Assembly (NCBI RefSeq): GCF_040359615.1
Contig: NZ_CP132942.1
Coordinates: forward strand, 248,001-312,000
DNA from: Tunturibacter psychrotolerans
GTDB lineage: Bacteria; Acidobacteriota; Terriglobia; Terriglobales; Acidobacteriaceae
DNA length: 64,000 bases
Reading direction: 5' to 3'
Under the pieces are notes generated by a model that did no database searches, was not told the origin of the DNA, and saw only the letters and a list, made by a program, of their open reading frames with translations. The position numbers and the translations under genes are program-made. Of this stretch, positions 1 through 64,000 are shown piece after piece (within the stretch, counting starts at the first letter, position 1; the number at the start of each line of letters is the position of its first letter).

Positions 1-1555
1 TGTCGCCGCGACGCATGGCGTATCGCTGCGGCCGTGCTCCCGCAGCGGCTGTCGTGACCGGTATGACGAGTTCGTCTCCGGTATCGACGCCATCATTCAG
101 AGCCACGCCGTTTGCAGCTACGATGTCGCTTGCATGGGCATGCAAGGTGGTTGCGATGCCGTCGAGCGTTTCGCCCGGGCGTACCACGTGAAAGCGCCAG
201 CTGCTGCGTTTGTCTTCAGGAATCTCCTTGAGGCGCTCGGTGAAGACGTCGTGGGTGCCAACGGGGATGTGCAGATCGAACGACGTGTCGTGGGGCGTCG
301 TCATTCGCAGGAGGCTGGGATTCAAGGCCACGATCTCAGTGAGAGAGGAGTCGGTGACGTCGGCTACCAGACGTAGATCGATTGCATAGTCGACGGACAC
401 GGTGTCGGAGACGACGGGCGCGTCGGGGACCATCTTGTCGAGTCCATACTTCTCGGGGTTCTTCGCCATGATGACGGCGGCGAGAATCTTGGGGACGTAG
501 TCCCTGGTCTCCTTCGGCAGCGAGTTGCGGCGGTAGAGCTCCCAGAAGTCGGCGTAGCCGGTTCGCTGCACAGCGCGCTGGACGTTGCCGGGGCCCCAGT
601 CGTAGGCGGCCATGGCGAGATACCAGTCGCCGAACTGGTTGTAAAGGGTCTTCATATACTTCGCGTAGGCGATCGAAGATTTTTCGGGATCGAAGCGCTC
701 ATCGAAGTAGCCGTTGCGCGCCAGACCGTAGGCGCCGGTGGGCATGAACTGCCACATGCCGCCTGCTCCAGATTTTGCATTGAGCACCTGCGGTTGAAAG
801 CCTGACTCGGCCACGGCGAGGTAGATCAGATCCTGAGGCACACCGTTGTCTGCCAGCGCCTTCAGTATCATCGTCTTGTATTTTCCGGCGCGCTCCATGC
901 TGCGAAGCATGTGGGCGTGAAAGGAGGGCGAATTGGCGAAGTAGCCGATGTAGCCTGCGACCTGGTCGTTGATGACGAGAGGGAGATCGGAGGAGATCTG
1001 CAGTTCGGCCTTCAACTTCGCGGTCAGTTCGGGATCGGCCGGGAAGGTGAGGTCTTCGGCAGTATCGAGGGGCGCCTCTTCAATCTTGGGAGAGAATCCG
1101 TTGCCTTGTTTGAGCGCAGCCATCTCGAGCGAGTTCACGGCGTTGAGGAGATGATCGAACTCGTCGGCAAGTTGGGGGTCGGTCTTCAGATTCATGCCGC
1201 TGGTCAGCATGAGATCGACTGCGGAGTCGAAATCCAGCCGTGCTGCATCGAGACGACCGGCGCGATAATTGTCGACACCGCTGCGATAGGCGGCGTCAGC
1301 GGAGTTGATCAGTTGCTGGACTTTGAAGGCGTGAGCTGAGCTATCGACGGACTGCTCGGTGGACTGGGCTGGTTGGCTGGTCGTTGCTGCGTCTCCGCTC
1401 GTCGGAGGCGTAATCGTTGGTGCTGTTGCTTGTACCGGGACATTACCCGGCGCGGCGGCATCTTCCTGCGGACAACCGGTCAGCAGTACCAGCGGAGCAC
1501 ACATCACCGCGAGTGCCGAAGTTCGCACCAAGTCCCTTAATGTCATTCGCACCAT
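1..1555 (-). CDS. MltD-like lytic murein transglycosylase with LysM, partial
   Basis: Lipoprotein that should cleave the glycan strands of peptidoglycan at the inner face of the outer membrane. The first 518 residues are in the window; the C-terminus runs off the left edge. The N-terminus has a basic start, a hydrophobic stretch and a lipobox ending LLTGC. A charged helical region follows, then an SLT transglycosylase domain with the catalytic-Glu motif ESGF, the GAGGMWQFMP motif and the AAYDWGPGNV motif. One complete LysM domain (HVVRPGETLDGIA) follows and a second begins at the edge (RYAMRRGD). ATG at 1555 is preferred; an in-frame ATG at 1546 is the alternative. The ribosome-binding site is weak. 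The order SLT then LysM is that of MltD. The family call is secure, the exact subfamily less so. Confidence 0.9.
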   Translation of the reverse strand, partial: MVRMTLRDLVRTSALAVMCAPLVLLTGCPQEDAAAPGNVPVQATAPTITPPTSGDAATTSQPAQSTEQSVDSSAHAFKVQQLINSADAAYRSGVDNYRAGRLDAARLDFDSAVDLMLTSGMNLKTDPQLADEFDHLLNAVNSLEMAALKQGNGFSPKIEEAPLDTAEDLTFPADPELTAKLKAELQISSDLPLVINDQVAGYIGYFANSPSFHAHMLRSMERAGKYKTMILKALADNGVPQDLIYLAVAESGFQPQVLNAKSGAGGMWQFMPTGAYGLARNGYFDERFDPEKSSIAYAKYMKTLYNQFGDWYLAMAAYDWGPGNVQRAVQRTGYADFWELYRRNSLPKETRDYVPKILAAVIMAKNPEKYGLDKMVPDAPVVSDTVSVDYAIDLRLVADVTDSSLTEIVALNPSLLRMTTPHDTSFDLHIPVGTHDVFTERLKEIPEDKRSSWRFHVVRPGETLDGIATTLHAHASDIVAANGVALNDGVDTGDELVIPVTTAAAGARPQRYAMRRGD

Positions 1556-1683
1556 CTTCGCTTTTCATTGTAAGGGGTGCAAGAAGCAAATTTGCGAACT
1601 CTCGCGGATAGCTCTGCGAAAGGGACCCGCTGTGCGGAATATGGTGCGGTGCAACGGACGTATGGGACAGTGCTCCTTATGTT

Positions 1684-2976
1684 TTACCGGCTTCGGATGA
1701 GGACTGCGGTTGCGTCATCGGTGTGGTTCGACTTGTGGGAGAACCTCTGCACCTCTTCAATCAATCCCTCTACGCAAGCGCTGGGCTGCAGGAAGTGTTG
1801 GACCAGCCGGGCAGCGCCGTACTCTTCGTCGACGTGATTCATTGCCTCGGTAATTCCATCGGTATAGAAGAGGAGCTGAGTGCCGGGATGAAGTGTGAGC
1901 TTGTATTCGGGATACGATGTTGACCCCAGCCCGAGCGGCATGCCGGTGTCGATATCGAGGAAGGAGCATTCGCCGTTGATGAGCAGAGGACGCAGATGTC
2001 CGGCGCTGGCAATGGTGATCTCACGCGATTGGGCATCAAGTACGGCGTAGATCATGGTGACGAATTTGCCTGTCGGGAAATCTTCCATGAGCATTTGATT
2101 GAGCTGCATCAGAGTTCTTCCTGGAGATGGATCGAGCTTTGCGAGCGAACGCAGGATGGCGCGGGTTGAAGACATCAACAGCGCGGCGGGCATGCCCTTG
2201 CCGGACACATCGGCCAGCACGATTCCGGTGAGTTCGTTGCCGAGATCGATGAGATCAAACCAATCGCCTGCGACTGATCCTGCCGGATTCCACGCAGTTT
2301 CAAAGGCAAAGCCGCAGACCAGCGGGACGGCCTTGACGAAGAGCGCCTGTTGAACGGCGCGGGCCTCTGCTGCTTCGCGCTTCATTTGTTCCCGCTCGAG
2401 GCGTTCGTTGCGGAACAGTCTTGCGTTTTCGATCGCCACGGCGATGTGACCGGCCAAGGCTTCCAATACCAGCACCTCGTCGTCGGAGAAGGCGTTGGCC
2501 TGCTGGTGGTCTACGCAGAGTACTCCGATGACCTCACCGCAGGTCATGAGTGGAACCGTCAACTCTGACCGGGTGTCCAGTTCGCACGCGAGGTAATAGG
2601 AGTCGATCGTGACGTCCGGCGCATAGCGCGTGACACCGGTTGCGGCGACATGGCCGACCATGCCTCGTTCGCCAATCTTCAGGCGAGAGCCTTTTCTGTA
2701 AGTGGTGCAACCTCGAACGCCGTTAAGCACCATCTCCTCACCGTTCGGATCGCGCAGCCAGACTGAGACTTCGACACAGCCGATGGAATCCGCGATGTCG
2801 TTTACCACCCGCTCAAGCAACATCTCCAGATCGAGACTGGAGGTAATGAGTTGCGAGGCACGCTGGAACTTCATCATGGCCTTCGCGCTCATCAGGGCCT
2901 GCACGAAGGGGCTGGACGAGTGAACGTGGGGAGGGATTTTGCGGATAGCCTCGATGGGAGGCGAGTTGGTCGCCAT
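1684..2976 (-). CDS. GAF-domain PP2C/SpoIIE-type serine phosphatase (RsbU-like)
   Basis: 430-residue cytoplasmic protein. An N-terminal GAF domain (roughly residues 45-200; it includes SIGCVEVSVWL and GVLCVDHQ) is followed by a short charged coiled coil and a SpoIIE phosphatase domain (roughly 225-430). Metal-binding signatures are visible: AGDWFDLIDL, VLADVSGKGMPAALLM, SAGHLRPLL, LLFYTDGITEAM and a final DDATAVL. Such enzymes usually dephosphorylate an anti-anti-sigma factor in a partner-switching pathway; no STAS or HPK partner lies nearby, so the target is unknown. ATG at 2976 is chosen because a perfect AGGAGG sits a few bases upstream; the frame remains open further 5' but without such a site. 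It is 128 bp from the transglycosylase, on the same strand. Confidence 0.9.
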   Translation of the reverse strand: MATNSPPIEAIRKIPPHVHSSSPFVQALMSAKAMMKFQRASQLITSSLDLEMLLERVVNDIADSIGCVEVSVWLRDPNGEEMVLNGVRGCTTYRKGSRLKIGERGMVGHVAATGVTRYAPDVTIDSYYLACELDTRSELTVPLMTCGEVIGVLCVDHQQANAFSDDEVLVLEALAGHIAVAIENARLFRNERLEREQMKREAAEARAVQQALFVKAVPLVCGFAFETAWNPAGSVAGDWFDLIDLGNELTGIVLADVSGKGMPAALLMSSTRAILRSLAKLDPSPGRTLMQLNQMLMEDFPTGKFVTMIYAVLDAQSREITIASAGHLRPLLINGECSFLDIDTGMPLGLGSTSYPEYKLTLHPGTQLLFYTDGITEAMNHVDEEYGAARLVQHFLQPSACVEGLIEEVQRFSHKSNHTDDATAVLIRSR

Positions 2977-3267
2977 GGTGTCCTCCTTGCAAGGAACACA
3001 GGAATCTTTGGTCCATTGGATGTTGGGGCGTATGCCGCGATGCAAAGTTTGGTCCGCTGAAGAAAGACTTATTTCGGCAGGAAAATCATGCGTGGTCGGA
3101 CCTGCGGCAAGTTGTTGCGGATAAATCGTATTCGCCAGAATGTAGCAGCGATTGCGAAAAGCCTCATCCGCCTCTTGATATGAAGATCGCGCCGGTCGGT
3201 TCCTTGCCGGTCGATAGGCCATCGTTCCAGTGGAGAGGATACGCAGAGCGGGCTTAGATCGTTCCCT

Positions 3268-3580
3268 TCAAAAACGAAGGACGGGCCCGAGGCTGACGCC
3301 CCAGTTTGTGGAGTTGATGTAGTTGTCGTGTGTGAGAGAAATGAGAGATAGGGCGACGTTCCAATGCCGTCCGGGTCGCGAATCGGACTCTTATAACGGA
3401 TCAGCATCTGTTCGGTCTTTACTCGGAACGCCAAGTGCTGCGTGAACCGAATGTCGGTGGATAGAGCGGCGACTGCAGAGAAGTTGAAGTTTCGGCGCAG
3501 CGGCGGATTGGGATTGTCCGCGGATGGAGGGGGTTGGGTCCTTGAGTATAGCGACTCGAACCATCTAGTAACGTGCTGGT
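3268..3580 (-). pseudogene. remnant of an outer-membrane beta-barrel protein (3' end only)
   Basis: On the minus strand this stretch reads like the last strands of a beta-barrel in two frames. First comes a segment with alternating polar and hydrophobic residues (RRNFNFSAVAALSTD, then IRFTQHLAFRVKTEQMLIRY). After a frame change near 3370-3395, it continues as HWNVALSLISLTHDNYINS and ends with GPVLRF and a stop at 3268. A terminal Phe preceded by such a strand is the usual C-terminal signal of outer-membrane proteins. No start codon, ribosome-binding site or signal peptide is found upstream in frame, and the upstream side runs into the lepA leader. I infer a truncated, frameshifted relic. A sequencing error could explain the frameshift but not the missing 5' part. 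Confidence 0.45.
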
Positions 3581-3687
3581 TCGATGTTGAATGCAGGTTT
3601 TTCTGAGATGGCTTACTTCGATGACTGGTCCCTCTTTGTAGACGCAGCGGGGTGTTAACATGGATATTGAGGCTACCCAGCTACAAA

Positions 3688-5490
3688 ATGGATCCAAGTC
3701 ACATCCGCAACTTCGCGATCATCGCGCATATCGACCATGGCAAGTCCACCCTCTCCGACCGACTCCTCGAGCTGACTGGTTCCCTGACGTCTCGCGAGAT
3801 GCAGGCGCAGGTACTGGACGCGATGGACCTGGAGCGTGAGCGCGGCATCACGATTAAGGCCCATACCGTTCGCATGATGTACAAGGCGCACGATGGCGAG
3901 ACGTATCAGTTGAACCTGATCGATACGCCCGGCCACGTCGATTTTTCTTACGAGGTCTCTCGTTCCCTGGCGTCGTGCGAAGGCGCTCTGCTGGTGGTCG
4001 ATGCGTCGCAGGGTGTCGAAGCGCAGACGCTCGCGAACGCGTATCTTGCGATCTCGAACGGGCTCGAGATCATTCCGATCATCAATAAAATCGACCTGCC
4101 GAGCGCCGACATCGAACGCACCAAAGAGATGATTGAAAAATCTGTCGGGCTGCCTGCGGACGATGCGATTGCAGTCAGCGCGAAGACCGGGCTGAACGTC
4201 GCAAGCATTCTGGAAGCAGTCGTCACGCTGCTGCCACCTCCGCAGGGCGACCCGGAAGCACCGTTGCAGGCGTTAATCTTCGATAGCTGGTTTGATCCTT
4301 ATAGAGGGGTCATCGTTCTCGCTCGCATCATCAATGGCAAGCTGCGCAAGGGCATGAAGATCAAGGTCATGTCCAACGGCAAGATGTTCGATGTTGAGAG
4401 CATGGGTGTGATGACCCCGAAGCCAGTCGAGCTTGCTGAATTGAGCGCGGGCGAGGTTGGGTTTTTTGTCGCGACGATCAAGAACGTTGCCGATACCAAG
4501 GTCGGCGATACCATCACCTCGGTCGAGAACCCGTGTACTGAAGCACTGCCGGGATTTGAAGACATCAAGAGCATGGTGTTTGCGGGGCTGTATACGGTTG
4601 ATTCGCACGAGCATGCAATGCTGCGCGACGCTCTCGAGAAACTTCGCTTGAATGATGCGAGCTTCTCCTTCGAACCGGAGTCTTCGGTTGCGCTTGGCTT
4701 TGGCTTTCGGTGCGGCTTTCTTGGGCTGCTCCATCTCGAGATTATTCAGGAGCGTCTAGAGCGAGAGTACGATCTTGATTTGATTACGACTGCGCCGGGT
4801 GTGCGCTACAAGATCACTATGACGGACGGAAGCGTGCGCGAGGTGGATAATCCTTCGCGCTGGCCGGAGACTACGGAGATCGAGCAGATCGAAGAGCCGG
4901 TGATCATGGCAAAGATTCTGACGAACGAAGAGTACGTCGGTGGGATCTTGAAGCTCGTCGAAGAGAAGCGCGGCCGGCAGCAGAACATGGAGTATGTCTC
5001 TGACACGCGCGTGCTAATCACCTACGAGCTTCCGTTGAACGAGATCGTGCTGGACTTTTACGATCGCCTGAAGACCGTGTCGCGTGGCTATGCCTCGCTC
5101 GACTATCAGTTAGCAGGCATGTGGGTTTCGCCCATGGTCAAGATGGATATTCTGATTGGCGGCGATCCTGTGGATGCGCTTTCGATCATCATCCATAAAG
5201 ACTTTGCGCAGCAGCGCGGCCGCGCGCTGGTTTCGAAGATGCGCGAACTGATTCCACGTCAGATGTTCGAGGTCGCGATCCAGGCGGCAATTGGTTCGAA
5301 GGTTATTGCCCGTGAGACGGTCACTGCGATTCGCAAGAATGTAATCGCCAAGTGTTACGGCGGTGACATTAGCCGCAAACGCAAGCTGCTGGAGAAGCAA
5401 AAAGAAGGAAAGAAACGCATGAAGCGGATCGGTAAAGTCGATATCCCACAGGAAGCTTTTCTCGCGGTGCTCAAGGTAGGGGAAGAGTAA
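3688..5490 (+). CDS. lepA: translation factor LepA (EF4)
   Basis: Ribosome-associated GTPase that acts on elongating or stalled ribosomes. The 600 residues match the usual LepA length. The GTPase motifs are all present: P-loop region [10 protein letters not shown], switch I with [14 protein letters not shown], and NKIDL. Beta-barrel domain II, the two EF-G-like domains ([22 protein letters not shown]) and the LepA-specific C-terminal domain ending in [17 protein letters not shown] complete it. ATG at 3688 gives the canonical N-terminus [14 protein letters not shown]. An in-frame GTG at 3652 would add twelve residues not expected in the family. There is no clear operon partner. In many bacteria lepA precedes lepB; here the next gene downstream is convergent. 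Confidence 0.97.
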
Positions 5491-5926
5491 CCTTGCCTTG
5501 CGAGTTCTCGCGCTGGCTTCGATTATCGATGCAACTTCTTGTTTGAAAAAGACTAACTGGCGGGCGGTTTCTTCAGAGATCTCCGCGTCCGATAATTTTA
5601 GATGCGGGAATTTGTAACTTGGTCGTAACGTGGATCTGTGGAAACCCTTGAAATAGCGTTAGTTGCCGAAACCTTCGAAGGATTCCCGCTTGGAAAACCC
5701 CGGGGGGGTGGTCAACGCGCTGATTTTTATGTACTTAGTCGAAACGTATGTCCGCGGCCAGACCTATACAAGTTGCCCCCAAACCAATGGATCTCACTTT
5801 TCGGCTTCCACGATCCACAGGTTTTTCCACAGGAGTCCTGTGCTTAGAGCATGAAAAACTGCACAACGCAGAAGGAGAGGCTTGTAAGCGCTCTCTTCGT
5901 TGCGGTGTGCAGCTTGGTTTCGGAGC
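5491..5926. other. intergenic region with DnaA-box-like sites and short palindromes
   Basis: No gene is apparent between lepA and the convergent Skp-like gene. The visible structure is three near-matches to the DnaA box TTATCCACA: 5637-5645 on the minus strand, 5811-5819 and 5823-5831 (TTTTCCACA, one mismatch). A perfect 7-bp inverted repeat, CACAGGA/TCCTGTG, lies at 5828-5842. The large hairpin at 5853-5912 is listed separately. Whether these form a DnaA-binding region is inference. Confidence 0.3.
5853..5912 (-). terminator. Rho-independent terminator of the first Skp-like gene
   Basis: Long imperfect hairpin about 15 bp after the stop of the minus-strand gene. The arms start CTGCACA and end TGTGCAG, with roughly 20 paired positions, one bulge and an apical loop around 5881-5890. 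On the minus strand it is followed by a run of T (5854-5858). This is the form expected for an intrinsic terminator read leftwards. Confidence 0.65.
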
Positions 5927-6619
5927 TTACTGCTTCGGTGCGGCAGGCTTAGGGGTGGTAGTTGGACGCGGACGGGCTGTCGTTGGAGCGCCGGCGGAGG
6001 GGCCTGACGGTGCTGGAGCAGCGACACCGGAGGACGTGTTGTAGGCGGTCACGATCGCCTGTGTCACATCGGTGCTCTGGTTAGCCCACATCACGTTGCT
6101 CTGTTGTCCGCTGACATCGAGCAGCAAGGTGTAGCCATTCTTGCTGACGTAGTCCTTGAGAGTGACCGAGACCTTGGCCGCTACTTTGCCGTAGGCCTCT
6201 TGCAGGTCCGCGTTGTAAGCCGTCTGGGCATCTTCGGCGTTGCGGTTCAACTCTTTCTCTTTGGTGTCGATGTTGCGGAGGCGAGTGGCGCGCTCTTCGT
6301 CAGAAAGAGTTGCCGGCGCGCTTTGCAGCTGAGCCTTGAGCGAATCGACTTCCTTCGAGAGAGTGTCGATCTGATCCTTCTTCGGCTTGTACTTGTCCTG
6401 GATCTGCTGGACGGAGCGCTGACCTTCGTTCGTGGCAAAGACCGCCTGTTCGAAGGCGACCAGCGCAATCTTTGCGGGAATGGCCTGTGGTTCAACAGCT
6501 GCAGGTGCAGCGGCGGGAGCAGGCGCAGCTGCTGCCGAAGCGGCGGCAGTCTGAGAGATTCCTGCGGTGGTCATCAATCCGGCGCCTAGCGCGGAGACAA
6601 GAACAAGAGTGCGATTCAT
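5927..6619 (-). CDS. Skp/OmpH-family periplasmic chaperone, copy 1
   Basis: 230-residue exported protein. A signal peptide (MNRTLVLVSALGAGLMTTAG, cleavage near ISQTAAA) is followed by an Ala/Pro-rich linker and an OmpH/Skp core (about 45-190). The core begins PAKIALVAFEQAVFATNEGQ and has a long charged coiled coil from about 70 to 130, as in Skp, which grips unfolded outer-membrane proteins in the periplasm. A Pro/Thr/Ala/Lys-rich tail of about 30 residues follows, which Skp of E. coli lacks. It shares gene order, length and architecture with the next gene upstream (6745-7440) and is clearly its paralogue. The two are on one strand, but a hairpin lies between them, so they may be separate units. 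Confidence 0.82.
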   Translation of the reverse strand: MNRTLVLVSALGAGLMTTAGISQTAAASAAAAPAPAAAPAAVEPQAIPAKIALVAFEQAVFATNEGQRSVQQIQDKYKPKKDQIDTLSKEVDSLKAQLQSAPATLSDEERATRLRNIDTKEKELNRNAEDAQTAYNADLQEAYGKVAAKVSVTLKDYVSKNGYTLLLDVSGQQSNVMWANQSTDVTQAIVTAYNTSSGVAAPAPSGPSAGAPTTARPRPTTTPKPAAPKQ

Positions 6620-6690
6620 GCGGTTTGTGGTGCTCCTTCGAAATTTCGATCGGTTCGATCGTTCAATAGCTTGCTACAAAAATCTCGGGC

Positions 6691-6717
6691 GGGGTGACTT
6701 CTAACCGGTCTCACCCC
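6691..6717 (-). terminator. hairpin between the two Skp-like genes, probable terminator
   Basis: Perfect 7-bp arms GGGGTGA (6691-6697) and TCACCCC (6711-6717), extended by two G-C pairs after one mismatch. They lie just downstream of the stop of copy 2. On the minus strand the hairpin is followed by GAGATTTTTG, a weak T-run. It probably reduces read-through into copy 1. Confidence 0.5.
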
Positions 6718-6744
6718 ACCCAGCCTGATTCTGTCACGCCAATG

Positions 6745-7440
6745 TTACTGCTTCGGCAATACGGGCTTCGGGGCGGCCGAGGCGTGCGGATGAGCCGTGG
6801 GAGCGGGTGCCGACGGAACTGGAGGTGCGATTCCAGAAGATGCGTTGTAGGCTTCGAGAACTGCGCGCGAGATGTCGGTGCCGTCGCTGGTCCAAAGCAG
6901 GCTTACGGAACCACCTTGCTGGCCAGTGATGTCGAGCAGCATGGTGTAGCCGTTGTCCTCGACGTATTTCTTGACGATCGGCGCAAGTTTCTTTGCGACC
7001 ACGCCGACGGCTTGCTGCTGCTCACCGCTGACGGCCTGCTGTGCATCCTGGCCATCGCGCTGTAGTTGCTTTTCCTTTGTATCGATGGCACGCAGCTTGG
7101 TGGCGCGTTCCGCATCAGTCATCGTCGCCGGTGCGCTCTGCAGTTGCTTCTTCAGCGTGTCGATCTCCTGGGCCCTTGCCTGCAATTCGGCACCTTTGGG
7201 CTCATATTTCTTTTCCAGGGCCTGGAGCGCGCGCTGCCCTTCGTTGGTTGCAGCGGCGACCTGCTCGAACTCAATGGTCGCAATTTTCGCCGGTACGGCG
7301 TGAGGCGCCACTGGCGCGGGGGCTGTGGCGGACTGGGTGGAAGCGGCTGCAGGAGCGGCTGGAGCAGCTGTCTGGGCCACTCCAGCAGCGGACGACATTC
7401 CCGCAGCGAGAGCGGTAACAAAAGCTAAGGTACGATTCAT
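6745..7440 (-). CDS. Skp/OmpH-family periplasmic chaperone, copy 2
   Basis: 231-residue exported protein, paralogous to the gene just downstream. Signal peptide MNRTLAFVTALAAGMSSAAG, Ala/Pro linker, then the OmpH core (PAKIATIEFEQVAAATNEGQ) with a coiled coil from about 70 to 135. The segment VEDNGYTMLLDITGQQGGS aligns with VSKNGYTLLLDVSGQQ of copy 1. The tail is again Pro/Ala/Lys-rich. Start ATG 7440 has GGAG 13 to 16 bases upstream. In proteobacteria a single skp sits beside bamA and lpx genes; here neither is nearby, so the association with outer-membrane assembly rests on the family alone. Confidence 0.82.
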   Translation of the reverse strand: MNRTLAFVTALAAGMSSAAGVAQTAAPAAPAAASTQSATAPAPVAPHAVPAKIATIEFEQVAAATNEGQRALQALEKKYEPKGAELQARAQEIDTLKKQLQSAPATMTDAERATKLRAIDTKEKQLQRDGQDAQQAVSGEQQQAVGVVAKKLAPIVKKYVEDNGYTMLLDITGQQGGSVSLLWTSDGTDISRAVLEAYNASSGIAPPVPSAPAPTAHPHASAAPKPVLPKQ

Positions 7441-8465
7441 GCGGTGTGTGGTACTCCTTCAGGGATTGATCAAACTTGTGCGTGCGGCTTCGGGCGCACA
7501 TGGAGTGCCGTCTAGGCCGTTCCCTCCATCCACTCGATCAACGCACCCTTGAGACAGAGCACGCCCATCTTTTACCTCGATTGACAGACTGCCATGGGGG
7601 CAAATCGGTAGCAAAACGAGAGGGCTGCCGGAACAGATAAATTATAGGGCCCAGCCGGGGACGGGTCAATCGAGTTAGATCTCGCTGGTCTACCAAAATA
7701 TGGAACCCGGGACTGTCATTTTCCCGTTTTTCAGATTTCTCGGCTACTGGTTAGCGGCTGCTTTCGGAGTTTGCCAAGGAATGCCCTGCTCCTCTTTTTG
7801 GCGAACGAATTGCTTCTTTATGAAAAGGCAACATGTTGGCTTGATCCGATGTGTGCCAGCATGCCCCCGGCTTTGCAGAAGCTACACCCAATGGATGGTG
7901 TAGACCAAGTCCGGAGGTTAGCTTCCTTGATTGGAAGTTTTTCAGGAGGCCAGTGACTGGCCATTGAGGATAGAGGCCGCTCGGCGAGCGGACCTTCTGA
8001 TTTCAGCGAAGTTTTTCGAATCGGTTGGGTGGGTTACCCGGAAGTCGTAGAAGAGGCCCTTGCCAAGTTCCTTCTTTGAGCGTACCCTAGGAGTTGCCTT
8101 GTGAACCGGCTGTGGGTGCCGATCGCTGTGTGGCCACCAGAAAGCTACCGATTACGTAGGTTTGGCGGCAACTATACAGGATTACAGTAGACCGGATTTA
8201 TCGGACTCTGTCGCAAACAGGTAGAGGGTGAAAAACCAGGATTCGCTGTTGTCTGGCGTTCCAGGCTGTGCGTAACCGGCAGATTCGCCGATTTGATCGC
8301 AGCCAGATACCAATAGAAGACGTCCGTTCGAGTAAAACTTGAGACCGTTTCATCCGACGCTTCAATACCGGTTTGGTTCCTTCTCCGTGAGTCCCACGGG
8401 GAATACGAGACCGTCGCGTGGGAGAGAACAGCTAATTGCGATCTAAAGCAATAGGAAGTGGAAGC
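7441..8465. other. about 1 kb without a recognisable gene
   Basis: Divergent leader region between the second Skp-like gene (minus) and the receiver-like gene (plus). I see no open frame with protein-like character, no tRNA, and no RNase P, tmRNA, SRP or 6S signature. Visible structure is small: a perfect palindrome GGCCAGT/ACTGGCC at 7950-7964 and a hairpin CCGTG/CACGG near 8386-8400, shortly before the plus-strand gene. It could hold promoters, a long 5' leader or an unrecognised structured RNA. Confidence 0.4.
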
Positions 8466-9590
8466 ATGACTTCAGAGCAGAATGTACCCGAGGTAGATTC
8501 TCACCAGGGTTCGACAATGTCTCCCGTCCAGCAGGACGGAGAGGCTCAATTTGCCGGGCAGAACGTCCCGCACGGCATGGGTCAGTCCAAAAGCAGCCGT
8601 CGTCGCCGCCGCAAGCGGAAGAGCAAGGGTCCAGACGCCCCTCAGGCGGGCCAACCCGGCGAGCAGGGCGCAGGTCAACCCGTGGGCTCTATTCAGGGCT
8701 CAGCCGCTCCTCAGACGTTCCAGCTGCAAGGTGGACAGGGCTTTCAGGCCAATGCCGGTCAGCAACAGAACGGCTCCTCCAGCGGGAAACGCTGGAAGAA
8801 GAAGTTTCGCGATCGAGACCGTCAGCGCTCACCGGAGAATCCGGGAAATGCCGCCAGTGGCAGCAACGGCGGCGGATTCAGCAACAATGGTGGCGGCTAT
8901 CGCGACCGCGATACGCACCAGCCAGGTAACAACAGTGGCGGGTTCAAACGCAAGGGCGGCGGCGGCAAGCAACAGTCTCGTGGTCCACGCAGCTTTGTCG
9001 GCCCGATGGACCATAGCTATCGCGCCGTGAACGGCAACTTCGCCGACACTCCGCCTTCCACAATGGACTCGCACAACGGGAATTACCAGAGCCGCAGCAA
9101 CGGCCATGGCGGTGGACGCAGCTACCAGAGCGACTCCCAGCCCATCGACTACTCGCAGGGACGCGCGATTCCGATCGCTGAGGATGCACCGACGAAGATC
9201 TTCTTCTTTATCGAAGATCTCTTCTTCATCGCCAAGATCTCCGAGACAGCACGTAAGCTCGGGGTCAAGGTAGCGTTTGTCAAGAATGACAAGGAGTCGG
9301 TTGCCGCGTTGGTCAGTGGCGAAGAGGAAGATCGGCCTGGCCTAATCGTCTTCGACCTCAACAATGCGAATGCTAAGCCCTTGACGTTGATTCCCAAATT
9401 GAAGACCAAGCTCAAGCGCAGCACCTCCATCATTGGTTTTCTGTCGCATCTGCAGGGAGACCTGAAGGCGAAGGCCGTCGAAGCGGGTTGCGATACAGTG
9501 ATGCCGCGCGCAGCGTTCTCGCAGAATCTTCCGAACCTTCTCCGCCGCTATGGAATGGAAGAAGAAGACGAGCCGAACTTCAACCAGTAA
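8466..9590 (+). CDS. receiver-like domain protein with disordered basic, Gly/Asn/Arg-rich N-terminus
   Basis: 374 residues, cytoplasmic. Residues 1 to about 230 are low-complexity: many Gly, Gln, Ser and Asn, with a cluster SSRRRRRKRKSKG near 40-55 and repeated RG, GGG and RD dipeptides, like RGG-type RNA-binding tails. Residues about 240-365 fold like a CheY receiver: FFFIEDLFFIAKISETA at the first strand and helix, LIVFDLNNAN with the usual phospho-acceptor Asp, then SIIGFLSH. The family's Lys after the last strand reads VMPRAAF here, so Arg replaces it, and the first acidic pair is only partly kept. Phosphorylation is therefore uncertain. ATG 8466 has AGGAAG just upstream. A strong terminator follows. 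Function unknown; a link to RNA is inference from composition. Confidence 0.7.
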   Translation: MTSEQNVPEVDSHQGSTMSPVQQDGEAQFAGQNVPHGMGQSKSSRRRRRKRKSKGPDAPQAGQPGEQGAGQPVGSIQGSAAPQTFQLQGGQGFQANAGQQQNGSSSGKRWKKKFRDRDRQRSPENPGNAASGSNGGGFSNNGGGYRDRDTHQPGNNSGGFKRKGGGGKQQSRGPRSFVGPMDHSYRAVNGNFADTPPSTMDSHNGNYQSRSNGHGGGRSYQSDSQPIDYSQGRAIPIAEDAPTKIFFFIEDLFFIAKISETARKLGVKVAFVKNDKESVAALVSGEEEDRPGLIVFDLNNANAKPLTLIPKLKTKLKRSTSIIGFLSHLQGDLKAKAVEAGCDTVMPRAAFSQNLPNLLRRYGMEEEDEPNFNQ

Positions 9591-9642
9591 ACTAAGCGGG
9601 CGCCGGAGCCTTACGGTTCAGCGCTAGTGAATTGAGTGAAAG

Positions 9643-9676
9643 GCCCGCGAGAGAGATCTTGCGGGCTCTTTCTTTT
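9643..9676 (+). terminator. Rho-independent terminator after the receiver-like gene
   Basis: Stem GCCCGC (9643-9648) with GCGGGC (9661-9666), 12-base loop, then TCTTTCTTTTT. It is 52 bp after the stop codon and lies between convergent genes. Confidence 0.8.
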
Positions 9677-9701
9677 TAATGTGTTTCCTTTTGGCGACTT
9701 G

Positions 9702-10070
9702 CTAGCCGGGAGGCCAGTTCATGTGTCTTCCGCCGAGTAGATGAAGATGCAGGTGATTCACGGTCTGGCCACCATCGTCGCCTGTGTTGACGACGATTCG
9801 GTAGCCTTTGTTCAGCTTCTCTTTGCGCGCAATCTCGGCAGCTGCAGACATCAGTGAGCCTAAGAGTGCGGAGTGTTCCGCTTCTGCCTTAGCGGTCGAT
9901 GCGATGTGTTGCTTGGGAATGATGAGCAGATGCGTGGGGGCCTGCGGATTAATGTCGGGAAAACCGATGCAGAACTGGTCCTCGTAGACACGGTTTGCCG
10001 GAATGTCTCCGGCTACGATCTTGCAGAAGAGGCATTCGGAAGATGCGATATTGCTCGGCGTGATCTTCAT
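9702..10070 (-). CDS. HIT-family nucleotide hydrolase (HinT-like)
   Basis: 122 residues, the usual length. Small cytoplasmic purine-nucleoside phosphoramidase of the histidine-triad superfamily. CLFCKIVAGDIPA is at the N-terminus, HLLIIPKQHI in the middle and the catalytic triad in HLHLHLLGGRHMNWPPG at the end. Its ATG overlaps the stop of the upstream M48 peptidase gene by one base (TAATG), so the two are probably translationally coupled. This pairing with a membrane peptidase is not one I know to be functionally meaningful. Confidence 0.93.
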   Translation of the reverse strand: MKITPSNIASSECLFCKIVAGDIPANRVYEDQFCIGFPDINPQAPTHLLIIPKQHIASTAKAEAEHSALLGSLMSAAAEIARKEKLNKGYRIVVNTGDDGGQTVNHLHLHLLGGRHMNWPPG

Positions 10071-11386
10071 TATGGTTGAAAGTACTTCGGATGTTGCCCT
10101 GCTGTCCAGGGGTTATAGGCTAATGCGAAAGCGGCGCGGTCTGCTGTGGAGGGGTGGCCATCTAACCAGAAGTCGACCAGCGGATGCGGTGTGGGGTCGT
10201 CGAGCGAGTTCTCGCCGAGTTTCTGGAACCCTTGCTGGGTGGTAGTTTGCGGGTTGGAGACGATGCCGTGAATTGCCTCCTGTCCGTATACGTCGGCGGC
10301 ATGCTCGATCGATCGGCTGAAGGCGTTTTCGATCGGCTCCGCGACGAAGTTCAGGACATTCAGCACCAGTACCAACACGGCTAGACAGGCCCAGTCGTTC
10401 TGAGAGCGGATCTGCCAACGTGCTCCATATTTCGCGAGTAGCCGCCACGTTAGTCGTTGTCCCACGAAAAATCCGACGAGCAGGCACACCGCGCTGAACA
10501 ACAATCCCTGGACGATGTGATGCAGCGCGTAGTGGCCGAGTTCGTGGCCAAAGACACCAGCGAGTTCGTCGGGAGTCGCTGCGGAGATCGTAGTGTCCCA
10601 CAGTACGAGCCGCTTGGATGGTCCGAAGCCGGTGACATAGGCATTCATGCTCGTGACCTTGCTGCTGGCTCGCATGAAGAACATTCTGTCCGGCGGCAGA
10701 GTTACGCCGCTACGAGCTACCACTCGCTCCAACTGCGCCACCAGCGCCGGATTGTGTTGCTGCAACGGCTCGAACTTGTTGAAGAGCGGATCGACAAGAA
10801 TCGGTGAGAGAAAGACGCCGAATAGTACGGCGACCATCGTCGGAATCCAGAACCAGAACCACCAGTGTTTTGGCGACCAGCGGATTACCCAGAACAACAC
10901 CATCACGAGCAGCCCCGCCACGATCCATTCGAGCAGGAAGCTTTTAGCAAGGTCCACGAACCAACTGCCCCAACGTTGGACTGACAACCCATACGCGAGA
11001 GCGATGTGGTGTCCAAAGAGACGTAGTGGTGCGTTCAGCAAAGCGATGAGAAGAAGGAAGAGAAAGACGAAGACGAAACATTGGCCCCAGCGGCTCTTCG
11101 TCATTTTCTCGGCAACGTCACGCATTCGAGCCGGTACACGAAAGGCGAGCAGCAGAATAAGCTGGAGGATGCCCCACCCCTCGGCCAAAAAATGCAGCGC
11201 GGTGCGGTCGCGAAACAGCTCCTTCGCGAGCTTGAGCTTCTCCGGAGGCAGGGTGTAGGCCGTGTGATTCTGCGCAGCCTCTCGCAGGGCCTGCGCCTCG
11301 GTCGGGGTGGGTCCCAGGGCTCGAGCTGACGGGATCATAACCAGAAAAAGGCCAATCAGCAGAAGCGATGCCGCACGTACATTCAT
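10070..11386 (-). CDS. M48-family integral-membrane zinc peptidase (Ste24/CAAX-type)
   Basis: 438 residues. An N-terminal signal-like segment (MNVRAASLLLIGLFLVMIPS) is followed by several membrane spans and a zinc site FGHELGHYALH, with H281, E282 and H285 from this start. Further spans follow, then the third-ligand region FSRSIEHAADVYG. This is the layout of Ste24-like M48 proteases, which sit in the membrane and cut membrane-associated or misfolded substrates. ATG 11386 gives a good hydrophobic N-terminus; the ribosome-binding site is poor. The frame extends 5' as far as 11566 but would then overlap the neighbouring gene. It is coupled to the HIT gene downstream. Confidence 0.9.
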   Translation of the reverse strand: MNVRAASLLLIGLFLVMIPSARALGPTPTEAQALREAAQNHTAYTLPPEKLKLAKELFRDRTALHFLAEGWGILQLILLLAFRVPARMRDVAEKMTKSRWGQCFVFVFLFLLLIALLNAPLRLFGHHIALAYGLSVQRWGSWFVDLAKSFLLEWIVAGLLVMVLFWVIRWSPKHWWFWFWIPTMVAVLFGVFLSPILVDPLFNKFEPLQQHNPALVAQLERVVARSGVTLPPDRMFFMRASSKVTSMNAYVTGFGPSKRLVLWDTTISAATPDELAGVFGHELGHYALHHIVQGLLFSAVCLLVGFFVGQRLTWRLLAKYGARWQIRSQNDWACLAVLVLVLNVLNFVAEPIENAFSRSIEHAADVYGQEAIHGIVSNPQTTTQQGFQKLGENSLDDPTPHPLVDFWLDGHPSTADRAAFALAYNPWTAGQHPKYFQP

Positions 11387-11468
11387 CAATTCAAGGCTCC
11401 ATTCCGAATGAAGCCAGTGTGCACGATTCGCATACGTCGCGCAAAATAAGATGGCCGAGCGCCGAAAG

Positions 11469-11927
11469 CTACCGTTCCGATCCAACTCCTGAAGATTCGG
11501 CACCGACCTCCAACCCGAAGCGCGATAACTCGCGCTTCTGCAGGTTGTAGTCGACAAAAAAGCCAATTCCGATAGCTAGAGGAATGAGACCAGCGGCGGC
11601 TCCTGCCAATACTTCACGCACGTGCACAACGACGCTGAGCGCTGCGAAGAACAGGACCAGCCCCACACCGAGCGAAACGAGAACGATCCCAGCGCGCCGC
11701 GCATTGCCCAGGCTCCGCAGTGGGTCTCTTACCCGTTTCTCTTCATCGCCGCTGCCGAGCAACTTCTCAATCTCGGCGATGGGCACACCGCGCGCAATCA
11801 TGGCCATACGTTGTTCTGCTTTGTTACGGCGCTGTTGAGCCTCGAACCAGATACCTGAAACGATGGCGATGGCACCGACAGCGCACCCGGCTACCGGCAC
11901 TATGAACGGGCTTGTTAGAAAATCCAT
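11469..11927 (-). CDS. small membrane protein (DUF6249-like), divergent to the ECF sigma gene
   Basis: 152 residues. One N-terminal span (about 8-27), a charged cytoplasmic stretch with RNKAEQRMAMIARGVP, then two hydrophobic spans (about 78-102 and 106-126) and a charged tail. This matches the DUF6249 type of protein often found beside ECF sigma factors. ATG 11927 has a strong GAGGAGGT site. The gene is transcribed away from the sigma factor, from the mirror-symmetric region at 11953-12020, so it is probably a direct target of that sigma factor. Function unknown; a role in sensing membrane state is only a guess. Confidence 0.75.
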   Translation of the reverse strand: MDFLTSPFIVPVAGCAVGAIAIVSGIWFEAQQRRNKAEQRMAMIARGVPIAEIEKLLGSGDEEKRVRDPLRSLGNARRAGIVLVSLGVGLVLFFAALSVVVHVREVLAGAAAGLIPLAIGIGFFVDYNLQKRELSRFGLEVGAESSGVGSER

Positions 11928-11952
11928 ATGCTACCTCCTCTTTCTGCCCGCG

Positions 11953-12020
11953 TTAGACAGGGACGCCTCTGGAAAGTTTCACTCGCTTCAATGAAACTTT
12001 CGGAGCACTCTATTGTCTAA
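11953..12020. promoter_or_regulatory. mirror-symmetric divergent ECF-type promoter
   Basis: Two nested inverted repeats share one centre at 11986.5. The inner arms are GAAAGTTTCA (11972-11981) and TGAAACTTTC (11992-12001). The outer arms are TTAGACA (11953-11959) and TGTCTAA (12014-12020). The gaps between inner and outer arms are 12 bases on both sides. Read rightwards, GAAACTT (11993-11999), 15 bases, GTCTAA (12015-12020) matches the sigma-E-type promoter form GGAACTT-N15-GTCTAA with one mismatch. The mirror image reads leftwards. The region therefore looks like two identical back-to-back promoters, feeding the sigma gene and the DUF6249-like gene, and suggests autoregulation by the sigma factor. 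Confidence 0.8.
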
Positions 12021-12026
12021 CCTCGC

Positions 12027-12587
12027 TTGGACGTCGATCTCACCTTCGAGCAGCTGGTACGCGACCATCAGGCAATGGTCTTTCGCACCCTGCTGCGCCT
12101 GACCGGGAATCGTGAGCATGTCGATGATCTGGCGCAGGATGTCTTTCTGCGGCTCTACCGTGCGCTGCCGAGTTTTCGCGGTGAAGCCCTAATCACTACC
12201 TATCTTTATCGGATCGCGGTGAATGTCGCGCAGGATGAGTGGAAACGTCGGCGGCGTGATGATCGCTCCCATGTTTCGCTTTCGGACGAGACTTCAGCGT
12301 GGGAGGAACGGCTTGCGCACCCCGACCGCAACGCCGAGCAGCAACTGGAAGAACGCGAGTTCCAGCAGACTGTGGAGGATCAGCTTCGGCTCCTCAGCCA
12401 GATTGAGCGGACGATCCTGATCCTCTATCATCAGGAAGAACGTAGCTACGAGCAGATTTCGTATGCGTTGGGGATGCCGATCGGTACGGTGCGGACTCAC
12501 CTTCACCGTGGGCGCAAAAAGCTTCGTGAAGCCATCCAGCAACGTCAAACGAAAGAGAGGAGAACGGAATGTCAGACGAATCGATGA
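12027..12587 (+). CDS. ECF (extracytoplasmic-function) RNA polymerase sigma factor
   Basis: 186 residues. Region 2 spans about 6-75 (FEQLVRDHQAMVFRTLLRLTG, DDLAQDVFLRLYRALPSF, YLYRIAVNVAQDEWKRR). Region 4 spans about 115-172 (LSQIERTILILYHQEERSYEQISYALGMPIGTVRTHLHRGRKKLREAI). The start is TTG at 12027: an in-frame TAA lies at 12018-12020, and the next ATG would remove part of region 2. With the predicted -10 at 12015-12020, transcription would begin about at the start codon, so the mRNA is likely leaderless. The next gene overlaps its 3' end. Its own promoter appears to be of the ECF class. Confidence 0.93.
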   Translation: MDVDLTFEQLVRDHQAMVFRTLLRLTGNREHVDDLAQDVFLRLYRALPSFRGEALITTYLYRIAVNVAQDEWKRRRRDDRSHVSLSDETSAWEERLAHPDRNAEQQLEEREFQQTVEDQLRLLSQIERTILILYHQEERSYEQISYALGMPIGTVRTHLHRGRKKLREAIQQRQTKERRTECQTNR

Positions 12588-12913
12588 ATTCGAAGCTCGT
12601 AAACAAGGCCGCAGATGACGAGCTGGACCTGCGCATTCTCTGTGCTCTCGAGACTGCCCCCAGCATTGAGATTCCGGCGGACTTCGCCACCCGCGTCGCT
12701 CGCAAGCTTCCTGCCCGTCGCCCGGTGTCGTTGACCCCCACCCACTATGGCCGGAACGCGGTGTTCCTCGGCATGATCCTGACGCTGGTGGTGCTCATTG
12801 CTTTGACTCTGTATAACGGCAGGCAAGCAACGTTTGGACTGGCTGAGTCCCTCCTCCTTACCCAGTTCATTGTGCTGACTGTGTGGCTTAGTGTTCGGCG
12901 TTACAGCGTCTAG
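12569..12913 (+). CDS. small membrane protein overlapping the sigma factor gene, possible anti-sigma factor
   Basis: 114 residues. A polar N-terminal half of about 60 residues (DELDLRILCALETAPSIEIPADFATRVARKLP) is followed by two hydrophobic spans (about 64-84 and 92-110) and a short basic end. It starts 19 bp before the sigma gene ends, after a clear AGGAGA site, so translation is coupled. Position and topology fit an anti-sigma factor. The zinc motif HxxxCxxC of the common ZAS class is absent, however, so the assignment rests on context only. Confidence 0.65.
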   Translation: MSDESMNSKLVNKAADDELDLRILCALETAPSIEIPADFATRVARKLPARRPVSLTPTHYGRNAVFLGMILTLVVLIALTLYNGRQATFGLAESLLLTQFIVLTVWLSVRRYSV

Positions 12914-13075
12914 GCTGCCTGTCGACAAAACCCGCGTAGCTTCGTCCAACTCTCGGTCGTCTGCGGAAAGACTGCACGGTTTACTACGGACCGCACGGAG
13001 ACTAAGCGCTATAGCGTCACTTCCGATACACTCGGCAACAGGCGTATTTTGCAGGCGAAACGAGTTTCCTTTTCC

Positions 13076-14830
13076 ATGAAGAGACAAAGAGTGGCAGTGG
13101 CCTGCGTCAGTTTTGCTGGCCTGGTAGGGGCGGCGATCTCCTCCGTCGATTACAGTGCAGCAGCAATCAAAAGTCCTGAACCTGCCCCAGCGGCTGTCCT
13201 GATCGACACCATGGAGTCTGAGTTGCATCGTGCAATGACTTCGCTTGGCAACAACGCTACGGACGCGACTCAGCCGAAGCCCTACTTTCTCAGCTATGCA
13301 GTCTCCGATAGCGACAGCATGAGCATGACTGCGCAGTTTGGGGCGATCACGGGCTCACGCGAGAACCGCCGGCGTGTCGCCGATGTTCAGGTTCGGCTTG
13401 GCACAGCGGCCGAAGATAATACTCATGGCGACCATAGGAACAGTGCCCTGACGACAATCCCTTTGCCGCTTGCGAACGACAGCGACGCCATCGCGCGTAC
13501 CCTGTGGTTTGCTACCAACCGCGGTTATGGCAAGGCGCTGGACGGTTATCTGAAGGTCAAGACTGAGCAACAGGTTCGCGCCAAGGAGGAGGACGCCTCG
13601 GCCGATTTCTCGAGCGAGAAGCCGGCTTCGGCGATCCTTGCGCCCTCGCCAGCACTGGTCGTCGACACCACAGCATGGCAGGACCGCCTGCGCGAACTGT
13701 CCGGCCTCTTCAAACAGTATCCCGATGTCTTCTACAACAATGTCGCACTTGAGGCGACAACGGAGACGGACTATTTTGTCTCCTCGGAGGGTGCTAAGGT
13801 CGCGACCCCGAACCATGTCGCGCGGCTTGTTATCGTCGCCAGGACACGCGCCGCCGATGGGATGGACCTCTTCCGCGCCGAGACCTTCGAAGCTGACGAG
13901 GTGGCGCATCTTCCCGATCAGAAAGCACTCATCGACAAGACTGCCGCGATGGCTAAGAATCTCGAGGCCTTGCGGGGGGCACCCGTTACTGAGCCCTTCA
14001 ACGGCCCTGCGATTCTTAGTGGCCGGGCGTCCGCCGTGTTCTTTCATGAGGTTCTCGGCCACCGGCTCGAAGGCCAGCGCCAACGCGGCGACGACGAAGG
14101 ACAGACCTTCACGAAGCTGCTCGGGAAACAGATTTTGCCGACATTTCTCAGCGTCTCTGACGACCCTACGCTTTCGGAGTTCCACGGAACATCACTCAGT
14201 GGGCACTATAGCTACGACGATGAAGGACAGCAGGCGCGGCGCGTGGACCTCATCAAAGATGGCGTTCTCGATACCTTCCTGATGTCGCGTCTCCCTATCG
14301 CCAGTTTTTCGAACACCAACGGCCACGGCCGCGCCGAGACCGGACATATGCCTACGGGCCGACAAGGAAATCTTATTGTCACTTCCTCTAAGACTGTCAG
14401 CGATGCCGAACTGCGCGAGATGTTGAAAACCGAGGCGAAGAAGCAAGGCAAGGCGTACGGTCTTTACTTCGAAGACATCTCGTCGGGCTTTGCCGTTACG
14501 ACACGCCGTTCACCGCAAGCCTTCCAGGTGATTCCTCTGGTGGTCTATCGCGTCTACGTCGATGGTCGCCCTGATGAACTTGTACGTGGAGTGAGCATTG
14601 TAGGGACACCGCAGGCCGCACTGAACCGCATTCTCGCGACGAACGATAAGCAGGATATATTCAACGGGATTTGCGGAGCTGAGTCTGGGAGTATTCCGGT
14701 GAGCGCTGTTGCTCCGGCGATGCTGGTCAGTGAGATTGAAACCCAGCGCCAAGCTCAGGGCACAGCGCGGCCACCTATTCTGCCGCCGCCTGGAGCGGCC
14801 TCCATCTCCGGCGGAAAGGGTGGCCAGTAA
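13076..14830 (+). CDS. exported TldD-like metalloprotease with intact HExxxH
   Basis: 584 residues. An N-terminal signal peptide (MKRQRVAVACVSFAGLVGAA) is present, which the cytoplasmic TldD and TldE of E. coli lack. The C-terminal half is a TldD/PmbA-type domain with FFHEVLGHRLEG, that is H324, E325 and H329, the TldD zinc motif. FSNTNGHGRAETGHMPTGRQGN and ELVRGVSIVGTP follow as in the family. ATG 13076 is preferred over an upstream in-frame start at 13049 because it begins the signal peptide. Its stop overlaps the start of the next gene by one base. Family knowledge: TldD/TldE cut unfolded or precursor peptides as a heterodimer. Extracytoplasmic action here is inferred from the signal peptide. 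Confidence 0.85.
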   Translation: MKRQRVAVACVSFAGLVGAAISSVDYSAAAIKSPEPAPAAVLIDTMESELHRAMTSLGNNATDATQPKPYFLSYAVSDSDSMSMTAQFGAITGSRENRRRVADVQVRLGTAAEDNTHGDHRNSALTTIPLPLANDSDAIARTLWFATNRGYGKALDGYLKVKTEQQVRAKEEDASADFSSEKPASAILAPSPALVVDTTAWQDRLRELSGLFKQYPDVFYNNVALEATTETDYFVSSEGAKVATPNHVARLVIVARTRAADGMDLFRAETFEADEVAHLPDQKALIDKTAAMAKNLEALRGAPVTEPFNGPAILSGRASAVFFHEVLGHRLEGQRQRGDDEGQTFTKLLGKQILPTFLSVSDDPTLSEFHGTSLSGHYSYDDEGQQARRVDLIKDGVLDTFLMSRLPIASFSNTNGHGRAETGHMPTGRQGNLIVTSSKTVSDAELREMLKTEAKKQGKAYGLYFEDISSGFAVTTRRSPQAFQVIPLVVYRVYVDGRPDELVRGVSIVGTPQAALNRILATNDKQDIFNGICGAESGSIPVSAVAPAMLVSEIETQRQAQGTARPPILPPPGAASISGGKGGQ

Positions 14831-16518
14831 TGGGCTTACTTCGGAAAATACAGGTTGGCGGTATTGTTTATGGGGCGCTCTGGTCGATAGCTTTTTTGGG
14901 TACGACTGCAGTTACAAATACGGCTATTGCTGAAAGTGCACCTGCAGCGAACGATCCTATGATTCATGCGATGCAGGTAGAGCTTGACCGCGAAAAGGCG
15001 CTGCTGCTTCCGGGTATGCAACATCCCTACTTTGTGGAGTACCGCCTGGATGACCTGGCCTCCTACGAGGCTGTCGCTAACTACGGTGCGCTTACACGCG
15101 AAGAAGAAAATCATCAGCGGATCGTCCGCGTCACTGTGCGCATCGGCGACTATGCCGTAGATAGCAGCACGAGCCGTGGTGATGGCTCAGTTGAACTGGC
15201 CCCGACTGATAATGACCCCGAAGCACTGCGGTATGCGCTCTGGACCGCAACCGACACCGCCTATAAAAACGCTCTGCGAGCTTATTCGGCCAAGCAGGCT
15301 GCTTTGAAGCAGTTTCAGTCTGTTCAAGCACAGCCCGATTTTGCGCAAGCCAAGCCGGTTGTGCAGATCTCTCCCCTCGTCACGCTTGATCTTGATCGCG
15401 CAGAGTGGAAACGACGTATTGTTGAAGCCAGCGGCCTCTTTACCTCGGACCCCCAGGTGCGACCCTTCGCCGAGCACGTCCAGTACTCGACCGCTAACAT
15501 TCGCGGCATCGCACTGAACCGCTACCTCGTCAACACCGAAGGAACCGTAGTGCGCCAGGGCTACACCGGCTACGACGGTGCGATCAGCCTAGGCGGACAG
15601 GCAGGGGACGGTATGCGCCTGAGCCGCGATAACGGAACTGTCGCTGCCAACGCGAGGGAGCTCGAAGACGCAGGCGCCTTTCGCAAACGCGTCATCGAGG
15701 ATCTCAAGAGCTTCGAAGAGCTTCGCAATGCTCCAGTAGTATCGGCGGATGATTATCACGGGCCTGTGCTCTTTAGCGGAGATGCCGCTTCGGACGTGAT
15801 CGACCGACTGCTCGTGCCTAACATCGAGGCCGACAGACCGGAGATGGGCACTACTGCGCGCACTACTGGCGCCTACTCTTCGAGCTTCAAGGCGCGCGTT
15901 CTTCCCGAGATGATCAGCGTCACGGATGATCCGTTGCAGACAAAGTTTGATGGGAAGGCTCTTCTTGGCGCTTACAAGATCGATGACGAGGGCGTCCCTG
16001 CACAATCGGTCGATATCGTCGTCAATGGCAAGCTCGAGAACTTTCTTATCGGCCGGGAGCCCATTAAAGACTTTGACACGTCGAATGGCCACGGACGCGC
16101 CGCTCCTGCACAGTCAGCTCATTCGCGCGCGGGAGTCATTCTGGTCAAGTCGAGCCATCCTCTGTCGCGAGCCGAACTCAATCAACGTCTTCTCGGTATG
16201 GCGAAGGAACAAGGCCGCGACGTCTACTCAGTCGAGACTCTCGGCGGCGAGCTTCTTCCGCGGCTGCTCTATCTCGTGCATCCTGATGGCTCACGCCAAC
16301 TCGTTCGCGGTGCGATATTCGATGAGCTCGACAACCGCAGCCTCCGCTCGGATATTGTCGCCGCCGGCAACGACTCGTATGTTTCGAACTCGCTCGGTAC
16401 TGTGCCTCAGACCACCATTGCTCCTAGCCTGCTCTTTGACGACATCGGCGTGAAGCGTGCAACGGTGGAGCAGCAGAAGCTCCCGTACTATGATCCTCCC
16501 TCGCTACCCGGGAAATAG
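14830..16518 (+). CDS. exported TldE-like partner without the zinc motif
   Basis: 562 residues, paralogous to the preceding gene and coupled to it by TAATG. The N-terminus has a hydrophobic stretch (GGIVYGALWSIAFLGTTAV). Similar landmarks follow in order: MHAMQVELDREKALLL, WTATDTAYKNALRAY, FDTSNGHGRAAPAQ and QLVRGAIFDELDN. Where the partner has HExxxH, this protein reads GDAASDVIDRLLVPN, so no metal site is left. This repeats the division between TldD (catalytic) and TldE (non-catalytic) in an exported version, and suggests a heterodimer. An independent substrate is possible. Confidence 0.8.
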   Translation: MGLLRKIQVGGIVYGALWSIAFLGTTAVTNTAIAESAPAANDPMIHAMQVELDREKALLLPGMQHPYFVEYRLDDLASYEAVANYGALTREEENHQRIVRVTVRIGDYAVDSSTSRGDGSVELAPTDNDPEALRYALWTATDTAYKNALRAYSAKQAALKQFQSVQAQPDFAQAKPVVQISPLVTLDLDRAEWKRRIVEASGLFTSDPQVRPFAEHVQYSTANIRGIALNRYLVNTEGTVVRQGYTGYDGAISLGGQAGDGMRLSRDNGTVAANARELEDAGAFRKRVIEDLKSFEELRNAPVVSADDYHGPVLFSGDAASDVIDRLLVPNIEADRPEMGTTARTTGAYSSSFKARVLPEMISVTDDPLQTKFDGKALLGAYKIDDEGVPAQSVDIVVNGKLENFLIGREPIKDFDTSNGHGRAAPAQSAHSRAGVILVKSSHPLSRAELNQRLLGMAKEQGRDVYSVETLGGELLPRLLYLVHPDGSRQLVRGAIFDELDNRSLRSDIVAAGNDSYVSNSLGTVPQTTIAPSLLFDDIGVKRATVEQQKLPYYDPPSLPGK

Positions 16519-16569
16519 TGAGCATGAGCGACCGCCTGGAAAGCGCGTCGTCCTTCGAGCGAGTGTTCG

Positions 16570-17352
16570 CTAGTCGGTTCGGATTAGATAGGGTGCGGCA
16601 GCAGGATCTTTGGGGTGAATGCTGTCGGCTACCTCGCTTGCATTGCTTTTGTTCGGCAGCTTCGGACTGATCCTGACCCAATGCCCGGTGGGTCCGGGAA
16701 ACTCGATGACCTTGGCGGTGGCATAGCGGTGAATCATCTCTTCTTTGAGTTTCATTGCATCGGACTCTCGTGCAAAGGCCCCGACCTGTACGCACCAGCG
16801 TCCGCCGGGATCAGCGTTCGCACGAACCGGAGCTGCGAATGCTTCCACTTTCACTTTGGCTACGCCCGCGCGATAGACTCCGGTCGCTTTTGCTGCAGCA
16901 AGTGACAGATCGATGATGCGTCCATGGACGAACGGGCCGCGGTCAGTGATCTTGACGACGACCGATTGGTTGTTGGTCAGATTTGTCACACGCACCATCG
17001 TCCCCATTGGGAGTGTGAGGTGCGCGGCGGTCATTGCGTTCTGGTCGTAGACCGTGCCGTCAGCGGCTTTTCGACCGGCGTAGGGAGGGCCATACCAGCT
17101 CGCCATTCCGACCTCACTTGAGATGGGCTTTCCAAGGTTGCCTGGAATCGGGGCTGGAGCGGATGGAGGAGGTACTTGAGCGGTTGTTGGGTTCGTTCGC
17201 GATCCCCGCGAAACTTTGCCTTGATTGGAGGCGCTTGTCGTCGACGGCGGCGGTGGGGGCCGGTAGGCTCTGGTTGTTTCCTTATGGCAACCGCTGACTA
17301 TCAGCGCACACGCCGATAGCATTGCGGCATACCTATGCCGGACGGTGATCAC
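16570..17352 (-). CDS. rlpA: RlpA-like septal-ring lytic transglycosylase lipoprotein with SPOR domain
   Basis: 260 residues. Lipobox LIVSGC about residue 22, a Pro/Ser-rich linker, then the double-psi beta-barrel (about 82-172: GMASWYGPPYAGRKAADGTVYDQNAMTAAH in part, and VKITDRGPFVHGRIIDLS). A SPOR domain (about 185-240: RWCVQVGAFARESDAMKLKEEM) binds denuded glycan at the division septum. RlpA cleaves such glycan in some species. The start is GTG 17352, which overlaps the stop of the upstream small gene by four bases (GTGA), so the two form an operon. Confidence 0.9.
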   Translation of the reverse strand: MITVRHRYAAMLSACALIVSGCHKETTRAYRPPPPPSTTSASNQGKVSRGSRTNPTTAQVPPPSAPAPIPGNLGKPISSEVGMASWYGPPYAGRKAADGTVYDQNAMTAAHLTLPMGTMVRVTNLTNNQSVVVKITDRGPFVHGRIIDLSLAAAKATGVYRAGVAKVKVEAFAAPVRANADPGGRWCVQVGAFARESDAMKLKEEMIHRYATAKVIEFPGPTGHWVRISPKLPNKSNASEVADSIHPKDPAAAPYLIRTD

Positions 17353-17591
17353 GGTTTCGATGTGTCTTTCGGTGGTGGGGCAGACGACCTTCGCGCATGA
17401 TCGTCCATTCGCGACGCTAGCTTGTGCAACTCTGCCGCAGCAGCTCTAAGCGCCTCTGAGCCGTTGCGTCGCACATCCGGCACCACTTCCTCGTTGATGT
17501 ACTTCACGACGTTCTTAAGGTCTGCTTCGAGGTGGGTTGCCGCATCCCGCAACTGCTGCTCCCACGGTCGCTTCGGCTCTTCTGTTGGCAT
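17349..17591 (-). CDS. small hypothetical protein upstream of rlpA
   Basis: 80 residues with no signal peptide or membrane span. It is mostly helical and charged (WEQQLRDAATHLEADLKNVVKYI, then ALRAAAAELHKLASRMDDHA) with a Pro/Lys-rich end. A strong GGAGG site precedes ATG 17591, and the stop overlaps the rlpA start by four bases. I do not recognise a family. The tight coupling suggests it is made together with RlpA, perhaps as a soluble helical partner. Confidence 0.65.
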   Translation of the reverse strand: MPTEEPKRPWEQQLRDAATHLEADLKNVVKYINEEVVPDVRRNGSEALRAAAAELHKLASRMDDHARRSSAPPPKDTSKP

Positions 17592-17720
17592 AGGCAAACC
17601 TCCACCTATCGATTAGATGACGCAGAAAAGGCAAGGTCAACGGTCATTGCATCTACGTGCCGGGATGGTAACAAGGGTCTGGATCAGTCGGAGTGGGCAA
17701 ATACAACTTGCCGTGATGTT

Positions 17721-17751
17721 TGAGCGTCCGTTATATATAGGCAAACGCTCA
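17721..17751. promoter_or_regulatory. inverted repeat around an AT-rich core, candidate operator
   Basis: Arms TGAGCGT (17721-17727) and ACGCTCA (17745-17751) flank a 17-base spacer containing TATATATA. It lies about 80 bp upstream of the TTG start of the LPDAPS gene at 17830. The symmetry suggests a dimeric regulator site. No regulator gene is adjacent. Confidence 0.35.
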
Positions 17752-17829
17752 CATTATGTATGTTTGTGACCAATTCCCAGCCGCTGAACTCTAACGGGTG
17801 GTGGAATATTTAGCTTGTAGGAGTTATTT

Positions 17830-18675
17830 TTGACAATCGCAAGGGTACGGCTGACTTCAAGAAAGTTCCTCAATAAAAGCCTTATCTTCACCGTGGCGTT
17901 ATTCGCCTCAACGGACCTCATTGCGCAGGTACGAACCGAACCGAGCGCGCTCGTCGCAACGGACGCCATGCTCTCGCTTCCCGACGCTCCTTCGGTCTCA
18001 AACAGCACCTCTTCCGTCGACGAATCCAGCAGTTCAAGCAACGAGGCAGACAGCTCTGCGAACCTGGGAGCCGGTGGAGCCCTGGACCCAGCCTCAGTGA
18101 AACGCAGGATTCTAGCCACTCGCAGCGATATCACCATCTACCCAGGACAAACAGCTCCGTCTCTCTCCGCGCACGACAAAGAGGTGATGGGATTCAAGCA
18201 GACATTCACCCTCTTCTCCCTCATCGGATGGACTACCTCAGCGGCATACACTCATCTCATCAACGGCACTCCCAACTATGGGACCGACAGCGGTGCGTTC
18301 GGGGAGCGCCTGGGAGCCGCCGCTTTACGCAACACCAGTCAGAACATCTTCGGCAACGTCGTCTTCGCTCCGCTTTTTCATGAGGATCCGCGCTACTACA
18401 AGATGGGCAAAGGCCATAACGTGGCCAAACGCGTTGCATACGCCGCCACCCGGGCCATCATCACCCGCGCGGACGATGGCCACGCTACACCTAACTGCTC
18501 CCTCATCTTGGGCCGCGTCTTCGGAGCCGCCCTCACCAACGCATATTACCCTGATTCGAATCGCAGCTTCAGCCAAACAGCACAGACCTTTGGCACCTCC
18601 ATGGCCGGCGGTGCAATCGGCTTCGTCGTTACTGAGTTTCTCGACGAGGCGCTCGAAATCACTCACCTCAAATAA
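17830..18675 (+). CDS. exported LPDAPS-motif protein, copy 1
   Basis: 281 residues of unknown function. Start TTG 17830 with TAGGAG upstream. A signal peptide with a basic N-region and an h-region near SLIFTVALFAST has likely cleavage about DLIAQ. Seventeen residues later comes LPDAPS (50-55), then a Ser-rich linker. The conserved part (about 95-275) contains FKQTFTLFSLIGWTTSAAYTH, LFHEDPRYYKMG, RADDGHATPNCS and a hydrophobic Gly/Ala segment (FGTSMAGGAIGFVVTEF). It aligns with the next gene along its length (for example LFHEDPRYYKM against LFHQDPRYFRM). An outer-membrane or periplasmic place is likely. Confidence 0.7.
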   Translation: MTIARVRLTSRKFLNKSLIFTVALFASTDLIAQVRTEPSALVATDAMLSLPDAPSVSNSTSSVDESSSSSNEADSSANLGAGGALDPASVKRRILATRSDITIYPGQTAPSLSAHDKEVMGFKQTFTLFSLIGWTTSAAYTHLINGTPNYGTDSGAFGERLGAAALRNTSQNIFGNVVFAPLFHEDPRYYKMGKGHNVAKRVAYAATRAIITRADDGHATPNCSLILGRVFGAALTNAYYPDSNRSFSQTAQTFGTSMAGGAIGFVVTEFLDEALEITHLK

Positions 18676-18729
18676 GCTTGAGTAGAGTTCCGCTACGTCT
18701 TATGAGGGTAGGCAACGAGGGTCATTCGT

Positions 18730-19602
18730 ATGCGTTGGTGGTTGATCTTGGTTTTGCTGCTATCTGCTATCACTGCAGCAGCACAACACACCGAGACTGC
18801 GTCCGACCTTCCAGATGCCCCCAGCGCCATAGCTTCGAATCAGGAAAACGTCGTCGCGGTAGCCGAGGCTTCATTCCGGCAGACCGGAGATGGAGTCAGG
18901 CCGTGCAACGCCTTTCGTGCCATGAAGGTTGTCTACTACGACCCCAACCGTCTGGATACGGTCCCCAAACCCTGTAGCAACCTTGTCTATCCCTACCAAA
19001 AGTTTCTCGGCACAAATGTCGTCATCCCGCTGACTTGGCAGGAGAAGGGTTACCTTGCTCTGAACAACCTCGCCGATCCTGCTAACTTCGGCACCATCGT
19101 CGGTATATCTGCGATCTCAGTTGCAGTCGACCCCCACTCTGCGTACGGTCCCGGTCTGAAGGGGTTCGGCAAATCTGTTGGCATCAGTTATGTGCAGGAT
19201 GTCTCCAGCCAGTTCTTCCGAGGCTTCACATTTCCGATTCTCTTCCATCAGGATCCACGTTACTTCCGCATGCCGAACGCTCCGTTGACCAAGCGGATCA
19301 TCTACTCCGTCTCGCGCACCGTTATCTCGCGTCACGACGATGGCAGTTCCATGCCCAACTACTCCGTCTTACTCGACTATCCCCTCGAGGCGGTCCTCGC
19401 TAATCAATATGTGCCCGGTGTCCATACGGACCTCTCCTCGACCGTGACCCGCATTGCAACCGGATATGCGCTCGATCCGGTGAACAATCTGCTCGACGAA
19501 TTTCTCCCGGATGTGGCCAGCCATGTCCACGTCCGCATCATCTTCGTTCAGCGGATCCTGAACAACATTGCCAGCGGTAACAACGGCATTACTCTTCAGT
19601 GA
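18730..19602 (+). CDS. exported LPDAPS-motif protein, copy 2
   Basis: 290 residues. Signal peptide MRWWLILVLLLSAITAAAQ is followed after seven residues by LPDAPS (27-32). The body includes VIPLTWQEKGYLALNNLADPANFG, FRGFTFPILFHQDPRYFRM and ISRHDDGSSMPNYS. These match the landmarks of copy 1 in order, so the two are tandem paralogues 54 bp apart and probably one operon. No enzymatic motif is seen. I cannot assign a function. Confidence 0.7.
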   Translation: MRWWLILVLLLSAITAAAQHTETASDLPDAPSAIASNQENVVAVAEASFRQTGDGVRPCNAFRAMKVVYYDPNRLDTVPKPCSNLVYPYQKFLGTNVVIPLTWQEKGYLALNNLADPANFGTIVGISAISVAVDPHSAYGPGLKGFGKSVGISYVQDVSSQFFRGFTFPILFHQDPRYFRMPNAPLTKRIIYSVSRTVISRHDDGSSMPNYSVLLDYPLEAVLANQYVPGVHTDLSSTVTRIATGYALDPVNNLLDEFLPDVASHVHVRIIFVQRILNNIASGNNGITLQ

Positions 19603-19914
19603 CATATTTACTGTATTTACGGTAAAAACTTCGCCCCATCTACCGCTCCATGTCGCCATTCAATGCAGATTCTTGCCGTTCGATACCACATGCTTCGATA
19701 TGCCCCCCAAGCTGGGTACTGTTAAGGGGTGAGTCGAACAGGATCCCCGCTGCATCTGACAGGAAAAGCAATAGATAGGTCGATCAAGCGAGGGGTTGCT
19801 TCTCGCGGCAACCGTATCCGGGTCAGCAGTGTAAAAACGATTTAAATAGACGAAATTAAGTAACAATCCAGAAGATATCTCGATTATCAGACGGACACTC
19901 AGGAGATAAAGTAA
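19603..19914. other. leader region of the radical SAM gene with a near-perfect palindrome
   Basis: 312 bp without a gene. Immediately after the stop of the preceding gene lies a 20-bp palindrome, 19607-19626 (arms TTTACTGTA and TACGGTAAA, one mismatch, two-base centre). It has no T-run, so it reads more like an operator than a terminator. The end of the region carries AGGAGA before ATG 19915. A regulated promoter for the radical SAM gene is likely within it but I cannot place it. Confidence 0.35.
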
Positions 19915-22005
19915 ATGCCGAAGGCCAAAATTGCCGAAAAAGCTCTTACCTATGGAGCAAAAGCAGGTTGGGCAGTATTCAATAAGCTGAATTCGTTCAG
20001 CCCCAATGCCAGCTTCACCCCCAGGTGGAGCGACAAGCCGCTTCTCAAGAGCTATCAGAAAGAGAAGCCGCCCCTCGGCTGGCCCCGCACCACCGACTCC
20101 CTCTGTCCGAAGTGCATTCCTGAGATTCGTCAGCAGATCGTCGACGGCAAACTGCCGCACGAGATTCTGCTCAACGAGAAGGTCGGCGAGATCAAGGCGC
20201 AGATCATCGAGCGTGACGGCCAGATCCTGATGGTCAAGGACTGCCCCATCCACGGTCACTTCGAGGACGTCATGTCCATCGATCCGCCGATGATGAAGCA
20301 CCTCGAAGACGTCTTCCCGGGCCGCGACATCCGCGCCCACAATGACGAGAAGCTGCACAACCACGGCACCTCGACCGTGACGCACGGCCGCGGATCGGTT
20401 CTTACGATCGACCTGACCAACCGCTGCAACATGATGTGCGATCCCTGCTTCATGGACGCCAACCAGGTCGGCTTCGTCCACGAGCTGACGTGGGATGAGA
20501 TCAAGACCATGCTCGACAACGCAATCACGATCAAGCCGCGTCGTCAGATGAGCGTGCAGTTTTCCGGTGGCGAACCGACACTGTCGCCTTACTTCCTCGA
20601 CGCCGTCGCCTATGCCCGCAAGGTTGGTTACAACTCCGTGCAGGCCGCGACCAACGGCATCGAGTTCGCCAAGTCCAAGGAGTTTGCCAAGGCTGCCGCT
20701 GAAGCCGGTCTCCGCTACGCCTATCTGCAGTTCGACGGTATCGGCAACGCGCCGAACTCGCACCGTAAGGTCGGCAACGCATTCGACGTAAAGCTTCAGG
20801 CCATCCATAACCTGCATGAGGCCGGCGTGGACATCGTCCCCGTCACCTGCATCATCAACGGTATCAACAACGAGCAGGTTGGCCGCATTATCGAGTTCGC
20901 GCTCGACAACCCGAAGAAGATCAACTTCCTCTCCTTCCAGCCCGTCAGCTTCACCGGCCGCGACGAAGACATCTCCGACGAGCGCCGCCATGCGCAGCGT
21001 TACACTCTGTCGCACCTCGCGCACGACGTCCGTAACCAGACCGGCCTCGGCGAGAGCACCCGCGATTGGTTCCCAATCTCGTTCATGTCCACCTTCTCCG
21101 ACTGGGCCGACCTCGTGCACGGACCAGACCGCGACTGGGGCCAGCTCTCCTGCGGTTGCCATCCAAACTGCGGCATCGGCATGGCGCTGATGATCGATAA
21201 GGAAACCAAAGAAGCCGTTCCCGTCACCGCGTTCCTCGACGCAGTGCAGCTTGCTAAGGATGTCGCGAAGATCAACGACGCGGCTCGCGGCAAGTTTCTT
21301 TCGATCCTGGGTGTGTCGCTTGCGCTGCTGCGCAACTACGACCCGTCAAAGGCTCCTACGCACTTCAAGATCGTCGACCTGCTGCAGAAGTTCGATAAGT
21401 GCTTCGGTGCCACCGGAAAGAACTACGGCAAGGTCACAGCGGACCGCACCATGGCCGACATCGAGAAGCGCCGCGCCGACCGCTGGAACTTCCTCTTCAT
21501 CGCCGGCATGTGGTTCCAGGACCTCTTCAACTACGACTTCCGCCGCACCGAGCAGTGCATCATCCCCTACGCCACACAAGAGGGTGAGATCAGCTTCTGC
21601 GCGTACAACACCGGCGTGGGCTGGCGCAACATCATTGAGAAGATGCACATGACCTCCACCCTGACCAAGTGGTACGAGGAGCATGGCCGCCACGAGATCT
21701 TCGCCGGTGGTAAGAAGGTCGGTCTCGAAGCCGAGATGAAGTACGACCTCGTCCTCAACGACGAGCACGTCAACGCCGCCGCCAACGACACCTTCGACAA
21801 GTCCGGCATCGCGAAGAACTCTCGCGAAGAGAAGATCCGCGCACGCGATGCGAAGATCAAGCAGGATGCCGAAAACGCCCGCATGGCCAAGCTCTACCGC
21901 AAGGAGATCCTCCAGGAGCCCGACGCTCCCGCTGGTTTCATCTCCCTCGGCGAGATCAAGGCAGCCCCGGCACCCAAGGTCGAGGAGACCGTCTCAGGCG
22001 ACTAA
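19915..22005 (+). CDS. radical SAM protein of the tetraether/membrane-spanning lipid synthase (Tes/MSS-like) type
   Basis: 696 residues. The N-terminal iron-site pattern has SLCPKC (C64, C67) and KDCPIHGHF (C110), as in Tes MJ0619-like proteins. The radical SAM core has NRCNMMCDPCF (C171, C175, C178) and the SAM-binding FSGGEPTLSPY. Further cysteine groups for extra clusters follow: SCGCHPNC (C413, C415, C419), C496, C548 and C562. A charged helical tail runs from about 620. In archaea Tes joins lipid tails C-to-C; bacterial homologues are linked to membrane-spanning diabolic-acid lipids, which Acidobacteriota are known to make. The role here is inference. It stands alone between an unrelated gene pair and its own terminator. 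Codon use is strongly C-ending. Confidence 0.78.
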   Translation: MPKAKIAEKALTYGAKAGWAVFNKLNSFSPNASFTPRWSDKPLLKSYQKEKPPLGWPRTTDSLCPKCIPEIRQQIVDGKLPHEILLNEKVGEIKAQIIERDGQILMVKDCPIHGHFEDVMSIDPPMMKHLEDVFPGRDIRAHNDEKLHNHGTSTVTHGRGSVLTIDLTNRCNMMCDPCFMDANQVGFVHELTWDEIKTMLDNAITIKPRRQMSVQFSGGEPTLSPYFLDAVAYARKVGYNSVQAATNGIEFAKSKEFAKAAAEAGLRYAYLQFDGIGNAPNSHRKVGNAFDVKLQAIHNLHEAGVDIVPVTCIINGINNEQVGRIIEFALDNPKKINFLSFQPVSFTGRDEDISDERRHAQRYTLSHLAHDVRNQTGLGESTRDWFPISFMSTFSDWADLVHGPDRDWGQLSCGCHPNCGIGMALMIDKETKEAVPVTAFLDAVQLAKDVAKINDAARGKFLSILGVSLALLRNYDPSKAPTHFKIVDLLQKFDKCFGATGKNYGKVTADRTMADIEKRRADRWNFLFIAGMWFQDLFNYDFRRTEQCIIPYATQEGEISFCAYNTGVGWRNIIEKMHMTSTLTKWYEEHGRHEIFAGGKKVGLEAEMKYDLVLNDEHVNAAANDTFDKSGIAKNSREEKIRARDAKIKQDAENARMAKLYRKEILQEPDAPAGFISLGEIKAAPAPKVEETVSGD

Positions 22006-22050
22006 TCAGTGCAGACAACAGACGCGCTCCGCACAAACCAAGTTGCAATC

Positions 22051-22080
22051 AGAAGGCCGCCAGCAATGGCGGCCTTTCTG
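22051..22080 (+). terminator. Rho-independent terminator of the radical SAM gene
   Basis: Stem AAGGCCGCC (22053-22061) with GGCGGCCTT (22068-22076), six-base loop AGCAAT, then TTCTGCTTGGGTTT. It is 47 bp after the stop. Confidence 0.7.
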
Positions 22081-22341
22081 CTTGGGTTTCATTCCTGGGA
22101 AAAATTCTTCTCATTAGATCTGCGGATAGATCGGTCGTCGTCAGTTGTGTCGCAACGAATGCGTCGAGAGCAATCCGAATTGCTGACCCAACTCGACCAG
22201 CGCATCGGCCCTGCAACCGCTAGTGGGGACTAGTTCCGAATTCCATGAGGCTCAGACTTCCGAATATGCGTCCGGTTCCTTGCCGGTTAGTCGATATTCT
22301 GGTGCGTCCAGTTATAGACTCATCTGCGAAAGGACTCACCT

Positions 22342-22794
22342 ATGCATCGCCTTTCCTTGATATCACTTCTCCTCGTCAGCTCGCTTCCTGCGATCGCTCA
22401 ATCGGTTACTGTTTCAGAGGTTAAGGCACGAGAGGAAGAGTTCAGGCAGTCAGAACTTCAATATGACACTGCAGCGGCGGCGCAAATCCTTGCCGATGAT
22501 TTTGTTTTGATCTCAGCGAGCGACGGAAAGCCCCACGACAAGAAATGGTTTCTTCCGCTCATCGGCGATCGTGCAGATCCGATTGAAGCTCTCGAATACG
22601 GAGACATGGACGTTCGCGTCTACGGCACTTCGGCAGTTGTCATCTCCACGGTCCATGAAAAGTTTCTGCTACATGGAAAGTCCGTGGAATTCCGCGGCCC
22701 GCGTACCGCTGTCTGGGTCAAGATCAAATGACATTGGATGCTTGTCGCAATTCACGCTTCCCCATTTCCTCAGAAGCCGATTACGGCTTTTTAG
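22342..22794 (+). pseudogene. exported DUF4440/NTF2-like protein interrupted by an in-frame TGA
   Basis: A clean signal peptide (MHRLSLISLLLVSSLPAIAQ) is followed by a DUF4440-type fold: REEEFRQSELQYDTAAAAQILADDF, FLPLIGDRADPIEALEYGDMDV and AVVISTVHEKFLLHGK. Translation stops after TAVWVKIK at TGA 22729-22731 (129 residues). The same frame then continues HWMLVAIHASPFPQ to a stop at 22792-22794. That is the expected last strand of the family (usually W-x-L-V-A-I-H). Without the TGA the protein would have about 150 residues, the normal length. It is either a recent nonsense mutation, a sequencing error, or read-through. Confidence 0.7.
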
Positions 22795-22816
22795 TTTTGC
22801 ACTCAATCGCTGTGGT

Positions 22817-23845
22817 TCAGAGCTTGGGCTGCGAGGAGGTAGCCTCCTTCAGCACCGGGCTTAGGGAGATCACCCATATGTTCGAGTTGCTATTGTCCCA
22901 GGTCTGAAGACGCTGGTAGTCTTCGGCGGCTTCCTCATGTGTACGAGGGAAATGGACCGCCAGCGTGCGATCGCTGGTGAAATAAACCGTTCGATGATCC
23001 GCACCGAAGCGGGGATCGTTGTCCTCACTCGAGCCATTCGCGTCATCGCCTGCATATCGGATCGGCACGACTGAACCCCATACGCCGACTCGGTTGTAAA
23101 CGATAAACAGATGCTCATGCGATGTATCACCCGGCCTGGGGCGCTTGCTGGTAAATACCAGGAACGACTGGTCGGGAGCTATTTCAGGATCGACATCCTT
23201 CACGCTGCCGTCGCTGAAGGAAAGAGGCTCCGCATTTTGATAAGCTCCGTTCTGATACTTCGAGCGAAACAGGCTCAGCTCTTTTCCTTTCACAGCAGCA
23301 GTGAAATAGATACTTCCGTCCCCTGCGACACTAGGTCGAAAGATCCACTGGAAAGAGTTCACTGACTCGGGAAGTTCTACCGGCGCATTCCAACCCGATC
23401 CAACGCGGTTGACCCTCCAGATATGAGACGCCATGTTCGGGCTACCTTGTTTAGCCTGAACGGAAACCGTCGCGAGCGGGCGCACCGAAACAAAGACTAG
23501 AAACGAACCATCCGGAGAGAGTGCTGGTGACGAATCCGACCATTCGCCGGAGAACGAAGCAACCTTAGGCTCGGACCACCCATCTCTGAGCCGATGCGAT
23601 TCGAGGATGATGGACCAGTGCGCACTACTTCGAGTGAAGAAGAGCGTGCCTCCATCGGGAGAGAACGTTGGCGATCCGTCGTTGGCAGGTCCGGAGATGA
23701 TGCCCGGAGCGAATACTTCGGGTACGGGGAGCGCACTGTCTTTCGCTGGAGTCGGTTCAACGATAGCGTTGGCGCACGGTTGCAGGTAGCTGGCAAAGAA
23801 ACAGAAAAGACCTGCGACATGCACGCGGGATCGTACTTTGGACAT
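22817..23845 (-). CDS. exported PD40/TolB-like beta-propeller protein
   Basis: 342 residues. A signal peptide (MSKVRSRVHVAGLFCFFASYL) is followed by repeated PD40 blades: NDGSPTFSPDGGTLFFTR, SDSSPALSPDGSFLVFVS, FRPSVAGDGSIYFT, VDPEIAPDQSFLVFTS and EDNDPRFGADHRTVYFTS. Each contains the P-x-(F/L)SPDG-x-x-(L/I)-x-F pattern. Such propellers occur in TolB and in many exported binding proteins of Acidobacteriota; ligand unknown. ATG 23845 is chosen because GAGGAGA precedes it; the frame opens slightly upstream at 23863. It is a single gene, convergent to the DUF4440 gene. Confidence 0.8.
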   Translation of the reverse strand: MSKVRSRVHVAGLFCFFASYLQPCANAIVEPTPAKDSALPVPEVFAPGIISGPANDGSPTFSPDGGTLFFTRSSAHWSIILESHRLRDGWSEPKVASFSGEWSDSSPALSPDGSFLVFVSVRPLATVSVQAKQGSPNMASHIWRVNRVGSGWNAPVELPESVNSFQWIFRPSVAGDGSIYFTAAVKGKELSLFRSKYQNGAYQNAEPLSFSDGSVKDVDPEIAPDQSFLVFTSKRPRPGDTSHEHLFIVYNRVGVWGSVVPIRYAGDDANGSSEDNDPRFGADHRTVYFTSDRTLAVHFPRTHEEAAEDYQRLQTWDNSNSNIWVISLSPVLKEATSSQPKL

Positions 23846-24021
23846 GGAAATCTCCTCAAACAAATTTAGGGGACCCGGCCAAACCGATTAACTAATTGAC
23901 TAGTCGTCGTAGACGAACGATACACAGCGACGTTAGCAATTCGCCTGATGCGTGCGAATATACCCAGCCCCTCGGCACGGCCAGCCGTCGCATCGAACAC
24001 AGCGGCCCTTTCGTACTAACC

Positions 24022-25449
24022 TTAGACTGGGTTGACCTCAAGCTTTGCCTCGTTATGGCCGCTCGTCGCCACGCCTGCGTTCGGTGAGAGCCCCAGGCTA
24101 TCCACCACCGGTCCCAGCGCCAGAACTGCCATCACCATGATGGCAACATGAAAATCGCGCAGCTGCGGCGTCGCAGCAGAGTGTCCATGCGCATGCGCCA
24201 CCAGACGCAACGTTATCGCGCCCACCGCTACCCCCAGCCCCATGCTGAGTTGCATGATGGCACTCAAAAATCCATTCGCGCGGCTCATCCTGTTCGCCGG
24301 AATCTCCGTGTACGCCAGCGTCGTCATGCAGGTGAACTCCATGGACCGGCACGCCCCATGGAAGAACAGAATCGCCACAATCAGCATGGGCGGCGTTGCC
24401 GGCGTCAGCGTCGCACATAACATCATCGAGCCCGCCGTGATCACGCCATTCACCAGCAGGATCCGTCGAAATCCGAACCGGCGAAGCGCCTGAATCACAA
24501 ACGCCTTCATGCTCAGGTCGCCGGCAAACAACGCCAGCAGATAAAGCCCCGACCGAAATGCATTCAACCCGAATGCAATCTGGAACATCAGCGGGAGAAG
24601 GAACGGAAGCACTGACACCGCAACGCGAAACGCGCTCGCCCCATACACCGAAAGCGAATAAGTCTTCAGCCGTAGCGACTCGAAGTCGATCAGCGAGACC
24701 GCCGGCCTGCGCCTGCCAACCGCCACCGCCAGCGAACCGCTCAGCAGACTCAGCACCAGGATCGTCGCTGGTAACTGCCATCGCCCTCCTTCGCCGCCCA
24801 GCTTCTCCATCGCGTACACCACGCCCACCGAAGCAAATCCTCCCAGTACGAACGTCAGCCAGTCGAACGGATGCCGCTCATCCGTCCGTACATTCTCAAT
24901 CCATAGCAACGCCAGCGTCAGGGCCAGCACGCCCAGCGGCAGATTCAGAAAGAAGATCCAATGCCAGCTTGCATACGTCGTGATAAAACCGCCCAGCGCA
25001 GGCCCAATCACTAGCGCCGTCAGCCCAGGCCAAGTGATATAGGCAATCGCCTGCGTCAGCTCCTCCTTGGGCGTATTGCGCAGCACAATCAGCCGTCCCA
25101 CCGGCACCATCATTGCGCCGCCCATGCCTTGAACAATTCGCATCAGCGTGAACTGGGTCAGCGTCCGAGCCTCCCCGCAAAGCAGTGACGCCAACGTGAA
25201 GATTGCAATCGCCGACGCAAACACCGACCGCGAACCATACCGGTCCGCTAGCCACCCGCTGATAGGAATGAACACCGCCAGCGTCAGCAAATACGCCGTC
25301 ATCCCAATGTTCAGATTCACCGCACCCACATGGAAGCTGCGTGCCATCTGCGGCAGCGCGGTGGCGATAATCGTGCCGTCGAGATTCTCCATGAAGAAGG
25401 CGCCCGCGATCAGAGTGGTGACATACAGCGGCGAACGGCTCTTACTCAT
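24022..25449 (-). CDS. MFS transporter of the DHA2 (14-TMS) drug:proton antiporter type
   Basis: 475 residues, rich in membrane spans. Motif A of the MFS reads GWLADRYGSRSVF. The DHA2 N-terminal signature LDGTIIATALPQMARSF and the motif-C-like GPALGGFITTYASWHWIFFLNLPLG are present. Overall it resembles MdtD/EmrB-type exporters. The substrate cannot be told. The HEAT-repeat gene 49 bp upstream is on the same strand; no regulator of the MarR or TetR type is adjacent. Confidence 0.88.
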   Translation of the reverse strand: MSKSRSPLYVTTLIAGAFFMENLDGTIIATALPQMARSFHVGAVNLNIGMTAYLLTLAVFIPISGWLADRYGSRSVFASAIAIFTLASLLCGEARTLTQFTLMRIVQGMGGAMMVPVGRLIVLRNTPKEELTQAIAYITWPGLTALVIGPALGGFITTYASWHWIFFLNLPLGVLALTLALLWIENVRTDERHPFDWLTFVLGGFASVGVVYAMEKLGGEGGRWQLPATILVLSLLSGSLAVAVGRRRPAVSLIDFESLRLKTYSLSVYGASAFRVAVSVLPFLLPLMFQIAFGLNAFRSGLYLLALFAGDLSMKAFVIQALRRFGFRRILLVNGVITAGSMMLCATLTPATPPMLIVAILFFHGACRSMEFTCMTTLAYTEIPANRMSRANGFLSAIMQLSMGLGVAVGAITLRLVAHAHGHSAATPQLRDFHVAIMVMAVLALGPVVDSLGLSPNAGVATSGHNEAKLEVNPV

Positions 25450-25498
25450 CCCTCTATTTTACGAAAATTGAGTAACGCCTACGATCATCTTTGCGACA

Positions 25499-26035
25499 TC
25501 ATCTCTTCTTCTGCTCCGCTCTCATCCAACTCCGCTGCACCCCCCGCGCTCTGCTCTTCATCGCCACCGTCCCCTCGCGCAGATACCTCTCCACCATCTC
25601 CTCCGCCTCATCCCGCAACGAAGGCTCTTGCAACGCCAGCAGCCCCATCCCCTCCACGGCCGAGCACCGCACCACGTTGCTCTCATCCTCGGCCAGCAAC
25701 GACATCGTCCGCGCCGCCCGCAACCGCTGCGCACAGGTATTCGCCACCCGCGGCACCACCAATCCCAGATGCCATCGCGTCCGCGACTCCTCCACCGGCA
25801 GAGTCTCCAGCAATCCGGCAAGCTCATCAGCGTAGTGCTCCAGCAAGCTGCCATCCGCTTCAGTAATTCGCCGCGCCACATCCGCCGCCCGCTTCCTTAC
25901 CTCAACATCCTCCCCAAACAACTCCCGCACCAGTGCTCGAGCCGCAACCTTAACCCCACCACTCTCCTCCGCGATCGCGCGCGCCAACGGCAAACTCCAC
26001 TTCGCCCCTCTCAGTCGCCGCCGCAGAGACTCCAT
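25499..26035 (-). CDS. HEAT-repeat-like hypothetical protein
   Basis: 178 residues, cytoplasmic, nearly all helical. Successive helix pairs carry HEAT-like spacing: VKVAARALVRELFGEDVEVRKRAADVARRITE, LLEHYADELAGLLETL, and NVVRCSAVEGMGLLALQEPSLRDEAEEMVERYL. HEAT arrays act as protein-binding scaffolds. ATG 26035 (MESLRRRLRG) is chosen: the longer open frame upstream crosses the terminator at 26067-26094. It could be co-transcribed with the MFS gene downstream. Partner unknown. Confidence 0.7.
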   Translation of the reverse strand: MESLRRRLRGAKWSLPLARAIAEESGGVKVAARALVRELFGEDVEVRKRAADVARRITEADGSLLEHYADELAGLLETLPVEESRTRWHLGLVVPRVANTCAQRLRAARTMSLLAEDESNVVRCSAVEGMGLLALQEPSLRDEAEEMVERYLREGTVAMKSRARGVQRSWMRAEQKKR

Positions 26036-26066
26036 GCGGCGAAGTATAGCCAACCCCGCCGCGCAT

Positions 26067-26094
26067 AAACAAAAAGGCCCCGGAAACCGGAGCC
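26067..26094 (-). terminator. Rho-independent terminator of the DUF882 gene
   Basis: Eight-base-pair stem (26076-26083 with 26087-26094, one G-T or mismatch pair), three-base loop. On the minus strand it is followed by TTTTTGTTT. It lies 24 bp after the stop of the gene at 26118. Confidence 0.8.
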
Positions 26095-26117
26095 CTTGCA
26101 TATTCGATTTTTGAATT

Positions 26118-26888
26118 TTACTCGCCGGAAACGGTTCCAGAATGAGCACTATGAACCCGCCGGACTGGCTTGCGAGGTGTGGCGCCGAATGCCCATTCAC
26201 GCACGGGCCCTACGTCTACGTGGACGAACTGCGAGACAGGATAGTACCCCACCCCCCCGGCACGGAGCGAAAGGGCCGTATTCCGCAGCTGCGCCGTCGA
26301 AACTCCGGGGACTCGAAGGTCGATCGCATGACCTTCCATATGCTGACTATGTTCGGCGACTCCGGTCTTCACCGACGCATGCCGCAGCGCCTCGTTGGTC
26401 TCGGGAGTCCTGTACCCACAGACCACTTGGATGACACCGCTTGCCCGACCCAGCCGCGACATCAGAGCGTGCAGTACATCAAACTCTTTCGGTTCGTAGT
26501 GGACCACGTCCTGCGTGTAGTGATCACGCAAAAAATAATCAAGTTTCTCTAGCGCCTCGGGTACATAGGTATCGCCGATCCGGTAGACCACATCCAGGCT
26601 CTCGCCGGTGTGTAGATTCGTCATCCGCAGCTGATAGGGCTTTCCATCATCGGGCAGCTCACCTGAGGTAGTTCCTGAGGAAAGCTCGTCCGGCATCACT
26701 CCGGGCACGACCTCCTCGCCCGTGATCGCCAACGGATGCGAATTCGTCCGCGTCGAGGTTCGTAAGGAGTTACGAAGTCCGGCGTGCACTCTCGTCTTAG
26801 CGGCCTTAGCCCAGGAGGTCCCGCTGATTACTACCATCAGTGTGGCGGCCGCGACCGCTGCGACGCCCTTCGCGCGCAATCTCTGCAT
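26118..26888 (-). CDS. DUF882/YcbK-like exported M15-type peptidoglycan peptidase
   Basis: 256 residues. Signal peptide MQRLRAKGVAAVAAATLMVVI with cleavage near SWA. The C-terminal domain (about 95-240) has the M15 zinc pattern HSQHMEGHAIDLRVPG and the final FVHVDVGPVREW, with GYRTPETNEALR before it. This is the DUF882 layout of YcbK (MepK) proteins, which cut peptide cross-links in peptidoglycan. ATG 26888 has GGGGGAA eight bases upstream; a longer frame starts at 26909. It stands alone with its own terminator. Confidence 0.85.
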   Translation of the reverse strand: MQRLRAKGVAAVAAATLMVVISGTSWAKAAKTRVHAGLRNSLRTSTRTNSHPLAITGEEVVPGVMPDELSSGTTSGELPDDGKPYQLRMTNLHTGESLDVVYRIGDTYVPEALEKLDYFLRDHYTQDVVHYEPKEFDVLHALMSRLGRASGVIQVVCGYRTPETNEALRHASVKTGVAEHSQHMEGHAIDLRVPGVSTAQLRNTALSLRAGGVGYYPVSQFVHVDVGPVREWAFGATPRKPVRRVHSAHSGTVSGE

Positions 26889-27094
26889 CAGTAATTCCCC
26901 CGGGTCCAAGTGTTTCGAATGCGAGCATCCAAATGCGGTTCGCGATTCGTCATTCCTTCTTCTAGTTTATAGAATCCATCTGAGATCACCGATATCGTTT
27001 CTGTAACTTTAGTGTCATATTCGGAACAGTTGCCAAACCAGGAATTTCCGTTCGGTTACGTTCGAGTAAATGAATTCCTATCAACACTTACCTC

Positions 27095-28006
27095 TTACCT
27101 TTTCGATATGCGGTCGTAAACCACTTTGGCCGACGCCACGTCTTCGATCGCAATTCCGACTGATTTGAACACCACAGGTCGATCTCTTCTATCCAACTGC
27201 TTTCCCTGTAATAGTTCTCCGATCTCAGCACTCACCTCGGCCTTTGCCAGCAGGATATCCCCGGGCTCACGCAGTGCTGCCTCTCGGGATTCAACCACTA
27301 CCGCTCCGCGCATGGCCTCGTCATCGAGTTCCCGGCGATTCGGTGTCACGGCTCCTACGGCACAAACCATCGCGTCCTTCTTCAGCCATCGTCCAAACAG
27401 AACCGGCTCCGGCGAACTTGTCAGTGTCAGCACTACGTCAGCTGCTGACACTGCCTCTTCCGCCGTCGTCACTTGCGCTCCAACCTCCTCAGCGAACCTA
27501 CTTGCGCTGCGCTCCGTACGGCTCCAAACCCGAATCTCCTCGAACTTCCGAACCCGCGACAGCGCCTGCACATGGGAGCGGGCTTGAACTCCGCTGCCTA
27601 GAATCCCCAGCACCTTCGCATTGACCGGCGCCAGCAGGTCAACAGCCACGGCCGATACCGCCGCTGTCCTCATCTCGGTAATGAGTCGCCCGTCCATGAT
27701 GGCCAGCGGTTCGCCAGTATCCGCACGAAACAGCTGAATCACTGCCTGATGCGTATGCATACCTCTATCGGCGTTCGCGGGATAAAACGTGACCATCTTC
27801 GCACCCATGATGTCCCCATACACGGCCGGCATTACTGCAAACCACCCTGTGTGCGCGGCCACGGACATTACGGTTCGCAGCGGCTGAGCCGCTCGCCCGG
27901 CAGAAAAATCCATCAGTGCCTGTCGGATCGCGGGAATCAGATCGTCATAAGAGAGCACTGATCTCACCTGGGCTTCGTCGAAAAATTGCAACCGGTCGCC
28001 TGTCAT
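27095..28006 (-). CDS. ornithine cyclodeaminase / mu-crystallin family protein
   Basis: 303 residues, cytoplasmic. NAD(P)-binding Rossmann motif LGILGSGVQARSH, the family's K-M-V-x-F-x-P region AKMVTFYPANADRG, the loop DGRLITEMRTAAVSAVA, and the end VFKSVGIAIEDVASA. Members deaminate ornithine to proline, or reduce cyclic imines such as pyrroline-2-carboxylate, or act on alanine. The exact reaction cannot be told from sequence, and no proline or opine genes are nearby. It is divergent from yceH with 55 bp between the starts. Confidence 0.87.
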   Translation of the reverse strand: MTGDRLQFFDEAQVRSVLSYDDLIPAIRQALMDFSAGRAAQPLRTVMSVAAHTGWFAVMPAVYGDIMGAKMVTFYPANADRGMHTHQAVIQLFRADTGEPLAIMDGRLITEMRTAAVSAVAVDLLAPVNAKVLGILGSGVQARSHVQALSRVRKFEEIRVWSRTERSASRFAEEVGAQVTTAEEAVSAADVVLTLTSSPEPVLFGRWLKKDAMVCAVGAVTPNRRELDDEAMRGAVVVESREAALREPGDILLAKAEVSAEIGELLQGKQLDRRDRPVVFKSVGIAIEDVASAKVVYDRISKR

Positions 28007-28061
28007 AGTTCTTTATTATCTGCCGAGCCAAGCCAACCCTGGGTATGGCACCCTAGTAGAC

Positions 28062-28772
28062 ATGCAGCTCGACCCCATTCAGCTCCGCGTCCTCGGCTCG
28101 CTCATCGAAAAAGAGATTACAACGCCCGAGAACTATCCCCTCTCGCTCAACGCGCTGGTCAGCGCGTGCAATCAGCGGTCCAGTCGCGACCCTGTCCTTG
28201 AACTCAGCGAAGAGGAGGTGCGGCAGGCGCTTCACACGCTCGAAGACCTCGCCCTCACCAACCCGGTCCGCGACGCCCGCGTTCCCAAATACGAGCATCG
28301 CATCCGCACGGTCCTCAACCTCCGGCGCGATGAAACCGCAGTCCTGTGCCTCCTGATGCTGCGCGGTCCCCAGACTCCGGGAGAACTCCGCAGCCGGGCC
28401 GACCGCCTCTATACTTTTGACGACCTTGCCGCCGTCCAGTCCACTCTGGAACGCCTCTCCGCTCGCCCGTCAACGAGTGAGGGGACACCCGAGGCCACCG
28501 GACCGCTCGTAACGATCCTCCCTCGCCAACCCGGCTCACGGGAGGCCCGCTACGCCCATCTGCTTGGAGCCCCACCCGACCTCGCCGCTTACCCCGTAGA
28601 GCGACCGGAGGCACCCACGAGCTCGAGCCAGCGCCTGGCTCAATTGGAGACTGAAGTTACGACTCTGTCGGCCGCCCTTGAAACCCTGAAGTCGCGGATA
28701 GATGAGATCGAAGCGCGCCTTCAATCGCGAGCAGAAGCATCTGTGTCAATCAACGATTCCTCTGTAAGATGA
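28062..28772 (+). CDS. YceH/DUF480 family protein
   Basis: 236 residues. It begins LDPIQLRVLGSLIEKEITTPENYPLSLNALVSACNQRSSRDPVLELSEEEV, seen in part as EKEITTPENYPLS and CNQRSSRDPV, which is the DUF480 signature. It forms two winged-helix units (about 1-85 and 90-170). The C-terminal 45 residues are a coiled coil (LAQLETEVTTLSAALETLKSRIDEIEARL). Function of the family is unknown; the winged helices suggest nucleic-acid or protein binding. It ends 24 bp before the sensor kinase, so co-transcription is likely. Confidence 0.92.
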   Translation: MQLDPIQLRVLGSLIEKEITTPENYPLSLNALVSACNQRSSRDPVLELSEEEVRQALHTLEDLALTNPVRDARVPKYEHRIRTVLNLRRDETAVLCLLMLRGPQTPGELRSRADRLYTFDDLAAVQSTLERLSARPSTSEGTPEATGPLVTILPRQPGSREARYAHLLGAPPDLAAYPVERPEAPTSSSQRLAQLETEVTTLSAALETLKSRIDEIEARLQSRAEASVSINDSSVR

Positions 28773-28796
28773 AGCTTCATCCGTACCTTTGCCGCT

Positions 28797-31700
28797 ATGT
28801 CTGACTCGATCGTCGCCAAAGCGCCTGTCACTCTCAACCGCCGCGCTCAGTTCCGGCGTGAGAGCGATGCCGAGAACGACAACCTCGCACGCCTTGTCGC
28901 ACTGCTGCCAGAGGCCGTCCTCTGCTTCGACCGTAACTGGGTCATCACGTATGCCAATGCGGAAGCGGTCCGGATCAGCCGCATCGAGCCGTCCGATATC
29001 CACACCAAAACCCACTGGCAGCTCTTTCCCGAGACGGTCGGCACAGCTCTCGAACGCGTCTACCGCTCTGTCATGCAGATGCGCGAACCGCGGCACATCG
29101 AGCACTTTTACGCGCCCTTCGACCTTTGGATCGATGTGCACATACTGCCGACCGAAGAGGGCGTGGCGCTCTATTATCGCGACGTCACCGACCGCAAGCG
29201 CGCCGAGTCCCTTCGCGACTCTGCCGTGCACCAGCTACAGCAGATCTTCGATGCCTCCCCGGACTCCATTGTCTGCATCAATCGCAACTGGATCTGCACT
29301 TTCGCCAATCGCGCCGCGCTCGACATTCTCAAAACCGATACTCTCATTGGCGAGAATCTTTGGGAGCGGTTCCCCTCCAATCAGAAGGAGCCCTTTCGAT
29401 CTCACTATCGCACCACCATGGAGCGGCGCATCGCCACCGAGTTCGAGGCCTACTATCCCGAACCGCTGGACATCTGGTTTCGAGTTTCCGCTCGCACCTT
29501 CGAAGATGGGATCATCATCTTCTCGAGCGATATCACCGACCGCAAAGGCGCTGAGTTGCTTCGCGACTCCGCCGCCCGACAGCTCCGCCAGGTTCTCGAG
29601 ACCACTACCGACGCGGTCGTAAGCCTCAACCATGACTGGAAGCTCACGTATCTCAATCGCCGGGCCAGGGAGCTGCTCAGCCCGATGGGCGAGCTACTCG
29701 GAAAGAATCTCTGGGAGAAGTTTCCTGCCGCCGCTCAACGCAACAGCGAGTTCCATTATCACTACCATCGAGCGATGGACGAAGGCATCCCGGGAGAATT
29801 CGAGGCCTTCTACCCAGAGCCGTTCAATCTCTGGCTCGCGATTCAATGCCGTCCGTACGACGATGGCATTGTCCTCTTCTTCCGCGACATCACCGCCCGC
29901 CGTCAATCCGATCAGGTTCTCAAACGACAGCAGGATCTTCTCGCTTCGGTGCAGCAGACCGCTCGCGCTGCTACGTGGGACGTAGACTACGCAACCGGCA
30001 AAGCCATCTACGGGGCCGGCTCTTATCCCGTCTTCGGCCATCCTTTGGTCGACATCCCCGACGCTCGTGCATTTAAAAAAATTCTCCTTCCCGAATATCT
30101 CCCAACAATCGCGGCTGCCGTTCAAGCCGCCGTCGAAACTGGGCAAATGATCGTTGTGGAGTGTCAGGTGCAGGCCGCAGATGGTCGAATTCTCTGGATT
30201 GAGAACCGTGGCCAGATCATCTCCGTCGACGGAAAGCCTGCCAGCCTTCGAGGTCTCACGATCGACATTACCAATCGGAAGAAGAATGAAGAAGCCCTTG
30301 TGACCAGCGAAGCGCGTTATCGCGTCCTCGCCGATCTCAACCCGCAGGCCATCTGGATGGGCGCCCCTGACGGTAGCATCACCTACGCCAACCAAGGATT
30401 TCTCGACTACATCGGGCTCACCATCGAGACTCTAAACGAAAGCAATTGGCTCAGTGCCTTCCACCCTGAAGACCGGCAGCGAATCCTCGAAGCCTGGACG
30501 CATTCCGTCGCTACGGGAACCGAATATGACCTTGAGGTTCGCCTTATTCGTGCCAAAGACGGCGTCTCTCGCTGGTGGTGGCTCCGTGCGCAGGCCGTCC
30601 GCGATGACTCAGGAAAGATCCTCCACTGGCTGGGCGTCGCGATCGACATCGACGATCGCAAGACCTTCGCTGAAACCCTCCAGAAGCGACAGGAAGAGAC
30701 GGAACGCCAGCGCGCCGAACTCGAGTCGATCTATCAGACTGCTCCCGTCGGCCTCGCTCTCTTCGATGCCGCTACACTCCGCTATCTCCGCGTCAACGAT
30801 CGTCAGGTCGAAATCATCGGACTTCCCAGGGAGAAGATTCTCGGCCAGGTGATTACGGACATCGTCAAACTTCCGGGTCTCAAGGAGCTCCTCCAGACGG
30901 CCGCTTCAGGCCGGCCGGTTCGCAGCAACCTCTTGCACGGCGACCTGCCTGGTCGTCCCGGCGAACAACGCACCTTCAACGTCAGCTACTCACCGGTCTT
31001 TGCTGCGAACGGCTCGGTCGAGGCTATCGCGGCAGTCGTCCTCGAGGTCACCCATCAGAAGAAAGCCGAGGCTGCCCTCATCCAGAGCGAAAAGCTTGCA
31101 GCTGTCGGCAGGCTCGCCAGCTCCATCTCCCACGAGATCAATAACCCGCTGGAGGCTATCACCAACCTTCTCTACCTTATTGCCCTGTCGGAGGATCTTC
31201 CCGAGTCGACCCGGCAGTACCTCCAGACTGCACAAAGTGAGCTCTCCCGCGTCTGCCAGATCGCCACTCAGACCCTGCGCTTCCATCGCCAGGCCGTCCG
31301 CGCCACCCGTGTCAGCGCAGCCGATCTCGTCGATGCCGTCCTAAATCTCTATCAGGGTCGGCTCGCCAACTCGCATATCCAGGTCGACGCGAGGTATGCC
31401 ACAAGCACGACCATCCTTTGCTTCGAAAACGACATTCGCCAGGTGCTCAACAATCTCATCGCCAACGCGATCGATGCCATGCGTCCTGGCGGCGGTCGCC
31501 TCATTGTTCGCGCCCATGACGCGACTGATTACTCCCCCGACTACCCGCAGCCCCGTCAGGGTATTCGCATAACCATCGCCGACACCGGCCACGGCATGTC
31601 TCCCACTGTAAAAGCACGTCTCTTCGAGCCCTTTTACACCACCAAAGACCTCAACGGCACTGGACTTGGCCTGTGGATCTCGGCAGGCATCGTCACTCGC

Positions 31701-31808
31701 CACCAAGGCAAGCTCAGCTACCGCAGCAGCGAACACCCCATCCACCACGGCACCATCTTCTCCCTCTTTCTTCCGTGGGCCGAGGTCGATGCCCCTGTTC
31801 CTGCCTAG
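28797..31808 (+). CDS. multi-PAS orphan sensor histidine kinase
   Basis: 1003 residues with no obvious membrane span, so probably cytoplasmic. About six PAS domains are seen. Three similar ones start FDRNWVITYANAEA, INRNWICTFANRAA and LNHDWKLTYLNRRA (about 30-375). Then come a PAS-PAC with TWDVDYATGKAIYG (about 395-500), one with PDGSITYANQGFLDYIG (about 510-630) and one with APVGLALFDAATLRYLRVN (about 645-755). The kinase core has phospho-acceptor H779 in SISHEINNPLEAI, then N-box DIRQVLNNLIANAIDA, G1 ITIADTGHGMS and G2 GTGLGLWIS. No response regulator is adjacent. The first three PAS units look like internal duplications. Confidence 0.9.
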   Translation: MSDSIVAKAPVTLNRRAQFRRESDAENDNLARLVALLPEAVLCFDRNWVITYANAEAVRISRIEPSDIHTKTHWQLFPETVGTALERVYRSVMQMREPRHIEHFYAPFDLWIDVHILPTEEGVALYYRDVTDRKRAESLRDSAVHQLQQIFDASPDSIVCINRNWICTFANRAALDILKTDTLIGENLWERFPSNQKEPFRSHYRTTMERRIATEFEAYYPEPLDIWFRVSARTFEDGIIIFSSDITDRKGAELLRDSAARQLRQVLETTTDAVVSLNHDWKLTYLNRRARELLSPMGELLGKNLWEKFPAAAQRNSEFHYHYHRAMDEGIPGEFEAFYPEPFNLWLAIQCRPYDDGIVLFFRDITARRQSDQVLKRQQDLLASVQQTARAATWDVDYATGKAIYGAGSYPVFGHPLVDIPDARAFKKILLPEYLPTIAAAVQAAVETGQMIVVECQVQAADGRILWIENRGQIISVDGKPASLRGLTIDITNRKKNEEALVTSEARYRVLADLNPQAIWMGAPDGSITYANQGFLDYIGLTIETLNESNWLSAFHPEDRQRILEAWTHSVATGTEYDLEVRLIRAKDGVSRWWWLRAQAVRDDSGKILHWLGVAIDIDDRKTFAETLQKRQEETERQRAELESIYQTAPVGLALFDAATLRYLRVNDRQVEIIGLPREKILGQVITDIVKLPGLKELLQTAASGRPVRSNLLHGDLPGRPGEQRTFNVSYSPVFAANGSVEAIAAVVLEVTHQKKAEAALIQSEKLAAVGRLASSISHEINNPLEAITNLLYLIALSEDLPESTRQYLQTAQSELSRVCQIATQTLRFHRQAVRATRVSAADLVDAVLNLYQGRLANSHIQVDARYATSTTILCFENDIRQVLNNLIANAIDAMRPGGGRLIVRAHDATDYSPDYPQPRQGIRITIADTGHGMSPTVKARLFEPFYTTKDLNGTGLGLWISAGIVTRHQGKLSYRSSEHPIHHGTIFSLFLPWAEVDAPVPA

Positions 31809-31973
31809 CGACCTGTCGTTCACACGCCAATGGAAAGCGTACTCGCATTTGGCAGTTGGCCGTAGCTTGTTCAAACCTGAAAAAAGCAATTGTTCAGAGG
31901 CCGAAGTATCATGACCTTCGTAGCTCTTTCGGCACACTCGCAGAAACCGCGCACCACGACCGGAGAACACCTC

Positions 31974-33836
31974 ATGAAGCAGACCGCAATCCGCACACTT
32001 GTCTTCTCTTTGCTTCTCACAGCGCCGGCGTTTGCACAGAACCCTCCTCAGAGCACCAGCCGAACAGGCACTACGCTGCTGGTCGACGTCGACCACCGCC
32101 CCGCCATCTCGCTTGACGGCGAATGGCACACCATCGTCGACCAGTATTCGACCGGCATCTACACCCTGCATCAAGAACTGCGCAAAGATGGCTTTTTCAT
32201 GAATGCCCCCTTTGACCCGAATGGCAATCCGCAGGACTACAACTTCGCTAACGCCCCCACACTTCACGTTCCTGGCGATTGGAACACGCAACGCCCTGAA
32301 CTTCTCTATTACGAAGGCCCTATCTGGTACGAGAAGGACTTTCAGTACATTGCCGCTCCGAACACTCGCACCTTCCTACACGTCGGCGCCGCCAACTATC
32401 GCACCGTCGTCTGGGTGAACACAAAAAAAGTCTGTGAGCATGAGGGCGGCTTTACCCCATTTGACTGTGATGTCACGGCGGCTCTCCACGACGGCAACAA
32501 CTTTGTCGTCCTCTCGGTCGATAGCACTCGCATTGCGGATGGAGTCCCCACGCTCCAGACCGACTGGTGGAACTATGGCGGACTTACTCGCGATGTTTCA
32601 CTCGTCACGGTCCCCTCTCAGTTTATCGATGCCTACGATCTCCATCTGAGCAGGACCGACCACTCCATCATCGAAGGGTATGTCCACGTCGAAGGCGCGT
32701 CTGCGGGCACGCCGGTCACTGTGACGATTCCTGAACTTCAGGCCAAAGTCGAATCCACGGTCGATGCGAACTCGCGTGCGGCTATCAACATCCCTGCGAA
32801 GTCTCTCAGCCTCTGGTCGCCGGAAAATCCGAAGCTCTATGCGGTTGAAATCTCTTCGGGTCCTGACAGAATCGAAGATAGTATCGGCTTCCGCACCATC
32901 GAAACCCGCGGCACCGAGATTCTACTGAACGGCCAGCCTGTTTTTCTTCGCGGAGTCTCCATTCACGCCGAAGCCCCCTACCGCACCGGCCGCGCTTACT
33001 CCGAAAAAGACGTCGAGACTCTTCTCGGCTGGGCGAAGGAACTAGGCTGCAACTACGTCCGCCTCGCGCATTATCCTCACGACGAGCGTATGACGCGCGC
33101 CGCCGATCGCCTCGGCCTCATGGTCTGGGCAGAGATTCCAGACTACTGGGCCCTGCAGTTCGACAACCCCGCGGTTCTCGCGAAGTCGAAACAGCAACTC
33201 GCGGAGATGATTCGCCGCGACCGCGACAAGGCTTCTATTATTTTGTGGTCGGTTGCTAACGAGACGCCAAACACCGAGGCTCGTACGAAATACCTCACGG
33301 CGATGGTCGATCTCGCACATCAGCTTGATCCCACTCGTCTCGTCACCGCCGCGCTTCTCGTCCGCACGGAAAAGACCGCAACTGGCTCAAACAAGATCGT
33401 CGACGATCCGCTTGGGAAAGCGCTTGATGTCATCGGTGTCAACGAGTACATCGGGTGGTATGAGCAACATGCGGAGGGGGCCGATACCACCACGTGGGAG
33501 ATTCGTTACGACAAGCCTTTGATCATGAGCGAGTGGGGAGGCGATGCAAAAGCCGGTAATCACGCGCCTTCTGGCGATACTCATCCCGCGCTTTGGACCG
33601 AGGAGTATCAGGCCGAGATCTACCATCACCAGATTGCGATGCTTAATAAGATCCCTCAGCTTCGCGGCACCAGCCCCTGGATCCTGATGGACTTCCGATC
33701 TGCCCGCCGCGTCAATCCCGGGCTGCAGGACAACTTCAACCGCAAAGGTCTTATCTCGGAGCAGGGCGTCAAGAAACAGGCATTTTTTGTCCTGCAGAAG
33801 GCCTACAAAGACAAAACACTCGGTAAAGCCGACTAA
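31974..33836 (+). CDS. secreted glycoside hydrolase family 2 enzyme
   Basis: 620 residues. Signal peptide MKQTAIRTLVFSLLLTAPAFA. GH2 layout: sugar-binding jelly-roll (about 30-195, with DGEWHTIVDQYSTG and YYEGPIWYEKDF), Ig-like middle (about 200-300) and TIM barrel (about 305-610). Catalytic residues are visible: acid/base E430 in WSVANETP and nucleophile E520 in MSEWGGDA. RGVSIHAEAPYR and NYVRLAHYPHDE are family landmarks. Beta-glucuronidase or beta-galactosidase activity is most likely; specificity cannot be told. ATG 31974 has GGAGA upstream; the longer frame from 31890 lacks support. It is convergent to a TonB receptor gene, suggesting a shared role in using plant or microbial polysaccharide. 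Confidence 0.9.
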   Translation: MKQTAIRTLVFSLLLTAPAFAQNPPQSTSRTGTTLLVDVDHRPAISLDGEWHTIVDQYSTGIYTLHQELRKDGFFMNAPFDPNGNPQDYNFANAPTLHVPGDWNTQRPELLYYEGPIWYEKDFQYIAAPNTRTFLHVGAANYRTVVWVNTKKVCEHEGGFTPFDCDVTAALHDGNNFVVLSVDSTRIADGVPTLQTDWWNYGGLTRDVSLVTVPSQFIDAYDLHLSRTDHSIIEGYVHVEGASAGTPVTVTIPELQAKVESTVDANSRAAINIPAKSLSLWSPENPKLYAVEISSGPDRIEDSIGFRTIETRGTEILLNGQPVFLRGVSIHAEAPYRTGRAYSEKDVETLLGWAKELGCNYVRLAHYPHDERMTRAADRLGLMVWAEIPDYWALQFDNPAVLAKSKQQLAEMIRRDRDKASIILWSVANETPNTEARTKYLTAMVDLAHQLDPTRLVTAALLVRTEKTATGSNKIVDDPLGKALDVIGVNEYIGWYEQHAEGADTTTWEIRYDKPLIMSEWGGDAKAGNHAPSGDTHPALWTEEYQAEIYHHQIAMLNKIPQLRGTSPWILMDFRSARRVNPGLQDNFNRKGLISEQGVKKQAFFVLQKAYKDKTLGKAD

Positions 33837-33865
33837 GGAAATTGCTCTTGCGGTAAAAAATTAGA

Positions 33866-33887
33866 AGCCCCGGTCAAGCCGGGGTTT
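33866..33887 (+). terminator. hairpin terminator after the GH2 gene
   Basis: Stem CCCCGG (33868-33873) with CCGGGG (33879-33884), five-base loop, extended by weak A-T pairs, then TTTCGCAGTTTT. It is 31 bp after the stop codon. Confidence 0.65.
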
Positions 33888-33940
33888 CGCAGTTTTGCGG
33901 GCGTTTTTGAAGGGTGTTTTGAAAAATCTGCCCTCGCAGC

Positions 33941-34050
33941 GGTGGTTTTTCGCTGGTGTAAACGTGGTGAAATGCGTGGTGAACGTGGAAGAAAAACAGT
34001 CTCTCCCTACGCAGCCTAAAATACGCCACCAATTTCAAATATTTTTTTCG
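33941..34050. repeat. dispersed intergenic repeat, copy 1
   Basis: The core at 33954-33988 (35 bp) matches 45249-45283 with two mismatches. It contains TGGTG units spaced about one helical turn apart, for example CGTGGTG at 33963 and 33975. Weaker similarity extends on both sides, including a shared ATxCGCCA followed by a T-rich stretch. It lies after the GH2 terminator and before the convergent TonB receptor end. No gene is seen in 33837-34255 apart from this repeat and the terminator. Confidence 0.65.
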
Positions 34051-34255
34051 CCGCTTCCCGACCGAGCACTCGCCGTCGATCGGATTCGCTTCGCCGCTCC
34101 TTCTAGAATCGGCATTCCGGCGAGCCCGGCACAGCTTCGGAGGTTTCCTCCAACGCGTGCCGGGCCGTTTAGAAGAGAGAACCCGAGGCAGAGAGACAGA
34201 GTGCAAGAAAAAGGTGGAGACCGAAGTCCCCACCTTTGAGTTAAGACTGTTTGAG

Positions 34256-37200
34256 TTAGAAGTTGAACTTGAGCTGGAACTCTGTGGTACGAGGTCCGCC
34301 CTGGTCGAAGGTACCGGAGTTGCGAGTGGTACGAGCCTGGTTCAACGTTGCCTGATCGCTCGGGCCGTTGAAGTAGCCTCCCGGGACGCCGCCTGCTGCA
34401 TTGCCAACATTGATCAGTTGTCCTGTTGCGTCGCTTACGATTCCGGGAATAAACCCGTAGTTGCTCATGTTGAATACGTTGTAAATGGCAACTCCTGGGA
34501 CGAGGCTCATACCCTCATGGAAGCGGCCAAGGCGGATCGGGTAGTTCGCGCTGAGGTCGAAGGTGCGAAGCGCTGCGTTGTTCAGCGGATTGTTGGGAGC
34601 GGAAGCGATCGCCTGCTGAACGCCATTTGCCGCTCTCAACTGCCCTGGGGTGAAGAGACCAGCAGCCACGACAGCCTGTCCTGCGGGAGTGAAGCTACCT
34701 GCGCTCGTGGCGTTGTAGTTGTTGATCAGCCTGTTAAGACCTGCCCCTTTGACCCCGTGCTCGTAGGAGCCAGGAATGGTGCCCGGGACGAGATCTCCGA
34801 TGGTTCCGTCGCCGTCCACATCGGTTTGGAAGATCTGTCCGGTGTTCCCGGCGGTAGTGTCGAGAACGAGGGAGGCTGCAGAAGCGGAATAGAAGTGACC
34901 AATCATCGCGAGGTTCAGCCCGTATTTGATACCGAGACTACCGCCGAAGCTCAGCTCGTTGGTGTGATCGAGCGGGGTGCGGCCGAGGTAGCGGTTCGGG
35001 TCATCGTTGTCGAAGGCCTGCGCACCAGCGAAGAACTGGTCTGCCGGGTTCGTTCCTGCGTTGCCGCTCACGACGCGCGAGAGCGAGTAGGAGACCTGAA
35101 GATTGCTGCTCATGATGCCAGGAGCAGGATGCGACTTCTGCTGCTGAAGAACAACCTGAAGTGCATCGTAGCCGGAGCGTCCGATGGGAAGGATGAACTT
35201 ACCCTGTCCGACGTTGGGGTTGGTGCCAGCGAAAGCTGCTCCAGTGGCGGGGGTAAGACCGGCATAAGAGGCGGCCGCTGAACCGAGGAAGTTCGTTCCA
35301 GAGTCCAGACCGTTGCTTGCGAAGTCGGTTATCTGTGCTCCCTGTCCTGGGTGAACAGTATTGTTTGTTTGTGCGAGTGCGCAGTTGATAGCCGCCGCCG
35401 AAGCACCTCCGGAGCAACCGAAGGCTGCGGTCGTGTTGGCGATCGCGTTTTGCCCTGCTTGGACGTTGAGGGTACGCGCCGCGCCGACATGGTTTACGTC
35501 CTGCGAGATCGGAATCTTGAGCGTCGCGTTGTGGACGTAATCGGCGCTAAGCACCACGCCCTTGAGAATCTCGCGCTGAATTCCGCCGTTGAATTGAATC
35601 GAGTACGGGCTCTTATACGGTCCGGCGTAGATGCTGTTCGCATAGAGACCGGTGGTACCGATGTAAGAAGGATTGACGCCGGCGACGCCCTTTACCGCTG
35701 CCTGGTACTCGGCCTTGATGGCGTTGACCTCAGGTGCGGCTAGCCCAATTGGCTCGTTCAGGATGGTGGAGACAGGAGTGCCGTCAGGAGCCTTAGTGAC
35801 TACGCCAAAGCCAGGAAGAGTGATGCTCGATGCTCCGGCAAAGGCCAGGCCGTTGTTGAAGGCTGGGAAGTTGGATTGGACGGACGCCGTGCGGGAGTTG
35901 CCAGTGTTGTTGAAGACGCTGCTCTCGTAGAAGATACCGATTCCTCCACGGAAGGACGTCTTGTGATCTCCGGGGCTGAAGTTGAATCCAGCCTGCGGTC
36001 CGAAGTTGGCGTAGGGCTGACGGGTTTGGACGCCAAGGCCCTGCTGGTACTGATCAAACAGGGGGGTATTTCCGGTGCAACCGGAAAATTGCTGAGCTGT
36101 CGCGACACTCGAGCAGAGGGGTGTGGGAAGATCCTGATTGGCGCGGTCTGTATCGACGCTCCAGCGGAGACCTCCGGTAAGGGTGAGAGACGGGGTCGCC
36201 TTCCAGGTGTCGGCCACGTAGGCGCCAAAACGCCAGCTGGGATCGAGACCGCCGGGTAGACCGAAGCCGGGCCGCTCGGAGAAGAGGCCGTTGCCGTTGC
36301 CGATGGCGTACAACTGAGCGATATAGTCCAGAGGGTTGGCCGGATTGCCTCCAGCGACGAGGTTGCCGGGGGTAGCTGAGATATCAGTGTAGAGAGATGC
36401 TCCGAAGAAGGCTGCGAATCCGCCACTAGCAAGGCGGTTCATGTCGAAGCCGAATTTGAACGTGTGCGCTCCCCTGGTATAGCTACCGTCATAGCGGAAC
36501 TGCTTGTCGGTCTGGAAGGTTCCCTGCGGAGCAAGATAGTTCGGCCCCGCATTGAGGCTGCCGATGAGGGTGACCTGGCCCAAGGTCGCAGAGGAGGGGT
36601 TATAGATGGAGTTACCGAGCGCTGCGGTTCCGTCCTCGAGGAGGTTATGGAACTTCTCCCAGCCTCCGCGGAACGAGTGGGTGAAGCGGCCGGTGGTAAA
36701 GTCTGCGCCGCCGACGATTCCCGGGACGTTGTCCCTGTTCTCGTAGACCTGATAGGGGGCCAAGCCGAAGGTGGCGAAGTCGGAGTTCACGCTATAGACG
36801 CCGCGGGCGAAGATGTGAATACCCTTGGGGCCGTTGTAGTCGAGACGCGCTGTGCTGAAGTTATCCGTGAATGGTGCAGGGACGAAGGGAAACTGCTGGA
36901 GGATTGAAGAAAAGACTGGGGATGCACCCAACGCGGCGTCCAGTTCGTGCTGCAGGATGCGCTCGGCTCCGCCAAAGAAGAAGAGCTTGTCCTTAATGAT
37001 AGGACCGCCGATGTATCCGCCGAACTGGTTGCGCTGGAAGGGAGCCGTAGTTCCGCTGATATCAGCAGCGCCTGCACGGGCATCCTGGAAGTTGTAGAAG
37101 GCGTTGCCGTGAAACTTGTTGGTTCCTGACTGGGTCGCAACGAGGACTTGACCGGTTGAGGTTACTTCGCCGGAGACGTCCTGGGTGGAGCGGTTGAGTT

Positions 37201-37858
37201 GGAACTCCTGGATAGCGCCCGACGGTACATTGTAGATGGTCGTTCCGACGGTCTCGTCGGTGATGTCCTGACCGTCAAGCAGAATGCGTGTTGTACGTCC
37301 GCCGACGCCGCTGACCGAGATGGCCGAATAGCCAGCTTTGGTGGGATCGAAGGTCTGACCGGACTGGAGAACGACGCCTGGCTGAAGCTGAGCGACGTCA
37401 AGAATGTTGCGACCGTTAACCGGAAGGGCGTCGATCTGCTCGCGGGTGACAACACCGGAGACGCCGATCTGTTCCGTGTTGACCTGGAGGGCACCGGCGT
37501 TGACTTCAACGGTTTCAGCGGAGGAACCAAGAGTCAGTTTGAAGTTACCTGGGGTGGCGGTACCGGTACGCACGACCGTGGTCACTGACAGCTTTTCAAA
37601 GCCGGCGCCTGCGATGGTTACGGTATAGGAACCAGGGTTGAGCGGACCGACGCTGTAGAAGCCAGCTTTATCGGTGGTGACGGTCTTTGTGACACCCGTG
37701 TCGACCGCGAGGATCGTAACCGTTGCGTCGGGCACGGTGGCGCCGGAGGGGTCAGTGATTGATCCCTGGATCGATCCGCCGTTCACCGAGGTAGCCTGGC
37801 CGTAGCTCAACGTCACGGCGGCGAATAGGATCATCAGTATTGAAAGAAGCCTTCTCAT
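34256..37858 (-). CDS. Oar-like TonB-dependent receptor with carboxypeptidase-regulatory domain, copy A
   Basis: 1200 residues. Signal peptide MRRLLSILMILFAAVTLSYG. A carboxypeptidase-regulatory-like Ig domain (about 25-110: GSIQGSITDPSGATVPDATVTI, GFYSVGPLNPGSYTV) is followed by a plug domain (about 125-250: VTREQIDALPVNGRNILDVAQLQPGV in part, ILLDGQDITDE). A large 22-strand-type barrel ends TTEFQLKFNF, the terminal Phe expected of outer-membrane proteins. Such receptors are numerous in Acidobacteriota and are thought to import polymers or oligosaccharides, or to bind proteins. AGGAG precedes ATG 37858. No SusD-like partner is adjacent. It is divergent from a second receptor of the same class. 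Confidence 0.92.
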   Translation of the reverse strand: MRRLLSILMILFAAVTLSYGQATSVNGGSIQGSITDPSGATVPDATVTILAVDTGVTKTVTTDKAGFYSVGPLNPGSYTVTIAGAGFEKLSVTTVVRTGTATPGNFKLTLGSSAETVEVNAGALQVNTEQIGVSGVVTREQIDALPVNGRNILDVAQLQPGVVLQSGQTFDPTKAGYSAISVSGVGGRTTRILLDGQDITDETVGTTIYNVPSGAIQEFQLNRSTQDVSGEVTSTGQVLVATQSGTNKFHGNAFYNFQDARAGAADISGTTAPFQRNQFGGYIGGPIIKDKLFFFGGAERILQHELDAALGASPVFSSILQQFPFVPAPFTDNFSTARLDYNGPKGIHIFARGVYSVNSDFATFGLAPYQVYENRDNVPGIVGGADFTTGRFTHSFRGGWEKFHNLLEDGTAALGNSIYNPSSATLGQVTLIGSLNAGPNYLAPQGTFQTDKQFRYDGSYTRGAHTFKFGFDMNRLASGGFAAFFGASLYTDISATPGNLVAGGNPANPLDYIAQLYAIGNGNGLFSERPGFGLPGGLDPSWRFGAYVADTWKATPSLTLTGGLRWSVDTDRANQDLPTPLCSSVATAQQFSGCTGNTPLFDQYQQGLGVQTRQPYANFGPQAGFNFSPGDHKTSFRGGIGIFYESSVFNNTGNSRTASVQSNFPAFNNGLAFAGASSITLPGFGVVTKAPDGTPVSTILNEPIGLAAPEVNAIKAEYQAAVKGVAGVNPSYIGTTGLYANSIYAGPYKSPYSIQFNGGIQREILKGVVLSADYVHNATLKIPISQDVNHVGAARTLNVQAGQNAIANTTAAFGCSGGASAAAINCALAQTNNTVHPGQGAQITDFASNGLDSGTNFLGSAAASYAGLTPATGAAFAGTNPNVGQGKFILPIGRSGYDALQVVLQQQKSHPAPGIMSSNLQVSYSLSRVVSGNAGTNPADQFFAGAQAFDNDDPNRYLGRTPLDHTNELSFGGSLGIKYGLNLAMIGHFYSASAASLVLDTTAGNTGQIFQTDVDGDGTIGDLVPGTIPGSYEHGVKGAGLNRLINNYNATSAGSFTPAGQAVVAAGLFTPGQLRAANGVQQAIASAPNNPLNNAALRTFDLSANYPIRLGRFHEGMSLVPGVAIYNVFNMSNYGFIPGIVSDATGQLINVGNAAGGVPGGYFNGPSDQATLNQARTTRNSGTFDQGGPRTTEFQLKFNF

Positions 37859-38489
37859 CTTTTCTGCTCTCCTGGGTCTTTAGGTCGGAACAATCCCACC
37901 GCGGGGGTCAATCGGTCGTTGCGACGCTGTTCCTGATGCATATGCATCTTTAGGGCCATTGCGAATAGAAATTTCTCCGACTCGAAAAGCCAGCTAAACC
38001 AAGGATTTTTTTGCGACATAACTAGTGAGTTAACCCTTGTGGCGATCCTGTTTTATGGAATAGAGAATTTCTTCTCCCGAAAACTGGATCAACAAAGGTC
38101 TTCGGTCCTGTAGGTTGCGGTTTGCTCGAGGTGTGGGTCCGGTAAAAAAATCAAATGCGGCTCTCGGCGACCGGGGATGGTTCCAAGGGAGTGACCGGGC
38201 GAGTCAGGGGAATAGGGGTCTCGCAGATGGGGGCCATGCCGACCCCGTAAAAAAGGTACATTGCCGCGACCGAGCGAGAGTCGCTGTGCGGGCGGGGCAA
38301 GGGACGTCGAAATACATATTTTCATAGAATGTTAACTTTTTGCTCGCCGCAACTGTTTGATTCGACTTGGCACCGACTCTGCTTCGGTTTGGCACTCAAC
38401 TTGCATTAACAGGCTATATTCCTCTCCCTGCGCGATGTGATCGCGTCGCCTCTACCCAAACAAAGACCCCTTGAACGGAGCCTATACAG
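37859..38489. other. 631-bp intergenic region between divergent TonB receptors
   Basis: No gene is seen. The right part carries the tandem sigma-54-type elements (listed separately). The centre and left contain A/T-rich blocks, two GTTAAC sites (38031 and 38332 areas), and a G-rich stretch at about 38100-38300 with no clear structure. The leftward gene must have its own promoter here, but no sigma-54-type element is seen for it. Confidence 0.5.
38367..38407 (+). promoter_or_regulatory. tandem sigma-54-type (-24/-12) promoter elements
   Basis: Element 2 (38389-38407) reads TTGGCACTCAACTTGCATT, matching YTGGCAC-N5-TTGCA exactly, with GG and GC ten bases apart. Element 1 (38367-38384) reads TTGGCACCGACTCTGCTT with the same GG-N10-GC spacing and one change in the -12 half. 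Transcription from element 2 would start near 38416, giving a 5' leader of about 75 bases before the TTG start at 38490. Sigma-54 promoters need an enhancer-binding activator, which is not encoded in this window. Confidence 0.7.
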
Positions 38490-41400
38490 TTGAAATTTAA
38501 TGAGTTTCCTCAGTCGCATCCTTTTGCGAAATGGATATCCATTTTCGCAATTGCTCTCTTCGCCCTCCTTACGGCACCCGCTGCAATCGCCCAATCTTCC
38601 GGCGAGGTTTCAGGCACTGTCACAGACTCGACAAGCGCAATCATCTCCGGCGCCACCGTCACGCTTAAAAACTTAGCCACGAACGCCGAGCGTCAGGTCA
38701 AGACTGACTCTGCCGGTATCTATGCTTTTACCAACGTGCAGCCGGCCGAATACACGGTTACAGCGACCAGTTCGGGCTTTGGAACGACAAAGACCGACGT
38801 CGTAGTGGCGATCGGAGGCCATGTCACCGCGGATGAAAAACTGCAGGTCAGCAATAATGCGGTCACGATCGACGTTGCGGCGACGCAAAACGTCCAGGTG
38901 AATACGCAAACCCCTGAAGTCTCGCAGGTGATCGACCAGGAGCAGATCTCGCAGCTGCCATCGCTTACCCGCAATCCGTATGACTTCGTCGCTCTCTCGG
39001 GCAACATCTCCTCCGGTGACAATACCGCGGCGGGCGGGGTTCAGAATGGAGCAAACCGCGGCGTTAACTTCTCGCTCAACGGTCAGCGCAACTCGGGCAC
39101 GGAGATCCTTCTGGACGGCGTTGAGAACATCACCGTCTTCGGAGATTCGGTGGGAATCATCGTGCCGATCGACTCTGTTCAGGAGTATCGCGTCATTACG
39201 AACAACTTCGGCGCGGAGTATGGACGTGCGTCCGGTGGTGTCGTTGCCGTGGCGACCAAGAGCGGTACCAATGCCTATCATGGGAAAGTCTGGGAGTTCA
39301 ATCGTCTTGGCGCAACGACCGCAAACACAGTAGCGAACGCCCAGGCTGGTTTGGCGAAGGGCAACTATACGCGTAACCAATTCGGGGGCGCGGTGGGTGG
39401 ACCCATCCTCAAGGACAAGCTCTTCTTCTTTGCATCGACCGAGCTTACCCGGGTTCGTAGTTCGGCGAATCAGATTGCGGTTGTTCCGAGCGCGCAGCTT
39501 CTCGCTGCTGCTCCAGCGAACGTTCAGAGCTTCTTCTCCACCTACGGCGGCAATCAGAAGTTCAACGTGTTGAGCACCACGACAAACCTTCAGGCAGGCA
39601 CGCCTGCAACAGCTACTTCTCCTGCAACTCCTCTTTATCCCACTCTCGATCCGAGCTTGCCGATCTTCAACAATATTGGATACTCGACGGCAAACGATGC
39701 TGGCGGTGGACTTCCCCAGAACACCTACAATGTCACCGGTCGTCTGGACTACAACCTGGGCGAGAAGACACAGGCGTTCTTCCGTTACGTGAACTACCAC
39801 GAAGTGGATGCGCCCGGCTCTGCGGTTGGATCTTCCACTCCTTATGCGGCGTACAACGTAGGTCAGTCAAACATCGGGCAGGCTTATCTGCTTAGCGTTG
39901 CGCATGAGTTCAACCCTTCGCTCTCCAGTGTTACCAAGGCCAGCTTTGCGCGCCTCAACGTAAGCAACGCCTACGACACATCACTGCAACAGACACCCAC
40001 CCTGATCGTTGCGCCGAACGCGCAGGATCCGTTCACGGGCAAGCCATTTCAGTTCCCTGGCTTTTACGACACCAATCCCGCTAACGGAGGCTTGCCTTTT
40101 GGCGGACCGCAGAACACGGTTCAAATCAATCAGGATATGAACCTGACCAAGGGACGTCACCAGATTCAAGGCGGCGCTCAAATTCTCTACATTCAGGAGA
40201 ACAGCGCTTACGGTGCCTATGCTCAGGCCAACGAGCAACTTGGAAACAACACAACGACTGGACTCGCCAACTTTTTGACCGGAAGCCTGTTCCAGTTTCA
40301 AGCGGCAGTCAATCCTCAGGGAGCCACTCCCTGCTCTCGCGACGCTTACACCGGGGCGCTTTCGCAAACCCCGAGCTGCACGATCAACCTCCCGACGACT
40401 CAGCCCCAGTTTGCACGTTCTGATCGTTTCCACGACTGGGCAGCTTACGTTCAGGATCAGTGGAAGATGACCTCCAAGTTCACCTTCAACTACGGTCTGC
40501 GGTATGAGTACTACGGGGTTCAGCACAACAACAACAGAAACCTGGACGCGAACTTCTACTACGGCCCCGGCAGCAGCATTCCGGAGCAGGTCCGCAATGG
40601 CTCCGTTCTTACCACCCCCAACAGCCCCATCGGGGAACTCTGGAAGCCTCAGTACGGTACTGCATCTCCACGCATCGGCTTTGCCTATGACGTCTTCGGC
40701 GACGGCAAAACTGCGGTTCGCGGCGGTTACGGTATCTCTTATGAGCGCAACTTCGGCAACGTCACCTTCAACGTGATTCAGAACCCACCCAACTACGCCG
40801 TCGTTGTGATCAAGCAGGGGAACGGGCTGAACCCTGTGGTCACCAACTCCAACGCTGGTCCTCTCGCAGGTTCTGGAGCCTCCGTTGCTCTGCCCCCAAC
40901 CAGTCTGCGGCATGTGGACCAGAACATCCGCACTGCGCAGACTCAGTTTTACTCGCTCTCTGTCGATCAGCAGGTTGGTCACGGAAGCCTGGTCGAACTG
41001 ACCTACAACGGTGCCCGTGGACTTCACCTCTACGACATCAAGAACTACAACATCGCAGGCAGCGGGAACTTCTATCTCGGCGATCCGATTACGGATCCTG
41101 TCAGCGGCAACTCCGCGCTCACCTACGCCAATTCGCATTTCTCGAACGATAACAACCGCGGATCGAATGGCGACTCCTACTATCAAGCAGTCAACCTTCA
41201 ATTCACGACCCAGAACATCCATCGCACCGGATTGTCTCTGGTTGCGAATTACACGATTGCACACGCCACGGACGATTTGAGCACAACGTTCTCTGAAACC
41301 TCCGCAGGCAACTTCTCACTTGGTTACACCAACCCCTACAATCCGGCGCTCGATCACGGCAACAGCGACTTCGACATTCGTCATCGCCTTGTCATCGCAC

Positions 41401-42071
41401 CGATCTGGCACACGCCTTACTTCGCGAAGAAGACCACTCTTCTCGGCGAAGTCCTCGGAGGATACGAGCTGACCGGTATCTTTACCGCACGCACTGGAAC
41501 TCCGTTTACCCTTTACGACTCCACCAACGACAGCTCGGGCTACAGCATTCCTCGCTATACCCCGTCCACGCCTGTCACCCAACACACCTTCAAGTCGATT
41601 CCGAAGGGCGTAACCGGTGGTGGAGCAGACAACTATGAGATCGGCTCACTTCCAACGGCCGTTCCAATCTCTAACGCAGCCCTTCTCGGTATCTCAGACT
41701 TTGGCCCCTACCCCGCAGCGATGACGGCCCGTAACGCTTTCCGTGGTCCCGGCGCCTATAACTTCAACGTTTCGATCGCGAAGCAGTTCCCCATCCACGA
41801 GGGCGTCAATCTTGAGCTCAGGGCTGAGGGCTACGATGTGACGAACCACCACAACCTGTACATTCAGGGAGCGACCCTCGACGTCGCTCAATCCGGCACA
41901 GACGCGGACGCACCGTACGGGAACAACCCCTTTGCATCAGACCCTCAAACAGCCGGCAGCCCCTATGCCGCAGGAACCGCGTATCCGGTCAAAGCCTCCA
42001 AGGGCGGTGTGACGGGTGGCGCGAACGATGAGCGTCGCTTCCTGCAGTTCGCTGGGAAGATCAACTTCTAA
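38490..42071 (+). CDS. Oar-like TonB-dependent receptor with carboxypeptidase-regulatory domain, copy B
   Basis: 1193 residues. The start is TTG 38490, with CGGAG upstream. The signal peptide h-region is ISIFAIALFALLTAPAAIAQ. A carboxypeptidase-regulatory domain (about 35-115: GEVSGTVTDSTSAIISGATVTL), a plug (about 125-260: RGVNFSLNGQRNSGTEILLDG, YGRASGGVVAVATKSGTN) and a long barrel ending FLQFAGKINF follow. It is the same class as copy A but not a close duplicate: plug and barrel sequences differ widely. It lies behind tandem sigma-54-type elements and ends at a strong terminator, so it is a single-gene unit. Substrate unknown. Confidence 0.92.
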   Translation: MKFNEFPQSHPFAKWISIFAIALFALLTAPAAIAQSSGEVSGTVTDSTSAIISGATVTLKNLATNAERQVKTDSAGIYAFTNVQPAEYTVTATSSGFGTTKTDVVVAIGGHVTADEKLQVSNNAVTIDVAATQNVQVNTQTPEVSQVIDQEQISQLPSLTRNPYDFVALSGNISSGDNTAAGGVQNGANRGVNFSLNGQRNSGTEILLDGVENITVFGDSVGIIVPIDSVQEYRVITNNFGAEYGRASGGVVAVATKSGTNAYHGKVWEFNRLGATTANTVANAQAGLAKGNYTRNQFGGAVGGPILKDKLFFFASTELTRVRSSANQIAVVPSAQLLAAAPANVQSFFSTYGGNQKFNVLSTTTNLQAGTPATATSPATPLYPTLDPSLPIFNNIGYSTANDAGGGLPQNTYNVTGRLDYNLGEKTQAFFRYVNYHEVDAPGSAVGSSTPYAAYNVGQSNIGQAYLLSVAHEFNPSLSSVTKASFARLNVSNAYDTSLQQTPTLIVAPNAQDPFTGKPFQFPGFYDTNPANGGLPFGGPQNTVQINQDMNLTKGRHQIQGGAQILYIQENSAYGAYAQANEQLGNNTTTGLANFLTGSLFQFQAAVNPQGATPCSRDAYTGALSQTPSCTINLPTTQPQFARSDRFHDWAAYVQDQWKMTSKFTFNYGLRYEYYGVQHNNNRNLDANFYYGPGSSIPEQVRNGSVLTTPNSPIGELWKPQYGTASPRIGFAYDVFGDGKTAVRGGYGISYERNFGNVTFNVIQNPPNYAVVVIKQGNGLNPVVTNSNAGPLAGSGASVALPPTSLRHVDQNIRTAQTQFYSLSVDQQVGHGSLVELTYNGARGLHLYDIKNYNIAGSGNFYLGDPITDPVSGNSALTYANSHFSNDNNRGSNGDSYYQAVNLQFTTQNIHRTGLSLVANYTIAHATDDLSTTFSETSAGNFSLGYTNPYNPALDHGNSDFDIRHRLVIAPIWHTPYFAKKTTLLGEVLGGYELTGIFTARTGTPFTLYDSTNDSSGYSIPRYTPSTPVTQHTFKSIPKGVTGGGADNYEIGSLPTAVPISNAALLGISDFGPYPAAMTARNAFRGPGAYNFNVSIAKQFPIHEGVNLELRAEGYDVTNHHNLYIQGATLDVAQSGTDADAPYGNNPFASDPQTAGSPYAAGTAYPVKASKGGVTGGANDERRFLQFAGKINF

Positions 42072-42093
42072 CCAAACTGCAGTACCTTTATTG

Positions 42094-42126
42094 AGGGACG
42101 GGCCAAAAGCCTGTCCCTTTCTTTTT
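42094..42126 (+). terminator. Rho-independent terminator of TonB receptor B
   Basis: Ten-base-pair stem, AGGGACGGGC (42094-42103) with GCCTGTCCCT (42109-42118), loop CAAAA, followed by TTCTTTTTT. Confidence 0.85.
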
Positions 42127-42260
42127 TAATTCTGCGCGACCTGTTCCTCGCTAGATTCCCTGTAAGTGCCGCGTTTTCTGCACATACTCTTTCCGTCCAG
42201 AAATGCCCTTCGTGCGCGGCTTTACCCCGCCGAATCAAGCATTTATCATGGAAGTACACC

Positions 42261-45164
42261 ATGGCTGACGATCTGTTTCCGCAGGACCCGAAGAACCCCA
42301 ACGCACCCTCCCCGCAGGACGCTAATTCAAACAACCCGCCCCCGGCAGGATCTCCTCCAGATGGCTCGACCGTTCAGGGCCGCGGCGCCGCGTTCATGCT
42401 TTCTATCAATATTGAGGAGGAGATGCGCCGGTCGTATCTCGACTACTCGATGTCGGTCATCATCGGCCGTGCGCTGCCCGATGTCCGCGATGGTCTCAAG
42501 CCCGTTCATCGCCGCATCCTTTACGGCATGCAGGAGATGGGCCTCCAATTCAATAAGAAGTACACCAAGTCCGCCAAGGTTGTGGGCCATGTTATGGGTA
42601 ACTATCACCCCCATGGCGACTCGGCGATCTACGACACCATGGTGCGGCTTGCGCAGCCATTTTCTCTTCGCTATCTGTTAGTAGATGGCCAGGGAAACTT
42701 CGGCTCAGTCGATGGCGACTCCGCTGCGGCGATGCGTTATACCGAATCTCGCCTGACCCGGCTCGCCGGTGAGATGCTTGCCGATATCGACTACGACACG
42801 GTCGACTTCTCGCCCAACTATGACGAGTCCTCGCTTGAACCTACGGTTTTGCCAGCGCGGATTCCGAACCTTATCGTCAATGGCAGCTCGGGCATCGCTG
42901 TCGGCATGGCGACCAATATTCCGCCGCACAATCTCACCGAGATCGTGAATGCGTGTATCTCGCTGCTGCAGAAGTCTCCGCAGGATCACCGGTCTGATCT
43001 TGATCTGGTGCTCGAGCATGTTCTCGGTCCAGACTTTCCTACCGGCGGCTATCTCTTCGGCAAGACGAACATTCCTAACGCTTACCGCACCGGCCGTGGC
43101 CGTTTCATGATGCGCGCCAAGTGCAGCATTGAGAATATCTCCGGCGGTCGTCAGGCGATCATCGTTACTGAGATTCCTTATCAGGTTAATAAGTCGAAGC
43201 TCATCGAGCGTATCGCCGAGTTGGTCAATGAGGGCGTCATCACCGATATCGCTCGCGACGAGTTCCGTGATGAATCCGACCGCGATGGCATGCGTATCGT
43301 CATCGGCTTGAAGCGCGGTGCAGAGAGCCAGATTGTTCTGAATCAGCTGCACAAGCATACGCAGATGCAGGAGTCGTTCTCGATGATCTTCCTGGCTGTC
43401 CATAACGGTCAGCCAAAAGAACTGCCGCTCGATCAGGCGATTCGCGCCTTTCTTGATCACCGTACCGAGGTTGTTCGTCGACGGACTGCATTTCTTCTTG
43501 CAAAGGCCCGCGACCGCGAACACATTTTGCTCGGTTACCAGATTGCGCTCGACCATCTCGATAACGTCATCAAGATTATTCGTCAGTCTTCGAGCCGCGC
43601 CGATGCCCGAGAGAATCTGTTCTCTTACTTCTCGAACAAACGTATCAACCTTCGCGGAACTGAGCTTCGCGGTGTTACGCTCGATCCGGCTAAATACGGC
43701 GTCGACATGGCGTTTAGCGCCACCGGAACACTGATTCTCAGCTACAAGCAGATCGACGCTATCCTCGAACTTCAGCTCTACCGCCTGACTCAGCTTTCCA
43801 TCGACGAGCTTCTCAAGGAACTCGCTGAAGTCCGCGACAACATTACTGAGTTTGAGTCGATCCTTGCATCGCCTGCGAAGTTGCGTAAGGTAATTGTCAA
43901 AGAGCTCACCGAGATTCGCGACAAGTATGGCGATGCTCGCCGCACGCAGATCATCGATGAGACCGCTGAGCTACAGCTTGAGGACCTCATCACAGACGAG
44001 CAGGTGGCGGTGACGGTGTCGAACACTGGCTACCTGAAGCGCACGCCGATCTCCATTTATAGGCAGCAGCGTCGCGGTGGCACTGGGCGTCTCGGGATGA
44101 AGACGCGCGAAGAGGACTTCGTCGCGCAGCTCATCATCGACTCTACGCATGCGTATCTGCTGTGCTTCACCAATACTGGGCGCGTTTACTGGCTCAAGGT
44201 GTATGAGGTTCCGGACGTGGGCGCTGCGGGTAAGGGTAAGGCGATGGCTTCGCTTGTTGCTCTGCAGCCCGGGGAGAAGGTCGTTACGATTCTTCCAGTC
44301 AAGGATCTGGAGGAAGACAACAAGTACATCTTGTTTGCGACGCGCAATGGAACGGTGAAGAAGACGGCTTTGAAGGACTTTTCGAATGTGATGGCGCGTG
44401 GGATTATCGCTATCAACATTGACAAGGACGATGAGTTGATCATTGCGCGGGTTACGGATGGCGAACAGGTGATCTTCCTGGCTACGCATGATGGTATGGC
44501 TATCCGGTTCAATGAGCAGGACTTACGTCCGATGGGTCGGCCGGCTACCGGGAATCGTGGCATTACGTTGAAGAAGGGCGACTATGTGATTGGGGCGGCG
44601 GTTACGCCTTCGAACGAGGCGCGGAATAAGGCTCGGCTGGAACGTGCTGCTCAGAAGGGGCTTACGGATCAGGTGGAGGCGGCGATCGATGAGGCAACGG
44701 TGTCGACTGATGCGCAGCCGCTGGAACTTGCTGAGCCTGGGGAACTTGCGGCGCCGGTTGCTTCAGCGGAAGTTGCGGCGAAGCTTGAAAAGCTTGATAA
44801 ACAGCTGGGTTTGACGCCTTGCCTGGTTTTGACGGTTAGTGAGAATGGGTTTGGCAAGAGGACGGATGTTGACCAGTACCGGCTGCAATCTCGTGGTGGT
44901 AAAGGGGTTATCAACATGAAGACTACTCCTAAGATTGGCAAGGTTACGAGCATTCAGTTGGTGGATGACACGACCGAGATGATGGTGATCAGCCAGTTTG
45001 GGAAGATCATTCGCATTGATACTAAGAGTGTTAGGTCGGCTGGGCGTAGTACGCAGGGGGTCAAGCTGCTGGATCTTGAGGATCAGGATAAGGTGGCGGC
45101 TGCTGTGGTGATTCCTCCGGAGGAGGCTAAGACTCAGCCGGAAGAGGGAACTTTGCTGCAGTAG
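42261..45164 (+). CDS. gyrA: DNA gyrase subunit A
   Basis: 967 residues, longer than usual. The core has [39 protein letters not shown] in part, the quinolone-determining region [17 protein letters not shown], and the active-site tyrosine Y160 in [10 protein letters not shown]. The C-terminal beta-pinwheel has a GyrA-box variant QRRGGTG in blade 1 (Thr for Lys) and QSRGGKG in a later blade. There is an N-terminal extension of about 45 Pro/Asn/Asp-rich residues, and an insert of about 60 Ala/Glu-rich residues (about 785-850) inside the pinwheel. The rest of the window has no gyrB. Base use changes inside the gene: C-rich on this strand in the first two thirds, G-rich in the last part. Confidence 0.97.
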
Positions 45165-45194
45165 TTTTGTGATTTTTATTTTGTGGGTGGACGT

Positions 45195-45234
45195 GCCCGT
45201 TTTTGCTGGGGTTTTGGCAAAAACGGGCATTTTC
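45195..45234 (+). terminator. Rho-independent terminator of gyrA
   Basis: Perfect twelve-base-pair stem, GCCCGTTTTTGC (45195-45206) with GCAAAAACGGGC (45217-45228), ten-base loop, then ATTTTCTT. It is 30 bp after the stop. Confidence 0.85.
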
Positions 45235-45236
45235 TT

Positions 45237-45345
45237 GTGGTGATTCGGTGGTGTAAACGTGGTGGATTGCGTGGTGAACGTGGTCTTTTAGCAGTCAGTT
45301 TTTGGGGCTCGAAAAATGCGCCAGGTTTTGGGGATTTATTTTTGG
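45237..45345. repeat. dispersed intergenic repeat, copy 2
   Basis: The core at 45249-45283 differs from 33954-33988 at two of 35 positions. Upstream (GTGGTGATTCGG against GTGGTTTTTCGC) and downstream (AAAATGCGCCA against AAAATACGCCA) blocks are also shared, so the related region is about 110 bp. As with copy 1, it follows directly after a terminator hairpin. The remaining part of 45165-45450 shows no gene. Confidence 0.65.
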
Positions 45346-45450
45346 TTGTTCCCTTTTTGGGAATGAGGTCGGGGTGGGGCTGCTATTCTTTTCTCGCTTC
45401 GCTGTCGCGCGCCCTGTGGTGATGGGGTTTGCCGCGTTAGGAGAACTCCG

Positions 45451-45996
45451 ATGAGCGACAACGAGAAGGCAAAGGTCAGTCTCACGCAGAGAGTTAAGCA
45501 TGAGTTGATTGAGTTCTGGGTGATCGCCTCGTATCTGGCGTTCTTCTTCTGTGCGCTGGTGGCGTACACGATGCTGCTGCTGAAGAAGTATGACGTCACC
45601 AACGACGCTCTGAGCTTCGGCTTCGCGATCGTCAATGCGCTGGTGATCGGCAAGGTGATTCTTATTGGGGAGATGATGCACCTGGGCAGGGGCTATGAGA
45701 AGAGGCCGCTGTGGCAGTCTGTACTGTTGAAGTCGGTTGTCTTCTCGGTGCTGGTGCTGGTGTTTCACATCGTGGAAGAGGTGGTGAAGCGGATCATTCA
45801 TGGGCAGCCGCGTGGGACGGTCTGGCACCATCTGCAGTGGGAGGATATGGTGGCACGAGCGCTCATTGTGTTTTGCGCGTTCATTCCTCTGTTTGCGTTC
45901 AGGGAGCTTCGCAGGGTGATAGGCGAGGAGAAGCTCTACGCCATCGTGCGTAGCCGGACGGCGCAGGAAGATTCGACAGCTTCTGCCGGCGATTGA
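45451..45996 (+). CDS. hypothetical membrane protein with about four spans
   Basis: 181 residues. AGGAG precedes ATG 45451. Hydrophobic spans: about 23-44 (FWVIASYLAFFFCALVAYTM), 55-75 (LSFGFAIVNALVIGKVILIG), 90-110 (LLKSVVFSVLVLVFHIVEEV) and 132-150 (ALIVFCAFIPLFAFREL). Charged loops lie between them, with a short acidic C-terminus. No known motif is seen. It is probably in the inner membrane and expressed alone. Function unknown. Confidence 0.7.
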   Translation: MSDNEKAKVSLTQRVKHELIEFWVIASYLAFFFCALVAYTMLLLKKYDVTNDALSFGFAIVNALVIGKVILIGEMMHLGRGYEKRPLWQSVLLKSVVFSVLVLVFHIVEEVVKRIIHGQPRGTVWHHLQWEDMVARALIVFCAFIPLFAFRELRRVIGEEKLYAIVRSRTAQEDSTASAGD

Positions 45997-46217
45997 TTGT
46001 TGTGGCCCCAAGCGCATCGTCCTTCCACAATTGTCGAAGCCGCATCAGCACAGATGCTTAAAAGTTGCTGAACGTGGCCCACTGTTCATGTCTTATTAGT
46101 GTGTTTTGCATAGCAATGACGGGGGCCTTTGCGCCACCAACAATCCACAGACAACGGTGTCGCCAGCACAACGCGGCCTGGTGTGAACGGCATCAAGGAG
46201 TGCAAAGGGGGTGAAGT

Positions 46218-46790
46218 ATGGACCCGAGAGCACTGGACCCGAAGGTATTGGTTGCGATTGTTGCTGTAGTTGTATTGCTGGTGATTGCGGCGGTGGTTTT
46301 GTATAACCGGCGCAATAGTTCAGCGCGGCTCAAAGAGAAGTTTGGACCGGAGTATGACCGGGTTGTACGTCAGCAGGGTGATCCAAGGCTTGCTGAAAGC
46401 GTTCTTGTGGAGCGGGAGAGGCGTGTGTCGGCGCTGAAGCTCCGTGAGCTGCCGACTGCCGATCGCGATCGGTATCTGCATCAGTGGACTTTTGTCCAGA
46501 AGCAGTTTGTGGACGATCCCAGAGGCGCGGTGAACGAGGCAGATCGGCTGGTGACAGACGTGATGAACTCGAGGGGTTATCCCATGAGTGAGTTCGATCG
46601 GCGCGCCGAAGATATCTCGGTTCACTATCCCACAACTGTCGGCAACTACCGGACTGCGCACGACATTGTTTTGCGCCATGCGAAGGGCCAGTCTACGACT
46701 GAGGACCTGCGACGAGCCATGGTGCACTTTCGTTCCCTGTTTGACGAGTTACTGGGCGTGACGGCCGCGACCCATAAGGAGGTAGCATGA
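46218..46790 (+). CDS. membrane-anchored protein with paired helical domain, member 1
   Basis: 190 residues. One N-terminal span (about 10-29: VLVAIVAVVVLLVIAAVVLY), then a cytoplasmic helical part. Residues about 85-185 contain YLHQWTFVQKQFVDDPRGAVNEADRLVTDVM and STEDLRRAMVHFRSLFDELL (seen here in pieces). The same order of motifs recurs in the next gene (FVDEPRTAVKQADELVATLV, then TEELRQALRRYRSFFDRLL). Its stop and the next start overlap by four bases (ATGA). I do not recognise a named family. The pair probably forms a complex at the membrane. Confidence 0.7.
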   Translation: MDPRALDPKVLVAIVAVVVLLVIAAVVLYNRRNSSARLKEKFGPEYDRVVRQQGDPRLAESVLVERERRVSALKLRELPTADRDRYLHQWTFVQKQFVDDPRGAVNEADRLVTDVMNSRGYPMSEFDRRAEDISVHYPTTVGNYRTAHDIVLRHAKGQSTTEDLRRAMVHFRSLFDELLGVTAATHKEVA

Positions 46791-47338
46791 TTGGCGAAAT
46801 TCGTGATGATGCAAGATTGACGGCAGATGAAGTTGCAAACCGGGTTCCGGGTTCTGAAAGAAGGATCTATCCGGCGGAGACCGCAACGGAGGTCATCGAC
46901 GATCGCCGCGATGATCTTGTACGCGATGGGCGAGCTATCGATGGGAACGATGTTGCGTTTGTTCGGGAGCCGCGAGTTTTTGGAAGGACAGACGACGGAT
47001 ATGCGGACGGCAGAGCGAGCGTAGACCAGACGGCGGTAGGGGTAGATTCGACGCTTGGATCTGACCAGCCGGGTCAACTGTTCCCGACCATTGAGTTGAA
47101 CGATCTTCGCGCAAAGTGGGATAAGGCTCAGATTGGTTTTGTGGACGAGCCGAGGACCGCTGTGAAACAGGCGGACGAGCTTGTCGCGACTTTGGTGACG
47201 CGGATCTCGGAACAATTCAGCGCGACTCGCACGGAGCTTGAGCATCAATGGGATCGGGGGGATAACGTATCCACCGAAGAACTGAGACAGGCACTGCGAC
47301 GATATCGCTCGTTTTTCGATCGGCTGCTGGCATTCTAA
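46787..47338 (+). CDS. soluble paralogue of the helical domain, member 2
   Basis: 183 residues, no signal or span. The N-terminal 90 residues are charged and low in hydrophobics (many Asp, Arg and Val), probably disordered. The C-terminal 90 residues carry the shared domain LRAKWDKAQIGFVDEPRTAVKQ to the end FDRLLAF. GGAGG precedes the start, and the gene is coupled to member 1. Together they give one membrane-bound and one free copy of the same fold. A role in stress or membrane sensing is only a guess. A strong terminator follows. Confidence 0.7.
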   Translation: MIGEIRDDARLTADEVANRVPGSERRIYPAETATEVIDDRRDDLVRDGRAIDGNDVAFVREPRVFGRTDDGYADGRASVDQTAVGVDSTLGSDQPGQLFPTIELNDLRAKWDKAQIGFVDEPRTAVKQADELVATLVTRISEQFSATRTELEHQWDRGDNVSTEELRQALRRYRSFFDRLLAF

Positions 47339-47379
47339 ATATTGCTGTATTTGGCGCTTTGCATTCGAGTTGCTTCTTG

Positions 47380-47419
47380 GCCCATCTCAGCGGTGGAATT
47401 TTCGCTGAGATGGGCTTTG
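47380..47419 (+). terminator. strong hairpin terminator between convergent genes
   Basis: Perfect thirteen-base-pair stem, GCCCATCTCAGCG (47380-47392) with CGCTGAGATGGGC (47403-47415), ten-base loop, followed by TTTGGTTG. It lies between the helical-domain pair and the convergent PEGA gene. Confidence 0.8.
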
Positions 47420-47432
47420 GTTGTAATCTGCT

Positions 47433-48200
47433 CTATTTTTTAACCATTTCTGCGCTAAGCCTCACAGAGCCGCTCGCCACTAGCATGCTCCTTGACCACT
47501 CCTGATAGCCAGCTTTCTTCACCGTAACCTGGTGCTTTCCAGGTGTGAGATTGAGAGTTGACGGTGTGTTTCCAACGAAGTTTCCGTCTACCTCGATATC
47601 ACAGTTTGGAGCGCTTGCGTCCACGGTTATCGAAGACTGTTGAGCGGAAGCTATTGTGGATGCGGACGATGTTCCGCCGGACACGCCTTCACCGAGACCG
47701 CCCTGACCGACTGCAGTTGTAGGAGTCTTAAGTTCGCTGGAGTGCTCGGACCAATGAGCGAGGAGCGCTGCGCATGCGTCCTTAACGGAGCCGCCGACCG
47801 ACAGAGTTGATTCGCTGAAGATCGAGTCGCCTGTCTTCTGAACGAAGACCGCGATCTTGTCCTTGTGGGCGAAGACACTTTTGCCGCCTTCGTGATCCAA
47901 CTCAACGATGTAGTTGCTTGCGTCGGCACGGTTGTTGACGGTGATCTGCGGGCAACGCTGTCCGAAGGTTTTGATGATTTCAGCAGTCTGCGGTCTCGCT
48001 CCGCCTGAAGAGCTGGCACCGAACGCGCCGTGAGATCCACCCGCCGAGCTTTGGGTTGACCAAGAGTTGCTATCGGTTATGTAGACGCGGGGTTTGTCTT
48101 GATCACTTACAGGTACAGCGGGCGCTGCACTTTGTTGCGCTAAGGCGAAATTGCCAAATCCAGAAAGAACCAAAAAAAGTGAAGCAAGGGGGTAACGCAT
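47433..48200 (-). CDS. exported PEGA-domain protein
   Basis: 255 residues. Signal peptide MRYPLASLFLVLSGFGNFALAQ. The middle part (about 35-150) has DKPRVYITDSNSW and RCPQITVNNRADASNYIVELDHEGGK, with a putative nucleotide- or metal-free sandwich fold. The C-terminal PEGA domain (about 185-250) reads PNCDIEVDGNFVGNTPSTLNLTPGKHQVTVKKAGYQEW in pieces, with the P-G-x-H core. PEGA domains are surface-associated and usually bind other proteins or cell wall. ATG 48200 begins the signal peptide; a longer frame from 48239 is not favoured. Confidence 0.8.
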   Translation of the reverse strand: MRYPLASLFLVLSGFGNFALAQQSAAPAVPVSDQDKPRVYITDSNSWSTQSSAGGSHGAFGASSSGGARPQTAEIIKTFGQRCPQITVNNRADASNYIVELDHEGGKSVFAHKDKIAVFVQKTGDSIFSESTLSVGGSVKDACAALLAHWSEHSSELKTPTTAVGQGGLGEGVSGGTSSASTIASAQQSSITVDASAPNCDIEVDGNFVGNTPSTLNLTPGKHQVTVKKAGYQEWSRSMLVASGSVRLSAEMVKK

Positions 48201-48380
48201 GTTTTTCGTACGACCTAATCTCAGTAAGTTGAAAGTCAATCCGAAAGCTACGCTGTCTCCATTCAGAAGACAAGTAACACCTTCGTAACTTTGCTACGAA
48301 AGTCGTAGACGATTCTCAGGGCGCGCATACTTCACCACTTTTCGCATCTAACCTGATGAACGCGAAAGAGGAGTGAATTA

Positions 48381-48635
48381 ATGTCTCATCCAGATCCCGC
48401 ACGGCCGCATGAACACGAAGAGGTTGAGAAGTCAAAAGTTCGCACCGCTCATGCGGAGCACGTCGAGCCAGAGAAAGGCCCGCATGATCCGAAGGAGATT
48501 AATCCGAAGATGTCGTCCGATATTCATTACTGGGCGAAGGAGTTTGGTGTGACGGGCGATCAGCTGCATGAGGCGATCCGCGTGCATGGTACGCATGTGG
48601 AGAAGGTTCGCGCTGCGCTGGCACATCACAAATAA
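48381..48635 (+). CDS. DUF3606-like small protein
   Basis: 84 residues, His/Glu-rich at the N-terminus (PHEHEEVEKSK). The C-terminal half, IHYWAKEFGVTGDQLHEAIRVHGTHVEKVRAAL, is the DUF3606 helix-turn-helix-like motif. GAGGAG precedes ATG 48381. Cytoplasmic, function unknown. A hairpin at 48664-48707 ends the unit. Confidence 0.75.
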   Translation: MSHPDPARPHEHEEVEKSKVRTAHAEHVEPEKGPHDPKEINPKMSSDIHYWAKEFGVTGDQLHEAIRVHGTHVEKVRAALAHHK

Positions 48636-48663
48636 CAGCTGGCAAATTACAGATGACAGGGAG

Positions 48664-48713
48664 ATGCCCGCTTTCGTGACTGATGCGTGGTCAATGAAAG
48701 CGGGCATTGTTTT
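48664..48713 (+). terminator. Rho-independent terminator of the DUF3606 gene
   Basis: Perfect twelve-base-pair stem, ATGCCCGCTTTC (48664-48675) with GAAAGCGGGCAT (48696-48707), twenty-base loop, then TGTTTTGTT. It may also serve the convergent gene at 48744. Confidence 0.75.
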
Positions 48714-48743
48714 GTTACTTAGCGTTGTGGTATTTCGCGTGTG

Positions 48744-49106
48744 CTACTGGCCCTTGTAGGCGTTGGTGTAGCCTTTCACGAATGCCTCACGAAACTCCGT
48801 CTTGAACGCGTCTTTGTCCATCCCCTTGGGGATCTTCGCGTGGGCGTAGGCCTTGTTGTCAGTAGGTTTGAACGACGTGCCACGCGCTATGTCCGCCGCT
48901 CCCTGGTTGAAGCCTGCAGCATAGCCTTGACGAGCCACCATGTTGGGGGTGCCATTCTCGGGATAAGCCATATCGTAGCCGCGTGGCGCAGACCAACTGT
49001 TCACATCGCTGTCTTGCGTAGCTTGCGCCAAGCCAGCGGGCACAACGCTGAGAGAAAGCACACCAGCAAGCATTAGATGGGCCCAAGCATTTTTGCGAAA
49101 AATCAT
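48744..49106 (-). CDS. small exported protein of unknown function
   Basis: 120 residues. Signal peptide with h-region LMLAGVLSLSVVPAGLAQ. The mature part is polar, with ARQGYAAGFNQGAADIARGTSF and FREAFVKGYTNAYKGQ, two similar aromatic/Gly segments (GYxxGFxxGxxD and FRxAFxxGYxxAY). GGAGG precedes ATG 49106. No family recognised; an exported stress protein is possible. Confidence 0.7.
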   Translation of the reverse strand: MIFRKNAWAHLMLAGVLSLSVVPAGLAQATQDSDVNSWSAPRGYDMAYPENGTPNMVARQGYAAGFNQGAADIARGTSFKPTDNKAYAHAKIPKGMDKDAFKTEFREAFVKGYTNAYKGQ

Positions 49107-49273
49107 AAGAACCTCCAGACGGGCAGCTTTACAGCTGCACTCACCTGATAGGTACGACTCTGTATGGATCGGCGGGGTTGCCCTATGCGCTGATGCGAAG
49201 GACTCGTTTATGAGACTGTGACGACGGAGCGTGGCGGGAGGTGCTACCTTGGTTTTCTTTAGAGGGGAGAGCT

Positions 49274-50194
49274 ATGGCGGATAATACGAGCTCGTTGCGG
49301 CTTCGGATCTTTGATGGGACGCGGCAGTTGTTTTCGAAGCAGACTAGTTTTCTGGTCAGCATCGTCGATGGGCAACAGGAGCAGCAGATTCGGGAGTTTT
49401 ACACGACGAATGATATGACGTTTGAGGGGCTGCCGTTCTATGACAACCTGTTCGATAACTACACGGTGCTGGTTTCGGCGGATGGGTATCAACAGGCTGG
49501 GTATGTGCCGGTGAAGCTTTCGAACCAGTACGAGAAGACGCTGGACATTATGCTGATCGCGAATGATCCGGGGTTCAGCTTCGTGAACGCGCGGTGGCCT
49601 GAGGCGTTGGCGGCTTATCCGTTTCTCGGCGGGGATGTGAGCGATGCGACAGGGGCGGCGCGGTATGACGATCTGCTGGACAAGACGGAGAAGTCGCTGG
49701 CGTGCCTGCTGAACCTGGGCGAAGCGATGAGCCAGATCGCGCTGTCGCAGGGTACGCCGCTGGACTACATCAAAGAGGTGCGATGGGATGCGCCGTATGC
49801 TCCGGCACAGGACCGGTTCTTTGGGTGGTGCGATGTGAGGCTGATCGACCAGGTGAAGGTGGCGGCGGCGGCGGGGAAGTTTGCGGTGGAGAATGCTCCG
49901 GGGCTGTTTCATCCGGGGGCGACGTCGAGCTGGAAGCAGATACAGTTTGGCGAGGCGAACGTGCAGCTGACGTTTCATGAGAACGATACGAAGATGATCG
50001 ACGGGGTGAGCTGCGTGATGATCGAGCCGGATATCGACTACTACCGGGATCCGGCGGCGCACGTGATCCTGGAGGTGGTGCCGAATGCGCTGACGCACTC
50101 GCTGACCGAGCCGGCACAGGTGTATGTGCTGCGGTGGATCGCGGGGCAGACGGCGGGGATTCCGGAGTTTGCGCCGCTGTATACGATTACTTAG
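49274..50194 (+). CDS. hypothetical protein with N-terminal Ig-like fold
   Basis: 306 residues, no signal peptide. Residues 1-95 (SLRLRIFDGTRQLFSKQTSF, FYDNLFDNYTVLVSADGYQQAGYVPVKLS) resemble a carnitine-like or PEGA/CarboxypepD beta-sandwich. The rest (about 100-300) is unassigned, with LDYIKEVRWDAPYAPAQDRFFGWCDVRL in pieces. ATG 49274 follows AGGGGAGAG. Codons are strongly G-ending, unlike the C-ending genes at 18-33 kb. Function unknown. Confidence 0.7.
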   Translation: MADNTSSLRLRIFDGTRQLFSKQTSFLVSIVDGQQEQQIREFYTTNDMTFEGLPFYDNLFDNYTVLVSADGYQQAGYVPVKLSNQYEKTLDIMLIANDPGFSFVNARWPEALAAYPFLGGDVSDATGAARYDDLLDKTEKSLACLLNLGEAMSQIALSQGTPLDYIKEVRWDAPYAPAQDRFFGWCDVRLIDQVKVAAAAGKFAVENAPGLFHPGATSSWKQIQFGEANVQLTFHENDTKMIDGVSCVMIEPDIDYYRDPAAHVILEVVPNALTHSLTEPAQVYVLRWIAGQTAGIPEFAPLYTIT

Positions 50195-50203
50195 CGGCGC
50201 GTG

Positions 50204-50536
50204 TTAGCGATTGAGGTCGTGGATGGTTTGTCCTACGGCCTGGCCGACTTGTCCGGCGGCGTCCTTTACGTTTCCGACGATGCGGTCGGCAGTGCCCTCG
50301 TCGGCGAGGTCCTGGTTGCCGGTGAGATTGCCGACGCCCTGCTTGATGGCTCCGGCAGCGGCGGTGGCTTTGCCTTTGACTTGCTGTCTGGTGCCCCAGG
50401 CGAATGTCTTGTGAGCTGCGTCGGCGAGGTTGTCGTCGATGGTTTCATAGGCTGGCTGCGGTTCACTGTTTAAGACTGCGTAGGCGACGGCAATACCGAT
50501 TCCGATACCGGCGAGAATCCAAGGAAAACCCTTCAT
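50204..50536 (-). CDS. CsbD-like stress protein with a membrane anchor
   Basis: 110 residues. N-terminal hydrophobic segment FPWILAGIGIGIAVAYAVL, then a CsbD-type amphipathic part: QQVKGKATAAAGAIKQGVGNLTGNQDLADEGTADRIVGNVKDAAGQ in pieces. CsbD proteins accumulate under general stress; their action is unknown. The anchor is unusual, as most are soluble. A GGAGGG site precedes the start. It is convergent with the gene at 49274, with nine bases between the stops. Confidence 0.8.
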   Translation of the reverse strand: MKGFPWILAGIGIGIAVAYAVLNSEPQPAYETIDDNLADAAHKTFAWGTRQQVKGKATAAAGAIKQGVGNLTGNQDLADEGTADRIVGNVKDAAGQVGQAVGQTIHDLNR

Positions 50537-50595
50537 GGCGAAACCCTCCTGGCCGTAGGATGCAATTTGTTGCGGGTTGGTGTGAGGAAAAACCC

Positions 50596-51270
50596 TCAGC
50601 GGGTGGAAGGGGCGGTGCTGCCGGCGCGGAGGGGCTGGAGATCCTGATCGAGCATGCCGGCGAGGTCGGTGGCGAGGCCGGCTCCCTTTGCGTCGGTGTA
50701 GGTGCCGAGGGTGCCCTTGAGCTCGACATCCTTCTTTTTGCCGGCGACTTCTTCGGTGCAGGGAGTGGCGGTGAGGTAGGAGGCGGTGAAGCCGATGGTG
50801 CGCTTGGCAGTGGTCTGCTCTTGGATGACGACGTGGAGGGCGCGGTCGGCGGCGGCGGCGGTGTCGACGATGAGGACGCCGGTGAGGGAGCTGATGGCGT
50901 GGAGGATCTGGCCGGCGATGGCGCCGGTGGAGTCATCGCCGGCGACGGTGACCAGGACGCGGATCAGGCCGGAGGGGGCGGTTCCGCTGGCTGGGCACAC
51001 GAGCCAATGCTTGTTGGGGTCGGGGCGGGCGGAGGTCATGAGGTTTGTGAGCTGGGTCTGGGTGAGTTTGTTGAGGCCGTCGGCTTTGAAGTCGTCGGAG
51101 GAGATGCCGAGGGCCTTCTGGACGTCGGGCGACCAGACTGCCATGGTTGTTTTGGCGGAGGGTCGGGGCTTGTGCGGGGTGGGTGCGGGGGCGGTTTGCG
51201 CCGAGGCGATTGTGCCGGCCAGCGCCGTTGCTGTGACCAGGATCGAAATGGTACGAATCAAATCGTTCAC
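50596..51270 (-). CDS. exported protein of unknown function
   Basis: 224 residues. Signal peptide MNDLIRTISILVTATALAGTIASAQ, a Pro/Lys linker, then a mature domain with WSPDVQKALGISSDDFKADGLNKL, HWLVCPASG, GQILHAISSLTGVLIVDTAAAADRA and LKGTLGTYTDAKGAG. The last contains KGTLGTYTDA, an end of a beta strand. No named family recognised. GGAGG lies before ATG 51270. Confidence 0.7.
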   Translation of the reverse strand: MNDLIRTISILVTATALAGTIASAQTAPAPTPHKPRPSAKTTMAVWSPDVQKALGISSDDFKADGLNKLTQTQLTNLMTSARPDPNKHWLVCPASGTAPSGLIRVLVTVAGDDSTGAIAGQILHAISSLTGVLIVDTAAAADRALHVVIQEQTTAKRTIGFTASYLTATPCTEEVAGKKKDVELKGTLGTYTDAKGAGLATDLAGMLDQDLQPLRAGSTAPSTR

Positions 51271-51448
51271 TAACCCTCCAATCCCGCTCTTTGAAGTTAT
51301 CCCAAGAAGAGACGATTCGAGACATGAAATAGACGAAATTGGGGGTTAGGAGTTGGAAATCGGCGAGGATTCGAGTTCTAAGGCTAATGGTTGGGTGATT
51401 TAGAGGGTCGGCGATGACTTGGTCGCGCGATCCGGCATCAAACCGGGA

Positions 51449-51832
51449 ATGACCAAGATAAGAGATGCGGTCCTGCTTGCTCCTCTGCTAATCGCGACTG
51501 GCATGGTTCCGGGATTTGGGACTGCCGGTTATGCGCAGCATCACAACAACAACAGCTCTTACTACAACGGAGTGCGCCAAGGCGGCCACGGCGGCAACTA
51601 CTATAACGACCGCGACCGGCGCTACCATGACGACCACTACCGCAATAATCAGGGCGGCATCGGACCGGGCAAAGGCGCGTTGATCGGCGCGGGTGGCGGG
51701 GCGGTGCTGGGAGCGCTGTTTGGTGGTGGACTCAAGGGGACCATCATCGGCGGAGCAGCTGGCGCCGGTGTGGGCGCCGTGGTCGGCCAGGCGGCACAGA
51801 ATAACCGCGACGATCGTTATCACCACTACTAG
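51449..51832 (+). CDS. exported glycine-zipper protein
   Basis: 127 residues from ATG 51449 (an in-frame TTG at 51419 would add ten). Signal peptide KIRDAVLLAPLLIATGMV and cleavage near GYAQ. A His/Asn/Tyr/Arg-rich hydrophilic part (HHNNNSSYYNGVRQGGHGG) is followed by a glycine zipper (about 75-115: GALIGAGGGAVLGALFGGGLKG, TIIGGAAGAGVGAVVG) and a polar end RDDRYHHY. Such zippers insert in or span outer or inner membranes. Function unknown. Confidence 0.75.
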   Translation: MTKIRDAVLLAPLLIATGMVPGFGTAGYAQHHNNNSSYYNGVRQGGHGGNYYNDRDRRYHDDHYRNNQGGIGPGKGALIGAGGGAVLGALFGGGLKGTIIGGAAGAGVGAVVGQAAQNNRDDRYHHY

Positions 51833-51884
51833 ACATCGATCACCACTGCTAGATCTTCAACTACGAACGTAAAGGACGACTCCA

Positions 51885-52286
51885 ATGCGCATGATCCATC
51901 GCCTCGCTCTTTGTTTCGCTCTGGCCTCTGCGGCTACGCTGACTGCGTCGGCTCAACAGCCTGCGGCGCCCACGATCACTCCTTCTGCTGCGGCGGACTC
52001 CGCCGCCAGTCACACCTGGAATACGGAGCAGATTCTTACCTGCACGGTGTCGGACTGCTGGCAGCTTGCCGGGAAGAATGAAGCTACTTTCTTTGACATC
52101 ATTCAGCAGCTGGCTGGAATCTCGGCGCAGGTGCGCGGACTGACTCTGCCCGATAACGCTGAGGCTGGCAAACGCACCGGCGAATATATCAAAGCCAAAG
52201 CGAAGACCGATCACGGACAACTGCTCTATGCCATCGTCGACGCTGCTGTGCGGCATGTCGGCACGAGACCAGCGGCCACCAACTAA
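51885..52286 (+). CDS. small exported protein of unknown function
   Basis: 133 residues. Signal peptide MRMIHRLALCFALASAATLTASAQ. The mature part has two cysteines in ILTCTVSDCWQLAG, possibly a disulfide, and a helical C-terminus (FFDIIQQLAGISAQVRGLTLPDNAEAGKRTGEYI in pieces). AAAGGA precedes the start. It forms part of a plus-strand run of small exported genes. No family recognised. Confidence 0.7.
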   Translation: MRMIHRLALCFALASAATLTASAQQPAAPTITPSAAADSAASHTWNTEQILTCTVSDCWQLAGKNEATFFDIIQQLAGISAQVRGLTLPDNAEAGKRTGEYIKAKAKTDHGQLLYAIVDAAVRHVGTRPAATN

Positions 52287-52318
52287 CTCCGCTACAAAAG
52301 AGGGAGGCAGACGCTAAC

Positions 52319-52780
52319 ATGGTTGCCATGCGTCTCCTCCCTATTGTCCTCGCCTCACTCCTTGCTTCGAGTGCGTTTGCTCAAACCCCTGCGGCACAGC
52401 CCCCTGCTCCCGTCGACATCGTCAAGCTGGAACAAAATCTTTGGACCACCATGGCTGAAGGCGACTTCGCGACGGTTCGCAGTCTCTTCACAAAGGACTT
52501 CATTCAGGTCGACGAGCACATTCAGGCTCTGGATACGCTTCTGATCACACTGAAGCACTGCAAGCTTGAGTCCTACGAACTTCAGGATCTACAGGTTCGC
52601 ATCTTGACTCCAGACTCGGCGCTCACCGCTTATCACGTGTTGAACACCTTTAACTGCGGCACGGAACATAATCCCACTTTGAAGATCAATGACAACAACT
52701 CGGTGACTGTCTGGGTTCGACAGCCCAAGAGCGGGAAGTGGCTGGCACAGGTTCATACGGAGACGCCTGCGAAGCCTTGA
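52319..52780 (+). CDS. exported NTF2/SnoaL-like (DUF4440-type) protein
   Basis: 153 residues. The signal peptide h-region is LLPIVLASLLASSAFA. The NTF2-like cone fold is LEQNLWTTMAEGDFATVRSLFTKDFIQVD, LEYELQDLQVRIL-like strands (YELQDLQVRILTPDSALTAYHV) and the final VTVWVRQPKSGKWLAQVHTETP. That end, WLAQVHTE, is the equivalent of the segment lost behind the TGA in the gene at 22342. Function unknown; such proteins often bind small hydrophobic ligands. Confidence 0.75.
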   Translation: MVAMRLLPIVLASLLASSAFAQTPAAQPPAPVDIVKLEQNLWTTMAEGDFATVRSLFTKDFIQVDEHIQALDTLLITLKHCKLESYELQDLQVRILTPDSALTAYHVLNTFNCGTEHNPTLKINDNNSVTVWVRQPKSGKWLAQVHTETPAKP

Positions 52781-52862
52781 GTTCGGTTTGTAGGAAGCTC
52801 AGTCAGGGATGCAACGTTCAGGGATTTGGCATACATTCGATCTGCCCTGGAAAGAGGTGTTT

Positions 52863-53750
52863 GTGTCAGTACCGAGGTTTGGCCGGACTCTTTGGTTTCA
52901 AAGCTTCGCGATTGTGACGCTCTGCGCGTCCTTGAACGGCTGTGTCGATCTGGATGATGCTGCCGGTCTCTCCAAACTCTCCGATGAAGCGAGGATCGCG
53001 CTACCGAAGGTCTCCAACGATGTCGCCGCAACCTGCGCACGACGGAATACGCTTTTTGAGAACACGCCAGCAGCAGAGCGGGCGAAGACAGAGCAGGCAC
53101 AGGACTGCAAACCTTATCAGGAGCTTGCCGATCATCTTGCGAAGGATCAGGAGGCGCTTATTGCCTACTTCGATGCTCTTGGAAAGCTCTCCTCCAATAA
53201 GCCGCTGGGCTACGACGCAACGATCGACCAGAATGTAACTGCGTCGAGCACAAATACGGCTTTTTCGGCCACTGCGATTACGGCAGGCAATGATGCGCAA
53301 AATCTGATGAAGGCTTTAGCAGACGCAGCGACCAATGGTTATCGCGAAAAGCAGCTCGGTCAGCTGGTGATTGCCAATGATGCTGCCGTTCAATCGCTTA
53401 CGCGATCGCTCAAGAAGGTGATTACGGGCGACTATGGTGTGCTGCTGGGCAACGAGGAGCTTGGTCTTGACACCTTCTATCAAGGGCCGATGGCCAGCGC
53501 TACCTCGAATGAACGGCTCGCTCTGATCCTGGTGCAGCGGCAATATGCCCATGACAAAACTGCGTTGCAGACTCGCAAGGACGCGGTTGCGAACTATGCC
53601 AAAGCGATGGACGATCTGGGTGCGTTGCATGCGAAGCTGAAGGACGAGGCTGGTAAGAAGGTCAGCATGGTCGAAGTGGCAAGACAAGTTGGGCCGATCG
53701 TCGAGTCGCTGAAGTCGGCGCTCTCAGATATTCAGTCGAGGTCGAATTAG
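52863..53750 (+). CDS. lipoprotein of unknown function
   Basis: 295 residues. GTG 52863 with AGAGG upstream gives a signal peptide ending in the lipobox SLNGC. The frame is open from 52809, but that start would bury the signal. The mature part is helical and Ala/Asp/Lys-rich, with DAAGLSKLSDEARIALPKVSNDVAATC, ALADAATNGYREKQLGQLV and LVQRQYAHDKTALQTRKDAVANYAKAM in pieces. Two bases separate it from the next gene, so the two are an operon. No family recognised. Confidence 0.7.
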   Translation: MSVPRFGRTLWFQSFAIVTLCASLNGCVDLDDAAGLSKLSDEARIALPKVSNDVAATCARRNTLFENTPAAERAKTEQAQDCKPYQELADHLAKDQEALIAYFDALGKLSSNKPLGYDATIDQNVTASSTNTAFSATAITAGNDAQNLMKALADAATNGYREKQLGQLVIANDAAVQSLTRSLKKVITGDYGVLLGNEELGLDTFYQGPMASATSNERLALILVQRQYAHDKTALQTRKDAVANYAKAMDDLGALHAKLKDEAGKKVSMVEVARQVGPIVESLKSALSDIQSRSN

Positions 53751-53752
53751 CC

Positions 53753-54223
53753 ATGAAGAAAACTTCCAAGCCAGTTGCGGCGAAGGTTGCTGCCAAGGCG
53801 GTAGCGGCGCCTGTTGATACGACGCTTACCGACGATCAGATGACGGCGTTGGCGCAGGCTTTTCATGACATCGCTGTGGAGGTCGGGCAGGTTCGACTCG
53901 ATGCGATTAGCGCGGGGAGCAAGCTGACAGATCCTGCGATTGTTCAACTTCAGGGCTACGTCTACTCGCTAATGACTACTGCCGGGAACTTCGCTGTTCA
54001 AGCGGCGAATCTTACGCTCGCAAATGCCGATCAGGCAGTGAGCGAGATCTCACTGGCTACGCAAGCGGCGGATAAGGCGCTCGATAATCTTCAGGACATC
54101 GATAAAGCGGTGGGCATCGCGTCTTCGGTGATCGTTCTGGCAATGGCCATTTCGACAAAGGATATGGGGCAGATCGCAACTGCTGCGAAGGGGGTGGTGA
54201 TGGCGGCGGGTGTGTCGGTGTAG
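53753..54223 (+). CDS. hypothetical protein, partner of the lipoprotein
   Basis: 156 residues. Lys/Ala-rich N-terminus (KKTSKPVAAKVAAKAVAA), a long helical part (DDQMTALAQAFHDIAVEVG, TLANADQAVSEISLATQAADKALDNL), and a hydrophobic end (GIASSVIVLAMAI, AAKGVVMAAGVSV) that may touch a membrane. It has no signal peptide. The start is two bases after the lipoprotein stop. Function unknown; the pair may form one unit. Confidence 0.65.
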   Translation: MKKTSKPVAAKVAAKAVAAPVDTTLTDDQMTALAQAFHDIAVEVGQVRLDAISAGSKLTDPAIVQLQGYVYSLMTTAGNFAVQAANLTLANADQAVSEISLATQAADKALDNLQDIDKAVGIASSVIVLAMAISTKDMGQIATAAKGVVMAAGVSV

Positions 54224-54607
54224 CGCGGTGACGACGGAATAGCTCTACTTCTTGTGATAGTTCGCATCGGGCGGCTTCGCAGGATTTTGTAGGAAGCTCC
54301 TCGAGTCGTTGCGTTTCTGACAGGTAGACACGCAGGAGATGCTCCGCGCGAAGCAAGATCGGATGTATCCCGATATGGTACACACCCCAGGTTTGTCATG
54401 CGACTCAGCGATGAAACCCTATCTTTCTTGCCGGCGATTAAGTAGGATCGCTCTAGATCTTTCGACGACGAAACGCAAGCAAAAAAAAGCTCAGCGCCCT
54501 GGAATATGAAAATATTCATCGCACCGAAACTTTTGGTTGTACTTCACGTCTTCACTTCAAGTGAGATTGCGCTCGCCGAGGCGCACCTCCCCAGGGGATA
54601 CCAAAGA
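54224..54607. other. 384-bp region without a recognised gene
   Basis: Contains only short open stretches. A minus-strand reading near 54244-54320 ends KPPDANYHKK, which looks protein-like, but has no usable start. A run of A (54480-54487) and A/T-rich DNA lead into the next gene. No hairpin terminator is obvious after 54223. Confidence 0.35.
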
Positions 54608-54844
54608 ATGACTCACACGCTCAAACTTGTCGCCGTCACCGTGATGCTTGTTGTTGCGCTCAGCTTTACCTTCGAGCGGCAGGCGCACGCCTACGTCGAC
54701 CCAGGTTCCGGTCTCCTCCTGTTTCAAGGCATCAGTGCGACGATCTCTGGCGTGCTCTTCTACTTCCGGCGCCGCATCAAGAACCTCTTCGTCAAAACGC
54801 AACCAAAATCAGACCCCGGAACCACACCGTCCCCTTCGTTATAA
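54608..54844 (+). CDS. small single-span membrane protein
   Basis: 78 residues. Signal-like N-terminus LKLVAVTVMLVVALSFTFERQAHA, then YVDPGSGLLLFQGISATISGVLFYF and a basic end RRRIKNLFVK. The segment YVDPGSG plus a hydrophobic Gly/Ser stretch recurs in small proteins beside polysaccharide or exosortase genes in other bacteria, which I state only as a resemblance. ATG 54608 follows AGGGG; the frame opens at 54506 without support. Confidence 0.6.
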   Translation: MTHTLKLVAVTVMLVVALSFTFERQAHAYVDPGSGLLLFQGISATISGVLFYFRRRIKNLFVKTQPKSDPGTTPSPSL

Positions 54845-54948
54845 GCTGCAGATCGAAGTTCGAGGGCCGTGCCTGCCAGCTTCAAGGAGCTTATCGTCTG
54901 CGCCGGAGATGTGCGGCAGTAAATTGAGGACTGGCTATGCGGCAGCCC

Positions 54949-55368
54949 TTACTTCTGCACTTCGTCGGGCATGATGGCCCCAGCCTTTACCCATCTCTCG
55001 ACCGTGGCGATGTCGGTATCGGAGAGCTTTGGCTGCTTGGGCGGCATCGGCATGGGATCCTTCGGCGGCCCCTCATGGCGAATCAGCCTCACTAGCAAAC
55101 TATTCGACGCGTCTCCGGGAATCAGCACCGGGCCGTCGTGTCCTCCCTGCAACATGCCCGCGCGCGTCTGAATGTTCAGACCTCCGCGATGGTTCATTCC
55201 GCCATGGCACCTGTAGCAGTTCGCCTGGAAGATTGGCTGCACCTTTGTTGTGTAGAACTCCGGGTTCGCTGCCTCGTCCTGCGCTGCCGCATTCGCGGTT
55301 CCCATCTGCAATCCCCACCCCATTAACCCAATGGCGATCAAGCCAAAACCCACCGGCAACCTCTTCAT
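54949..55368 (-). CDS. exported c-type cytochrome (planctomycete-type domain)
   Basis: 139 residues. A signal peptide ending NAAA is followed by FYTTKVQPIFQANCYRCHGG, with heme-binding CYRCH. MNHRGGLNIQTRAGMLQGG and SDTDIATVERWVKAGA follow. MPMPPKQPKLSD offers a methionine that could be the distal ligand. This matches the PSCyt1-like single-heme domain found as a separate small protein. It acts in the periplasm as an electron carrier or redox subunit; partner not nearby. Start ATG 55368. Confidence 0.85.
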   Translation of the reverse strand: MKRLPVGFGLIAIGLMGWGLQMGTANAAAQDEAANPEFYTTKVQPIFQANCYRCHGGMNHRGGLNIQTRAGMLQGGHDGPVLIPGDASNSLLVRLIRHEGPPKDPMPMPPKQPKLSDTDIATVERWVKAGAIMPDEVQK

Positions 55369-55478
55369 TCATTCCTCCCCGTTAATCGATAAGTATACGG
55401 AACCCACTTCGTCACTTACACGTTCTCTCACCAACCTTTAACGTAGAAAGTGCTCTGGCGTTCCGCGCCTCCGAAAAC

Positions 55479-56690
55479 ATGATGCGTTTGAACGCCCCCA
55501 TACCGGCCCTTCTGGCGCTTGCAGTCCTGTCTTTATCTTCTGCGAGCGGCCTCGCCAAAAAGACGCACCACCCCTCGGGTCACAAGAAGACCGTCGCGGC
55601 TACGACGGAGAAGCATCAGACGAAACACAAGTCGGGTGCGAAGCCGACCCATGCGGTTCATAGCCCAAAACATCACGATGCGCCCAAGGCTGATCCTCCT
55701 GTAACTGCGCGTGTGCGTGCGCAAGCGCCCTCACGACGTCGACTGCGCCATGCTGTCAATACTCCTGCGCCTGTACAGACGGCGACCGCGCCGCAGAAGG
55801 CTACATCGGAGGATTTTCTTAAGGCGGCCACGTCCACTCAGGTTGAGACCCAGGCGGCGGTCGCGATCCACGGGACCTCGCGTCCCGAAGAACTCAACGA
55901 GACCCGACAGGCGCCGACGGTATCTGCGCGCAAGCCCACCACCGTGTCGAAGCCTGTTTCGGTGGCCAAGCCTGTTCCTGTGATTAGTGTCGTTCGGCCA
56001 GCTGCAGAGAGGCCACAACTGGCCAGCGTCGAAGAGGTCGCTTCGACTCCGGTCATTCTGCCGAATCTTTACAACAAGCGTGGACACCTTATCGTCCCTC
56101 CGCCGCTCAAAGGCTCTCACGAGATTCTGGTTCATCAGAACGAAGTTGCGGATCGTGACGGCCTGTCTCGAATTCAGAACGACGACGATCTTCTCGATAT
56201 GCGTACCAAGAGGCTGCTCGTTGCGCTGCCTGAGAATGAGTCGCTGCAGGTGGACGATCGCCTCCCGACAAATCGCCGTTATTGCCGCCCGTGGACTGCG
56301 CAGTTTCTGGCCACGTTGGCACGCGCTCACTACGCACGCTTCCACACGCCACTCCAGGTGAACTCCGCAGTGCGTACGGTGGAGTTTCAACAGCATCTGA
56401 TGCACATCAACGGCAATGCTGCACCTGCCGAGGGAGATACGGCGTCGCCTCATCTCACCGGGCAGGCGATCGACATCGCGAAACACGGCCTCTCGCTTGC
56501 TGAAATTGCCTGGCTTCGCGGCTACCTTCTTCCGCTGGTGCAAGAGGGAAAAGTGGACGTCGAGGAGGAGTTTCAGCAGTCTTGTTTCCACGTGAGCGTC
56601 TACAAAAAATACCTGCCGCCCGCTCCTGAGCGCGATCTCGCCATTCTGCGTCACGGCGGAACGTCGGCGCTTGCTGCTGCTCTGCGCTAA
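55479..56690 (+). CDS. exported DUF5715 protein with M15-like motif
   Basis: 403 residues. Signal peptide (LALAVLSLSSASGLA), then about 160 residues of His/Lys/Pro/Ala-rich low complexity (for example HKKTVAATTEKHQTKHKSG). The C-terminal domain (about 200-385) has LQVNSAVRTVEFQQHLM, SPHLTGQAIDIAKHG and CFHVSVYKKYL. SPHLTGxAxD and the later FHV resemble the zinc ligands of M15 D,D-peptidases, so a peptidoglycan-cutting role is likely but unproved. The basic linker probably binds cell-wall polymers. ATG 55479 or the next codon. Confidence 0.8.
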   Translation: MMRLNAPIPALLALAVLSLSSASGLAKKTHHPSGHKKTVAATTEKHQTKHKSGAKPTHAVHSPKHHDAPKADPPVTARVRAQAPSRRRLRHAVNTPAPVQTATAPQKATSEDFLKAATSTQVETQAAVAIHGTSRPEELNETRQAPTVSARKPTTVSKPVSVAKPVPVISVVRPAAERPQLASVEEVASTPVILPNLYNKRGHLIVPPPLKGSHEILVHQNEVADRDGLSRIQNDDDLLDMRTKRLLVALPENESLQVDDRLPTNRRYCRPWTAQFLATLARAHYARFHTPLQVNSAVRTVEFQQHLMHINGNAAPAEGDTASPHLTGQAIDIAKHGLSLAEIAWLRGYLLPLVQEGKVDVEEEFQQSCFHVSVYKKYLPPAPERDLAILRHGGTSALAAALR

Positions 56691-56822
56691 CGGCCACCTC
56701 CGCTAGCAATGGGGCGAACGGGAGAATTTCAGTAGTCAGGGAAGAAAGCCATGGAATGGCCGCACTCCGCGCAGGAGGCCCGTCCGGCGGGACAGCCCTT
56801 TCAAATCAGTCTGCGTAACGAA

Positions 56823-57824
56823 TTACAGGAGCTCGCGAGCCCCACTCCGCCAACTCCTCATTGCTGCATCGAGCGCTTGCATATTGTGAATGGCGTCTTC
56901 GCCGGTGGCCGCGAAGTCATTGCCACCGCGCAGGGCCGCCGCGAAACCATCGAGCATCCGGGTGTAGCCGTCACCATTGTCCAGGGTGACGGTCTCTTCT
57001 ACGTCGCCACCTCGACGCACAACGATTTGCACGGGACGGTCGACGGTCAGGCCTCCCTCGGAGTACATCACCCCGTCGCTCCCGTTCACCTCCACAAACG
57101 AGCGGTAGGGTGTACGTGCGCTCGTCGTCACAGTCGCGAAGACATCGCCGGTCATCTCCATCTGCAGGGAGGCAACCGCTTCCACTTCGCCCGAAGACGC
57201 GTCCTTCCGGGCCAATGTACTGACACTCACCACATCGTTGCCGAGAACAAAGCGCAGCGCGTCGATGCAGTGCACGCCGACGTCTCCAATCGGACCGCCG
57301 TAGGCCAGGGTCGCGTCGACAATCCACTTTCTGGAAGAGTTGTTGGCCGCGTAGCAGTACTCTGCACGCGCGAGCTGCGGCTTACCGATGCGTCCTGCCG
57401 CAATCTGATCTCGCATCCACTCCAGACTGCGGTTATAGCGAAAGTTTTGCGCAACGCCGAAGAGCAGTCCAGCCGCCCTGGCAGCGGCGTTCATCTCTTC
57501 AGCCTCTGCCGCGCTCATCGCCAGCGGCTTTTCGCAGAGCACAGCCTTGCCATGCTTCAATGCCAGTAACGTATCGTCGAGGTGCATTGCGTCTGGCGAC
57601 GTGATGAAGACAGCATCCACATCGGGCGAAGAGCAAAGCTCCTCCCGCGTCTGGAAGCAATGAGGAATCTTATACTCGGCGCAGTTCTGGAGTGCAGCCG
57701 CGTGATCCCTTCGCCACATCCCACCGAGCGTCGCGAGGTCGCATTTGGGAAACGCCGGCAAGAGTCGCTTGACTGCATGGTGGCCGAAGCCAAGAATCGC
57801 GAACCGCACCGGCGACTGCGTCAT
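56823..57824 (-). CDS. Gfo/Idh/MocA-family NAD(P)-dependent oxidoreductase
   Basis: 333 residues, cytoplasmic. N-terminal Rossmann domain (RFAILGFGHHAVKRLLPAF) with the conserved CEKPLAMSAAEAEEM, where the EKP lysine lies. The C-terminal domain has GPIGDVGVHCIDALRFVLGN with the catalytic His region. Members oxidise or reduce sugars and inositols, or epimerise them; substrate unknown. ATG 57824 has GGGAGG just upstream (57836 is a weaker in-frame start). It lies 43 bp downstream of the SurA-like gene, the last of the minus-strand run. Confidence 0.9.
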   Translation of the reverse strand: MTQSPVRFAILGFGHHAVKRLLPAFPKCDLATLGGMWRRDHAAALQNCAEYKIPHCFQTREELCSSPDVDAVFITSPDAMHLDDTLLALKHGKAVLCEKPLAMSAAEAEEMNAAARAAGLLFGVAQNFRYNRSLEWMRDQIAAGRIGKPQLARAEYCYAANNSSRKWIVDATLAYGGPIGDVGVHCIDALRFVLGNDVVSVSTLARKDASSGEVEAVASLQMEMTGDVFATVTTSARTPYRSFVEVNGSDGVMYSEGGLTVDRPVQIVVRRGGDVEETVTLDNGDGYTRMLDGFAAALRGGNDFAATGEDAIHNMQALDAAMRSWRSGARELL

Positions 57825-57867
57825 GAGACCTCCCAAAGGAATTGAGTGGCGAGATTGAGTTGGAGAG

Positions 57868-58986
57868 TTAGTGGGCGTCGTTCTTGAAAATCTGTTCGGC
57901 GAAGAAGTTTTCTACCTTGGCCTGATCATGGACCATCTCGAGGTAGGCGCTCTTCAGTAGCTGCGAGCGTACGTCACGAAGCTGCTGCCGGATCGCCTGC
58001 TGGACTCGCGGATCGTTCACGTCGCGCTGTCCGGCGGGGTCCCGCGAGATCAGTTTGTAGATCGCATAGCCTGCTGGCCTCTTTGTCTGAGCATCGAGCA
58101 AAGGCAAAATCTCGGTGATCTGGCCGGCCTTAAGCTTTGTTACTGCCGTGAAGACCGTCGGATCGGTATGGAGTTGCGACTCGCCGACGAAACCCATATC
58201 GCCGCCATTGGGTGCGGTTTCGGGCTGCTCCGACCAGTTGCTCGCGATCGTGCCGAAGTCTTCGCCGCTGTCCAACCTATTCTTCAGCGCCTGAACTTTC
58301 TTCTTCGCTTCGACGTCGTTGGTGGCCTTGCTTCCCTGCAGGTTTCCCGGTTGCGGCGACGGCTGACTCGTTACCTGAATGGTCGCCAGATGATACTTAG
58401 TCTCGAGCAGGTTGAACTCAGCTTTGTGCTGGTTGTAGTAGCTGGTTACATCCGCATCGGTGACGGTAATCTTCGAGTTGATCTCTTTATTCAACAGCTT
58501 GTTGATGGTGAGACTTCGGCGCAGCGAATGTTTTACATCATCGATGGTTTGATTGCTCGCTTTGAGACGCTGCTGAAACTGCTCCTCCGTGTAGGGCGCT
58601 TTCATCTCGGCCAGCTTCGCATCAACCTCTTCGTTGGTCGCAGTCAAATTCATCTTCGAGGCGCGCTGTTCGACAATCTCTTCGTCGATCAACTCGCGCA
58701 AAACATTCAGTCGCAGCGAGTCCGCTTGTTCCTGTGAGGGTTGTTGTTGCTGAGCCGGATCTCCGAGTTGGAGCTTGTAAGCTTTATCCATATCAGCCTG
58801 CATAATCGCGTGCCCATTCACCGTTGCGACCACGTCCGCGTTGTGTCCACGATTGCAACCTGCAATCGGCAGCAGCCCGGACGCCAAAATCAGAACTACC
58901 GGAGCAGAGACGTTACGAAAAGAGCGCGTAATAAAAGTACGTTCGGTATCGGTCGACAAGCTCGGCACGTCCTCGGTGTTCCGCAT
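57868..58986 (-). CDS. SurA-like periplasmic chaperone/PPIase lipoprotein
   Basis: 372 residues. ATG 58986 has AGGAGA upstream; the frame runs open to 59100. Hydrophobic segment VVLILASGLLPIAGC with lipobox IAGC. A SurA-N-type chaperone part (about 55-200: VVATVNGHAIMQADMDKAY, LRELIDEEIVEQRASKMNL) is followed by a parvulin domain (about 205-320: LATIQVTSQPSP, GTIASNWSEQPETAPNGGDMGFVGESQL). A C-terminal helix follows. SurA escorts unfolded barrels, LptD among them, in the periplasm. It is 22 bp downstream of the DsbA-like gene and belongs to the same unit as lptD. Confidence 0.85.
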   Translation of the reverse strand: MRNTEDVPSLSTDTERTFITRSFRNVSAPVVLILASGLLPIAGCNRGHNADVVATVNGHAIMQADMDKAYKLQLGDPAQQQQPSQEQADSLRLNVLRELIDEEIVEQRASKMNLTATNEEVDAKLAEMKAPYTEEQFQQRLKASNQTIDDVKHSLRRSLTINKLLNKEINSKITVTDADVTSYYNQHKAEFNLLETKYHLATIQVTSQPSPQPGNLQGSKATNDVEAKKKVQALKNRLDSGEDFGTIASNWSEQPETAPNGGDMGFVGESQLHTDPTVFTAVTKLKAGQITEILPLLDAQTKRPAGYAIYKLISRDPAGQRDVNDPRVQQAIRQQLRDVRSQLLKSAYLEMVHDQAKVENFFAEQIFKNDAH

Positions 58987-59008
58987 CCAGATCTCCTGCA
59001 TTCTTCTG

Positions 59009-60001
59009 CTAGTTGCCGGGTTTGGTCGCCGGCGGGGTTTGAGGCTGTGCCTGAATTGGTGTCTTCGTTGGCGGTGGCGGCGGCGTCTGCCCGGAGGCAA
59101 CCAGCGCGCTATCGATCATACGATACACGTCTTCTACCGGCTGTGCTCCTTCCACCTTTTCGCCATTGATAAACAGTGCGGGAGTCGAGTCTACGCCCAG
59201 GCTTTCGCCGAGTTTGATCGACTCCTTGATCGCGGTTGCATCCTGCTTCGCGATGCATGCATTGAGTGCGTCGGCGTCCAAATTCTGCTTCTTTCCTTCA
59301 TCGCGCGTCAGCGTGTCGAGCGCCTCGTTGGCCTTCGCGAGACTCTTCTCCGCACCGCCCAGATCGGCGGCATGGGCGTGGATATAGTCCACCAGATTCC
59401 AATAACCCGTCGCGCTCTTCGCGCCGACGCAGTTTGTGTCAATTGCCGCGCGCATGGCCCATGGATGCTGATCGAGCGGAAAGTCGCGATAGACGATGTG
59501 AATCTGATCTTTGTAGCGCTCCGTCAGTGCCGGAAACAACTGCTCGTGCATCTTGGCGCAGTAGGGGCATTCCAGGTCGTCGAATCCAACGATCAGCACG
59601 GGAGCGTTTGCCGGACCGCCGCGCGCCGGACGGCCGTCTCCACTCACCAGAAGCTTCGGATCCTTGCTGATGTCGAACTTGCTGAACTGAGCTAAGGTAT
59701 TGCCGTCAGTCGAAATCAAAAAGTCTGTCGGTTTGCTCGACTTGCCGTCCGAAAGAAACGAGACGCTGATCTTGTCGAAGCCCGGCACCTCGCTTTTGGT
59801 GCGAGGTCCGACCTGGATGACATAGCCTGCCGGAATCGGGGCGTGGGACCGGATCATCACCTCGACGCGGCGCACGAGCTCCGGCGAGAGCTTCCCGGGG
59901 CCGTCTGCGGCGGTCTGTGTCGGAGTCTGGGCATGGCAGCCGAGGGCGGCCAGCGTAAGGGCAAAGATGAGGGTTCGGAACGGCTTCACAGCAATCTGCA
60001 C
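59009..60001 (-). CDS. exported DsbA-like thiol oxidoreductase
   Basis: 330 residues. A signal peptide with h-region TLIFALTLAALGC is present; cleavage may be by signal peptidase I or the cysteine may be lipidated. A N-terminal domain (about 35-120) precedes a thioredoxin fold with CPYC (C145, C148; LECPYCAKMHEQLFP), the helical insert, and the cis-proline loop STPALFINGEKVEGAQP. The end is Pro/Gln-rich. CPYC is the motif of DsbC/DsbG-like and some DsbA proteins, so it could oxidise or isomerise disulfides. It lies between lptD and the SurA-like gene, 72 and 22 bp apart. Confidence 0.87.
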   Translation of the reverse strand: MQIAVKPFRTLIFALTLAALGCHAQTPTQTAADGPGKLSPELVRRVEVMIRSHAPIPAGYVIQVGPRTKSEVPGFDKISVSFLSDGKSSKPTDFLISTDGNTLAQFSKFDISKDPKLLVSGDGRPARGGPANAPVLIVGFDDLECPYCAKMHEQLFPALTERYKDQIHIVYRDFPLDQHPWAMRAAIDTNCVGAKSATGYWNLVDYIHAHAADLGGAEKSLAKANEALDTLTRDEGKKQNLDADALNACIAKQDATAIKESIKLGESLGVDSTPALFINGEKVEGAQPVEDVYRMIDSALVASGQTPPPPPTKTPIQAQPQTPPATKPGN

Positions 60002-60073
60002 AATATCTTGATTATCTCACGCAGAGGCGGTTAAACAGGTCGCGGACCCCTCTGACAACCGCGCCGTCAGGAC

Positions 60074-62776
60074 TCAAAACAGGCTTGCCGTTCGCCGCAG
60101 ATTGCCCGCGGTCCCGATATTCAGGAGCGTGAAGTTGAATCTCTCGGTCGTCTCATTTCGCACCGAGCCCAGTTCGTACTTCCGAACCTCAACGCTGAAG
60201 CCGCAGCAGTCCCAGTTATAGGACCCCTGCACGGCCCCATATTGAACCAGACCGGTGTTGTTCGCGTTCAGATCCAGACCTACATTGCCGGCGATGCCCA
60301 GACCTGGTTTGGTCGGCGAACCGTAGCCGAGTAACAGCCGCAGTTGGTTGAAGTTCGAGACCGCCGAGATCACTCCCTCGGTGTAGAAGCGACCGGGAGC
60401 GTTGAGCCGCGCATAGCTCAACCCGGCAAAGACGTTGTTCTCGTGTACGTCCACCAGCACGTTGTTAGACGTGAATTTCTTGGCACCGGTATCGAGGTCG
60501 AAGTCCCACTCCACATCCATATGGGCTGAGGTCCTAACCCGCAGGCGCGAGATCAGGGGGGAGATCGCCCGAGGCTCCGTCAAAAAGGCGATCCCCGAGA
60601 AGTTCAGCGTTGTGTCGAAGATGTTCCGTCGCCCATTGATGACCGCGCCGCCGAAGTTCTCGTTGAAGAAGTACTTCTGCGCAAGCCGCCAGCTGATGAG
60701 GGGATGGCTGCCACAGCTGGGAAGCGAATCTTTCGCATCAGCGATCTGTCTGGTCTGGACCTTTCCGATGTCGTCCTCCCAGTTCTGGGACTGTGCCGTG
60801 CTCTCCGGCCTCTCCTTGCAGGGCCGATTCTTCACTGGACGCAGAAACAGCCGCTGCGTCACTCCGTACTCCAGCTCATTCGTATCGCTTACGATGTCGA
60901 CGTCGTCGAAGCGCAGAACACTCAGGAAATTGTTGACTCCGGTGACGTAGCGGTAGGTGAGCTCCGGTTCGATTGTGTGCTTCACATCGTTGCCGCCGAA
61001 GAACTTTTCTACTCCTGGCGAATCGAATACCCGCTCCACCACTGGAGCTCGCAGGTCGCCCTCAATCTCCAGATCCGATCGATTCAACGGGTTGGGCAGC
61101 TCGACCGGTATTCCGGTGTCGTTGTAGGGAACTTGCCTGCTTCTGCTGTAGGCCGTCTCCCGCACGCCAATGGAGGCCCGCATTCGCCATCCGTCGAAGC
61201 CCAGCGGATAGGAGAGCTCGGGATGCAAGTCGAACCGCTGCGTCAACCCGCCGGTGGAGAAATCCGGCTGCACTCGCGACAATCCGGCCTCAGACGCATC
61301 AACACTCCACAGCAATCCAGTCCTGCCGATCTCATGCTCTGTGCTGTTGAAGTCCAGCGACGGCGCGTGAAAGATCCTTATCTGTTCTTCAGGGACCGCT
61401 GGCGTGGTCGGAGTCGCGGCCACAGCTGCCTGCTTCAGCCCCTGATATCGATCCGCTCGCGCCGACGCCGCATATCCATCCCACTCATGCACGCCGTAGA
61501 GAATCGAAAGAATATCGCTCGAAACTGCCACGCTGAAGTTCTCGGCAAACGCCTCGCGATACGCATACGAGCTCAGATACTCGACATCGCCGGCCACGCG
61601 TGTCTGCGAACTGAAGTCGTGGCGGCCCGAAAACGTGACATCCTGCCCACCCTGATTGAGATACACACCGTTGGTGACGATGCCGCGGTCGAGCAGGCCG
61701 GTGTATCTGGCCTTCGCAAAGTTATTCCCGAGGCCGCGATATCGAAACGTCGCTGACTGCTCCCATCCGCGCAGAGAGTAGTACTGCGCTCCGACGGTCA
61801 GATCGGTGCTGCGATTGATGGCCCAGTAAAACTCCTCGCCCAGCGTGAATCCCTTCGTCGAGGAGTACCCCGGCACCGGAATCATGAAGCCTGTCTGCCT
61901 TTGCTCCGAGTCCACCGGATGGGTCACATATGGCAGAAACAGCACGGGAATATTCATCAGGCGGAAGATGCTGTTCTGCGCCTTCGCCTTTTCGCTGTCG
62001 ACTGTAAACTTCCCAGCGTTGAGCATCCAGTCCGGGTTTGGCAGCTGACAGGTCGTCAGCGTTCCATCGTAAATCTCATAGGACTGCGGCCCAGTTCGCA
62101 CCACCATGCGCCCGGTAAACAGAAACGGGTTACTGCTCGAATAGGTCAACGTACGTCCGGCGCCCGCGCCCTTCAACCCCACCGAGCCAGTCACATCGTA
62201 GAAGGTTGCCGTCTGGTTCTTTAGGTTCATCGTGCCGTGGCTGGCGGTGAGGTCCTCGTGATTCGCCCCTCCGCTTACGTGCAGATGCCCGGTCGCGGTG
62301 AGCTCGCCGGAGTCCTCGTTGAACTCGACGTGATCGGCCTGGATCACTCGGTCTCGATAGTGGATGACTACATTTTTGTCGAGCGAGAAGACGCTTCCTG
62401 TCTTACTCTGGTCTCCGTCCGACTCGAGGGTGACGTCGGTGGAATCATCGTTATTGGGCAGCACTTCTGCCACCGGATACTGCCTGGCTCCAGGTGCGTC
62501 CGGCAGGCTTGATGATGACTGCTGATCTTCTGCGAGGGGGGTTGCCTGAGTCGTCACCTGCTGTGCCCACAGATGTGGATGACTTGCCGCGGGCACCATG
62601 ATAGTTATCAAGAGGTAAACAGCCGCGCGGACGTTTCTGGAGCACGTTCCTCGAACGTTCAAGGCTGTACAGGAAGCATTCAATTTGCCGGACAGCAAAG
62701 CCGCTAAGAGCAGTCGGGGCTGCCAATGGGTCTTTATCCCCGGTTCGTTCGGCTTGAGACTTGTCAGACGTGCCAC
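60074..62776 (-). CDS. lptD: LPS-assembly protein LptD
   Basis: 900 residues. GTG 62776 is the first start found; the true one may be later, as a hydrophobic segment AAVYLLITIMVPAASHPHLWA lies at about 51-71. An LPDAPG motif (91-96) follows, then the OstA/LptA-like beta-jellyroll (about 125-240: VIHYRDRVIQADHVEFNEDSGELTATGH in pieces) and the large LptD barrel ending NLRRTASLF. A CTTC-like region (TLTTCQLPNPDW), CKERP and PSCGS, and a terminal-half pair WDCCGFSVEV are seen. E. coli LptD also has two adjacent C-terminal cysteines that form disulfides with the N-terminal domain. LptD inserts LPS into the outer leaflet. Confidence 0.93.
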   Translation of the reverse strand: MARLTSLKPNEPGIKTHWQPRLLLAALLSGKLNASCTALNVRGTCSRNVRAAVYLLITIMVPAASHPHLWAQQVTTQATPLAEDQQSSSSLPDAPGARQYPVAEVLPNNDDSTDVTLESDGDQSKTGSVFSLDKNVVIHYRDRVIQADHVEFNEDSGELTATGHLHVSGGANHEDLTASHGTMNLKNQTATFYDVTGSVGLKGAGAGRTLTYSSSNPFLFTGRMVVRTGPQSYEIYDGTLTTCQLPNPDWMLNAGKFTVDSEKAKAQNSIFRLMNIPVLFLPYVTHPVDSEQRQTGFMIPVPGYSSTKGFTLGEEFYWAINRSTDLTVGAQYYSLRGWEQSATFRYRGLGNNFAKARYTGLLDRGIVTNGVYLNQGGQDVTFSGRHDFSSQTRVAGDVEYLSSYAYREAFAENFSVAVSSDILSILYGVHEWDGYAASARADRYQGLKQAAVAATPTTPAVPEEQIRIFHAPSLDFNSTEHEIGRTGLLWSVDASEAGLSRVQPDFSTGGLTQRFDLHPELSYPLGFDGWRMRASIGVRETAYSRSRQVPYNDTGIPVELPNPLNRSDLEIEGDLRAPVVERVFDSPGVEKFFGGNDVKHTIEPELTYRYVTGVNNFLSVLRFDDVDIVSDTNELEYGVTQRLFLRPVKNRPCKERPESTAQSQNWEDDIGKVQTRQIADAKDSLPSCGSHPLISWRLAQKYFFNENFGGAVINGRRNIFDTTLNFSGIAFLTEPRAISPLISRLRVRTSAHMDVEWDFDLDTGAKKFTSNNVLVDVHENNVFAGLSYARLNAPGRFYTEGVISAVSNFNQLRLLLGYGSPTKPGLGIAGNVGLDLNANNTGLVQYGAVQGSYNWDCCGFSVEVRKYELGSVRNETTERFNFTLLNIGTAGNLRRTASLF

Positions 62777-62824
62777 CCTTTGAGGCTAAACGATTTTACG
62801 GAACCGAGTTTGGATTTGAGCACA

Positions 62825-64000
62825 ATGAACTCTGCACAGCGTGACCTGTTACCACTTGACGAAGCCCCGGCCGAAACGGAAGCGGCCGCACCCTTTGCAC
62901 TGAGGGAACAGGTAGCGCAGCGCCTTGCCGCGCACCGCGCCCGGCGTACTCAGCAATCAAATTCCTCCGTCACTCCCATCGCGCATCCAAACACAGGGAA
63001 GTCACGCTCGTCCCGCATCGCCGAAACCGTCGCTGAACGCTATGCCAACTCCCCCAGTTACCGCACCTTCCTCGCCGAGCAGGCTGAAGCCGCCATTCGC
63101 GAAGCCAAAGCCGCGGCCGAGGTTGCAGCGCTCAGTGCGCAGGCCATTGCCGACGCGCAGTATCAGCTCCTTGCCGAACTCGATCAGTGGACGCTCACGC
63201 CGCCTACGCCCGCCCCGGTCCCGCCATCGCCAGCACCTAAACTCAGCACTGCAGAAACCCTGATCGTCGAAGATCTGGCGCTCGGTCGTTTGGCGGACGC
63301 TCCATCGTCGTCTCCGGGCCTCACCGTGAAGCTCTACGAAGACGTAAGCCGCGCCCCCTTTCAGGAAGCAGTCTCTTCCCCGAGCCGTCCGTTGATCTAC
63401 GAAACTCGTGGAGCCTACGCAGCTGCCAACGAAGAGGAAACGCTCGCCCTCGACGAAGAGATTGCGTTCCGCCAAGCCCCCGTGTTTGAAGAGTCCGGTC
63501 CACCGATCGAGATTCCTGCGAATCTGATCGAGTTTCCTCGCCAGCTTGTAGCTGCGCGCAAAGCCCGTCCACGTCTCGCCGAGGGCCCCCTCCGCGAAGA
63601 CGCCGACCAGGCTCCTCACAACGTCCCTGCGGCACAGCTTCGCATCTTCGAGGTTGAAGCTGCGCAGATCTCCACCTCCCCGGTTGTGGAATCTGTCACG
63701 CCCGAATGGTCCTCCATTTTGCTTGCGGCCCATCCGGTATCGGCTCCGGTCGAAACCCGCGAAGCCCCCTTCCAGCCTGAGCACAGGCCCGAAGCCGCTC
63801 CACTCAACCTGCGCCTGATGGCCTCCGTCGTCGACGGCTGCATCATCACAGCCTCCTTCTTCGTCTTCGTCGCGGCCGTCGCGTTCACAGTGGGTAAGCT
63901 CTCAGGCAATCCCGCAAGCCTCGCCGTCAGCATCGTTCCCATGAGCCTGCAGACTGCAGCTATCGGCACGGCCGGCACTCTGGCTGTCCTTACGCTGCTC
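62825..64000 (+). CDS. RDD-family membrane protein with long low-complexity N-terminus, partial
   Basis: The first 392 residues are present; the gene is cut by the right edge. Residues 1-335 are Ala/Glu/Pro-rich and mostly disordered or helical (AAIREAKAAAEVAALSAQAIADAQYQLLAELD in pieces). The RDD domain begins at about 345: LNLRLMASVVDGCIITASFFVFVAAVAF, with the Arg and Asp of the first span. A second span begins near the end. RDD proteins are small inner-membrane proteins of unclear role, some linked to ion transport. The long N-terminal part is unusual. Divergent from lptD with 48 bp between the starts. Confidence 0.75.
   Translation, partial: MNSAQRDLLPLDEAPAETEAAAPFALREQVAQRLAAHRARRTQQSNSSVTPIAHPNTGKSRSSRIAETVAERYANSPSYRTFLAEQAEAAIREAKAAAEVAALSAQAIADAQYQLLAELDQWTLTPPTPAPVPPSPAPKLSTAETLIVEDLALGRLADAPSSSPGLTVKLYEDVSRAPFQEAVSSPSRPLIYETRGAYAAANEEETLALDEEIAFRQAPVFEESGPPIEIPANLIEFPRQLVAARKARPRLAEGPLREDADQAPHNVPAAQLRIFEVEAAQISTSPVVESVTPEWSSILLAAHPVSAPVETREAPFQPEHRPEAAPLNLRLMASVVDGCIITASFFVFVAAVAFTVGKLSGNPASLAVSIVPMSLQTAAIGTAGTLAVLTLL

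What the first reader, a model, noticed from the sequence alone, without database searches (positions are those of the whole stretch)
19915..22005. Candidate bacterial membrane-spanning lipid synthase (Tes/MSS-like radical SAM enzyme)
The protein has the radical SAM triad C171-C175-C178 and, before it, the SLCPKC plus CPIHG iron-site pattern of Tes-type enzymes. It also has further cysteine groups (413/415/419, 496, 548, 562) that would hold additional clusters. Tes joins archaeal lipid tails; Acidobacteriota make diabolic-acid and related membrane-spanning lipids. This gene is a plausible catalyst for that coupling. Its solitary setting, with its own palindromic leader and terminator, suggests separate regulation. 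The charged helical tail after residue 620 may set it apart from archaeal members.
Basis: partly seen in the sequence, partly recalled or inferred. Interest (0 to 1): 0.85.

Follow-up and report, generated by a model that had tools for sequence, protein, structure and literature searches.

The report
Cluster-reduced acidobacterial membrane-spanning lipid synthase candidate
This soil-bacterium gene most likely makes the enzyme that welds two fatty-acid tails end to end into membrane-spanning lipids; it belongs to a distinct bacterial branch of a known archaeal enzyme family, apparently with one iron-sulfur cluster fewer and an unusual promoter array, so an old puzzle about climate-proxy lipids can be tested on one gene.

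The parts
19915..22005 (+). Tes-like radical SAM protein, 696 aa (proposed iso-diabolic acid / membrane-spanning lipid synthase)
19656..19682 (+). two tandem direct repeats CCATTCA / CCGTTCG, starts 20 bp apart: presumed activator sites
   Evidence: in-phase repeats in 51 of 91 nonredundant upstreams; 0 of 91 on the reverse strand, 0 of 1410 random windows, 0 of 577 upstreams of other long ORFs
19694..19722 (+). promoter-like pair, TTCGAT - 17 nt - TACTGT (weak match; inferred from its place downstream of the repeats)
   Evidence: the consensus scanner did not list it
19901..19906 (+). Shine-Dalgarno AGGAGA
   Evidence: AGGAG stands before the start in 19 of the 21 upstreams listed (not L011, L014)
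19921..19992 (+). N-terminal helix, residues 3-26, in an extension of about 55 residues that M. jannaschii Tes lacks; membrane contact is conjecture (only moderately amphipathic)
20083..20277 (+). rubredoxin-like / HMPTM zinc-ribbon domain, residues 57-121, with C64, C67, C110, H113
20356..20367 (+). HxHG motif (H148, H150) standing where Tes holds the N-terminal [4Fe-4S] cluster ligands
20413..20901 (+). radical SAM core, residues 167-329, with C171, C175, C178
21151..21171 (+). CGCHPNC motif, residues 413-419; C419 aligns with C338 of Tes; C413 is peculiar to this type and its nearest relatives
21508..21600 (+). remaining presumed C-terminal cluster ligands: M532 (labile Met439 of Tes), C548, C562
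21721..22002 (+). charged C-terminal tail, residues 603-696
22053..22076 (+). hairpin with 10-bp perfect stem, possible terminator (T run weak; not listed)

Best explanation
The protein is the acidobacterial tail-to-tail lipid synthase. A reduced [4Fe-4S] cluster held by C171/C175/C178 cleaves SAM; the 5'-deoxyadenosyl radical takes a hydrogen from the terminal (omega) carbon of an iso-C15 acyl chain in a phospholipid lying in a hydrophobic tunnel. The carbon radical is parked on a sulfide of the C-terminal [4Fe-4S] cluster (C419, C548, C562, with M532 capping the open iron). A second SAM activates a second chain, and the two carbons join to give 13,16-dimethyloctacosanedioic (iso-diabolic) acid bound in a membrane-spanning lipid. 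Shown elsewhere for M. jannaschii Tes: radical chemistry, a carbon-sulfur intermediate on a cluster, metal ligands, lipid binding. Inferred here: the substrate, the reaction in this organism, and that losing the N-terminal cluster changes electron supply or oxygen tolerance. The gene is probably transcribed alone under an activator that binds the 20-21-bp repeats.
Against: Below the Tes equivalog cut-off, 315.7 of 450 bits. The N-terminal cluster ligands are absent, and Tes R210, which contacts 5'-deoxyadenosine, is replaced in 49 of 49 rows of this type while kept in the 32 others of the Tes and TrsS-like groups. Long stem branch of 1.28 leaves room for a changed substrate. No conserved lipid-gene neighbours. 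No activity had been shown for bacterial Tes homologues as of 2025.
Confidence: 0.78

Rival explanations
1. It is a lipid-tail radical SAM enzyme with another job, for example a different coupling, a cyclisation or an odd membrane-spanning product, and iso-diabolic acid is made by something else.
For: Long stem branch of the clade (1.28), HxHG and CxCHxxC motifs, Tes R210 changed; some genomes carry a second gene: L120's genome has two Tes-like genes (317 and 256 bits) and G061 has two copies of this type.
Against: The own genome and that of E. modestus DSM 18101, which makes 30.4% iso-diabolic acid, have no second Tes-like gene; the C-cluster ligands and the fold are kept.
Confidence: 0.12
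2. iso-Diabolic acid is made by an Mss-type synthase unrelated to this gene, and this gene is a side branch.
For: Mss from Thermotoga is the bacterial synthase reported as tested in E. coli (PMC11604127, PMC13274423; passages), though a later co-expression with ger in E. coli gave no membrane-spanning lipid. Mss homologues were counted in 11 of 97 Acidobacteria MAGs of the Black Sea, apart from Tes homologues in 17 of 97.
Against: No other gene in the own genome scores above 55 bits with the Tes model, and the 2026 paper describes Mss as having the Tes architecture. I had no Mss sequence, so its absence from this genome is not tested directly.
Confidence: 0.07
3. It is a TrsS-like or pterin-methylating radical SAM enzyme, the old annotation of the family.
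For: Second NCBIfam hit TrsS, 204.6 bits; Pfam domain named after the pterin enzyme; several relatives still carry that name in databases.
Against: TrsS cut-off 490 not met; in the quick tree the five TrsS-like rows fall outside the Tes clade (with a long-branch warning); none of the five has the full set of three C-cluster Cys and Met; the pterin role could not be corroborated for the archaeal enzyme (PMC9433317, passage).
Confidence: 0.03

Closest known systems
Archaeal Tes / GDGT-MAS (MJ0619, PDB 7tol, 7tom; NF045702)
   Different: 30-34% identity; no N-terminal [4Fe-4S] ligands; R210 replaced; CxCHxxC and HxHG motifs; N-terminal helix and long charged tail
Tes-like Acidobacteriota proteins with the full ligand set (here L038-L049, L059)
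   Same: 11 of these 13 share a clade with the window's type, 100/100; of the four scanned from that clade (L038, L040, L041, L042) all exceed the Tes cut-off (493-623 allowed by rounding: 522.9, 493.3, 619.1, 587.7 bits)
   Different: Shorter (511-579 aa), 32-40% identical, keep the N-cluster. L048 and L049, also over the cut-off, branch outside this clade. L038-L040 are nearest and have C413
Mss, membrane-spanning lipid synthase of Thermotoga and Bacillota (Sahonero-Canavesi 2022, not held; described in PMC13274423 and PMC11604127, passages)
   Same: Same proposed job, tail-to-tail coupling of fatty acids; said to share the Tes architecture
   Different: No sequence available here, so kinship not measured; Thermotoga product is diabolic, not iso-diabolic, acid
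TrsS radical SAM (seleno)protein, NF045646
   Same: Radical SAM core and N-terminal ribbon ligands
   Different: The five TrsS-like Acidobacteriota rows fall outside the Tes clade; three lack the C-cluster Cys, and the two that have them (L053, L061) have His for Met. The label rests for L051 and L053, on tree place for the other three

Membership tests
Tes, NF045702 equivalog | score at or above the curated cut-off of 450 bits | tested here: not met
   315.7 bits; 0 of 9 genomes behind named Acidobacteriaceae records have a hit over it either
Tes, NF045702 equivalog | radical SAM CX3CX2C triad | tested here: met
   C171, C175, C178
Tes, NF045702 equivalog | rubredoxin-like C-X2-C ... C-X2-H iron site | tested here: met
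   C64, C67, C110, H113; all four in 48 of 49 rows of this type, L028 has G for H
Tes, NF045702 equivalog | N-terminal [4Fe-4S] cluster, C73, C77, C80 and a His | tested here: not met
   triad in 0 of 49 rows of this type and its motif in 0 of 240 listed relatives; 119 of 120 archaeal-type proteins have it, the exception P0145 being short at its N-terminus
Tes, NF045702 equivalog | C-terminal [4Fe-4S] cluster with three Cys and labile Met439 | tested here: met
   C419, C548, C562, M532 in 49 of 49 rows; that C338, C455, C470 are the Tes cluster cysteines is inferred from conservation
Tes, NF045702 equivalog | Tes fold over the whole length, not the radical SAM core alone | tested here: met
Tes, NF045702 equivalog | groups with Tes rather than other radical SAM families | tested here: met
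   clade with full-ligand Acidobacteriota Tes-like proteins 100/100; apart from TrsS-like rows (quick tree with long-branch warning)
Tes, NF045702 equivalog | couples saturated lipid tails | not testable with these tools
   needs lipid analysis
Mss (Thermotoga type) | sequence kinship to verified Mss | not tested
   no verified Mss sequence or accession found in the passages
TrsS, NF045646 | score at or above 490 bits | tested here: not met
   204.6 bits

The most novel reading that the evidence does not exclude
Acidobacteriota evolved once a cluster-reduced tetraether-type synthase that works in air-grown cells: the surface [4Fe-4S] cluster was dropped, HxHG and CxCHxxC motifs took shape, and in Terriglobia a dedicated regulator reading tandem 20-21-bp repeats controls this one gene. 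That regulator would be the switch behind temperature or oxygen dependence of iso-diabolic acid and brGDGT lipids used in palaeoclimate work.
Probability: 0.3. Interest if true: 0.78.

Novelty: new variant of a known kind. Interest (0 to 1): 0.55.

Why it matters
iso-Diabolic acid makes up 12-30% of fatty acids in six Edaphobacter strains and is regarded as a building block of brGDGTs, lipids used to reconstruct past temperature and pH. Which enzyme couples the tails in Acidobacteriota was still unconfirmed in 2025. In this genome and in E. modestus the question narrows to one gene. If the function holds, Tes-type coupling survives loss of one of its three iron-sulfur clusters, which bears on the role of those clusters (called unclear in PMC9433317) and on work in air. 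The repeat array gives a handle on how production is controlled.

Tried and rejected
Palindromic leader or structured 5' RNA: direct and inverted repeat search, RNA folding (z +1.05) and Rfam (0 matches) gave no support. No tRNA in the window.

Operon or conserved partner genes: of 80 loci, 39 were held at 15 kb or more; tes is in 39 of 39, the best neighbour in 13 of 39.

Plasmid carriage: only weak radical SAM hits under 30% identity (19 records).

Other targets of the repeat array: the strict pair occurs once in the own genome; a looser pair four times against two for the backward control; in 60 family genomes 15 hits, of which 6 lie before tes-like genes (own genome included) and 9 do not, against 7 backward-control hits; a triple pattern in 4 of 119 phylum genomes against 2 backward-control hits, 1 of the 4 at tes by its place (G036), another a genome full of short CCATTCG-type repeats. 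So no second target is seen, but weak sites would be missed, and the strict pattern itself finds few tes promoters. The array was not seen as in-phase repeats before the 19 copies of this type from outside the class (single copies before 3). Under this exact pattern 40 of 91 upstreams lack an in-phase pair and 20 of 91 lack even one copy; the three same-phylum loci L026-L028 had none. Two patterns of mine were mis-spaced: the regex missed the window's own site and allowed chance hits, and one search found 0; neither is used as evidence.

A simple rubredoxin pattern (CX2C then CPxHG) matched 117 of 120, 43 of 120 (archaeal-type) and 63 of 120; it is too strict on spacing and letters to judge the site, for which I use the alignment. 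The Met pattern matched 119, 115 and 120 of 120.

Occurrence against lipid chemotype by named subdivision: only partly possible. The phylum count rests on my transcription of the table: of 269 genomes with a match, 126 have best E weaker than 1e-190, leaving 143 of 297 that I count as this type by score (ligands were examined in 49 rows only); 23 have only a classic Tes-like hit, 6 are ambiguous, 97 have weak radical SAM hits, 28 none.

Whether aerobic archaea (Sulfolobus) keep the N-cluster was not tested: of the best 120 archaeal-type hits those that carry names are methanogens and other, mostly euryarchaeal, lineages. So the oxygen argument is conjecture. The tree holds no bacteria outside Acidobacteriota.

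Fold lists: families not listed are not excluded. Two literature searches, for a missing auxiliary cluster in bacterial Tes and for such an operator, gave nothing on point; Sahonero-Canavesi 2022 and two Sinninghe Damste papers are not held.

Full report
What is there. The window holds a 696-aa open frame at 19915-22005 on the plus strand with a Shine-Dalgarno sequence (AGGAG in 19 of the 21 upstreams listed). Pfam finds a radical SAM domain (167-329) and the HMPTM zinc ribbon (57-121). NCBIfam's best match is tetraether lipid synthase Tes, 315.7 bits, E 4.8e-94, below that family's cut-off of 450; TrsS follows with 204.6. The best solved structure by sequence is GDGT-MAS/Tes of M. jannaschii, E 5.7e-61. 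A long antisense frame (19660-21162) is taken as a shadow of the coding strand; that is inference.

Organism. The genome (5.64 Mb, 99% complete) shares a genus code with G163. G163's contig C3 has the same length, 772,403 bases, as NZ_JACCCU010000003.1, Edaphobacter lichenicola M8UP22, so the genome lies in Edaphobacter or its near kin; this is inference from contig length. The protein is 95% identical to that one and 94% to E. modestus DSM 18101.

Metal ligands. I aligned 69 Acidobacteriota frames and 14 archaeal-type Tes proteins and read off the positions named by Lloyd et al. 2022 (PMC9433317; passages read): rubredoxin-like C9, C12, C33, H36; N-terminal cluster C73, C77, C80 plus a His; RS triad; C-terminal cluster with labile Met439. 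That C338, C455 and C470 are the C-cluster cysteines is my inference from conservation; the passages name only Met439. Result: the N-cluster triad is in 0 of 49 long Acidobacteriota proteins of the window's type, 13 of 13 shorter Tes-like Acidobacteriota proteins, 5 of 5 TrsS-like ones and 14 of 14 archaeal-type ones; the remaining two of the 69 are other radical SAM proteins. The window's type keeps the RS triad (49 of 49), the rubredoxin-like ligands (48 of 49), and the counterparts of C338, C455, C470 and Met439 (49 of 49). Tes R210 is replaced in 49 of 49. C413 is present in 49 of 49, in 3 of 13 shorter ones (L038-L040) and 0 of 14 archaeal-type; C415 in 48 of 49 but also in 8 of 13 and 7 of 14; C496 in 12 of 49. 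In a wider count over the listed proteins (the best 120 of each, all capped lists), the N-cluster motif is in 0 of 240 of this type and 119 of 120 archaeal-type proteins; HxHG in 239 of 240 and 0 of 120; the full CxCHxxC in 240 of 240 and 0 of 120.

Tree. In a careful IQ-TREE analysis of 46 proteins (21 of the 49 rows of this type, 13 shorter Acidobacteriota ones, 12 of the 14 archaeal-type; TrsS-like rows left out), this type is one clade (100/100) on a stem of 1.28 changes per column, inside a clade (100/100) of 32 Acidobacteriota rows. The nearest N-bearing rows, L038-L040 (100/100 with the clade), already have C413, which may thus predate the loss of the N-cluster. L048 and L049, two shorter Acidobacteriota rows, fall outside, weakly beside the archaeal-type row P0159, so the archaeal-type rows are not one side of a branch. 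A quick tree with TrsS-like rows puts those outside (with a long-branch warning). No other bacterial phyla were sampled.

Spread. Of 297 Acidobacteriota genomes (269 with any match), 143 hold this type by score, including 33 of 33 of the window's class, genus and family counted in. Several families have none. The own genome has one Tes-like gene; the next radical SAM scores 55 bits. Of nine genomes behind named records, eight have one and L120's (Acidicapsa) has two (317 and 256 bits). In the window's genus one sampled genome, G061, has a second copy. Proteins that carry an organism name are all Acidobacteriota (Candidatus Polarisedimenticolia is a class of that phylum), as are 78 of the 80 named loci; the other two bear a gammaproteobacterial MAG label, which I take for mislabelled bins.

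Link to lipids. In PMC11354219 (passages) six Edaphobacter strains have 11.8-30.4% iso-diabolic acid, E. modestus DSM 18101 30.4%; the two new strains formed no biomass without oxygen. PMC13274423 (passages) reports earlier surveys: iso-diabolic acid at 20-40% of fatty acids in 17 cultures of subdivisions 1 and 3, and, in a survey of 46 strains of seven subdivisions, its presence in subdivisions 1, 3, 4 and 6. PMC12816986 (passages) lists it for Chloracidobacterium. Thus a strain with abundant iso-diabolic acid has one Tes-like gene, of this type. The own genome also has a 1282-aa protein with BcrAD_BadFG and DUF2229 domains, of the kind the Ger/PlsA ether-forming enzymes have (the likeness is partly recalled; PMC13274423 names BcrAD_BadFG-type activation domains); whether it forms ethers is open.

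Control region. Upstream of the gene stand copies of CCRTTCR in one orientation, mostly 20-21 or 40-41 bp apart, ahead of a promoter-like sequence. In 91 nonredundant upstreams (of 106 of full length) the motif occurs 139 times forward and 5 times reverse, against 10.1 expected; 78 of the 90 pairwise spacings are 20, 21, 40 or 41. In-phase pairs occur in 51 of 91; on the reverse strand 0 of 91, in random windows of the same loci 0 of 1410, before other long frames 0 of 577. By order they are seen in 17 of 29 Terriglobales and 3 of 7 Bryobacterales loci. In the window the copies start at 19656 and 19676. The strict pair occurs once in the own genome, here. Direct repeats two helical turns apart upstream of a promoter suggest an activator binding one face of the DNA; the protein is unknown. 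That no other target shows up is an observation on this pattern only.

Mechanism. Shown for M. [quoted passage not shown] Inferred here: the same cycle on iso-C15 acyl chains, giving a bond between terminal carbons. Zeng et al. already note that iso tails end as archaeal tails do. Loss of the exposed N-terminal cluster may suit aerobic cells or mean a different electron donor; neither was tested.

What was known. Zeng 2022 found Tes homologues in Acidobacteria and proposed bacterial homologues for brGDGTs (passages); Halamka 2022 proposed the Tes homologues of Solibacter usitatus (passages); a 2025 paper says the activity is unconfirmed (passages). So the core idea is not new. I found no print on the missing N-cluster or the repeat array in searches (listings), which cover open-licence papers only; Sahonero-Canavesi 2022 could not be read.

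Verdict. A Tes-like enzyme by fold and catalytic anatomy that fails two membership tests for Tes proper (score and N-cluster), so I file it as a variant that works like Tes. Probability that it makes iso-diabolic acid lipids: about 0.78.

Noticed in passing
window 19656-19722: Tandem direct repeats CCRTTCR at 20-21 bp ahead of a promoter-like site, found before this gene in many Terriglobia and not before other long frames of the same loci; the binding protein is unknown.
   Followed up: partly
L187:9439-13287 (own genome, C1 about 3465438-3469286): 1282-aa protein with BcrAD_BadFG and DUF2229 domains, candidate Ger/PlsA-like ether-forming enzyme, with a 480-aa radical SAM protein upstream (L187:6228-7670).
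   Followed up: partly
L038, L039, L040: Tes-like proteins that keep the N-cluster yet already have C413 (L038 also C415): possible intermediates in the change of cluster ligands.
   Followed up: partly
L072, L074: Two divergent members of the clade end in Cys-rich tails (GGGCGCH, GTGCGCH).
   Followed up: no
window 19660-21162, minus strand: A 500-aa antisense frame overlaps the gene; taken as a shadow of the coding strand.
   Followed up: no
G011, for example L188 and L192-L199: A genome of family f12 carries many CCATTCG-type short tandem repeats, unrelated in setting to the tes promoter array.
   Followed up: no
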